This document shows, one piece after another, positions 1-38,550 of a stretch of DNA of 38,550 nucleotides (position 1 is its first letter; the number at the start of each line of letters is the position of its first letter). The notes beneath the pieces were generated by a model. That model was not told the DNA's origin. It made no database searches and saw only the letters and a list, made by a program, of their open reading frames with translations. The DNA is from Geobacter sp. GTDB lineage: Bacteria > Desulfobacterota > Desulfuromonadia > Geobacterales > DSM-12255. The stretch is from positions 1 to 38,550 of the forward strand of contig VFJK01000119.1 of the NCBI GenBank assembly GCA_009886125.1, given 5' to 3'. The translations under genes were made by a program, and so were the position numbers.

Positions 1-2
1 CT

Positions 3-1004
3 CACCGACACCACATCGCCGCGTTGAAGTTCGACGTAGACGTACAGAAGCAGCCTGCTCATCGTCATTATACCGATATTGATGCCATGATCACGGGAAG
101 CACCCTGTCCGGCACGGTAAAAGAGAAAGCTCGACGGATTTTCCGCACGCTGGCCGAAGCAGAAGCAAAGGTGCATGGTGTCCCGCTTGCAGAGGTCCAT
201 TTTCACGAAGTCGGAGCAATCGATTCCATCGTGGATATCGTGGGAGTAGCCATCTGCCTTGACTACCTCGGCATTGAAAAGGTCTGCACCTCGGCCCTGC
301 CTCTTGGAAGCGGCTTTGTGGAAACCGAGCATGGCCGTCTGCCGGTTCCGGCGCCGGCGACTGCGGAGCTGCTGATCGGCCTTCCGACCCATGGCGAGTG
401 CGGCCCCGGTGAGCGGGTCACCCCGACCGGAGCAGCCATAATCGCGGCGCTGGCAGAAGGATTCGGTTTTCCCCCTGCCATGCGGATCGAGAAAATCGGC
501 AGCGGCGCCGGAGGGAAGGATTTCCCTGACATCCCGAATATCCTCCGCGCCTTCATCGGTTCTGTCGATCCCGTGACAGAGACCAGCCAGCTGACCGTCA
601 TGGAAGCAAACATCGATGACTCCTCCCCGGAGGTTCTCGGGTATGCCCTGGAGCGACTCCTTGCAGAAGGGGCGCTTGACGTCTGGCTCACGCCGATCCA
701 GATGAAGAAATGTCGCCCGGCAGTCATGTTGTCCCTTCTCTGTTCACCGGGTGAGTGTGACAAATTCAGCCGTATCATCCTTGAAGAGACATCATCCATA
801 GGAATCCGTCACTACCCGGTCTCACGACTGGCTCTGGAGCGGCGGATCGAAGAGCGTGTAACGGCTCTTGGCGTGGTCCGCTTCAAGGTGACCGGGTTCG
901 GAGAGAAACCCGAGTATGAGGACTGCCGCCGGATCGCGCTGGAAAAAGGTCTGCCGCTGCGCGAAGTATACCGCATGCTTCAGGTCGTGGAGCCCGGCGA
1001 ATGA
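3..1004 (+). CDS. larC: LarC-type nickel insertion protein, 5' truncated by window edge
   Basis: C-terminal part of the LarC family (formerly DUF111). LarC inserts nickel into the pyridinium dithiocarboxylate mononucleotide to make the nickel-pincer cofactor of lactate racemase-type enzymes. The frame is open from base 3. A TTG at 24 could be read as a start, but the family begins well upstream with a glycine-rich N-terminus and is near 390-400 aa, so about 60 residues probably lie outside the window. Visible family features are the HRHYTDI segment, the VHFHEVGAIDSIVDIVG block (His and Asp/Glu rich, near residue 60 of the visible part), GRLPVPAPATAELL and the C-terminal METNIDD-like block (MEANIDDSSPE). 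The stop overlaps the pgpA start (ATGA at 1001-1004), so the two are translationally coupled. Many deltaproteobacteria carry larC without an adjacent racemase, so the client enzyme here is unknown. Confidence 0.9.
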   Translation, partial: HRHHIAALKFDVDVQKQPAHRHYTDIDAMITGSTLSGTVKEKARRIFRTLAEAEAKVHGVPLAEVHFHEVGAIDSIVDIVGVAICLDYLGIEKVCTSALPLGSGFVETEHGRLPVPAPATAELLIGLPTHGECGPGERVTPTGAAIIAALAEGFGFPPAMRIEKIGSGAGGKDFPDIPNILRAFIGSVDPVTETSQLTVMEANIDDSSPEVLGYALERLLAEGALDVWLTPIQMKKCRPAVMLSLLCSPGECDKFSRIILEETSSIGIRHYPVSRLALERRIEERVTALGVVRFKVTGFGEKPEYEDCRRIALEKGLPLREVYRMLQVVEPGE

Positions 1005-1450
1005 ATCTCCTCATCAGGATACTTGCAACCTGGGGCGGCAGCGGCTACGCACCGGTCGCCTCCGGGACATTCGGCACCCTGGCGGCTATCCCTTTTTACC
1101 TGATGCTGGCAAAACTCCCCCTCCCCCTCTACCTCCTTACCCTGACCGCCTTCTTTTTCCTGGCCTGCTGGGTCTCGGGCAAGGCAGAGGTGATCTTCAA
1201 CGAAAAGGATTCTGGGAAGATCGTCATAGACGAGGTCGTCGGCTATCTGGTGACCATGGCAGCGATCCCTTTTGACTGGCGCTCCATCGTTGCCGGCTTT
1301 TTCCTCTTCCGACTCTTCGATATCGTAAAACCTCCGCCTGCTGGCTGGTTCGACCGGAAGCTGAAAAACGGCTACGGAGTGGTTCTGGATGACGTTGCCG
1401 CAGGCATGTATGCCTGGATATGCCTTATGATCCTGACGAGGTTCTGGTGA
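1001..1450 (+). CDS. pgpA: Phosphatidylglycerophosphatase A
   Basis: A 149-aa inner-membrane enzyme that dephosphorylates phosphatidylglycerol phosphate to phosphatidylglycerol. The family hallmarks are present: an N-terminal WGGSGYAPVASGTFGT segment (residues 11-26), the acidic IVIDEVVGYLV motif near residue 75, and a C-terminal GYGVVLDDVAAG motif near residue 124. Hydrophobic segments around residues 25-60 and 85-108 fit membrane anchoring. Length is close to the usual 150-170 aa. The ATG start overlaps the larC stop by 4 bp, and the 3' end overlaps the next gene by 4 bp (GTGA) if that gene starts at 1447, so this is a tightly packed run of unrelated genes. The identification is firm. Function in this organism is inferred from the family. 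Confidence 0.93.
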   Translation: MNLLIRILATWGGSGYAPVASGTFGTLAAIPFYLMLAKLPLPLYLLTLTAFFFLACWVSGKAEVIFNEKDSGKIVIDEVVGYLVTMAAIPFDWRSIVAGFFLFRLFDIVKPPPAGWFDRKLKNGYGVVLDDVAAGMYAWICLMILTRFW

Positions 1451-1923
1451 ACGCGCTGGATGAAAAAATCGCGAGACTGCTCAGGGATTCGGGCCTGACC
1501 CTCTCGCTTGCCGAGTCGTGCAGCGGCGGACTCATAGCAAAACGGATCACCGATATTCCCGGAAGCTCCGGATATTTTCTGCTCGGCGCGGTGACGTACT
1601 CCAATGACGCCAAGGAACGGGTCCTGGGCGTTCCGGCAAAGCTCATCGAACAATACGGCGCAGTCAGCGGCGAAGTTGCGCTGGCCATGGCAGAGGGTGT
1701 ACGAAAGGTCTCGGGAAGCGATATCGCCCTTGCTACAACCGGCATCGCCGGCCCTGAAGGAGGTAGCCCGGAAAAACCGGTCGGCACGGTCTATCTCGCC
1801 ATAGCCACCCCGGAGGGGGGCAACACCTTTCTCCAACACTTTGCCGGCGATAGAAGCGCTGTCAGGGAAGCTACGGCAGAGGCGGCCCTGAGACTGCTTA
1901 AAAAAAGAATCTTGAAGTCGTGA
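1447..1923 (+). CDS. pncC: CinA C-terminal domain protein, nicotinamide-nucleotide amidohydrolase
   Basis: A stand-alone C-terminal CinA domain. The family deamidates nicotinamide mononucleotide to nicotinate mononucleotide in pyridine nucleotide salvage. Recognisable blocks are the N-terminal LSLAESCSGGLIAKRITD motif with the catalytic Ser region, YFLLGAVTYSNDAKERVLGV, and TTGIAGPEGGSPEKPVGTVY. The full CinA N-terminal MoaB-like domain is absent, as in E. coli PncC (about 165 aa). I place the start at GTG 1447, which gives 158 aa. It has an ACGAGG-type ribosome site 5-9 bases upstream and makes a 4-bp overlap with pgpA. An ATG at 1420 would add nine residues, overlap pgpA by 31 bp, and adds nothing conserved. 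The last 14 bases of the gene lie inside the left arm of inverted-repeat element A. Confidence 0.88.
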   Translation: MNALDEKIARLLRDSGLTLSLAESCSGGLIAKRITDIPGSSGYFLLGAVTYSNDAKERVLGVPAKLIEQYGAVSGEVALAMAEGVRKVSGSDIALATTGIAGPEGGSPEKPVGTVYLAIATPEGGNTFLQHFAGDRSAVREATAEAALRLLKKRILKS

Positions 1924-2083
1924 CGGGGAGGACCGCCTCTCACTTCAACGCCTTTCGCTTCTGCACCGACGTAAGTTTATTCAGCAGTGGAGAAGATTTG
2001 CGGCAGTTTCGATTGTGGCAATATCTGGCCATGGGCTCCGGCTGTTTCCGTTCGATACGGCTCTCCCCGTCACGACTTCAAGA
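1910..2083 (+). repeat. Element A: structured dispersed element with copy-specific inverted arms
   Basis: Fills most of the 264-bp gap between cinA and recA. Its ends are a 20-bp perfect inverted repeat: left arm 1911-1930, right arm 2063-2082, plus one further T-A pair outside (1910/2083). Further pairs continue inward: 1933-1935 with 2058-2060, then TC/GA. Internal motifs are shared with elements B and C: a 5' block at 1941-1960 (CACTTCAACGCCTTTCGCTT) and a 3' block at about 2034-2055 containing CTCCGGCTGTTTCCGTTC. The arms differ from those of B and C, yet each pairs with its own partner. No credible gene lies inside. A 65-aa open frame at 1920-2117 is not convincing. It may be a structured RNA or a small hairpin-forming mobile element; I do not recognise the family. 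Confidence 0.8.
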
Positions 2084-2118
2084 GGAGTTATCCGACACGT
2101 CAACCATAAGGGATTAGC

Positions 2119-2147
2119 TTGTAAATGCTCATAAATCTGTGTTAAAA
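2119..2147 (+). promoter_or_regulatory. Candidate sigma-70 promoter of recA
   Basis: TTGTAA (2119-2124), a 17-bp spacer and TTAAAA (2142-2147), about 40 bp upstream of the recA start. The match is moderate. I found only a GGTT half of the Geobacter-type LexA motif in this gap and no complete operator, so SOS control is not shown by the sequence. Confidence 0.45.
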
Positions 2148-2187
2148 CTTTGCAAATATCTGAAAAACAAACCGAGGAGATACGCTG

Positions 2188-3195
2188 ATGCAGGAGAGAG
2201 AGAAAGCGATTGAACTGGCAGTCAGCCAGATAGAGAAGCAGTTTGGCAAAGGTTCGATCATGCGCCTTGGCAATGATCAGCCCCTCCCCGATGTTCCGGC
2301 GATCCCGACCGGTGCGCTCTCCCTCGATGTCGCGCTCGGTGTCGGCGGCGTTCCCCGTGGCAGAGTGATCGAGATCTTCGGCCCGGAATCATCCGGCAAG
2401 ACGACGCTTGCGCTCCATATCACGGCTGAAGCACAGAAGCTGGGAGGGATTGCCGCCTTTATCGATGCCGAACATGCGCTGGATATCGGTTATGCCCGAA
2501 AACTCGGTGTACGGACTGACGACCTGCTCGTTTCCCAGCCCGACACCGGAGAGCAGGCGCTTGAGATCGCTGAGACCCTTGTCAGAAGCGGTGCTATAGA
2601 TATTCTGGTCATCGACTCGGTCGCAGCACTTGTCCCGAAAGCAGAGATCGAAGGCGAAATGGGCGACTCCCACATGGGCCTTCAGGCCCGACTCATGTCC
2701 CAGGCGCTCAGGAAACTGACCGGGATCATCTCGAAATCCAACTGCTGCGTTATCTTCATAAACCAGATCAGGATGAAGATCGGTGTCATGTTCGGCAATC
2801 CGGAAACGACAACCGGCGGCAACGCCCTTAAATTCTACGCTTCGGTCAGAATGGACATCAGGAAGATCGCGACACTGAAGCAGGGGAATGACGTCATCGG
2901 CTCCCGCACAAAGGTCAAAGTCGTCAAAAACAAGGTAGCACCTCCCTTCAAGGAGGTCGAATTCGACATCCTCTACGGTGAAGGGATCTCGAAAGAGGGC
3001 GATCTGCTCGACATGGCCGTTGACAAAGGGATTATCGAGAAGAGCGGCGCATGGTTCTCTTACGGCAAGGACCGTATCGGTCAGGGTCGGGAAAATTCCA
3101 GGATATACCTGAAAGAGCGTCCGGAACTCTGTGTCGAGATCAGGGAGAAACTTCTGGCAGTACTCGGGTTACCCACCAATTCGCCCAAGGAGTAA
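2188..3195 (+). CDS. recA: Recombinase RecA
   Basis: A 335-aa RecA. It is an ATP-dependent strand-exchange protein that also stimulates LexA self-cleavage. The Walker A motif GPESSGKTT is at residues 65-73. Walker B ([19 protein letters not shown]) is near residue 138, loop L2 ([21 protein letters not shown]) near 192-212, and the conserved [10 protein letters not shown] segment follows. The C-terminal acidic tail is short, so the protein is at the short end of the family range. The ATG has a GAGGAG-type ribosome site (CCGAGGAGATACGCTG). pilT begins 3 bp after the stop and recX overlaps pilT, so recA, pilT and recX are probably co-transcribed. RecX normally modulates RecA, which makes this a functional as well as physical group. 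Element A lies directly upstream. Confidence 0.98.
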
Positions 3196-3198
3196 CTG

Positions 3199-4356
3199 AT
3201 GGAACTCAATGAGATCCTTACCATAGCGGTCAAGGCACGCGCCTCCGACGTCCATATAAAGACCGGCCTCCCCCCGGTGGTCAGGATCGACGGCAAGCTC
3301 CGCCCGATCCCCAACAGCCACAGGCTGTCAAGTGAGATCGTCCATGCAATGGCGCACTCGATGATGAATCCGCGCCAGAAAGAGCAGTTCGACAGCAGCT
3401 ACGAAGTGGATCTCTCCTACGGGGTTCCCGGAGTCTGCCGTTTTCGTGTCAGCGCCTATCACCAGAGAGGGAGTGTCGCTCTTGTTTTCCGGGCCATATC
3501 ATTCAATGTCCCGAGCCTTGACTCCCTGAATCTCCCGCCGATACTGAGAAAAATAGCAAATGAAGAGCGCGGACTGATCCTGGTGACCGGGACGACCGGC
3601 AGCGGGAAATCCTCGACCCTGGCCGCAATGATCGACTACATCAATGAAAACCGGACCTGCAATATCATCACTGTTGAAGACCCGGTCGAATTCCTGCACC
3701 GCGACAAGAAAAGCATCATCAGCCAGAGAGAGGTCGGATTCGACACTCTTTCGTTTGCAGCCGCACTGAAAGGGGCTTTACGTCAGGATCCCGATGTCAT
3801 CCTGGTCGGCGAGATGCGGGATCTTGAAACCATTGAAACAGCTGTGACAGCAGCCGAGACAGGGCACCTGGTCATGTCCACCCTGCATACCCTGGATGCT
3901 GCGGAGACGATCAACCGTATTATTTCCGTATTCCCTCCGTTCCATCAGCGTCAGGTCAGGATGCAGCTTTCATCGGTCATCAAAGGGGTCATTTCACAGC
4001 GACTGGTCCCGAAAGCCGACGGCAAAGGGCGGGTCCCGGCAGTAGAGGTCATGATAGGCACTGCCCGGGTGAGGGAGTGCATCGACGACAAGGAAAAGAC
4101 AAAGCAGATACCTGATGCGATCGCGCAAGGGTTCACGACCTACGGGATGCAGTCGTTCGACCAGTCATTGATGCAGTTATACTCCAACAAACTCATCACC
4201 TATGAAGAGGCGATGCGTCAGTCGAGCAATCCTGATGACTTCGCCCTGAAAGTCTCCGGCATCTCATCCACTTCCAACAGCACCTGGGACCAGTTCACTG
4301 CTGAAGAGCCTGAAGAAGAGCCCGCAAACGGGAAATCGGATATTGAAAGGTTCTGA
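3199..4356 (+). CDS. pilT: PilT-family type IV pilus retraction ATPase
   Basis: A 385-aa secretion ATPase of the PilT family that would power pilus disassembly at the inner membrane as a hexamer. It has an N-terminal PilT domain (ASDVHIKTGLPPVVRIDG, near residue 15), Walker A GTTGSGKS at residues 131-138, the Asp box region VEDPVEFLH, Walker B (ALRQDPDVILVGEMRDLETI) and the His box (TGHLVMSTLHT). The AIREGK-type C-terminal motif of classical PilT is diverged here (RVRECIDDKEK), and the tail ends in an acidic low-complexity stretch (EEPEEEPANG). This suggests a PilT paralogue rather than the main retraction motor; Geobacter genomes usually encode several. Three bases separate it from recA, and recX starts inside its 3' end. 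Confidence 0.9.
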   Translation: MELNEILTIAVKARASDVHIKTGLPPVVRIDGKLRPIPNSHRLSSEIVHAMAHSMMNPRQKEQFDSSYEVDLSYGVPGVCRFRVSAYHQRGSVALVFRAISFNVPSLDSLNLPPILRKIANEERGLILVTGTTGSGKSSTLAAMIDYINENRTCNIITVEDPVEFLHRDKKSIISQREVGFDTLSFAAALKGALRQDPDVILVGEMRDLETIETAVTAAETGHLVMSTLHTLDAAETINRIISVFPPFHQRQVRMQLSSVIKGVISQRLVPKADGKGRVPAVEVMIGTARVRECIDDKEKTKQIPDAIAQGFTTYGMQSFDQSLMQLYSNKLITYEEAMRQSSNPDDFALKVSGISSTSNSTWDQFTAEEPEEEPANGKSDIERF

Positions 4357-4828
4357 TACAACCGGCCCGCACGCCGCGTATGAGCGTGCTCTGCTCCTGT
4401 TGGCACGGCGCGACCACAGTGTCGCCGAACTCAAGAGAAAGCTCGTCGACAAGGGGTTTCCTGAAATAGATGCAACAGACGCTGTCGCAAGGCTTTTACA
4501 GCAGGGCCTGCTTGATGATACACGATTTGCCGGGATGCTGGCTCATGCATCGATCAGAAACGGACGTGGTGTCGGTGCAAAGATTTATTCGGACCTCAGA
4601 AGGAAAGGGATCTCTCCAGACATTGCCCGCCAGGCGACTGATGAAGCTGCTGCCGAAACACCGGAGCACGAGACTCTCGACCTGATCTTCTCGAAAAGAT
4701 TCGCCGCGTTCGACCCCTTAAGCGCATCACAGAAAGAAAAACAGAGAGTTTTTAGCTATCTTCAGAGACGCGGGTTTTCGCTCTCCGCAATAATCGGTTT
4801 TTTCAGAAATCAGGAAAGAGGAGCTTGA
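4343..4828 (+). CDS. recX: Regulatory protein RecX
   Basis: A 161-aa RecX homologue. The family binds RecA filaments and restrains RecA activity. The sequence begins with the typical AYERALLLLARRDHSVAELKRKL block (residues 12-34) and repeats three-helix modules ending in YLQRRGFSL. The best start is TTG at 4343, which overlaps the pilT 3' end by 14 bp. No better ATG precedes the first conserved block. alaS starts 3 bp after the stop. Placement two genes from recA supports the assignment. Sequence conservation in this family is low, but the helical pattern, length and location agree. Confidence 0.88.
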   Translation: MKGSDTTGPHAAYERALLLLARRDHSVAELKRKLVDKGFPEIDATDAVARLLQQGLLDDTRFAGMLAHASIRNGRGVGAKIYSDLRRKGISPDIARQATDEAAAETPEHETLDLIFSKRFAAFDPLSASQKEKQRVFSYLQRRGFSLSAIIGFFRNQERGA

Positions 4829-4831
4829 CAG

Positions 4832-7462
4832 ATGACAGGCAAAGAGCTGCGCGCAAAATTTCTCGGCTATTTCGAGCAGAACGGGCATACGGTCGTTCCC
4901 AGCTCTGGACTGGTCCCGCATAACGACCCGACTCTTCTCTTCACCAATGCCGGTATGAACCAGTTCAAGGACTGCTTTCTGGGAATGGAAAAAAGAGAGT
5001 ATGTGCGAGCTGCCAGCTCGCAGAAGTGTGTCCGTGCCGGGGGCAAGCATAACGATCTGGAAAATGTCGGCAGGACTGCCCGCCATCACACGTTCTTCGA
5101 AATGCTGGGAAACTTCTCTTTCGGCGATTACTTCAAGACTGAAGCTATTGCCTTTGCCTGGAAGTTTCTGACCGATGAACTGAACCTTGATAAAGACCGC
5201 CTGTATGTGACCGTATTCACCGATGATGATGAAGCTGCCGACATCTGGCACAACCAGGAAGGGGTGCCCCGGGAACGTATCTATCGTTTCGGAGAAAAGG
5301 ACAATTTCTGGTCCATGGGGGACACCGGCCCCTGCGGACCATGCACCGAAATATTCTGGGACAACGGTCCGGGTACCGGCTGCGGCAAACCTGACTGCGC
5401 CGTCGGCTGCGACTGTGACCGCTACATGGAGATCTGGAACAATGTCTTCATGCAGTTCAACCGGACCGCCGACGGGGTATTGCACCCGCTTCCCAAGCCA
5501 GCTGTCGATACCGGTATGGGACTGGAACGGATCTGTACCGTTATGCAGGGGGTGAAATCGAATTACGAGACTGACCTGCTGCAGGGGATCATCCAGTATG
5601 TTGCACGGCTCGCCGGCAAGACGTACCGCCAGGAGATAAAGGATGACGTCTCCATGCAGGTCATTGCCGACCATTCCCGTGCGGTCACTTTTCTGATCTG
5701 TGACGGCGTTCTCCCCTCCAACGAAGGCCGTGGCTATGTGCTCCGCCGGATCATGCGCCGCGCCGCCCGCCACGCCAAAATGCTCGGATTTGCCGAACCG
5801 ATGCTCTACCGGGCGGTGGATGCCGTCAACTCGATCATGGGTGAAGCGTTTCCGGAGCTATTGGAGCGGGAGGAGTATGTCAAGAAGGTGATCCTGGCCG
5901 AAGAGGAGCGCTTTGCCGAGACCCTCGACCGCGGACTTGCCATCCTCAACGATGAGATCTCCGGGCTGAAGAGTGCGGGCAGGAGCTGCCTGTCCGGTGA
6001 AGCGGTCTTCCGCCTCTATGACACCTTCGGGTTTCCGGTCGACCTTACCTCGGATATCATGGCAGCAGAGGGGATGAGTATCGATGAACCCGGCTTCGAA
6101 CTCTGCATGGAACGCCAGCGCGCACAGGCACGTGAGCACTGGAAAGGCTCAGGAGAAGAAGGCATCTCCGACATCTACAAGAAACTTCATAACGACGGGA
6201 TACGGAGCAGCTTTATCGGCTATGACCACAGATCCGGCTACTCGGTCGTCAAAACCCTGCTCTCGAAAGGGGTGCCTGTCCAGGAAGCCGCAGCAGGTGA
6301 CCATCTGGATGTCATTACCGATGCCACTCCGTTCTATGGAGCCTCCGGCGGACAGTCCGGCGATACCGGGACCATATCGACCGGCGGAGCTCATCTGAAG
6401 GTACTGGAAACCATTCGACCCTTCCCGGATCTTACTGTCCATCGTGCAGTCGTAGAAACAGGGGTCATACGGCCCGGTGAAGCGGCAGATCTGGCGGTTG
6501 ACGGGACCGGACGTTCTTCTACGGCACGGAATCACACGGCGACCCACCTCCTTCAGTCAGCGCTCCGGCAGGTACTGGGCGAGCATGTCAAGCAGGCAGG
6601 TTCTCTGGTCGAGCCTGAACGGCTCAGATTCGACTTCACCCACTTTTCCGCGATGTCTGCAGAGGAGGTAAAAAGGGTCGAGGAGATCGTCAATGGCTTC
6701 ATAATGATGAACGACCCGGTCGATTCCCGCGAGATGCTCGTTGCAGAGGCCATGTCAAGCGGCGCCACCGCTCTTTTCGGTGAGAAATACGGTGAGAATG
6801 TCAGAGTTGTGAAGGTCGGAGAAGTAAGTATGGAACTCTGCGGCGGTACGCACGTATCAGCTGCCGGCGACATCGGTTTCTTCAAGATCCTGAGCGAAGC
6901 CGGGATTGCCGCCGGAGTCAGGAGGATTGAAGCGGTGACCGGCTCCGGAGCGGTCCGGTTTGTACACAACCTGGAAAATGACAAGCAGGCAGTTGCAGCA
7001 CTTGTCAAAGCTGAAGGCGGGGGTATACTTGACAAGGTCGAACGGATCATAGCCCGTCAGAAAGAGCTGCAGCGCGAGGTCGACACGCTCCGCGCCCAGC
7101 TGAACGCCGGTAAGTCCGCAGATATGCTTTCAGCAGTTCGCGATTTTTCCGGGGTCAAGGCTCTGGCGGTACAAGTCGCTGTGGATGATGTCAAAAAACT
7201 TCGGGAACTTGCCGACTCCCTCAGAGACAGACTTGGGTCCGGCATTCTCGCTCTTGGCGCCGACATCGGCGGAAAAGCAACTCTGCTTGTCACTGTAAGC
7301 AGCGACCTTGTTGCGCGCTTCAAAGCCGGTGACCTTGTCCGGGAAATGGCTCCGATAATCGATGGAAGCGGCGGCGGCAAACCCGAGATGGCTCAGGCAG
7401 GCGGCAATCAACCTGAAAAGCTGCCTGAAGCCCTTGAAAAGCTTTACACGTTGATCTCCTGA
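4832..7462 (+). CDS. alaS: Alanine--tRNA ligase
   Basis: An 876-aa alanyl-tRNA synthetase that charges tRNA-Ala and edits mischarged Ser/Gly. The N-terminal class II catalytic core is clear ([30 protein letters not shown] region, [18 protein letters not shown]). The editing domain carries the metal-binding pair H568/H572 (NHTATHL) and C670/H674 (CGGTH). A C-terminal coiled-coil and C-Ala region follows ([20 protein letters not shown], then a terminal DHHA1-like segment [14 protein letters not shown]). Length is normal for bacteria. The ATG is preceded by AGGAGCTTGACAG and lies 3 bp after recX, so it belongs to the recA transcription unit or reads from within it. Confidence 0.98.
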
Positions 7463-7482
7463 AACATCAGACAGGAAACTGA

Positions 7483-8616
7483 ATGCTCGAACTCTCCCAA
7501 AAACCTGAGCTTGAAATACGGCAGGGTATCTCCATGAAGAAGCTCCTGATCGTGGATGACGAGGCCGTTATCAGGGATCTCTGCATCCGGGCGCTGAAGG
7601 GGTATCATATCGTCCAGGCCGGGACCGGGCATGAAGCTCTTGCCCTTTTCGACAAAGGGGGTATCGATGTCATTCTTACTGATGTCATGATGCCCGGAAT
7701 GGACGGGATAGAGCTTCTCAAGCGGATCAAGGAGAAGGACCCGACCGTTGTGGTCATTGTCATGACCGGTTTTGCCGAGAAAGACGTCATCCTGAACGCA
7801 CTCAAGGCTGATGCAGATGACTTCATCTCCAAACCGCTCAACTTGCTTCAGCTGAAGACTGCCGTTGACAAGGCGCTGGTAAAAAAAGCGCTGAAAGAGG
7901 AGATCGCGTCCCTCAAATCACTTGACCGGCTGAAATCGAACTTTCTCTCGATCATCTCGCACAAGTTCAGGACACCGCTCACCTCGATATCACTCTTCCT
8001 CCAGAATCTCGGTACCGGTATATTCTCGCCTGACGATCCGGATTTCAGGATGAATATGCGGCTGATCTCTGATGAGTCGGCGTATCTCGAACGGCTCGTA
8101 TCGGACCTGCTCGTGTTCAGCCGGATGATGGATACCGGCAAAGCGCTGCAGCACGAACCCTTCTCGATGGCGAAGGCCATACACCAGATCCTTTCCGAAT
8201 CACGTGAGATTGCCGTCAAACCTGCTGTCGAGGCGATCCTCGACCTTCAGGACGTGCCGGAAATAGACGTAGACAGCGAGAAGATATCATTTGCCATCAA
8301 GCAGATCATCGACAATGCCTTCAAGTTTACCGGCGAAGAGGGTGAGGTCAGAATATCTCTCGGTCACGATCCGGCGAAGATCACTCTGATAGTCACCGAC
8401 ACCGGTAAAGGTATACCGGGTGATGAGATCCCGAAGATCTTCGAGAAGTTTTACCAGATAGACCCGCACAACACGGGTCAGGTAAGGGGATTCGGCCTGG
8501 GTCTCTATTATGCACGGGAGTTTTTACGCATGCATGGCGGCAGTATTGCCATTGGGACCGCTGAAGGCGGAGGAGCAAAAGTAACGATTACTCTCCCCCT
8601 GCAGCAGGAGCAGTAA
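7483..8616 (+). CDS. Receiver domain-histidine kinase hybrid, cytoplasmic
   Basis: A 377-aa protein with an N-terminal receiver domain followed by a kinase core and no membrane segment. The receiver carries the acidic pair (VDDE), the phospho-acceptor D67 (LTDVMMPGMDG) and the conserved Lys (ISKPLNL). The kinase phospho-acceptor is H160 in ISHKFRTPLTS, where HKFRTP replaces the usual HELRTP. The ATPase has an N box (IIDNAFKFTGEEG), G1 (DTGKGIP), an F box (FEKFYQ) and G2 (GFGLGLYY). The ATG at 7483 has a good site (CAGGAAACTG); an internal ATG at 7534 begins exactly at the receiver domain, so the first 17 residues are uncertain. It starts 20 bp after alaS. Its input and partner are unknown: a receiver at the N-terminus means it is probably downstream of another kinase. 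Confidence 0.88.
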   Translation: MLELSQKPELEIRQGISMKKLLIVDDEAVIRDLCIRALKGYHIVQAGTGHEALALFDKGGIDVILTDVMMPGMDGIELLKRIKEKDPTVVVIVMTGFAEKDVILNALKADADDFISKPLNLLQLKTAVDKALVKKALKEEIASLKSLDRLKSNFLSIISHKFRTPLTSISLFLQNLGTGIFSPDDPDFRMNMRLISDESAYLERLVSDLLVFSRMMDTGKALQHEPFSMAKAIHQILSESREIAVKPAVEAILDLQDVPEIDVDSEKISFAIKQIIDNAFKFTGEEGEVRISLGHDPAKITLIVTDTGKGIPGDEIPKIFEKFYQIDPHNTGQVRGFGLGLYYAREFLRMHGGSIAIGTAEGGGAKVTITLPLQQEQ

Positions 8617-8675
8617 GAATTTTGCGGCAGGTTGCAGCGCCGCTCGAAAACTGATTAATCAAAAGGAGAGATTTT

Positions 8676-9005
8676 ATGGCAGGAGAAAACGTTCTTACCC
8701 TTGGTGACAGCAATTTTGAGGCTGAAGTCCTGAACTCGACAGTACCGGTTCTGGTTGACTTCTGGGCAACATGGTGCGCCCCCTGCAAGGCAATCGCACC
8801 AACAATCGACGGGCTTGCAACCGATTACCTGGGCAAGATAAAAGTCGGCAAGGTCAATGTGGACGAAAACCAGGGGACTCCCGCAAAATACGGAGTAAGG
8901 GGAATCCCTACCGTCATCCTCTTCAAGGATGGCAAGGTATTCGATCAGGTCGTCGGTGCTGTACCTAAAAGCCAACTTGAAGCGTTGATAAACAAGGCGC
9001 TGTAG
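8676..9005 (+). CDS. trxA: Thioredoxin
   Basis: A 109-aa cytoplasmic thioredoxin that reduces protein disulfides. The active site is WCAPC (FWATWCAPCKAI, about residues 29-39), with Ala where E. coli has Gly, as is frequent in deltaproteobacteria. The cis-Pro motif GIPTVILFKDGK is present near residue 73. No signal peptide is visible. The start is supported by AAAGGAGAG 8 bp upstream. It lies about 60 bp after the kinase gene and is followed by a strong terminator, so it closes the core segment before the restriction island. Confidence 0.96.
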   Translation: MAGENVLTLGDSNFEAEVLNSTVPVLVDFWATWCAPCKAIAPTIDGLATDYLGKIKVGKVNVDENQGTPAKYGVRGIPTVILFKDGKVFDQVVGAVPKSQLEALINKAL

Positions 9006-9030
9006 GCTAACACGTCCTTTAAGATTTAAG

Positions 9031-9067
9031 AAAAAAGGGAGCGACCAATCGGTCGCTCCCTTTTTTT
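9031..9067 (+). terminator. Terminator after trxA, left boundary of restriction island
   Basis: Stem GGGAGCGACC (9037-9046), loop AATC, stem GGTCGCTCCC (9051-9060), flanked by six A on the left and seven T on the right, so it can act on either strand. It is nearly identical to the hairpin at 16322-16356 on the other side of the restriction genes. Confidence 0.92.
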
Positions 9068-9117
9068 GAATTCAACCGAAACAGGTAAGCCTGGCAACCT
9101 CTTGCCGGGCTTTTATA

Positions 9118-9146
9118 TTGCTTTCTAAAGGGGTGGCGGCTAAAAT
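9118..9146 (+). promoter_or_regulatory. Candidate sigma-70 promoter for the hsd operon
   Basis: TTGCTT (9118-9123), 17-bp spacer, TAAAAT (9141-9146), 55 bp upstream of the hsdR start. It is the best promoter-like pair in the 134-bp gap between the trxA terminator and hsdR. No operator repeat is evident. Confidence 0.5.
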
Positions 9147-9201
9147 TAGCAAATTTTGAAGAGTTGGTCCGACCCAATGGGTATTTTCAGGTGAAAAAGC
9201 C

Positions 9202-11313
9202 ATGACCTCAAAAAAAGATCTCTCCGAACGAGATATCTGCACGAAATTTATCACCCCAGCTCTGGAGCAGGCGGGATGGGATGTTTTATCCCAGATTCGT
9301 GAAGAGTTTCCTCTTACCAATGGGCGGATAATCGTTCGGGGCAAGCTGCATACCCGCGCCAAGCACAAGCGGGTCGATTATGTTCTTTTCTACAAACCCA
9401 ATATTCCTATCGCCGTAATCGAGGCAAAAGACAACAACCATACAATCGGTGATGGCATGCAGCAAGGGCTTGGCTACGCCGACATGCTTCAAGTGCCCTT
9501 TGTCTTCAGCTCTAACGGGGATGGGTTTTTGTTTCACAACAAGATTGCCGTTGACGGCATCATCGAACGCGAGATCGGTCTGGCTGAGTTTCCATCTAGC
9601 GAGACTCTCTGGCAATGGTGGTCTGCCCACCGGGGATTGACCGAGAACCAGAATGACCTCGTCACCCAGGATTACTACAGCGACGGCAGCAACAAGACCC
9701 CGCGCTACTATCAGCTGTTGGCCATCAACAAAACCATTGATGCCATTTCGCAGGGGCAGGATCGTATCCTGTTGGTGATGGCTACCGGAACAGGCAAAAC
9801 GTTGACAGCCTTTCAGATCATCTGGCGGCTCTGGAAGTCGAAGGCTAAGAAACGGATTCTTTATCTGGCCGACCGGAACATTCTTATCGATCAGACTATG
9901 ACCAACGACTTCAAGCCCTTCGGATCAGCGATGACAAAAATCCAGAAGCGGCAGGCGAACAAGGCCTATGAGATCTATCTCTCGCTCTATCAGGCGGTTT
10001 CCGGCACCGAGGAAGAGCAGAATATCTATAAGCAGTTCAGCCCCAACTTCTTCGATCTGATTATAGTGGATGAGTGTCACCGGGGAAGTGCGGCGGAGAA
10101 TTCGGCGTGGCGGCAGATTCTCGAATACTTTTCAGCGGCCACCCAGATTGGCATGACGGCCACCCCCAAGGAGACAAGGGAAGTTTCGAACAGCGACTAC
10201 TTCGGCGAGCCGATCTACACCTACTCGCTCCGCCAGGGAATCGACGACGGGTTTCTTGCTCCGTACAAGGTGGTGCGCATCGACATAGACAAGGACCTGG
10301 CCGGCTGGCGACCGGACAAGGGGATGGTGGACAAGTACGGCAACGAGATTGAAGACCGTATCTACAATCAGAAGGACTTCGACAAGACGCTGGTGCTGGA
10401 AAAAAGAACCGAGCTGGTTGCCAAAAAGATTACCGAATTCCTCAAGCAGACCAACCGTTTTGATAAGACCATCGTCTTTTGCGATAACATCGACCACGCC
10501 GAGCGGATGCGGCAGGCGCTGGTCAATGAAAACGGCGACCTGAACGCCATTAACAGCAAGTACATCATGCGCATTACCGGCGACAATGAAGAAGGCAAGG
10601 CGGAGCTGGACAACTTCATTTTTCCCGAGTCCAGATACCCGGTGATTGCGGTCACTTCCAAGCTGATGACCACCGGCGTCGATGCCCAAACCTGCAAGTT
10701 GATCGTGCTTGATCAGCGCATCCAGTCCATGACCGAGTTCAAGCAGATCATCGGTCGCGGCACCCGCATCAACGAGGACTACGGCAAATTCTATTTCACC
10801 ATCATCGATTTCAAGAAAGCCACCGAGCTCTTTGCCGACCCGGATTTCGATGGCGACCCCGTACAGATCTACATCCCGAAAAACCCGGATGACTCGCCGG
10901 TGCCGCCGGATGAGGTCGAAACTGATGAAACTACTGGCGGATCGACAGCGGAGGGCGGCGGAGAATGGCTCACTGTGGCCGATGGCAACGAGCCTGACTA
11001 TGTGGCCCCTGTCAAGCGCTACGTGGTTGCCAATGTGGAGGTTAAGGTTGTCGCCGAGCGGGTGCAGTACTTCGACGCTCACGGCAAGCTGATTACCAGT
11101 TCACTCAAGGACTACACCCGCAAGGCGTTGGCAAAGGAGTTCACCTCACTGGATGACTTCCTCAGACGCTGGAGCAGTGCTGAAAAGAAACAGGCGATTA
11201 TTGATGAACTTGCCAACGAAGGCGTTTTCTTCGATGCCTTGGCGGAGGAGATAGGCAGGGAGTGCGACCCCTTCGACTGGTCTGCCATGTGGCCTGGGAT
11301 ATGCCGCCGCTGA
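9202..11313 (+). CDS. hsdR: Type I restriction endonuclease HsdR, apparently frameshifted near 3' end
   Basis: The restriction subunit of a type I R-M complex: DNA translocation and cleavage. This frame gives 703 aa. The nuclease domain has a PD-ExK-like site (VDYVLFY, then IEAKDNN with E74 and K76). The motor has Walker A ATGTGKT near residues 194-200, DECH at 290-293, MTATPKE, and motif VI (QIIGRGTRI). The order and motifs resemble the EcoEI (type IB) group, whose members are about 790-810 aa. The frame ends abruptly in [11 protein letters not shown] at 11313, while the expected C-terminal domain continues in another frame from 11277. A one-base loss in GAC-CTG at 11277 explains this. It could be a real disabling mutation or a sequence error. 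Start ATG 9202 follows GGTGAAAAAGCC, a weak ribosome site. Confidence 0.85.
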
Positions 11314-11570
11314 CCCGCAGGGAGCGGGCCGAGCAGGTGCGCAAACAGAACTATTTCACCAAATACGGCGACCAGGCGAAACGGGTACTTGAGTCGCTGC
11401 TCGACAAGTATGCCGATGAAGGTGTCGTGCATATCGAAGAGCCGCAGATACTCTCCGTTGCCCCCTTCACGACCTATGGCACCCCCATCGAAATCATCCG
11501 TGCCTTTGGCGGGCTGGATGGCTATCAAAGCGCCGTGCGCGAACTTGAACAGGCGCTTTACTGCGCGTAA
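11277..11570 (+). pseudogene. hsdR: HsdR C-terminal domain displaced to another frame
   Basis: The frame here reads [20 protein letters not shown] onward to IEIIRAFGGLDGYQSAVREL and stops at 11570. This is the C-terminal domain of EcoEI-like HsdR. Joined to residue Asp692 of the upstream frame it restores a protein of about 789 aa, the normal family length. No slippery heptamer of the usual type is seen at the junction (CCCTTCGACTGG), so programmed shifting is unlikely. If the base loss is real, the C-terminal domain, which is thought to contact the methylase core, is missing and restriction may be impaired. Confidence 0.8.
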
Positions 11571-11693
11571 TTCCAATTTCAAATCAGAGATGCCATCAAG
11601 GCGGCGAGGATGAGGCGACGAAGGCGTACAGCTAGTACGTTGAGGAGCCGAAGACGAGCCAACGAAGAAGGCGCTTTGATCTGGAATTGGAAT
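11570..11693 (+). repeat. 124-bp intergenic repeat between hsdR and hsdM
   Basis: It begins ATTCCAATTTCAAATCAGAG and ends with the imperfect complement CTTTGATCTGGAATTGGAAT, so the ends form terminal inverted repeats of about 24 bp. The core contains GGCGTACAGCTAGTACGTTGAGG, which recurs as a related core in the groES-groEL gap at 18122-18223. It starts at the last base of the HsdR C-terminal frame. No gene or promoter is evident inside. It probably separates hsdR from hsdM transcriptionally or folds in the mRNA. Likely a dispersed genomic repeat. Confidence 0.75.
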
Positions 11694-11719
11694 AAAACGA
11701 AATCACTGGAGTTTGATAT

Positions 11720-13171
11720 ATGTCGATTGGAAACCTCATCAAAGCCATTCAGGACATCATGCGCAAGGACGTGGGCGTCGATGGCGATGCCCAGCGAATC
11801 AGCCAGATTGTCTGGCTGCTCTTTCTCAAGATCTTTGATGACAAGGAACAGGAGTGGCAGTTGACCATTCCGGGCTACAAGTCCCCGCTGCAGAGCCGTT
11901 TTCGCTGGGCAAACTGGGCCAAGGATTCTGAAGGGATCACCGGCGAGGAGCTGATCGACTTTGTCAACAACGACCTCTTCCCCTCGCTCAAGAAACTGGC
12001 AACTGCCGCCGGGGTGTCGCCCCACGGCAGGGTGGTCGGCTCGGTCTTCGAGGATGCCTACAACTACATGAAGTCCGGCACCCTGCTGCGGCAGGTGATC
12101 AATAATATAGAAGCTGATGTGGACTTCAACTCCTCCACCGACCGCCACCTGTTCAACGATATTTACGAGAAAATCCTTGCCGATCTCCAGTCAGCCGGTA
12201 ATGCGGGTGAATACTATACCCCCCGTGCTGTCACCCAGTTCATGGTCGATATCCTCAACCCGCAGCTGGGCGAATCGGTGCTCGACCCTGCCTGCGGCAC
12301 CGGCGGTTTTCTCACCTGCACCATTGAACACCTCAAGAAACAGGTCAAGACCAACGATGATCGCAAAACAGTTCAAGAGTGCATCCACGGGGTCGAAAAG
12401 AAACCCATGCCCCACATGCTGGCCATGACCAACATGATGCTTCATGGCATCGACGTGCCTACCAACATCCGCCACGACAACACTCTCAGCCGTCCGCTCA
12501 AGGATTACACCCCGAAAGACCGGGTTGATATCGTCATCACCAATCCACCCTTCGGCGGTATGGAAGAGGATGGCATCGAAAAGAACTTTCCCAAAAAGTA
12601 CCAGACCCGCGAGACCGCCGACCTCTTCATGGCGCTGATCATGCACCTCCTGAAACACGACACCGGCCGCGCCGCCGTGGTGCTGCCCGACGGTTTTCTC
12701 TTTGGCGAAGGGACCAAAACCAACCTCAAGCGCGAGCTGTTGGAAGAGTTCAACCTGCACACCATCGTCCGTCTCCCCAAGGGCGTCTTCAGCCCCTACA
12801 CCGGCATCAATACCAACATCCTCTTCATTAAAAAAGGTGGTCCTACCAAGGAAGTCTGGTTTTTCGAACACCCCTACCCGGAGGGATACAAGTCCTATTC
12901 GCGCCGGAGTCCTCTGACCATTCAGGAATTCGGCCTGGAAAAAAAATGGTGGAACAAGCGCAAGACGTCTGAAAATGCCTGGAAGGTTTCGGCCAAGGAA
13001 CTCGCCGACCGCAACTATAACCTTGACTGCAAGAATCCGCATGAAGTGGAAGTGAACCACCGTGATCCGGATGAACTTATGCAGGAGTATCTGGAGATCG
13101 CCAGACAGCTCGAAGCCGCTCAAACCGCGCTTAAGCAGGAGTTGATGCAGGCGTTGGGAGGCAGGGCATGA
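11720..13171 (+). CDS. hsdM: Type I DNA methyltransferase subunit HsdM (N6-adenine)
   Basis: A 483-aa modification subunit that methylates adenine in the recognition site together with HsdS. It has an N-terminal HsdM_N helical domain (residues 1-150; typical IVWLLFLKIFDDKEQEW and AGEYYTPRAVTQFMV). AdoMet motif I is DPACGTGGF at 189-197, and catalytic motif IV is NPPF at 275-278. Length is within the family range. The ATG is preceded by TGGAG with a 9-bp spacing. hsdM overlaps the RhuM-family gene by 4 bp (ATGA at 13168-13171), and that gene overlaps hsdS by 4 bp, so hsdM, rhuM and hsdS are translationally coupled. The gene looks intact, so methylation may persist even if HsdR is broken. Confidence 0.95.
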   Translation: MSIGNLIKAIQDIMRKDVGVDGDAQRISQIVWLLFLKIFDDKEQEWQLTIPGYKSPLQSRFRWANWAKDSEGITGEELIDFVNNDLFPSLKKLATAAGVSPHGRVVGSVFEDAYNYMKSGTLLRQVINNIEADVDFNSSTDRHLFNDIYEKILADLQSAGNAGEYYTPRAVTQFMVDILNPQLGESVLDPACGTGGFLTCTIEHLKKQVKTNDDRKTVQECIHGVEKKPMPHMLAMTNMMLHGIDVPTNIRHDNTLSRPLKDYTPKDRVDIVITNPPFGGMEEDGIEKNFPKKYQTRETADLFMALIMHLLKHDTGRAAVVLPDGFLFGEGTKTNLKRELLEEFNLHTIVRLPKGVFSPYTGINTNILFIKKGGPTKEVWFFEHPYPEGYKSYSRRSPLTIQEFGLEKKWWNKRKTSENAWKVSAKELADRNYNLDCKNPHEVEVNHRDPDELMQEYLEIARQLEAAQTALKQELMQALGGRA

Positions 13172-14202
13172 GCCAGGACAAAAACATGCCTGCTCGCAAC
13201 GATCTGGTGGAGTTTTTGCTTTATCAGGCTGAAGACGGTCGCATTCGCATCGAAACCCGCCTGCACGGCGAGACGGTCTGGCTGACGCAAGAACAGATGG
13301 CGACGCTTTTTGACAAGGCGAAATCGACTATCAACGAGCATATCAAGAACATTTTCGCAGAGGGCGAATTGGTTGAGGAGTCTGTCGTCAAGAAATTCGG
13401 AATTTCCGAATTTCAACAAAAAGCGCCGAATTACTATAACCTGGACGTGATTATCTCTGTCGGCTACCGGGTAAAATCGCTGCGCGGCACCCAGTTTCGA
13501 ATCTGGGCCACCCAGCGGCTCAGGGAATATATTGTCAAGGGCTTTACCATCGACGACGAGCGGCTCAAGGAACCCGAAGGCGGACGATATTTTGAAGAAC
13601 TGCTTGCCCGCATCCGTGACATCCGCTCCTCTGAAAAGGTCTTCTGGCGCAAAGTGCTGGAAATCTACGCAACCAGTATCGACTACGACCCAAGGGCTGA
13701 GGCCTCCAAGGAATTTTTCAAACAGGTGCAGAACAAGATGCACTGGGCAACCCACGGTCACACCGCAGCGGAGTTGATCTTTCAGCGTGCCGATGCCGGA
13801 CAGCCCAACATGGGCATTACCAGCTTCTCCGGCAAAAAGTTACTCAAGCGCGATGCGGAAGTGGCCAAGAACTACCTGAACGAAGAGGAGCTGAACCTTC
13901 TCAACCGTATGGTCACCGCTTATCTTGAAATGGCCGAAATTCAGGCGATCAATCGAATTCCTGTGACCATGGCCGACTGGGCGTTGCGTCTGCACCAGTT
14001 CCTTACCATGACCGGCCGGGAACTCCTGACTCATGCGGGCAGTGTCAGCCATGAAGCGGCGATGGAGAAGGCCCATGAGGAATATGAACAGTTCCGCCTG
14101 CGACAACTGGAGGAACCGACCGAGGTAGAGAAGCACTTTGTCGAAGCGGAGCAGGAATTGAAGCGGATTGAGACCTCCCGGAAAAAGGGAGGCAAAGCTT
14201 GA
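13168..14202 (+). CDS. RhuM-family protein inside the hsd operon
   Basis: A 344-aa protein of the virulence RhuM family, named after a Salmonella pathogenicity-island gene; its biochemical function is not established. The N-terminal half has a helix-turn-helix-like stretch (LTQEQMATLFDKAKSTINEHI) and a region conserved in the family (YYNLDVIISVGYRVKSLRGTQFRIWATQRLREYI, about residues 91-124, resembling phage antirepressor and Bro-type segments). The C-terminal half is largely helical and ends in a charged coiled-coil (LEEPTEVEKHFVEAEQEL). It has 4-bp overlaps with both hsdM and hsdS. RhuM genes are often found between hsdM and hsdS, so a role linked to the R-M complex or its protection is plausible but unproven. 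Confidence 0.85.
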   Translation: MSQDKNMPARNDLVEFLLYQAEDGRIRIETRLHGETVWLTQEQMATLFDKAKSTINEHIKNIFAEGELVEESVVKKFGISEFQQKAPNYYNLDVIISVGYRVKSLRGTQFRIWATQRLREYIVKGFTIDDERLKEPEGGRYFEELLARIRDIRSSEKVFWRKVLEIYATSIDYDPRAEASKEFFKQVQNKMHWATHGHTAAELIFQRADAGQPNMGITSFSGKKLLKRDAEVAKNYLNEEELNLLNRMVTAYLEMAEIQAINRIPVTMADWALRLHQFLTMTGRELLTHAGSVSHEAAMEKAHEEYEQFRLRQLEEPTEVEKHFVEAEQELKRIETSRKKGGKA

Positions 14203-16079
14203 GTGTTACCCGCGAAGGTGCCAGGGTTCCAGGAGAAGCGCAAGAGGGCTCCTCGGTGGCGAAACTGCTGGAAAAGCATTTCGACACCGCCTTTGCCGCG
14301 CCCGACGGCATCAGGAAACTGCGCGAGCTGATTCTGACGCTGGCCATGCAGGGGAAGCTGGTACCACAAGACCCGAATGATCAGCCGGCTGGGGAGCTGT
14401 TGAAGGAGATTGCGGCGGAGAAGAAGCGGTTGGTGAAGGAAGGGAAGATCAAGGTGCCGAAGCCGTTCCCGGAGATCAGGACTGAAGAGGTGCCATATGC
14501 GCTGCCAGTGGGGTGGGAGTGGGTGAGGCTGGGTGATATCGGATTAATTGGTTCTAGCAGCCGAGTCCACCAAAAAGACTGGAGAGCGAGTGGAGTTCCC
14601 TTCTATCGAGCAAGAGAAATCGTAAAACTTTCAAGAAATGGTTTTGTCGACAACGACCTGTTTATTACTGAAGAATTATTTAAATCTCTCACGGCGAGCG
14701 GGCTAGTGCCCACGTCAGGAGATATTATGATTACAGGTGTCGGTACGATTGGCATTCCGTACGTTGTTAAAGAGAATGATCGATTCTATTTCAAAGATGC
14801 TAGCGTTCTGATTTTCAAAAATTACTTCAAAATTTCCCCCTTTTACTTGCTTCATCTTTTCAGGTCGCAACTTTGGAATAATAGCATCCATGCTGAAAGT
14901 ATGGGGACAACTGTACACACATTAACTATTGTCAGAGCAAACGAAACCCTTATTCCTCTCCCTCCCCTCGCCGAGCAGCGCCGTATCATCGCCAAAATTG
15001 ACCAACTCATGGCCCGCTGTGATGAACTGGAAAAGCTGTGCGCCGAACGAAAGCAGAAGCGGCTCACCGTCCACACCGCCGCCCTGAGCCGCCTGCTGGA
15101 GCCGTCATCCCCGTCTCTTTCTTCGTCATTCCCGCGAAGGCGGGAATCCAGTGACTCTATGCCTGAAAAGACTGGATCCCCGACAGAATCATTCGGGGAT
15201 GACAAGCAGTTTTCAAAAGCATCGGATGCCTGGCGCTTCATCACTCAACACTTCGGCGAACTCTACTCCGTCAAAGAGAATGTGGCCGAGTTGCGCAAGG
15301 CCACCCTCCAGCTCGCCGTCATGGGCAAACTAGTGCCGCAAGACCCGCATGATCAGCCGGCTGGCGAGCTGCTGAAGGAGATCGAGAGAGAGAAGAAGCT
15401 GCTGGTGAAGGGAGGGAAGATTAAGGCTCCCAAACCGTTATTGGAAATTAAGCCGGAGGAAGTACCGTATAAATTGCCGGAAAGCTGGGAGTGGGTAAGG
15501 TTGGGAAACGTTTCAACTTCCAGCGACTCAGGATGGAGCCCTCAATGCCTCTCAGAATCACGTTCAAATACCGAATGGGGCGTGTTAAAAGTAAGCGCTG
15601 TATCATGGGGCGAATTCAAGCCTGACGAAAACAAAGCGCTTCCTCCGGGAATGGAAGCCCGCCCGGAATGTGAAGTAAAAGAAGGCGATTTCCTTATTTC
15701 CAGGGCTAACACCCAAGAGCTCGTAGCCAGAAGCGTTGTTGTCAAGGCCACTCCGCCATACCTTATGATGAGCGACAAGATCGTTCGGTTCAACTTCCCC
15801 GATAAAGTAGATATTTATTTCATAAATAATGCAAATTCCGTAAACTTCTCACGCGAGTATTATGCAAGTAATGCTTCAGGAACCAGTAGCTCGATGAAAA
15901 ATGTAAGCCGGGAAGTAATGTCTAATCTGCCAATTCCCCTCCCACCCCTCGCTGAACAACACCGCATCGTCGCCAAAATCGACCAGCTCATGGCCCTGTG
16001 CGACGCAATGGAGCAGCAGATTGACGCTGCCACCGGCAAACGTACCGCCCTGCTCAATGCGGTAATGGCGCAGGTTTAA
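14199..16079 (+). CDS. hsdS: Type I R-M specificity subunit HsdS
   Basis: A 626-aa DNA-recognition subunit, longer than the usual 400-460 aa. It has two similar halves. Each contains an N-terminal conserved block (GKLVPQDPxDQPAGELLKEI), an (A/K)LPxxWEWVRLGxxx entry to a target recognition domain (TRD1 from about residue 105, TRD2 from about 430), and an exit PLPPLAEQxRI(I/V)AKIDQLM helix (about 254 and 581). The TRDs are AT-richer than their surroundings, as usual for these swapped domains. Residues about 308-335, in the linker, derive from a palindromic repeat at 15124-15205 and read SFPRRRESSDS. The start is TTG 14199, overlapping the RhuM gene (TTGA), with GGGAGG 6 bp upstream. A bipartite target is expected but cannot be deduced. 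Confidence 0.93.
   Translation: MSVTREGARVPGEAQEGSSVAKLLEKHFDTAFAAPDGIRKLRELILTLAMQGKLVPQDPNDQPAGELLKEIAAEKKRLVKEGKIKVPKPFPEIRTEEVPYALPVGWEWVRLGDIGLIGSSSRVHQKDWRASGVPFYRAREIVKLSRNGFVDNDLFITEELFKSLTASGLVPTSGDIMITGVGTIGIPYVVKENDRFYFKDASVLIFKNYFKISPFYLLHLFRSQLWNNSIHAESMGTTVHTLTIVRANETLIPLPPLAEQRRIIAKIDQLMARCDELEKLCAERKQKRLTVHTAALSRLLEPSSPSLSSSFPRRRESSDSMPEKTGSPTESFGDDKQFSKASDAWRFITQHFGELYSVKENVAELRKATLQLAVMGKLVPQDPHDQPAGELLKEIEREKKLLVKGGKIKAPKPLLEIKPEEVPYKLPESWEWVRLGNVSTSSDSGWSPQCLSESRSNTEWGVLKVSAVSWGEFKPDENKALPPGMEARPECEVKEGDFLISRANTQELVARSVVVKATPPYLMMSDKIVRFNFPDKVDIYFINNANSVNFSREYYASNASGTSSSMKNVSREVMSNLPIPLPPLAEQHRIVAKIDQLMALCDAMEQQIDAATGKRTALLNAVMAQV
15124..15205 (+). repeat. Palindromic repeat carried in frame within hsdS linker
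   Basis: The element begins GTCATTCCCGCGAAGGCGGG and ends CGGGGATGACAAG. The outer arms GTCATTCCCG (15125-15134) and CGGGGATGAC (15194-15203) pair, and a local CCCGCGAAGGCGGG hairpin and an ATCCAG/CTGGAT pair lie inside. This is the widespread bacterial repeat that is often translated as SFPRRRESS. Here it keeps the frame open across the HsdS inter-domain linker. Confidence 0.85.
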
Positions 16080-16094
16080 GGGAGATAGCCGCCA

Positions 16095-16268
16095 ATGATC
16101 GAGCCCAGCGAATTGAAAACGGAAGCCGCTTACGAAAGGGCGCTCAAACGAATAGACGAGCTGATGGATGCTGATCCGGGTACTCCCGAGGCGGACGAGC
16201 TGGAGTTGCTGGTTAATCTGGTGGAGCGGTACGAAAAGAAAGTGTGCCCGATTGACCTGCCGAACTAG
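16095..16268 (+). CDS. Short HigA-like N-terminal protein (57 aa), probable antitoxin remnant
   Basis: A 57-aa frame starting at ATG 16095 with GGGAGA 9-10 bp upstream, 15 bp after hsdS. It reads AYERALKRIDELMDADPGTP then ADELELLVNLVERYEKK and PIDLPN before the stop. This is the typical start of HigA/COG5499 antitoxins, which normally continue past PIDPPDP into a helix-turn-helix of about 50 residues. That DNA-binding part is missing and no toxin gene is adjacent. It is either a decayed antitoxin or an independently kept small protein of the R-M operon. The HigA resemblance is from memory of the family. Confidence 0.65.
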   Translation: MIEPSELKTEAAYERALKRIDELMDADPGTPEADELELLVNLVERYEKKVCPIDLPN

Positions 16269-16321
16269 AAAAAGTCCGTTTGCTCACCGGCCCTTTTCTG
16301 TAACAAGTTACGCAATCAATG

Positions 16322-16356
16322 AAAAAGGGAACGACCGAATCGGTCGTTCCCTTTTT
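16322..16356. terminator. Bidirectional terminator between restriction island and groEL
   Basis: Stem GGGAACGACCG (16327-16337), loop AAT, stem CGGTCGTTCCC (16341-16351), with five A on the left and five T on the right, so it can terminate both groEL (minus strand) and the hsd operon (plus strand). It is nearly the same hairpin as at 9031-9067. Confidence 0.9.
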
Positions 16357-16397
16357 GTCCATCAGTTGTAGCAGGAGCGAAAGCCGCTCCTAGGCAA

Positions 16398-18094
<1,697 letters not shown>

Positions 18095-18121
18095 TACAAA
18101 CAGTGGTCATGCGGCACAGCA

Positions 18122-18223
18122 AAATGCTCCAGCTGCCAGGCAGCGCAAGGGATGGAGCGCGAGGCGTACCGCAAGGTACGTTGAGCGTTCCGTCCCGCCG
18201 CGCAACGCCGCAGACGGGCATTT
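18122..18223. repeat. Dispersed repeat in the groES-groEL gap
   Basis: About 102 bp with imperfectly complementary ends (AAATGC at 18123 and GCATTT at 18218-18223) and a central GGCGTACCGCAAGGTACGTTGAG whose GTACC/GGTAC can form a small hairpin. The core matches the one in the hsdR-hsdM gap repeat at 11570-11693. It would be transcribed within the groESL mRNA. Confidence 0.7.
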
Positions 18224-18236
18224 GGCGAAGCCGCTA

Positions 18237-18524
18237 TTATTCCATTATGCCGAGGATGTCGTCTTCTCGCATAATGAGATACTCTTCCCCGTCAATTTTG
18301 ACTTCTGTGCCGGCATACTTGCCGAAAAGAACCTTGTCACCCTTCTTGACATCAACAGGAATAACCTTGCCGTCTTCGGTCTTCTTGCCTTTGCCTACAG
18401 CTATGACTTCACCCTTCTGGGGCTTCTCCTTGGCGGTTTCAGGGATAAATATCCCGCCTGCGGTCATTGTCTCCTCTTCGAGCCTCTTTACGATGATACG
18501 GTCCTGCAACGGTCTGAGTTTCAT
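18237..18524 (-). CDS. groS: Co-chaperonin GroES (10 kDa)
   Basis: A 95-aa co-chaperonin that caps the GroEL ring. It starts [18 protein letters not shown] and has the mobile loop segment [20 protein letters not shown] followed by [19 protein letters not shown]. The start at 18524 is chosen because it matches the family N-terminus and has GGAG about 11 bp upstream. An in-frame ATG farther up would add 19 residues outside the family. It is the first gene of the CIRCE-controlled operon with groEL downstream. Confidence 0.97.
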
Positions 18525-18574
18525 GCTTTTCTTTCTCCTTTCTTTGAGTGAAATAAACTGGTTAGCAATAAAAA

Positions 18575-18601
18575 TTAGCACTCAAGACTTCTGAGTGCTA
18601 A
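18575..18601. promoter_or_regulatory. CIRCE operator (HrcA binding site) of groESL
   Basis: TTAGCACTC (18575-18583), nine bases, GAGTGCTAA (18593-18601). This is the exact consensus inverted repeat bound by the HrcA repressor, and it sits just downstream of the groES promoter, so repression released by heat stress is expected. Confidence 0.97.
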
Positions 18602-18610
18602 CTGATAAGC

Positions 18611-18639
18611 AATATAAACAGCCTGAGCGAAAAAATCAA
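18611..18639 (-). promoter_or_regulatory. Sigma-70 promoter of groES-groEL
   Basis: On the minus strand TTGATT (18639-18634), 17-bp spacer, TATATT (18616-18611). Transcription would start near 18604, immediately before or within the CIRCE operator, which is the standard geometry for HrcA repression. Confidence 0.8.
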
Positions 18640-18657
18640 GGGGGTGTCTGAAAAAAA

Positions 18658-21048
18658 TTACACCAACCCCTGAATAAAATTGAACGGTGAGCTGTCCGGA
18701 ATCTCCCGGCTCCCCGCATATGCAGAAAGAACCCTCTCATGCTCATTTTTTTCCAGACCGGAAAGATCAACGATAAATGAACTGCACCCCATTGACTGCA
18801 ACCTGTCCCGGTACTGTGTGATCGAGAATTTTCTGGTCGGCGTTATCTGCGTCAACCCGTCCCTTGACGTCACCCGATAGCCGTCACCTCTGTCAGACAG
18901 GAGCGGTGCATCGTTCTTCACCCCTTTGATGGAGATCTTTGACGTGATGGCAGGAACATCACTGAACAGGAGTATCCGGCACAGAAGCGGGATATCTGTA
19001 GCAAGCAGGGATGCCATATTCTCGGCATCGTCTTCGATATAGAGTGTAGAGCTGCTGACCCCCAGATCATGCCATTCGAGAAGTGCCTGACTGTTGAGGG
19101 AGAACAGTCGGTAGTCCGTTGCTATCTCGACCGGTCTGCCGCTGCTCTTCATAACGGCCTGAAGCATTCTGAAGTGAGAGATGTTTGCCGCTTCGAAGCG
19201 GGTAAACCCCCCTCCCACAAGCCATGAAAGGCATTCAGCATACCACTCGAGATCGGCTTCGGAGATAATGAAGGGAATACGCCAGAGGACCCTGTTCTCC
19301 CGCCCTTTGAGGCGCCGGCTTATCTGCGGCAGCTGATGGATATTTGCCCGGGAGAGCGGCAGCTCCACCGCATCCACCCCGTCCCGATGGAGAAGATGCA
19401 GGTCGGACCCTTTCTCGATCCTGACGATAAGCTCAGGGCGTCGCGAGGGAGCGGACGTCTTTTTCACGGGCAATGAATTCAGGGCGCTCTTTCTTCTCGA
19501 ATCCCTCTCTTTCCTGATCCTCGGAATGATCCGCTCTTCAACCTGCCGGTAGAACTCTTTACTGATCTCCTTCAATCTGGCCGGGGGGATCATGACTGAA
19601 GGGAATCCCTCTGCAGTGAGGCTGTTCAGGACAAACCCGGTATCGCCAGTTTTGGAAAACTGCCCGGATAAAACATCTACCATATCGCTGGTTCTGGAAG
19701 GCTCGACCTCTGGGAGCTGAAACGATACCGTCTCATTAATGCTACCGACTCCGGCTGAGATGACAAGCTGCTCATCCTGGAGTGAGATCCGGAGATCGCA
19801 GCCGAATCTGCCGCTCTTCACTGACTCGAGTCTCTTTAAGCAGGCATTTTCGCTCATGGTAAAAGCTGTCTCGGATGAGACTTTGAACAGTGCATCGCCG
19901 ACTGCCGCCTCGAACGGGGAGCTCACCGCGAGCCGTGAACGTTCCGGAGCCGACTTTACCTGACGGTTATCGAGAAATATCTCCCGTACCGTAAAACCCC
20001 TGCCGGCCATATCGCTTTTCGGCTGGATCCGGATCCGGTCGCCGATATGGAGGCGGTCACGGGTCTCGAAAAAGATCCGCCCCCCCTTGACTGACCTGAC
20101 TTCGCCGAGGAACCTTCCGGTCGCGCCTCTGAGCGAGGGAGTGGCGATGTCGGTTGGCGCGTGCGAATCCAGGAAACCCTTTGTCGGGACTCTCCCGAAT
20201 GAGAGCTTGATCAGCTCCCTGGCTTCTGCCAGTGCCTCTGTCAGGGTGGCCGGAGTAGCGTCCAGAACCTTGCGGTACGCCCCGACGATAGAGGCGACAT
20301 ACTCTGCCGACTTCATCCGCCCCTCTATCTTCAGTGATTCGACTCCGGCTGCCACCATTTGCGGGATAAGGTCTATACTTGAAAAGTCGTTGGTGGAAAA
20401 GTAGTACCCCTCCTTCCCCTTGTAACGGTACTGCCGGCGGCAGGGCTGGGCGCAGCGCCCGCGATTGCCGCTGTGCCCGCCCAGGAAAGAGGAGAAGTAG
20501 CACTGCCCTGAAAGAGAAAAACATAAAGCGCCATGGATAAAGCACTCTATGCCGATTGGACTCTTCGAGACAATACGACGGATTTCGTCAAGATGAAGTT
20601 CCCGCGCAAGGACGACTCTTTCAAAGCCCAGTTCAGCAAGCTGAAGGACCCCTGCACTGTTATGAACGGTCATCTGCGTGGATGCATGGAGCTTGATCCC
20701 CGGGAAGAACCGCCGGGCAAGGCGGGCGACAGCCATATCCTGGATGATGACCGCATCGACCTGCATCGCCTCAAGGCTGGACAGGGTATCTACCAGAAGC
20801 GGGAGTTCCGTCTCTTTCACCAGAGTGTTCAGGGTCACATAGAGTTTTCTGCCCTTCGAGTGAGCATATGCCGTCATCTTCTCCATCTGGTATAGAGAGA
20901 AGTTTTTTGCCTTCGCCCGAGCTGAAAAATCCTTCAGTCCGGCATAAACTCCATCTGCACCCTTCTCCATAGCTGCGAAAAAAGATTCAAGAGAGCCTGC
21001 CGGAGCAAGCAGCTCCGGTTTCATCGGTTTTGAAAGGCGAACGTTCAT
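18658..21048 (-). CDS. U32-family protein (RlhA-like tRNA/rRNA hydroxylation family), long form
   Basis: A 796-aa member of the peptidase U32 family. Well-studied members (RlhA, TrhP) act in RNA hydroxylation rather than proteolysis. The N-terminal half is typical: KPELLAPAGSLESFFAAMEKGADGVYAG, then FIHGALCFSLSGQCYFSS and RGRCAQPCRRQY with clustered Cys suitable for an Fe-S centre, and SLKIEGRMKSAEYVA. The middle and C-terminal parts resemble the extra collagenase/DUF3656-like domain of RlhA, but the protein is longer than E. coli RlhA (about 650 aa). It ends in a second, barrel-like region that lacks the Cys cluster. The start is ATG 21048 (MNVRLSK) or ATG 21024 (MKPELL); neither has a strong ribosome site. 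It is divergent from the kinase gene at 21179. Substrate unknown. Confidence 0.82.
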   Translation of the reverse strand: MNVRLSKPMKPELLAPAGSLESFFAAMEKGADGVYAGLKDFSARAKAKNFSLYQMEKMTAYAHSKGRKLYVTLNTLVKETELPLLVDTLSSLEAMQVDAVIIQDMAVARLARRFFPGIKLHASTQMTVHNSAGVLQLAELGFERVVLARELHLDEIRRIVSKSPIGIECFIHGALCFSLSGQCYFSSFLGGHSGNRGRCAQPCRRQYRYKGKEGYYFSTNDFSSIDLIPQMVAAGVESLKIEGRMKSAEYVASIVGAYRKVLDATPATLTEALAEARELIKLSFGRVPTKGFLDSHAPTDIATPSLRGATGRFLGEVRSVKGGRIFFETRDRLHIGDRIRIQPKSDMAGRGFTVREIFLDNRQVKSAPERSRLAVSSPFEAAVGDALFKVSSETAFTMSENACLKRLESVKSGRFGCDLRISLQDEQLVISAGVGSINETVSFQLPEVEPSRTSDMVDVLSGQFSKTGDTGFVLNSLTAEGFPSVMIPPARLKEISKEFYRQVEERIIPRIRKERDSRRKSALNSLPVKKTSAPSRRPELIVRIEKGSDLHLLHRDGVDAVELPLSRANIHQLPQISRRLKGRENRVLWRIPFIISEADLEWYAECLSWLVGGGFTRFEAANISHFRMLQAVMKSSGRPVEIATDYRLFSLNSQALLEWHDLGVSSSTLYIEDDAENMASLLATDIPLLCRILLFSDVPAITSKISIKGVKNDAPLLSDRGDGYRVTSRDGLTQITPTRKFSITQYRDRLQSMGCSSFIVDLSGLEKNEHERVLSAYAGSREIPDSSPFNFIQGLV

Positions 21049-21117
21049 ATCAGGCAGGTTATCTGAAAGATCTCCCCTGCGTCAAGCCGCATATCATATT
21101 TAATTATGCTCCTCTAC

Positions 21118-21146
21118 TTGTTGAATCGATGTTTTGTTGATAGAAT
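21118..21146 (+). promoter_or_regulatory. Candidate sigma-70 promoter of the REC-PAS-kinase gene
   Basis: TTGTTG (21118-21123), 17-bp spacer, TAGAAT (21141-21146). A start of transcription near 21153 leaves a short leader and supports ATG 21179, not the upstream TTG at 21134, as the translation start. Confidence 0.6.
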
Positions 21147-21178
21147 TGCTCAACCGGTTTCAGAAAAGGCTCCTATTC

Positions 21179-22636
21179 ATGTCTACTCCACTGAAAATAC
21201 TCATTGTAGAAGATTCGGAAGATGATCTCTTCCTGCTGCTGCACGAACTCCGCAAAAGCGGTTTCGCGCCCGAATACCTCTCCGTATGCACACCTCAAAC
21301 AATGAGCAGTGCTCTTCAAGACCGCGTCTGGGATGTTGTCACCTCGGATTACAATATGCCCGGATTCAGTGCCATGTCAGCTCTGGATATCCTCCAGAAA
21401 AGCGAACTGGACCTCCCGTTCATAGTCGTATCCGGGAAAATCGGTGAAGATCAGGCTGTTGCCGCCATGAAAGCCGGGGCCCACGATTATGTGATGAAAC
21501 AGAATCTCTCGAGACTCGGTCCTGCAATCGAACGGGAGCTCAGGGAATCTGATGAAAGGAAAAAACGGCGCGAGGCCGAAGTCGCTCTCAAAAGGCAGTT
21601 CAGCCAGTTCAGGACGATCTTCGACGCCATGAACGCTGTCATATATGTTGCTGACATGACTACCCATGAACTCCTCTACATGAACCGTTATGCGAAAGCT
21701 TTGTTCGGACAGAATTGGGAAGGAAAAGTCTGTTACACCGTTCTTCAAGGAGGGAAGAGCAAGCCCTGCGAATTCTGCACAAACCCCTATCTGGTAAAAG
21801 ACGGTGCTCCTCAGCCCGCAATTACAACTGAACATAAAAACAGCATAAACAACAGGTGGTACCAGTGGACTGACCGGGCGATCGAGTGGACTGACGGACG
21901 GCTGGTCAGGCTTCAGATCGCCGTCGATATCACCGAGATCAAGGAGATGGAGCGGATCAAGGATGAGTTGATCTCAGCGGTCAGTCATGAGATGCGGACC
22001 CCTCTGACCGCAATGCTCGGATTTACCGAATTCCTCCTTGAGAACGAGGTTGAGGCTGATAAACGGCAGGAGATCATTGAGACGATCCACAAAGAGACTG
22101 AACGTCTGAACGAGCTGATCGGGAATTTTCTCGACATGCAGAGACTCAAAGATGAATCCGTCTCTATAACTGAAAGTGTTCTGTCTGTTGAAGATATCCT
22201 GAATCAGAGTGCAAAACTCTTCACCTTCAATAAAGAGATGCAGCGTATAAAAGTTGAGTGCCAACCCGGACTGCCCCGGATAATAGGGGACCGTGAGAAG
22301 CTGCACCAGGTAATGCTGAACCTGCTTTCGAACGCCTGTAAATACTCGCCGCCCGGCACCATAATCACCATTGATGCAAAAGCGGGAGAAGGGGAGATCA
22401 TCTTCTCAGTGCAGGATGAAGGGATCGGTATCCCGGTGGATATGCGGGAGAAGGTCTTTGAAAAGTTCTACCGGATCGACAACTCGGACAGAAGAATGGC
22501 CGGAGGGACAGGACTCGGCCTTGCCCTGGTGAAAGACATTATATCGGCACATGGCGGGCGCGTCTGGATAGAGTCGAATGACCCTGTCGGCAGCAGGGTC
22601 ATGTTCACGATACCTACACGTTCGCCGGCTAGTTGA
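21179..22636 (+). CDS. Receiver-PAS-histidine kinase hybrid
   Basis: A 485-aa cytoplasmic signalling protein. The receiver domain (residues 1-125) has the acidic pair VEDSEDD and phospho-acceptor D57 in SDYNMPGF. A PAS domain (about 135-255) contains a Cys-rich stretch, VCYTVLQGGKSKPCEFC, near residues 180-197. The kinase core follows: H270 in VSHEMRTPLTAM, an N box (LLSNACKYSPPG), G1 (DEGIGIP), an F box (FEKFYRID) and G2 (GTGLGLALVK). No membrane segment is present. The start at 21179 is supported by AAAAGG 10-15 bp upstream and by the promoter at 21118. The 3' end overlaps the convergent gene at 22629 by 8 bp. The PAS Cys cluster is common in deltaproteobacterial sensors and may bind a metal or sense redox, which is inference. 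Confidence 0.88.
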   Translation: MSTPLKILIVEDSEDDLFLLLHELRKSGFAPEYLSVCTPQTMSSALQDRVWDVVTSDYNMPGFSAMSALDILQKSELDLPFIVVSGKIGEDQAVAAMKAGAHDYVMKQNLSRLGPAIERELRESDERKKRREAEVALKRQFSQFRTIFDAMNAVIYVADMTTHELLYMNRYAKALFGQNWEGKVCYTVLQGGKSKPCEFCTNPYLVKDGAPQPAITTEHKNSINNRWYQWTDRAIEWTDGRLVRLQIAVDITEIKEMERIKDELISAVSHEMRTPLTAMLGFTEFLLENEVEADKRQEIIETIHKETERLNELIGNFLDMQRLKDESVSITESVLSVEDILNQSAKLFTFNKEMQRIKVECQPGLPRIIGDREKLHQVMLNLLSNACKYSPPGTIITIDAKAGEGEIIFSVQDEGIGIPVDMREKVFEKFYRIDNSDRRMAGGTGLGLALVKDIISAHGGRVWIESNDPVGSRVMFTIPTRSPAS

Positions 22637-23108
22637 CTTTAACCGTTTTATGCTTGCGTGATTTTTTTGATTTTTTAGCCTCAGCCAATGAAAGGATTTC
22701 TGCCCTCGAGATTCGCCACTCTCCAAACTCCTTGCTCATCCTGAACGATTTTGTCTTGTACTCCATCTCTCCCGTGGCATCGAGACCTATTTTTGCCTTG
22801 ATCACCACGCTATTAGGAGACTTCAGCATTACCGAGACATCCTGCATCTTCTCCCAGCAGCAGGAGGGCTTGTGCCGGGCAGCAGACATCTTCCTTGAAA
22901 ATGATTCCTTTGTATCCTTCCCGCTGACGAGCGTCCGCTCATAAAGCTCGCCGTAATTTCCTTCGCGCCAGAGATCCAGAATCCGCTCAAACCCCTTGGT
23001 GACTTCGGCTTTTACTGCCTCTTCATCGGTAACGCCACGACCTCCCCATGAAGGTGAAGCCAGAATCATCGCCAGCAGAACAGCAAAAATGGTGGAATAA
23101 CGTTTCAT
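22629..23108 (-). CDS. Small exported protein of unknown function
   Basis: A 159-aa protein with a clear signal peptide (MKRYSTIFAVLLAMILASPSWG, cleavage likely after about residue 22). The mature part resembles a small alpha/beta fold of the NTF2-like kind (VTKGFERILDLWREGNYGELYERT, later MEYKTKSFRMSKEFGEWRIS), where the final Trp-containing strand is typical. It has two adjacent Cys (SCCWEK) in the middle and a basic C-terminal tail (KKSKKSRKHK). I do not recognise a named family. It lies 26 bp upstream-side of aroF's 3' end on the same strand, so it may be read through from aroF, and it overlaps the convergent kinase by 8 bp. Confidence 0.75.
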   Translation of the reverse strand: MKRYSTIFAVLLAMILASPSWGGRGVTDEEAVKAEVTKGFERILDLWREGNYGELYERTLVSGKDTKESFSRKMSAARHKPSCCWEKMQDVSVMLKSPNSVVIKAKIGLDATGEMEYKTKSFRMSKEFGEWRISRAEILSLAEAKKSKKSRKHKTVKVN

Positions 23109-23134
23109 AGTCCCTCCGAGAAGAGTTTTTGGAA

Positions 23135-24154
23135 TCAGATCGTCCTGTCTACCGCCTCTGCAACCCGGCGCATCTTCTCCATCAATAAAGCAAATTTGGC
23201 CGGTTTTAAAGATTGAGGACCGTCACTCGAAGCATGTTCCGGATCGGGATGGACTTCGATGATCAGCCCGTCAGCCCCTGCCGCTACCGCAGCAAGCGAC
23301 ATGGGTGAGACATAATGATGATTCCCGGTGGCATGAGAAGGGTCGATCACTATCGGCAGATGGGTCTTGCTTCTCAGTACGGGTATCGCTGAAAGGTCCA
23401 GTGTGTTTCTGGTGGCTGTCTCAAATGTCCGGATCCCCCGCTCGCAGAGGATCACCGACTGGTTACCTTCTGCCAGGATATACTCTGCGCTCATCAGCAG
23501 TTCCTGGATGGTCATAGCCATCCCTCGTTTCAAAAGGACCGGTTTCTTTAACTGGCCGACCTTTTTCAGAAGAGCAAAATTCTGCGAGTTCCGTGCTCCG
23601 ATCTGAAGGATATCTGCATACCCGGCAACAAGTTCTGCAGTTTCCGGGTTTATGACTTCGGTCACAATCGGGAGCCCGGTCAGGTCGCGAGCCTTGGCAA
23701 GAAGCTTGAGCCCCCCCTCTTCAAGTCCCTGGAAGGAGTAGGGAGAGGTCCTGGGCTTGAATGCTCCACCGCGAAGGATGTCTCCTCCTGCGCTTTTGAC
23801 TGCTTCAGCGCTCTCGATGATCTGTTTTTCGCTCTCAACCGAGCAGGGCCCGGCCATTATGATTATCTTCGAGCCGCCGATAGTGACAGTGTCACTTATC
23901 TTCACGAGGCTGGAATCCTTCATAACCTCTTTTGACGCGAGCTTGTATGGCTGCAGGATCGGCACGACGCTCTCGACTCCCTTCATCGACTCGATTTCCT
24001 GAAGAGCCAGCTTTCCACGCTCATCGCCGATAGCCCCGATCACATCACGGGTAGTGCCGTGAATCACATGGGGGTTATAGCCAAGTTCGCGTATCCGCTT
24101 CAGCACTTCATCCTTCTCCTTTTTCCCTGCGCCGGACTTCATAACGATGATCAT
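23135..24154 (-). CDS. aroF: 3-deoxy-7-phosphoheptulonate synthase (DAHP synthase), type I beta with regulatory domain
   Basis: A 339-aa enzyme that condenses phosphoenolpyruvate and erythrose-4-phosphate, the entry step to chorismate and aromatic amino acids. An N-terminal ferredoxin-like domain (residues 1 to about 70; [20 protein letters not shown]) is of the kind that binds aromatic end products in related enzymes. The barrel follows with [46 protein letters not shown] and the C-terminal [14 protein letters not shown] motif. A ribosome site (CGGGAGGATACAAAAG) precedes the ATG. Upstream on the same strand lie two terminator hairpins and a Phe/Tyr-rich leader peptide, which indicate attenuation by aromatic aminoacyl-tRNA supply in addition to allosteric control. 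Confidence 0.95.
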
Positions 24155-24186
24155 CTTTTGTATCCTCCCGAGTTTTCGAAAGCACG

Positions 24187-24221
24187 AAAAAGGGCCGGAG
24201 GAGTTACGCCCCAGGCCCTTT
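24187..24221 (-). terminator. Second terminator-like hairpin in the aroF leader
   Basis: On the minus strand AAAGGGCC (24221-24214) pairs with GGCCCTTT (24196-24189), with further G-C pairs inside and a following T run. It is 33 bases before the aroF start and would terminate any transcript that passes the first hairpin unless that is prevented. Confidence 0.7.
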
Positions 24222-24233
24222 CAGTATGCTGAC

Positions 24234-24270
24234 AAAAAAAGCCGGGGGTGTAGTTCTGTCCACCCTCGGC
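24234..24270 (-). terminator. Attenuator terminator in the aroF leader
   Basis: On the minus strand GCCGAGGGTG (24270-24261), a 10-base loop, CACCCCCGGC (24250-24241), then seven T. One pair is mismatched. The 5' arm with its preceding AAA (24273-24267) is complementary to CGGCTTT at 24346-24340 inside the leader-peptide coding region, a candidate antiterminator pairing. Confidence 0.75.
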
Positions 24271-24300
24271 TTTCGGTCTGTTTTCTGGTCAATGTTTCTC

Positions 24301-24387
24301 TCAGTACAAACCGGACTTCCGGGCAGACGGTCCAAAATAAAAGCCGCACCAAAAGTTGAAGGTTGTAAAGGTGTAGAAACTGGTCAT
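24301..24387 (-). CDS. aroF leader peptide (28 aa), Phe/Tyr-rich
   Basis: A 28-aa frame, start ATG 24387 (an in-frame ATG at 24393 would add two residues) and stop TGA 24303-24301. Phe is at positions 4, 7, 10, 12, 16 and 18, Tyr at 5, 17 and 28, Trp at 13: ten aromatic residues of 28. It is followed by a Rho-independent terminator about 30 bases after the stop. The gene it precedes makes the first intermediate of aromatic amino acids. This is the classical layout of a translation-controlled attenuator (pheL/trpL type): ribosome stalling on Phe or Tyr codons would free CGGCTTT (24346-24340) to pair with the terminator's 5' arm. No Shine-Dalgarno is visible, and the promoter -10 region lies about 11 bases before the ATG, so the leader may be translated almost without a 5' untranslated region. 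Confidence 0.82.
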   Translation of the reverse strand: MTSFYTFTTFNFWCGFYFGPSARKSGLY

Positions 24388-24397
24388 TGACATGTGA

Positions 24398-24429
24398 GTT
24401 ATATGGCAGAAGCAGCGAGCAGCTGTCAA
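24398..24429 (-). promoter_or_regulatory. Candidate promoter of aroF leader
   Basis: A perfect -35 TTGACA at 24429-24424 on the minus strand. The -10 is ambiguous: CATATA at an 18-bp spacing or TATAAC at 20 bp (24403-24398). Either puts the transcript start close to the leader-peptide ATG. Confidence 0.6.
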
Positions 24430-24444
24430 GCGAAAAGTTGCTGT

Positions 24445-24473
24445 TTGCTTCAATCTCGAAAGCGGCATATAAT
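24445..24473 (+). promoter_or_regulatory. Sigma-70 promoter of ysxC
   Basis: TTGCTT (24445-24450), 17-bp spacer, consensus TATAAT (24468-24473). It is divergent from the aroF leader promoter, the two -35 boxes being only about 15 bp apart. It rules out translation starts of ysxC upstream of about 24480. Confidence 0.8.
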
Positions 24474-24495
24474 GACTCCCGGAGACAGACTATAT

Positions 24496-25077
24496 ATGCA
24501 TGTTAAATCAACCCTGTTCATAAAAAGCGCTACGAAACCGCAACAGTACCCCGAAGGGGATCTTCCCGAGATCGCCTTTGCGGGGAGGTCGAATGTCGGC
24601 AAATCATCCCTGATCAACGCCCTGGTGAACCGCAAGAATCTCGTCAGGACCAGTTCCACTCCCGGCCGCACCCAGTTGATAAATTTTTTCGATGTGAACG
24701 GCACCTTTACCCTGGTCGATCTGCCCGGCTACGGCTTCGCCAAGGTCCCGCTCGAAGTGAAGAAGCAGTGGGGACCGATGATCGAGAAATACCTCTCGCA
24801 TCGGACGAATCTCCGTGGCGTCGTCCTCATCATCGATATCAGAAGGATCCCCAAAGAAGAGGACCTCCAGTTACTGAACTGGCTGAGGACGTTCAACATC
24901 CCCCCTATCCTTGTTGTGACAAAGTGCGACAAAGTCTCCAAAAACGAACGCGAACGTCAGTTGAACCTTATCGCGAAAGAGCTTGAAGTCGAAAAAGCGG
25001 CTTTGAACCCTTTTTCAGCACTCTCCCGGGAAGGGCTGGAAAACATCTGGTCAGCCATTGAACCTGTCCTGGAGTGA
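24496..25077 (+). CDS. ysxC: Ribosome biogenesis GTP-binding protein YsxC/EngB
   Basis: A 193-aa essential-type GTPase of the TrmE-Era-EngA-YihA class that assists assembly of the large ribosomal subunit. G1 is [11 protein letters not shown]2 lies in [16 protein letters not shown]3 is [11 protein letters not shown]4 is TKCDK and G5 is FSALSREG. The open frame extends farther upstream to 24394, but the TATAAT box at 24468 lies inside that extension, so the start is ATG 24496 ([20 protein letters not shown]), with GGAG 11 bp upstream. Length is then normal for the family. A small CCGGAT/ATCCGG hairpin (25102-25120) follows the stop. Confidence 0.95.
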
Positions 25078-25134
25078 CGCCGCAGAGCCTCCCCTAAACT
25101 GCCGGATGCGAGCAATCCGGGGCTTAATTAAACC

Positions 25135-25163
25135 TTGATTTATACTGCCGTAATTGTTAGAAT
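25135..25163 (+). promoter_or_regulatory. Sigma-70 promoter of 6S RNA
   Basis: TTGATT (25135-25140), 17-bp spacer, TAGAAT (25158-25163). Predicted start near 25170, just ahead of the long terminal stem of the RNA. Confidence 0.8.
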
Positions 25164-25169
25164 CAACTT

Positions 25170-25364
25170 AAAGAAGTAATTGCTCTCTGTCATGATCGTG
25201 TGACTGCAAAACCCTGGCGGAATATTTTATAACCAGGGGGGCTTTTTCAGCCGTGGTGTGCTGCCCTCAGTACGCGGGAACTGCCTGAAGCGGCTTCCAG
25301 TCCCCCACCTCATAGGAACTCGCCCAGAGGTCCTTCGAGTCCACGGCATGATGGAGAGTTTGAG
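25170..25364 (+). ncRNA. ssrS: 6S RNA
   Basis: An RNA of about 190 nt that mimics an open promoter and binds sigma-70 RNA polymerase in stationary phase. It is identified by fold, not by sequence search. The terminal stem is 25183-25194 with 25347-25358 (12 pairs, two wobble), continued by 25197-25200 with 25342-25345 and 25202-25205 with 25338-25341. The closing stem is CCT-GGCG (25213-25219) with CGCC...AGG (25321-25330). A large central bubble follows (left 25221-25235, right 25307-25320). The apical arm is GGGGGGCT (25236-25243) with AGTCCCCC (25299-25306), then AGCCG/CGGCT (25249-25253, 25291-25295) and an inner hairpin. This long rod with a central bubble flanked by G-C pairs is the 6S architecture. 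It has its own promoter and terminator. It is distinguished from tmRNA and SRP RNA by lack of their motifs. Confidence 0.82.
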
Positions 25365-25397
25365 AAAAAGGGGCTGACGATGTCAGTCCCTTTTTTT
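25365..25397 (+). terminator. Terminator of 6S RNA
   Basis: GGGGCTGAC (25370-25378, one G-T pair), loop GAT, GTCAGTCCC (25382-25390), then seven T (25391-25397), preceded by an A run. Confidence 0.9.
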
Positions 25398-25442
25398 ATT
25401 GCGTCAATTCTCAAAAAATCCTTTCCAAACCCCTCTCAAACA

Positions 25443-25470
25443 TTGATTATTTGCAGTTTTTTGCTATAGT
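25443..25470 (+). promoter_or_regulatory. Candidate sigma-70 promoter of the arg cluster
   Basis: TTGATT (25443-25448), 16-bp spacer, TATAGT (25465-25470), 42 bp upstream of argB. I see no convincing arginine-repressor box around it. Confidence 0.6.
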
Positions 25471-25511
25471 TGTTCACTTTCCGGTCATATTCCAGTATCT
25501 GAGGTAATACC

Positions 25512-26387
25512 ATGCAGCAGTTTATCGACAAAGCCAACACGCTGATGGAAGCGCTGCCCTACATCAGAAGATTCTCCGGCAAGACGATCGTCATCAAATA
25601 CGGCGGCCACGCCATGGCGGATGAAACGCTGAAAGAGTCGTTCGCACTTGACATAATCCTCCTCCGTTCACTCGGCATAAACGTGGTGGTCGTCCATGGT
25701 GGCGGTCCACAGATAAACGAGACCCTGAAGCGCTACGGCATCGTCTCCGAGTTCGTCCGCGGCATGAGGGTCACTGATGAGGCGACCATGGCAGTCGTCG
25801 AGATGGTATTGACCGGACAGGTCAACCAGGAGGTCGTCGGCTATCTGAACCAGCATGGCGGCAGGGCAGTCGGGCTTTCCGGCAAAGACGGCAACCTCCT
25901 CCTCTGTGAAAAGATGCTGCAGGAGATAAAAAACGATGACGGGACGGTTGAACTGGTCGATATCGGCTTTGTCGGTAACGTGGTCAAGGTGAACCAGGAG
26001 TTGATCCAGACCCTTGAGCACGGCAAGTTCCTGCCGGTCATCGCCCCGGTCGGGGTCGGCGTCAATGGCGAAAGCTACAATATCAATGCCGATCTGGTCG
26101 CCGGCAAAGTAGCAGGGGCCCTCAAGGCCGAAAAACTGATGCTCCTGACCGATGTTTCCGGCGTCAAAGGGAAGGATGGAGAGCTCATCAGCAGTATTTC
26201 GCTCGCCACAGTTTCCGCTCTCATCGATGACGGCACCATCTCCGGCGGGATGATCCCGAAGGTGGAATGCTGCGTCGATGCCCTGAAAGAAGGGGCAAAG
26301 AAAGCCCACATCGTCGACGGTCGCGTGAAACACGCGGTCCTGCTCGAAATTTTTACCGATGTCGGCGTCGGCACGGAGATAGCCTGA
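25512..26387 (+). CDS. argB: Acetylglutamate kinase
   Basis: A 291-aa kinase for the second step of arginine synthesis: N-acetylglutamate to its gamma-phosphate. The glycine loops are [12 protein letters not shown] and [16 protein letters not shown], followed by [13 protein letters not shown] and [16 protein letters not shown], and by the C-terminal [27 protein letters not shown] block. The N-terminal helix ([21 protein letters not shown]) is of the kind found in arginine-sensitive hexameric enzymes, so feedback inhibition by arginine is likely by family knowledge. ATG 25512 has TGAGG about 8 bp upstream. It is the first gene of argB-argD-argF-argG-argH, but 378 bp with elements B and C separate it from argD. 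Confidence 0.97.
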
Positions 26388-26388
26388 C

Positions 26389-26562
26389 GTCCGAATCTGT
26401 GCCGGGAAAAGCCGGCTCTCACTGCAATGCCTCTGCTTTGCCTCACTGCAGAGGGGAAGATCCCGGCAGAGTTTGGCCGACAAACATAACATGGTCCGTA
26501 TCGGCGGCGATCAGCCCCGGCTATTTCCGTTCGATCCGTCCTTTCCCGGCACAGATTCGAAC
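26389..26562 (+). repeat. Element B: second copy of the A/B/C family
   Basis: It starts two bases after the argB stop. Arms CGAATCTGTGCCGGGAAA (26392-26409) and its exact complement at 26542-26559 make an 18-bp perfect stem. Two further pairs lie outside, and inward pairs include CGG/CCG and TC/GA. The 5' motif CACTGCAATGCCTCTGCTTT is at 26420-26439. The 3' motif at about 26513-26534 contains AGCCCCGGCTATTTCCGTTC. Both align with element A, while the arm sequences differ but remain self-complementary. Internal CTCTGC/GCAGAG pairing (26431-26454) suggests a side hairpin. No protein-coding frame is convincing. Confidence 0.8.
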
Positions 26563-26580
26563 AGGAATGACTGCCGCCGG

Positions 26581-26729
26581 GATGCGGCATGCCGTCGCGG
26601 AACGGAACAACCGGGGCTGATCGCTGCTACCGTTAGCGCGATCTTTGCTGCCGGACACCCCTGCCGGACCGGCGCCCTCATGAACAACTTCAAGCAGAGG
26701 CGTGGAGTGGAGCGACGGCATGCCGGATC
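26581..26729 (-). repeat. Element C: inverted third copy, shorter
   Basis: On the minus strand its arms are GATCCGGCATGCCGTCGC (26729-26712) and the complement of 26581-26598, 18 bp with one mismatch. The 5' motif CACTCCACGCCTCTGCTT lies at 26709-26692 and the 3' motif AGCCCCGGTTGTTCCGTTC at about 26618-26600. It lacks about ten bases on each inner side of the arms relative to A and B. It is head-to-head with element B across 18 bp, so the two 3' motifs form a nested inverted repeat of about 25 bp. Together B and C occupy almost the whole argB-argD gap. Confidence 0.78.
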
Positions 26730-26765
26730 TTGGCTATAGATGAACAGGCCGCAGAAGGAGCAACA

Positions 26766-27968
26766 ATGAATTCAGCTCAATGGATCGAAAAATCCGACAG
26801 ATACATCATGAAAACCTATGGCAGATACCCGATCGTCCCGGTACGGGGTGAGGGGTGTCAGCTCTGGGACGCTGACGGCAAGCGCTATCTCGATTTTCTG
26901 GCCGGAGTAGCGGTCAATAATCTGGGGCACTGCCATCCAAAGGTTGTCAAAGCGATACAGGATCAGGCAGCGACCATGATCCACTGCTCCAACTACTATC
27001 AGATCCCTCAGCAGATCGAGCTGGCCGAGCTGCTCTGCAGCCTCTCCTTTGCCGATCAGGCGTTTTTCTGCAACTCGGGTGCCGAGGCAAACGAAGCGGC
27101 GATCAAGCTGGCCCGGAAGTACAGCCGGGATACCAGCGACCGGCCCGAACGGTACGGGATCATCACCGCAGCCGACTCCTTCCACGGCCGGACCATGGCG
27201 ACGGTCTCAGCCACCGGCCAGGAAAAGGTCCAGCGCTTCTTCGACCCGCTTCTGCACGGCTTTTCTCATGTCCCGTTCAATGACATCGCTGCGATGGCAG
27301 CAGCAGTCACTGAAGACACCTGCGCAGTCATGCTTGAGCCGATCCAGGGTGAAGGGGGGGTCAATATCCCGGCCCGCGACTATCTGGCCGGAGTACGGGA
27401 TCTCTGCGACCGTCACGGCCTTCTGCTGATCCTCGATGAGGTCCAGGTCGGCATGGGGCGGACAGGCAGGATGTTTGCCTATGAACATTTCGGCATCACT
27501 CCGGATATCATGACCCTGGCGAAAGCCCTGGCAGGTGGAGCACCGATCGGCACCATGCTGGCGAAAGCGGAGATCGCTAAAGCCTTTGTGCCCGGCACCC
27601 ACGGCTCGACGTTCGGCGGCAATCCGCTGGTCTGTGCGGCGGCCCTGGCAACGATCCGGGTCATCCTGGAGGACGGCATCCTGAGCCGGACCGAAGAGAT
27701 CGGGGAGTACCTGCTTGGTGAGCTTGAAGGGCTGCAGCGGAAATTCCCAAGGCTGATCAGGGAGGTGCGCGGCATCGGCCTGATGATCGGCATGGGTCTC
27801 ACCATTCCGGGCGGCGACATCGTCAAGGCCGGGCACCAAAAGGGGCTGCTCCTCAACGTAACCCACGACACCGTACTCAGGTTTGTGCCGCCACTGACGG
27901 TCAGCAAGGCTGAAGTCGACGAGATGATTACAATTCTGGGCAGTATTCTGGCGGAGGTTGAAGCATGA
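26766..27968 (+). CDS. argD: Acetylornithine aminotransferase
   Basis: A 400-aa class III PLP-dependent transaminase that converts N-acetylglutamate semialdehyde to N-acetylornithine. It may also act on succinyl-DAP in other organisms, but this organism appears to use DapL. Typical features are the N-terminal YPIVPVRGEGCQLWDADGKRYLD, FFCNSGAEANEAAIKLARKY, DSFHGRTMATVSATGQ, the LILDEVQVGMGRTG motif with the PLP-contacting Asp, and the Schiff-base Lys K253 in TLAKALAGGAPIG. I choose ATG 26766, with AGAAGGAG 5 bp upstream. A TTG at 26730 in the same frame has no support and abuts element C. The stop overlaps argF by 4 bp. Confidence 0.96.
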   Translation: MNSAQWIEKSDRYIMKTYGRYPIVPVRGEGCQLWDADGKRYLDFLAGVAVNNLGHCHPKVVKAIQDQAATMIHCSNYYQIPQQIELAELLCSLSFADQAFFCNSGAEANEAAIKLARKYSRDTSDRPERYGIITAADSFHGRTMATVSATGQEKVQRFFDPLLHGFSHVPFNDIAAMAAAVTEDTCAVMLEPIQGEGGVNIPARDYLAGVRDLCDRHGLLLILDEVQVGMGRTGRMFAYEHFGITPDIMTLAKALAGGAPIGTMLAKAEIAKAFVPGTHGSTFGGNPLVCAAALATIRVILEDGILSRTEEIGEYLLGELEGLQRKFPRLIREVRGIGLMIGMGLTIPGGDIVKAGHQKGLLLNVTHDTVLRFVPPLTVSKAEVDEMITILGSILAEVEA

Positions 27969-28873
27969 AACGTGATTTTCTGGCACTGAGCCAGTTCGAC
28001 AAACCGGAACTCGATGCTCTTTTCTCCCTGACAAAAGAGCTGAAGACAAAACAGAAAAGCGGAGAACAGCAGCATCTCCTGAACGGGAAGAGTGTAGCGC
28101 TCATCTTCGAGAAATCATCGACCCGCACCCGGATCTCCTTCGAAGTCGGCGTGTACCAGCTCGGCGGACAACCGCTCTTCATCTCTTCCGGGACCTCGCA
28201 GATGGGCCGCGGCGAGCCGATCAAGGACACCGCCCGGACCATCGCCCGCTACTGCGACGGCGTCATGATCCGGACCTACGGCCAGGAGATCGTGGAGGAG
28301 TTTGCCGCCTATGCAGCCGTGCCGATCATCAACGGACTCACCGACAAATTCCACCCCTGCCAGATCATGGCCGACATCTTCACGGTCATGGAGCATAAAG
28401 GGCGTTACGACGGGCTCACCTACGCCTGGGTCGGCGACGGCAACAACATGGCCAACACCTGGATCGAAGCTGCTGCGATCTTCGGTTTCGAACTGCGCCT
28501 TGCCTGCCCGAAGGGCTATGAACCGGCGCAGGACGTTCTGGCATGGGCAAAGGGGAAAGGGGCACGACTGCTTCTGACGACCGACCCGAAAGAGGCTGTC
28601 AGCGGAGCCGATGTCGTCAATACCGATGTCTGGGCAAGCATGGGACAGGAAGCGGAGCAGAAAGAGAGGGAGAAGGCTTTTTCCGGCTACTGCCTGGATG
28701 ATGCCCTGGTCGGACTTGCCAGACCCGATTGCCTGGTCCTCCACTGCCTCCCCGCCCACCGCGGCGAGGAGATCACCGAGTCGGTCATCGAGGGGAAGAA
28801 CTCTGTGGTCTGGGACGAAGCGGAAAACAGATTGCATGTGCAGAAAGCGATAATGGCCAGTCTTATTAAATAA
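27965..28873 (+). CDS. argF: Ornithine carbamoyltransferase
   Basis: A 302-aa transferase making citrulline from ornithine and carbamoyl phosphate. The carbamoyl-phosphate site EKSSTRTRISFE is at about residues 46-57, and the later DKFHPCQIMADIF, LTYAWVGDGNNMANTW and catalytic HCLPAHRGEE blocks are all present. The start overlaps argD by 4 bp (ATGA). The 228-bp gap after it contains a palindromic repeat, so argG may depend on another promoter or on read-through. Confidence 0.97.
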   Translation: MKRDFLALSQFDKPELDALFSLTKELKTKQKSGEQQHLLNGKSVALIFEKSSTRTRISFEVGVYQLGGQPLFISSGTSQMGRGEPIKDTARTIARYCDGVMIRTYGQEIVEEFAAYAAVPIINGLTDKFHPCQIMADIFTVMEHKGRYDGLTYAWVGDGNNMANTWIEAAAIFGFELRLACPKGYEPAQDVLAWAKGKGARLLLTTDPKEAVSGADVVNTDVWASMGQEAEQKEREKAFSGYCLDDALVGLARPDCLVLHCLPAHRGEEITESVIEGKNSVVWDEAENRLHVQKAIMASLIK

Positions 28874-28917
28874 CTCTGAAAACAGCAGTTGGATGCTGTC
28901 GGAATGAGTTCCTCAGG

Positions 28918-29025
28918 GCTGTTTCGTCGTAATTCTTGGCGAATGAAGCGTAAGCAGCCGATACTGTCTGAGCGCAGCGAGTTTATCGGCTGTAGCGAAA
29001 AGAGCCTTAGAATTACAGAAACAGC
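28918..29025. repeat. Palindromic intergenic element between argF and argG
   Basis: A 108-bp element. The ends pair imperfectly: GCTGTTTCGTCGTAATTCTT (from 28918) with the complement of 29003-29025, and AGCCGATA/TATCGGCT makes an inner stem around GAGCGCAGCGAG. The 5' half is open in frame with argG, which produces a false N-terminal extension of argG from 28889. Probably a dispersed Geobacter-type repeat; a second copy is not seen in this window. Confidence 0.7.
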
Positions 29026-29101
29026 ACGTCAGTACGAATGCAGGCAGCTTCCAACTGCCGATACGCTTATTTTACGAAAACCATACGAAAAGGAGATATC
29101 A

Positions 29102-30322
29102 ATGGCAAAAAAACCCGAAGTCAAAAAGATAGTCCTGGCCTACTCCGGCGGGCTTGACACCTCTATCATCCTCAAGTGGCTGAAAAACGAGTACGGCTGC
29201 GAAGTCATCACCTTTTCCGCCGACCTCGGCCAGGGGGATGAACTCGATCCTGTCCGCGAGAAGGCCTTTGCCACCGGTGCCGACAAGGTCTACATCGACG
29301 ATCTGAAAGAGGAGTTCGTCCGTGACTTCGTCTACCCGATGTTCCGTGCCAATGCCGTCTACGAAGGGCACTACCTCCTCGGCACCTCCATCGCCCGGCC
29401 GCTCATCGCCAAGCGGCAGATGGAGATCGCGAAGATCGAGGGAGCTGATGCCGTCTCCCACGGCGCCACCGGCAAGGGGAACGACCAGGTCCGTTTCGAG
29501 CTGGGCTACTACCACTTCGATCCCTCCATCACCGTCGTCGCCCCGTGGCGGGAGTGGAAACTGAACAGCCGCCAGGCGCTCATCGCCTACGCCAAGAAGA
29601 ACAACATCCCGATTCCGATCACCAAGAAACGCCCCTGGTCCTCCGACCGCAACCTGCTCCATATCTCCTTCGAAGGGGGCATCCTCGAGGACACCTGGGC
29701 GGAAGCGCCTGAAGAGATGTACGTCCTCACCGTCAAGCCGGAAAAGGCCCCCAACAAGCCGCAGTACATCGAGATCGAGTTCCGGAACGGCAATGCCGTG
29801 GCAGTGGACGGCGTCGCCATGAGCCCGGCTCAGCTTCTGGCGCACCTCAACTACATCGGCGGCGAGCACGGCGTCGGCCGGGTCGACCTGCTGGAGAACC
29901 GCTCCGTCGGCATGAAGTCCCGCGGCGTCTACGAGACTCCGGGCGGCACCATCCTCCGCGAAGCACACATGGCCGTGGAGCAGATCACCATGGACCGCGA
30001 GGTCATGCGGATCCGCGACTCCCTCATCCCGCAGTACGCCTGGCAGATCTATGCCGGCTACTGGTTCTCCCCGGAGCGGCTCATGCTGCAGACGCTCATC
30101 GACGACTCACAGAAATGCGTCAACGGCGTCGCCCGGGTCAAGCTCTACAAGGGCCACTGCCGCACCGTCGGCCGCAAATCGGAGTCCGACTCCCTCTTCA
30201 ACCTCGACTTCGCCACGTTCGAAAAGGATAAGGTCTACAATCAGGCCGACGCCGAGGGCTTCATCAAGATCAACTCCCTGCGCCTGCGGATCAGATCACT
30301 GATGCAGGCAAACCGGAAATAG
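29102..30322 (+). CDS. argG: Argininosuccinate synthase
   Basis: A 406-aa ligase that joins citrulline and aspartate using ATP. The N-terminal P-loop [16 protein letters not shown] is at about residues 12-27, followed by [31 protein letters not shown] and the C-terminal [13 protein letters not shown]. The start at 29102 follows AAAAGGAGATATCA, a strong ribosome site, and matches the family N-terminus ([17 protein letters not shown]). The frame is open up to 28889, but that part runs through the palindromic repeat. Base composition is higher in GC and in C-ending codons than the neighbouring signalling genes, as expected for a well-expressed gene. Confidence 0.98.
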
Positions 30323-30346
30323 GTCTCGATCTACCGTTACCCTCTG

Positions 30347-30382
30347 ACAGCAATAGGGGCGACTGCCCCTATTGCTGTTTAA
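30347..30382 (+). terminator. Strong hairpin between argG and argH
   Basis: A perfect 14-bp stem: ACAGCAATAGGGGC (30347-30360), loop GACT, GCCCCTATTGCTGT (30365-30378), followed by only a short T stretch (TT). It may be a weak terminator or an mRNA-stabilising or processing hairpin that lowers argH relative to argG. Confidence 0.6.
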
Positions 30383-30406
30383 GTCAAGCACCAAGGAGCT
30401 GCACAG

Positions 30407-31783
30407 ATGTCCAAAGATAAACTCTGGGGCGGACGTTTTGCCCAGCCGACCAATAAATTCGTCGAGGAGTTCACTGCCTCGATCGACTTCGACAAACGCC
30501 TCTACCATCAGGATATCCGGGGCTCCCTGGCCCATGCCCGGATGCTTGGCAAACAGGGGATCATCCCGCACGCCGACGTGGTAGCGATCACCGACGGGCT
30601 CATGAAGATCCTCGACCAGATCGAGACCGGAAAGTTCGACTTCTCCGTCTCTCTCGAAGATATCCACATGAATATCGAATCGCGTCTTTCGGCAAAGATC
30701 GGAGAAGCAGGCAAAAGGCTCCACACCGGCCGCTCCCGCAACGATCAGGTGGCGCTCGACATCCGCCTCTACCTGCGGGACGAGATCGTCGAAGTGTCGG
30801 CCTATATCGATCTGCTCATCGACTCGCTCCTTTTTCAGGCGGAGCAGAACATCGACGTCATCATGCCGGGGTATACGCACCTGCAGACCGCCCAGCCGAT
30901 CCTCTACTCTCACCATATGCTTGCTTACGTGGAGATGCTCAAACGCGACAAGGCCCGGATGGAGGACTGTCTGAAGCGCGTCAACGTCCTGCCGCTCGGC
31001 GCCGGGGCACTGGCCGGGACGACCTTCCCGATCGACCGCGAGTATGTGGCCGAGCAGCTCGACTTCCCGGAGGTGACCCGCAACTCACTCGATTCGGTCT
31101 CTGACCGGGATTTTGCCCTTGAGTTCATGAGCGCCTCTTCGATTCTGATGATGCACCTCTCGCGCTTCTCCGAGGAGCTTATCATCTGGTCCACCAGCGA
31201 GTTCAAGTTCATTGACCTCTCCGACGGCTTCTGCACCGGCTCCTCCATCATGCCGCAGAAAAAGAACCCGGACGTGCCGGAACTGGTCCGGGGGAAGACC
31301 GGCCGGGTCTACGGCAACCTGATGGCGCTCCTGACCGTCATGAAGGCTCTCCCGCTCGCCTATAACAAGGATATGCAGGAAGACAAGGAGCCGCTCTTCG
31401 ACACCATCGATACGGTCAAGGGGAGCCTGAAGATCTTTGCCGACATGATCCGGGAGATGAAGGTGAATGTCGCGACCATGCGGGCCGCAGCTGCCAAGGG
31501 GTTCTCCACTGCGACCGACGTCGCCGACTATCTGGTACGCAAGGGGATGGCGTTTCGCGATGCCCATGAGGTCGTGGGGAAATCGGTCGCTTACTGCCTC
31601 AACAAGAAGAAGGACCTGCCGGAGCTGACCATGGAAGAGTGGCAATCTTTTTCCACCATGATCGATGAAGATATCTACGACAATATAACGCTGGAAGCAT
31701 CGGTCAATGCCCGTCGGGCGACCGGCGGCACGGCGATGGAGCGAGTGAGGCAGGAGATCGCCCGGGTAAAATCAGATAAATAA
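30407..31783 (+). CDS. argH: Argininosuccinate lyase
   Basis: A 458-aa lyase that splits argininosuccinate to arginine and fumarate, the last step of the pathway. It has the N-terminal [38 protein letters not shown] and [13 protein letters not shown] blocks and the superfamily signature [12 protein letters not shown] at about residues 277-288 with the catalytic Ser loop. The ATG is preceded by AAGGAGCTGCACAG. It is 84 bp after argG with the 14-bp hairpin between. It is the last gene of the arginine cluster. Confidence 0.98.
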
Positions 31784-31796
31784 ATACGGGTGTGGC

Positions 31797-31894
31797 TTTT
31801 GCGCAATATCTGCGTAAGTCTTCGGAATACCTTGTGCGGCGTGGCGCTGCCACGCCTCCGCGCTATCCCTCGACAGCCTTGATCTTGCACAAAA
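31797..31894. repeat. Intergenic repeat after argH
   Basis: About 98 bp with imperfect terminal inverted repeats (TTTTGCGCAATATC at 31797 and its near complement GATCTTGCACAAAA ending at 31894) and a central CGTGGCGCTGCCACG palindrome (31840-31854). It lies between argH and the lipoprotein gene. I recall similar sequences in Geobacter intergenic regions, but no second copy is in the window. Confidence 0.65.
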
Positions 31895-31916
31895 TCCGCC
31901 CCCTGAAGGTAACGGC

Positions 31917-32675
31917 ATGAAGTCGATTGTTTTTGTTTTCCTCACATTACTGCTGCTCTCTGCCTGCGGCAAAAAGGGGGCGCTCCTCCCCCCTGAGGCG
32001 CTGGTGCCGGCATCGGTCGGGAACCTGAACGTCATGCAGAGCGGACAGGAGTTCAGGATCACCTGGAGCGCCCCGTCGAAAGAACAGGGGGGACGGCCCT
32101 TGAAGGACCTGGCCGGCTTTCAGCTGCTCCGCAGGGCCGTAACCCCTGAAGGGGGCGAATGCCCGTCATGTCCGGGCTCATGGAGACTTTTGACCGGGAT
32201 CGACCTGGATAGGCCGACCTCCTTCTCCAAAAGCGGCGAACTCTTCATCTATCTGGACAAGGGGGGCAATGAAATCGACCAGGTCCAGTACCGGATCACC
32301 GCTCTCAGCAAAAGCGGCGGGACCAGCAGACCGGCAGATGCTCCGTTGAAAAAACTGTTCCGGACACCACCCCCGCCGACTATCAAAGCAACGCTTCAGC
32401 AGTCCTCCATACGGATCGACTGCACACCGGCTCCAGCCGCAAGACTCCTGGCAATCGGCTGCAACATCTATCGCCGGACCACCGGGTCCGCTCCTCCCCT
32501 GCTCCCGTTCAATCAGGAACCGGTCACCGGCACCGTCTGGGAAGACCAGAGCCTTGAGTACGGCCGCAACTACCACTATTCTGCTGCCTCAGTGGTAAAA
32601 ATAGAAGGCGAAATCGTCGAATCCTCCCGCTCCGAAGAAATCGAGATCGTTTTCAGACAGCAGGAACTCCGCTAA
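31917..32675 (+). CDS. Lipoprotein with LptM-like start and fibronectin type III-like domains
   Basis: A 252-aa lipoprotein. The signal peptide ends in the lipobox LLSAC (Cys17), and the mature start CGKKGALLPPE matches the short motif of LptM/YifL proteins, which help mature the LPS-export protein LptD. In many proteobacteria the LptM gene lies beside lysA, as here. Unlike LptM, which ends shortly after that motif, this protein continues into two beta-rich domains resembling fibronectin type III (LNVMQSGQEFRITWSAPS and the second near TIKATLQQSSIRIDCTPAP, ending in EYGRNYHYSAASVV). Start ATG 31917 has GAAGG at about 10 bp. A periplasmic, outer-membrane-anchored location is expected. The LptM role is inference. 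Confidence 0.78.
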   Translation: MKSIVFVFLTLLLLSACGKKGALLPPEALVPASVGNLNVMQSGQEFRITWSAPSKEQGGRPLKDLAGFQLLRRAVTPEGGECPSCPGSWRLLTGIDLDRPTSFSKSGELFIYLDKGGNEIDQVQYRITALSKSGGTSRPADAPLKKLFRTPPPPTIKATLQQSSIRIDCTPAPAARLLAIGCNIYRRTTGSAPPLLPFNQEPVTGTVWEDQSLEYGRNYHYSAASVVKIEGEIVESSRSEEIEIVFRQQELR

Positions 32676-32698
32676 ATCCTTCTACCGGCTTGAATCTT

Positions 32699-32727
32699 TT
32701 GACTTTTCCCGTTTCACATGATAAGAA
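32699..32727 (+). promoter_or_regulatory. Candidate promoter of lysA
   Basis: TTGACT (32699-32704), 17-bp spacer, TAAGAA (32722-32727). A small leader hairpin ATCAGAG-GTCTG-CTCTGAT (32746-32764) follows. The leader is far too short for a lysine riboswitch. Confidence 0.5.
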
Positions 32728-32790
32728 GAAACACTTTTATTCAGGATCAGAGGTCTGCTCTGATTTATACCTGCCGGAGGATCTTTCATA

Positions 32791-34044
32791 ATGAATCATT
32801 TCCAGTACAAGGGTAACGAACTTTTTGCAGAGGATGTCGCCCTCAAGGATATCGTCGCAAAAACCGGTTCGCCCGTCTATGTCTACTCTCATGCGACTCT
32901 GACCCGCCATTTCAAGGCTTTTGACGATGCCTTTGCCGGAGCACCGCATACGATCTGCTACTCCATGAAAGCAAATTCGACCCAGTCGGTCCTCAGGACC
33001 TTCTTCAACCTCGGTGGCGGCGTGGATATCGTCTCCGGCGGCGAACTCTTCCGTGCCCTCAAGGCCGGCGTAGACCCGAACAAAGTCGTCTACTCTGGCG
33101 TAGGAAAAAAGGACGAAGAGATCGAATATGCGCTGAACACCGGTATCCTCATGTTCAACGTCGAGTCGGAGCAGGAGCTGACCCGTATCTCCGAGATCGC
33201 CACCCGGCTGGGAAAGAAGGCCGGTATCGCCATCCGCGTCAATCCTGACGTCGACCCCGGCACCCATCCGTACATCACCACCGGGCTTAAGAACGCCAAG
33301 TTCGGCATCACAATCGAGCGGGCCCTCGAAGAGTACACCCGGGCAAAGAGCCTCCCCGGGATAGACATCATCGGCATCGACATGCATATCGGCTCCCAGC
33401 TGACCAAGGTCAACCCGTTCGTCGATTCGATCGAGAAGCTGAAGATCATGATCGCCAAACTCAAGGGTGAGGGTATTGCTCTCAAATACTTCGACTGCGG
33501 CGGCGGGCTCGGCATCCAGTACAATGCCGAAGAGCCGCCACTCCCTTCGGATTACGGCAGGGAGATCGTCGCAGCGACAAAAGGTCTCGGGATGCATCTG
33601 CTCTTCGAACCGGGCCGGAATCTGGTCGGCAATGCGGGGATCCTGGTGGCAAAAACGCTCTTCACCAAATCCCGCGACGACAAGAACTTCATCATGATCG
33701 ATGCCGGCATGAACGACCTTGCGCGGCCTGCCCTCTACGACTCATACCACGGCGTACAGGCCGGCTGTAAAGACCAGGACGGCATGATCGTGGCTGACAT
33801 CGTCGGCCCGATCTGCGAGTCAGGCGACTTCCTGGCCAAGGGGCGTGAAGTCCCGATGTTCAAGCAGGATGACCTGGTCGCCTTCATGTCTGCCGGTGCC
33901 TACGGATTTGCAATGTCGAGCAGCTACAACAGCCGTCCCCGGGTCGCCGAGGTGATGGTCAAGGGTGACAAGTTCGAGATCATCCGCGAACGCGAAACCG
34001 TCGAAGATCTTGTCAAGGGTGAAAAGATAGCATCGTTTCTGTAG
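32791..34044 (+). CDS. lysA: Diaminopimelate decarboxylase
   Basis: A 417-aa PLP enzyme that decarboxylates meso-DAP to lysine. The Schiff-base Lys is K60 in CYSMKANST. GGGVDIVSGGELFRALKAG, the HIGSQLTKV motif, the GGGLGIQY glycine loop (phosphate binding), and EPGRNLVGNAGIL follow, and the C-terminal catalytic CESGDFLAKGR segment donated across the dimer is intact. The ATG is preceded by GGAGGATCTTTCATA. It begins the lysine segment lysA-(MBL)-dapA-dapB-(exported protein)-dapL. Confidence 0.98.
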   Translation: MNHFQYKGNELFAEDVALKDIVAKTGSPVYVYSHATLTRHFKAFDDAFAGAPHTICYSMKANSTQSVLRTFFNLGGGVDIVSGGELFRALKAGVDPNKVVYSGVGKKDEEIEYALNTGILMFNVESEQELTRISEIATRLGKKAGIAIRVNPDVDPGTHPYITTGLKNAKFGITIERALEEYTRAKSLPGIDIIGIDMHIGSQLTKVNPFVDSIEKLKIMIAKLKGEGIALKYFDCGGGLGIQYNAEEPPLPSDYGREIVAATKGLGMHLLFEPGRNLVGNAGILVAKTLFTKSRDDKNFIMIDAGMNDLARPALYDSYHGVQAGCKDQDGMIVADIVGPICESGDFLAKGREVPMFKQDDLVAFMSAGAYGFAMSSSYNSRPRVAEVMVKGDKFEIIRERETVEDLVKGEKIASFL

Positions 34045-34089
34045 AACTCCGACAGCCTCTTAACCAGCTCTGTATTGACTGGGGGACAC

Positions 34090-35562
34090 GTGAAAAACAG
34101 CAGCGGCATAACAGTCAAGGTTCTGGGTGACTATGGTCCGTTCTCCCGGATCGGGAAGAGCATCGGCTATCAGGTGACTATCGGAGGCAGCTGCTATCTT
34201 ATCGACTGCGGCTCCCCGGTTTTCCAGAAATTCGGCGGACACGGCCTGAAGACCATCAAAGGACTGATCATCACCCACTGTCACGATGACCACAAGCGGT
34301 GGTTTTCCGACTTTGCCCTTTTCAACCGGTATGCCCCTGATGTCGAGCACCGGCTCCCGCTGATGACCTCTGAAAGGGTGAATCAGGGACTTGAGGAAGG
34401 ATCGTCACCCGCCCTCTGCATGAGCCTTGACATCGACTGCATGAGAATCATTGACATTGCCTACGATGAATATGTCGAATTCACCTCGATCGCGCCGAAA
34501 CCGAACTACCGGATAGAGCGGAAGCTCGACACAAGCGGGACAGCAACGCTCACCGTCGTCGACCAGACGGGCATGCCGCTCCCGCCGGACCGCGCAAAGA
34601 TCTTCATCGGCACAAGCGGCGTACCGAGGCTGCTGTTTCGGGACCCGCCATCAGGTGAGTGGGTCGAACCCGAGAGTTTCTATCCGTTCTCTTCCCCTAT
34701 CTTCTACGATGAGAAGCGGACCCCGTTCCGGGATGGCGAAGGCTTCACCATCGAAGCGATCAATGCTCCGGTCTGGCATGGCGTCCCCAGCATCGGGGTG
34801 AAGTTCTGCACCGGGGAAGAGACGCTCATCTTCAGTGCCGATACCAACCATGACCTCGAACTCTGGACGGAGATGTACTCCCGGAAGATCCCCCAGCAGC
34901 GGCGGATCAGCGATGCCGAGTTCGAAGCGGCGAGCGTCATCTTCGGCGACATCAACGACTATATCGAACGGATCTGGAGCGAAGAGCGGTACAAGGATGC
35001 GGTCGTCGCGTTCAAGGACGCGATCGTCATCCATGACATCTTCCTGAGGAAGAGTGTCGTACACACCGATTATCGACGCCTGGAGCATACGACCCTGGAG
35101 CGTGCCCGGACCATTCTGACCCACAGCCCGGACAAGATGACCTCCGAATGGCTCCTGAGCGCGGCAGAAAAGGAGTTCAAACTCTCTGGGGGGACGTTCT
35201 GCGAAGTCGTGGGGGGGAGCGAAGTCCCGGTCATCGGCGACTACTTCCACAAGGAAGACGGGAAGTACTACGTCTGCTTCAAAAACCTGAACGGCAGACA
35301 TTCGATCTATGAACGGGACGCGATCCTGAGTCTTTCGACCGATCCCTTCCGGGGAGACGACGGCACGTTTCTTTCCCATATCGATATTTATGAAGATATC
35401 AACGGACAGTATTTCCCGCTGATCGAGGACGGGACCAGCCACTACTCCTGTCGGCCGGATGGCCGGGTGGAGCTGCTGGAGTATGATCATAACGGCAGCC
35501 GCGGGCGGATCGTGGAAGACGCGCGCCCCCGCCTGACTAAAGAGTTTCTTTCCAGACACTGA
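34090..35562 (+). CDS. Metallo-beta-lactamase-fold protein, large, function unknown
   Basis: A 490-aa protein (from GTG 34090; TTG 34075 is an alternative). The N-terminal part is a metallo-beta-lactamase fold: YLIDCGSP, then the metal motif THCHDDHKRW (HxHxDH), and later GVKFCTGEETLIFSADTNHD with the Asp ligand region. An insert of about 150 residues separates these parts. After the fold comes a helical region with a possible metal or substrate His (IVIHDIFLRKSVVHTDYRRLEH) and a beta-rich C-terminus. GTG 34090 has GGGGGAC at 5-10 bp. It sits between lysA and dapA, in the same direction, where no DAP-pathway enzyme is expected. Nothing in the sequence names a substrate; the resemblance is to cyclic-nucleotide or tRNase Z-like hydrolases only at fold level. 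Confidence 0.75.
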   Translation: MKNSSGITVKVLGDYGPFSRIGKSIGYQVTIGGSCYLIDCGSPVFQKFGGHGLKTIKGLIITHCHDDHKRWFSDFALFNRYAPDVEHRLPLMTSERVNQGLEEGSSPALCMSLDIDCMRIIDIAYDEYVEFTSIAPKPNYRIERKLDTSGTATLTVVDQTGMPLPPDRAKIFIGTSGVPRLLFRDPPSGEWVEPESFYPFSSPIFYDEKRTPFRDGEGFTIEAINAPVWHGVPSIGVKFCTGEETLIFSADTNHDLELWTEMYSRKIPQQRRISDAEFEAASVIFGDINDYIERIWSEERYKDAVVAFKDAIVIHDIFLRKSVVHTDYRRLEHTTLERARTILTHSPDKMTSEWLLSAAEKEFKLSGGTFCEVVGGSEVPVIGDYFHKEDGKYYVCFKNLNGRHSIYERDAILSLSTDPFRGDDGTFLSHIDIYEDINGQYFPLIEDGTSHYSCRPDGRVELLEYDHNGSRGRIVEDARPRLTKEFLSRH

Positions 35563-35601
35563 AGCGATTCGGGATCTATTTTTGTATAAGGGGGTTTCAC
35601 C

Positions 35602-36474
35602 ATGTTTAAAGGGAGTATCGTCGCCATCGTCACCCCGTTCTGTAACGGCCAGGTAGATGAGAAAAAACTGCGTGAACTGGTGGATTTCCAGATCACGAAC
35701 GGCACCGACGCCATCGTCGCCTGCGGCACCACCGGCGAATCATCCACCCTGGATAACGAAGAACATCTGAACGTCATCAAGATCGTCTTCGACCAGGCCA
35801 AAGGGCGCGTCCCGGTCATCGCCGGCACCGGTTCCAACTCCACCGCCGAGGCCATCAATCTGACCCGCGAGGCGAAAGAGATCGGCGTAGCCGGCGTGCT
35901 GCTGGTGACCCCCTACTACAACAAGCCGACCCAGGAAGGTCTTTACCGCCACTACATGGCCATTGCCGATGCGGTGGAGATCCCCCAGATACTTTACAAC
36001 GTACCGGGCCGCACCGGCGTCAACATGCTCCCCGAGACCGTGGCCCGGCTGGCCAGGCACAAGAACATCGTCGCCATCAAGGAGGCCACCGGCTCCCTGC
36101 AGCAGGCGTCCGAGATCATCGCCCTCTGTGGCAAGCAGATCGACGTTTTTTCCGGCGACGACTTCATCACCTTCCCGATGATGGCCTGCGGCGCCAAGGG
36201 GATCATCTCGGTGCTGGCCAACATCATGCCGAAAGAGGTCGGTGACCTGACCGACGCGTTCTTTAGCGGCGACCTCGAGAAGGCCCGCCAGATCCACCTC
36301 GACACCCTGAAGATCGGCAACGCCATGTTCATCGAGAGCAACCCGGTCCCGGTCAAGACGGCCCTCGGCCTCATGGGCAAATGCTCCGACGAAGTCCGCC
36401 TGCCGCTCTGCGAATTGGGTGCGGCCAATAAGGCGAAACTGGAAGCAATAATGAAAGAATACAAGCTGATTTAG
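35602..36474 (+). CDS. dapA: 4-hydroxy-tetrahydrodipicolinate synthase
   Basis: A 290-aa aldolase-type enzyme that condenses pyruvate with aspartate semialdehyde, the first committed step of DAP and lysine synthesis. It has the N-terminal GSIVAIVTPF, the CGTTGESSTLDNEEH motif with catalytic Thr pair, LYNVPGRTGVNM with the proton-relay Tyr (about 132), and the Schiff-base Lys K160 in VAIKEATGS. GDDFITFPMMACGAKGIISV completes the barrel. The ATG follows AAGGGGGTTTCACC. It is probably co-transcribed with dapB. DapA enzymes of proteobacteria are usually feedback-inhibited by lysine, but this cannot be judged from the sequence alone. Confidence 0.97.
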   Translation: MFKGSIVAIVTPFCNGQVDEKKLRELVDFQITNGTDAIVACGTTGESSTLDNEEHLNVIKIVFDQAKGRVPVIAGTGSNSTAEAINLTREAKEIGVAGVLLVTPYYNKPTQEGLYRHYMAIADAVEIPQILYNVPGRTGVNMLPETVARLARHKNIVAIKEATGSLQQASEIIALCGKQIDVFSGDDFITFPMMACGAKGIISVLANIMPKEVGDLTDAFFSGDLEKARQIHLDTLKIGNAMFIESNPVPVKTALGLMGKCSDEVRLPLCELGAANKAKLEAIMKEYKLI

Positions 36475-36477
36475 AGG

Positions 36478-36565
36478 ACTAGTGACTGGTGACTAGTAAC
36501 TGGCGATTAATGGAACCAGTTACCCGCTGCCACAAGTCACAAGTCACAAGTTACCAGTTACGAAC
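36478..36565. repeat. Degenerate GTGACT/AAGTCAC repeat between dapA and dapB
   Basis: Left half: CTAGTGACTGGTGACTAGTAAC and near repeats. Right half: CACAAGTCACAAGTCACAAG then TTACCAGTTAC. The halves are roughly complementary, so the RNA could fold into a long irregular hairpin. The right half follows a CCAGTTACCCGCTG linker. It lies inside a false N-terminal extension of dapB. Confidence 0.75.
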
Positions 36566-36581
36566 GAATAGGGGTTTATCA

Positions 36582-37382
36582 ATGGTAAAGATAGCTGTCT
36601 GCGGCGCTGCCGGCCGCATGGGTCAGAGGATTATTGTTGCGGCAAAGGAAGCAGGGCTCACGGTCTCCGGCGCCCTGGAGCGTCCGGGCCACGAGCTGGT
36701 CGGCCAGGATGCCGGGCTGAATGCCGGCTGCGGCGCCCTTGGCGTCCTCATCTCCGACGACCTCAACGCCGTTGTTGCCGGCTGTGACGTCCTCATCGAC
36801 TTCACCACCCCGAAGGTCTCCCTGAAGAACCTGGAAGTCTGCAGCCTCAAGGGCAAGGCCATCGTCATCGGCTCCACCGGCTTCACCCCGGAAGAGCGGA
36901 TCTTTGCCGCTGAGCTGGCGACGAATATCCCGGCGGTGCTTGCGCCAAACATGTCCGTCGGCGTCAATGTCTGCTTCAAGGTGTTGAAGGACGTGGCGAA
37001 GACATTGGGTGACGACTTCGATGTGGAGATCGTCGAACTGCACCACAACAAGAAAAAGGACTCCCCCTCCGGCACTGCCGTCCGCATGGGCGAAGTGGTG
37101 GCCGAGGCACTCGGACGCGACTACAACAAGGTGGCCAACTACCACCGTGAAGGGATCTGCGGCGAGCGGACCAAAGAAGAGATCGGCATGCAGACCGTAC
37201 GCGGCGGCGACATCGTCGGCGAGCACACCGTCTACTTCATCGGTCAGGGTGAACGGATCGAGATCTCCCACCGCGCCATGACCCGTGACATGTTCTCCCG
37301 CGGCTCGGTACGGGCGGCACAGTGGGTGGTTTCGCAGAAGCCGGGGATCTACGATATGCAGGACGTGCTGGGGCTGCGCTAA
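36582..37382 (+). CDS. dapB: 4-hydroxy-tetrahydrodipicolinate reductase
   Basis: A 266-aa NAD(P)H-dependent reductase, second step of the DAP pathway. The Rossmann motif VKIAVCGAAGRMGQRI is at the start, followed by CDVLIDFTTP, VIGSTGFTPEE, the catalytic ELHHNKKKDSPSGTA block, and the C-terminal GERIEISHRAMTRDMFSRGSVRAAQW. ATG 36582 is chosen because it matches the family N-terminus and has AGGGG about 9 bp upstream; the frame is open to 36489 through the repeat region, but that extension is not conserved. It follows dapA by 107 bp. Confidence 0.97.
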   Translation: MVKIAVCGAAGRMGQRIIVAAKEAGLTVSGALERPGHELVGQDAGLNAGCGALGVLISDDLNAVVAGCDVLIDFTTPKVSLKNLEVCSLKGKAIVIGSTGFTPEERIFAAELATNIPAVLAPNMSVGVNVCFKVLKDVAKTLGDDFDVEIVELHHNKKKDSPSGTAVRMGEVVAEALGRDYNKVANYHREGICGERTKEEIGMQTVRGGDIVGEHTVYFIGQGERIEISHRAMTRDMFSRGSVRAAQWVVSQKPGIYDMQDVLGLR

Positions 37383-37400
37383 CCCCTGAGGAGGTACCCA

Positions 37401-38207
37401 ATGAGAACTATTGTCATCGCCGCCATGCTGCTTGCGACCGGGGTTATCCCCGCTGCGGCCGGCAACGGCATTCAGATCGGCAATACTGTTACCTTCAAGC
37501 AGGGAACCGAAACCTTCAGCGGCCGGCTGACCGGTTCGACCCTGGAAAATCGCGACGTGACCGTCATTACCCTGCCTAAAGGGAAAGGTGTCAAAGTTAC
37601 CCTCCCCACGGTCAAACGCATCGCTGCCCTCGGCAAGCGCGTAAAAGTGACCCCGGCCTGGTCTTATACTGAACGGAGCTGTGACCTGTTCCGCTTTGAA
37701 TTGTCGGCGGGCGGCACTGTCGAGGGGTGCGTCGACAACTGGCCAGTGTTCGATGTCGATACCGGCAGTGGCGGGATCAAGAAAAATATCTGGCTTGAAA
37801 AACTGGCGTTCATCGAGGTGGGCGGAACTGTCGCCACGGGTAACGGCCTGAGCATCGGCAGCAGGGTGCACTATGTAAAGAAAGGGGAGCGTTTCAGCGG
37901 TTCCCTGATCGGGCTTAACCTTAACAAGGGGAATGATCCGGTCACTATCGTTACAACCGGCGGCAACAGCCTCAAGCTGCTGCTCAGGGATCTGCGGAAA
38001 ATCCGGGCAACCGGGGAGAAAAAGACCATTACGCCCCCCTGGTCTTACACTGCCAGCAGTATGCCGCTGTTCGAGTTCTCCAACACGGATGGCAAGACAA
38101 TCATCGGCGCTGTCTACCAGTGGCCGATTTTCGATGTCGACACCGGTACCACCGGGATACAGAAAAACGTCTGGCTTGAACATCTCGAATACATCGAAAC
38201 CGAATAA
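37401..38207 (+). CDS. Exported protein with two tandem domain repeats, unknown function
   Basis: A 268-aa protein with a clear signal peptide ([21 protein letters not shown], cleavage near residue 20). The mature part is two copies of an approximately 115-120-residue beta-rich unit. Each begins with a GNGxxIGxxVxxxKxGExFSGxLxG-like segment (about residues 21-45 and 145-170), has a WSYT motif in its middle (about 86 and 211) and ends in FDVDTGxxGIxKNxWLExLxxIE (about 116-138 and 242-265). The first unit has two Cys (RSCDLF, EGCVDN) that the second lacks. ATG 37401 follows GAGGAGGTACCCA closely. It is 18 bp after dapB and 31 bp before dapL, so it shares their transcript, although it has no obvious DAP-pathway role. 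Confidence 0.78.
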
Positions 38208-38238
38208 TCACAACATAATAACGGAGGCACGTGCAGTA

Positions 38239-38550
38239 ATGGCAAAAATCAACGATAACTACCTCAAACTCAAAGCCGGCTACCTCTTCCCCGAGATCGG
38301 CCGCCGCGTGCGCGAATTCGCCGCCGCCAACCCTGAAGCCAAGGTCATCCGCCTCGGCATCGGCGACGTCACCCGCCCGCTGGCCCCAGCAGTACTGAAG
38401 GCGTTCCACGCTGCCGTGGACGACCTGGGCACCACCCAGAACTTCGCCGGCTACGGCCCGGAGCAGGGGTATGACTGGCTGATCAACGCCATCATCGAAA
38501 AATCCTACAAGCCCCTGGGCGTTGACTTGAAGACCGAGGAAATGTTCATC
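38239..38550 (+). CDS. dapL: LL-diaminopimelate aminotransferase, 3' truncated by window edge
   Basis: The first 104 codons of DapL, which converts tetrahydrodipicolinate directly to LL-DAP and replaces DapC, DapD and DapE. The start [20 protein letters not shown] and the block [13 protein letters not shown] are typical of the family, and [18 protein letters not shown] (the region binding substrate) is present. The PLP Lys lies outside the window. ATG 38239 follows GGAGGCACGTGCAGTA. It comes after dapB and the exported protein on the same strand, forming dapA-dapB-x-dapL, the arrangement that supports the DapL route in this organism. Confidence 0.95.

Follow-up and report, generated by a model that had tools for sequence, protein, structure and literature searches.

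A putative ribosome-mediated attenuator with two terminator hairpins in the aroF leader of Geobacter and related bacteria

Known leaders and their likeness to the aroF leader

The his leader, hisL, follows a scheme in which successive segments, A to F, pair with one another. In Salmonella and E. coli it adopts alternative structures, E-F being the terminator (PMC11805395). The leader described here lies upstream of aroF in a Geobacter sp. (assembly GCA_009886125.1), in a window comprising positions 1 to 38,550 (38,550 nucleotides) of contig VFJK01000119.1. Like hisL, it is rich in the codons that it would read, the alternating pairing of its segments would decide the fate of the last hairpin, and termination would be the default without translation. 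Of a his-type alternation, the pairings 2:3, 3:4, 4:5 and 5:6 (Table 1) are supported across lineages; 1:2 is seen at the start codon in Syntrophus-like loci but is not significant in the window. Whereas hisL reads His codons, the aroF leader would read aromatic ones; its target is a DAHP synthase, it has no Rfam similarity, and in the window and in most Geobacterales its middle hairpin, T1, ends in a U-tract and is a terminator as well. In Rokubacteria only the last hairpin of the aroF leader is a terminator, as in hisL. Judged by analogy, hisL above all would be the closest system in working, ahead of pheL and trpL.

The E. coli pheL-pheA and trpL leaders (PMC11802643) share with the aroF leader an ORF with Phe or Trp codons, an intrinsic terminator and an antiterminator drawn from the leader region. 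Unlike them, the aroF leader would control the first common enzyme instead of pheA or trp, mixes Phe, Tyr and Trp codons, adds a second covarying hairpin and has no Rfam match. In C. glutamicum, Phe limitation raises transcription of aroF via ribosome stalling on the aroR leader (Neshat et al. 2014, cited in PMC11802643), and the passage on aroR in PMC11802643 gives Tyr as without effect. As described there, aroR likewise places aromatic codons, Phe-Tyr-Phe, before a DAHP synthase gene. It belongs to Actinobacteria, the passage mentions only three consecutive aromatic codons (PMC11802643), and the likeness is one of description, not of descent. The uORFC-13-1 motif of Acholeplasma aroF, a predicted Phe-reading uORF with a terminator upstream of the gene, has this arrangement in common with the Geobacter leader; it differs in being genus-restricted and in having its own ribosome-binding site and at least one Phe codon, and has not been reported beyond Acholeplasma and environmental sequences (PMC8632094). 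The trpL leader mRNA of Sinorhizobium meliloti is leaderless, its 5' end having been mapped at the ATG of the leader ORF (PMC7298713). The same is predicted for the aroF leader, solely from promoter spacing; the S. meliloti leader differs in being a Trp leader, that of trpE(G).

A Geobacter or Desulfobacterota aroF leader was not found in the open literature; subscription papers and attenuator databases, one of which is referred to in PMC1173090, lie outside that scope, and a prior prediction is possible. As far as we searched, the control is of a known kind, with a precedent in aroR and a proposed one in Acholeplasma, and its Geobacter-like and relay form is undescribed in searchable papers. 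Rfam gave no leader, riboswitch or T-box match in the region at gathering or relaxed threshold, the relaxed-threshold matches (microRNA, viral elements) being due to chance, and the leader peptide had no match in Pfam or NCBIfam. A preliminary description of the locus had called such a leader not commonly annotated, which holds for Rfam, Pfam, NCBIfam and the searchable papers.

Layout and distribution of the leader

Table 1. Features of the aroF leader region on the minus strand of the window
Feature	Position (strand)	Basis
Leader promoter: -35 TTGACA (24429-24424), 18-nt spacer, -10-like CATATA (24405-24400)	24400..24429 (-)	-10 predicted
Predicted +1	24393 +/- 1 (-)	promoter spacing
Leader peptide ORF of 30 codons, its translated mRNA probably leaderless	24301..24393 (-)	conservation, codon composition
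Segment 2, antiterminator 5' arm, GUCUGCCCGG, inside the P-S-A-R codons	24319..24328 (-)	covariation with segment 3, duplex energies, two-frame reading
Segment 3, T1 5' arm; its GGGUGGAC (24265-24258) pairs with segment 2	24258..24273 (-)	covariation, duplex energies
Segment 4, T1 3' arm CACCCCCGGC and U-tract (24240-24234)	24234..24250 (-)	sequence, duplex energies
Segment 5, T2 5' arm AAAGGGCCUGGGG, a complement of segment 4	24209..24221 (-)	swap test, modelling
Segment 6, T2 3' arm CUCCUCCGGCCCUUU and U-run (24191-24187)	24187..24203 (-)	sequence, duplex energies
aroF Shine-Dalgarno, GGGAGG	24164..24169 (-)	sequence
aroF, DAHP synthase type I-beta, N-terminal ferredoxin-like regulatory domain	23135..24154 (-)	PF18152 and PF00793 (DAHP_synth_1); NF006421

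The preliminary description had noted a minus-strand frame of 28 codons with six Phe, three Tyr and one Trp codon (24387-24301), followed by a terminator at 24270-24234. The count proved correct, and the terminator was placed right to within a few bases: the stem of T1 spans 13 bp, including one mismatch, between 24273-24261 and 24250-24238. The conserved start codon, however, is an ATG further upstream in the same frame, at 24393; the TTGACA box begins 36 nt before it. Of 95 loci, 75 have a TTGACA that begins 35-38 nt upstream of the leader ATG; in the window it is the ATG at 24393, not that at 24387, that shows this spacing. Such a distance puts the +1 on the ATG or adjoining it. Only 7 of the 95 loci have a Shine-Dalgarno-like purine-rich motif before the leader ATG, whereas 86 have one before aroF. 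Judged by the spacing, the leader mRNA probably starts at 24393 and would be leaderless. Nine aromatic codons fall among the 18 richest of the window leader; of 3000 dinucleotide-shuffled versions of the intergenic region, one reaches this density.

The upstream neighbour is a divergent GTPase gene (plus strand, ATG about 24496, Pfam MMR_HSR1), and in the window no co-directional gene lies upstream of T1 and of the second hairpin, T2 (24221-24187), which has its own U-run. Just 3' of the GTPase gene is a 6S (SsrS) RNA gene (25181-25361, plus strand; Rfam RF00013, 71.1 bits). On the other side, 27 nt 3' of aroF, a minus-strand gene (22629-23108) encodes a secreted-looking protein of 159 residues without confident Pfam family; it is possibly co-transcribed with aroF and would then fall under the same attenuator.

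We read the upstream regions of aroF orthologues from a set of genome contigs and from 57 related genomes. The upstream alignment of Geobacterales orthologues, which the preliminary description had proposed, shows both the aromatic-rich peptide and the hairpins to be conserved. All the Geobacterales and Desulfuromonadales orthologues read have an aromatic-rich leader ORF upstream; its stop codon lies about 130-165 nt from aroF in nearly all of them, and its consensus is near M-x-S-x-R-F-F-x-x-F-x-F-Y-F-W-Y-G-F-Y-F-R-P-S-A-R-V-x-V. Equivalent leaders ending in V-C-P-x-L or close to it were found in four of four Rokubacteria and, before the same DAHP synthase, in Syntrophus-like Desulfobacterota. 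Of 62 more distant orthologues sampled from the phylum, 36 score at least six aromatic residues per 14 in their upstream region. Conservation of the leader peptide across about 130 loci makes a chance origin untenable.

A covariance model, R1, spanning segment 2 to T1 found 57 of 58 relatives positive, with one strong match each, apart from one with two matches (a duplicated fragment); the single relative without a match also lacks this aroF, and its assembly is incomplete. Across the class 105 of 117 genomes were positive. Weak R1 matches in G032:C44, G372:C1 and G374:C1, in or near unrelated sequence and with no aroF downstream, were rejected. On this sequence conservation, the aroF leader is old and near-universal within the group.

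No aromatic leader precedes the aroF paralogue (about 55% identity) at any of 13 loci, and no comparable leader was seen with the Nitrospinota, Ignavibacteria and Firmicutes orthologues in the set. In the same genome the upstream regions of pheA and trpE contain no aromatic-rich ORF, and a Phe-rich ORF before pheS (MECYAFHFFFFK) is just the U-tail of an ordinary terminator. The genome also carries a second DAHP synthase gene (G000:C69:224-1213), about 56% identical and without leader, which suggests separate control of the two isoenzymes. Several Desulfobacterota lineages (L161, L162, L164-L169, L171-L177) have the same aroF without an aromatic leader, reflecting either loss or a different control of aroF. 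A third leader type (L181, L185, L195, L198, L199, L204, L208, L211, L212) has G-P-P-V-G or a like sequence as its last residues, immediately before the stop codon; here T2 is decayed and lies near the aroF ribosome site, and these leaders may act on translation. At one locus (L226:480-860; G042:C62:12480-12860) the leader is present once more: both hairpins are there, but aroF breaks off after its first part and gives way to a frame resembling a Cas6-type CRISPR protein, a broken duplication beside CRISPR genes.

Covariation and modelled ribosome dependence of the antiterminator

In the window the covarying antiterminator joins GUCUGCCC(GG) at 24328-24319 (core GUCUGCCC, 24328-24321) to GGGUGGAC at 24265-24258. 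In an alignment of 48 leaders this 2:3 helix is paired in 97.9% of cells, and pairing falls to 39-52% when the helix is slid. Two-sided changes occur at three of its eight pairs (17 cells), a result equalled by none of 500 shuffles. Three congeners match CUCCGCCC with GGGUGGAG, a compensatory change, and one clade encodes P-S-T-R with GUCCACCC, which fits GGGUGGAC perfectly; the replacement of P-S-A-R by P-S-T-R accompanies the change of segment 3 from GGGCAGAC to GGGUGGAC. In a swap test in which a single locus stood for each lineage, the permutation fraction for 2:3 was 0.0014. Covariation and duplex energies thus both give 2:3 as an antiterminator mutually exclusive with T1. The underlying RNA motif, GUC[UC][GA]CCC, encodes P-S-A in 69 loci, where it falls in frame 2, and V-C-P in the 17 where it falls in frame 0; with two frames in use across lineages, it is the RNA on which selection acts. 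Loci of Rokubacteria and Syntrophus-like bacteria have, at the start codon, a segment 1 complementary to segment 2; in the window the best candidate for a 1:2 pairing (z -1.4) is not significant.

Folding of the window leader was modelled with the ribosome represented by a masked stretch of assumed footprint. Before segment 4 emerges, the modelled probability of 2:3 is 0.96, 0.96 and 0.85 with the ribosome at codons 9, 14 and 15, against 0.03 without ribosome and 0.00 with the ribosome on the stop codon. In the model, a stall at the control codons frees segment 2, full translation covers it, and in the ribosome-free leader it is folded away. In the window, a ribosome on the stop codon is expected to have its 5' edge just short of segment 2, the masking of which may therefore be partial. 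In the complete leader at equilibrium, T1 has a probability of about 0.98 at any ribosome position. T1 being the equilibrium winner throughout, the switch must be kinetic, as the choice is in known attenuators.

The proposed relay and its alternatives

Very probably, to judge from sequence and modelling, this leader is a ribosome-mediated transcription attenuator of aroF that senses charged Phe- and Tyr-tRNA, possibly also Trp-tRNA. The preliminary description had proposed a Phe/Tyr attenuator of aroF: the kind of control stands, with peptide, position, terminator and an alternative helix all conserved, and the antiterminator that it named falls. It had overlooked T2 and the pairing of T2 with T1, as well as the wide distribution and the start at 24393, probably a leaderless one.

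From the computed features (the ORF and its conservation, the covariation of 2 with 3 and of 4 with 5, and the modelled effect of ribosome position on 2:3) we infer the start site, translation, stalling, termination, a relay in the cell and which amino acid would matter most. The RNA would start on the leader ATG (24393) or beside it, and its aromatic-rich leader would be translated. With ample charged aromatic tRNAs, the ribosome would reach the stop codon and cover segment 2 or its surroundings; 3:4 (T1) would then form and RNA polymerase would stop, while polymerase leaking past T1 would meet 5:6 (T2). A stall at the Phe, Tyr or Trp codons just upstream of segment 2 would leave segment 2 free to capture segment 3 while segment 4 is still to be transcribed. 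Once made, segment 4 would be free to capture segment 5 and weaken T2, and aroF would be transcribed. Without a ribosome, the leader would fold segment 2 away and termination would occur by default. We consider the 4:5 relay a probable part of this mechanism. The fuller claim, that of a two-terminator relay with a leaderless leader and six alternately pairing segments, in which one stall disarms both terminators and which has persisted in Desulfobacterota and Rokubacteria through changes in the hairpin sequences and in the frame of segment 2, seems to us evenly balanced.

The main competing reading is that T1 alone attenuates, as in trpL and pheL, T2 being a backup or leftover terminator with no 4:5 relay. 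The U-tract is better on T1 in most Geobacterales, and T2 is degenerate in the G-P-P-V-G lineage. T2 adjoins T1 in nearly all leader-bearing lineages, however, and segment 5, complementary to segment 4, tracks it from lineage to lineage, the cores being CCGGGG in Geobacterales, CCAUGG in Syntrophus-like loci, CCGUGG in L189 and L192 and CCGCGG in Rokubacteria. In 28 representatives the loci's own 4:5 duplexes average -18.6 kcal/mol, against -14.6 kcal/mol for swapped duplexes; a set with a single locus for each lineage gives -19.0 against -15.5 kcal/mol and a permutation fraction of 2e-5, in a test that is not tree-aware. The control pairing 2:5 was not stronger than swapped in this test (fraction 0.14). 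The likeness of segments 4 and 5 could in principle stem from an old duplication and be kept by another force. Since the U-tract in Rokubacteria is found on T2 and not on T1, any attenuator in these bacteria must work at T2, which 2:3 could reach only via the relay. A U-tailed T2, unless disarmed, would moreover block aroF in starvation too.

Modelling of T2 speaks to both readings. Over 80 loci, with T2 cut to its core, its median probability is 0.96 when segment 2 is covered but 0.38 when 2:3 is present; formation of 2:3 lowers it by more than 0.2 in 48 loci and raises it in none. In the window the probability drops from 0.74 to 0.00. A neutral hairpin substituted for T2 stays at 0.98 in both states. 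With looser hairpin borders the effect is weak and mixed (0.67 against 0.76 in the window), and T2 keeps a probability above 0.7 despite 2:3 in 34 of the 80 loci, so that by this measure the relay is partial, not uniformly strong. We regard action through T1 alone as a serious though somewhat unlikely alternative.

Much less likely is a nascent-chain arrest of the TnaC or SpeFL type, in which the W-x-G-F-Y-F-R-P-S-A-R end would stall the ribosome on a free aromatic amino acid. This peptide end is indeed highly conserved within Geobacterales, but the conserved segment is read in two frames across lineages, P-S-A-R becomes P-S-T-R together with segment 3, as expected of an RNA constraint, and the peptide further upstream keeps its aromatic composition, not its sequence. 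We give slightly less weight still to a constitutive leader, common as intrinsic terminators alone are, in which the terminators would set a fixed level of aroF, or a protein or small molecule would control it, with the ORF incidental: the aromatic ORF is kept in about 130 loci, the promoter stands at a fixed distance from its ATG, and no Rfam riboswitch or T-box was detected. Least credible is the antiterminator of the preliminary description, CGGCTTT (24346-24340) with AAAGCCG (24273-24267), correctly located and a perfect 7-bp complement in the window, but paired in just 76.3% of cells, the same as shuffled partners, with AAAGCCG missing in many relatives (L096, for example) and CGGCTTT liable to be covered by a ribosome stalled at the neighbouring Trp, Gly and Phe codons.

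If the attenuation mechanism proposed here is true, entry into aromatic amino-acid synthesis, for which Geobacter-like bacteria have no annotated control, would acquire a defined and testable one. Leader-peptide attenuation of the type I-beta DAHP synthase would be an old trait, present in at least two phyla. T2 would offer a natural test of one ribosome stall disarming two terminators, and the motif read in two frames would make a clean case of RNA structure overriding peptide sequence within a leader gene.
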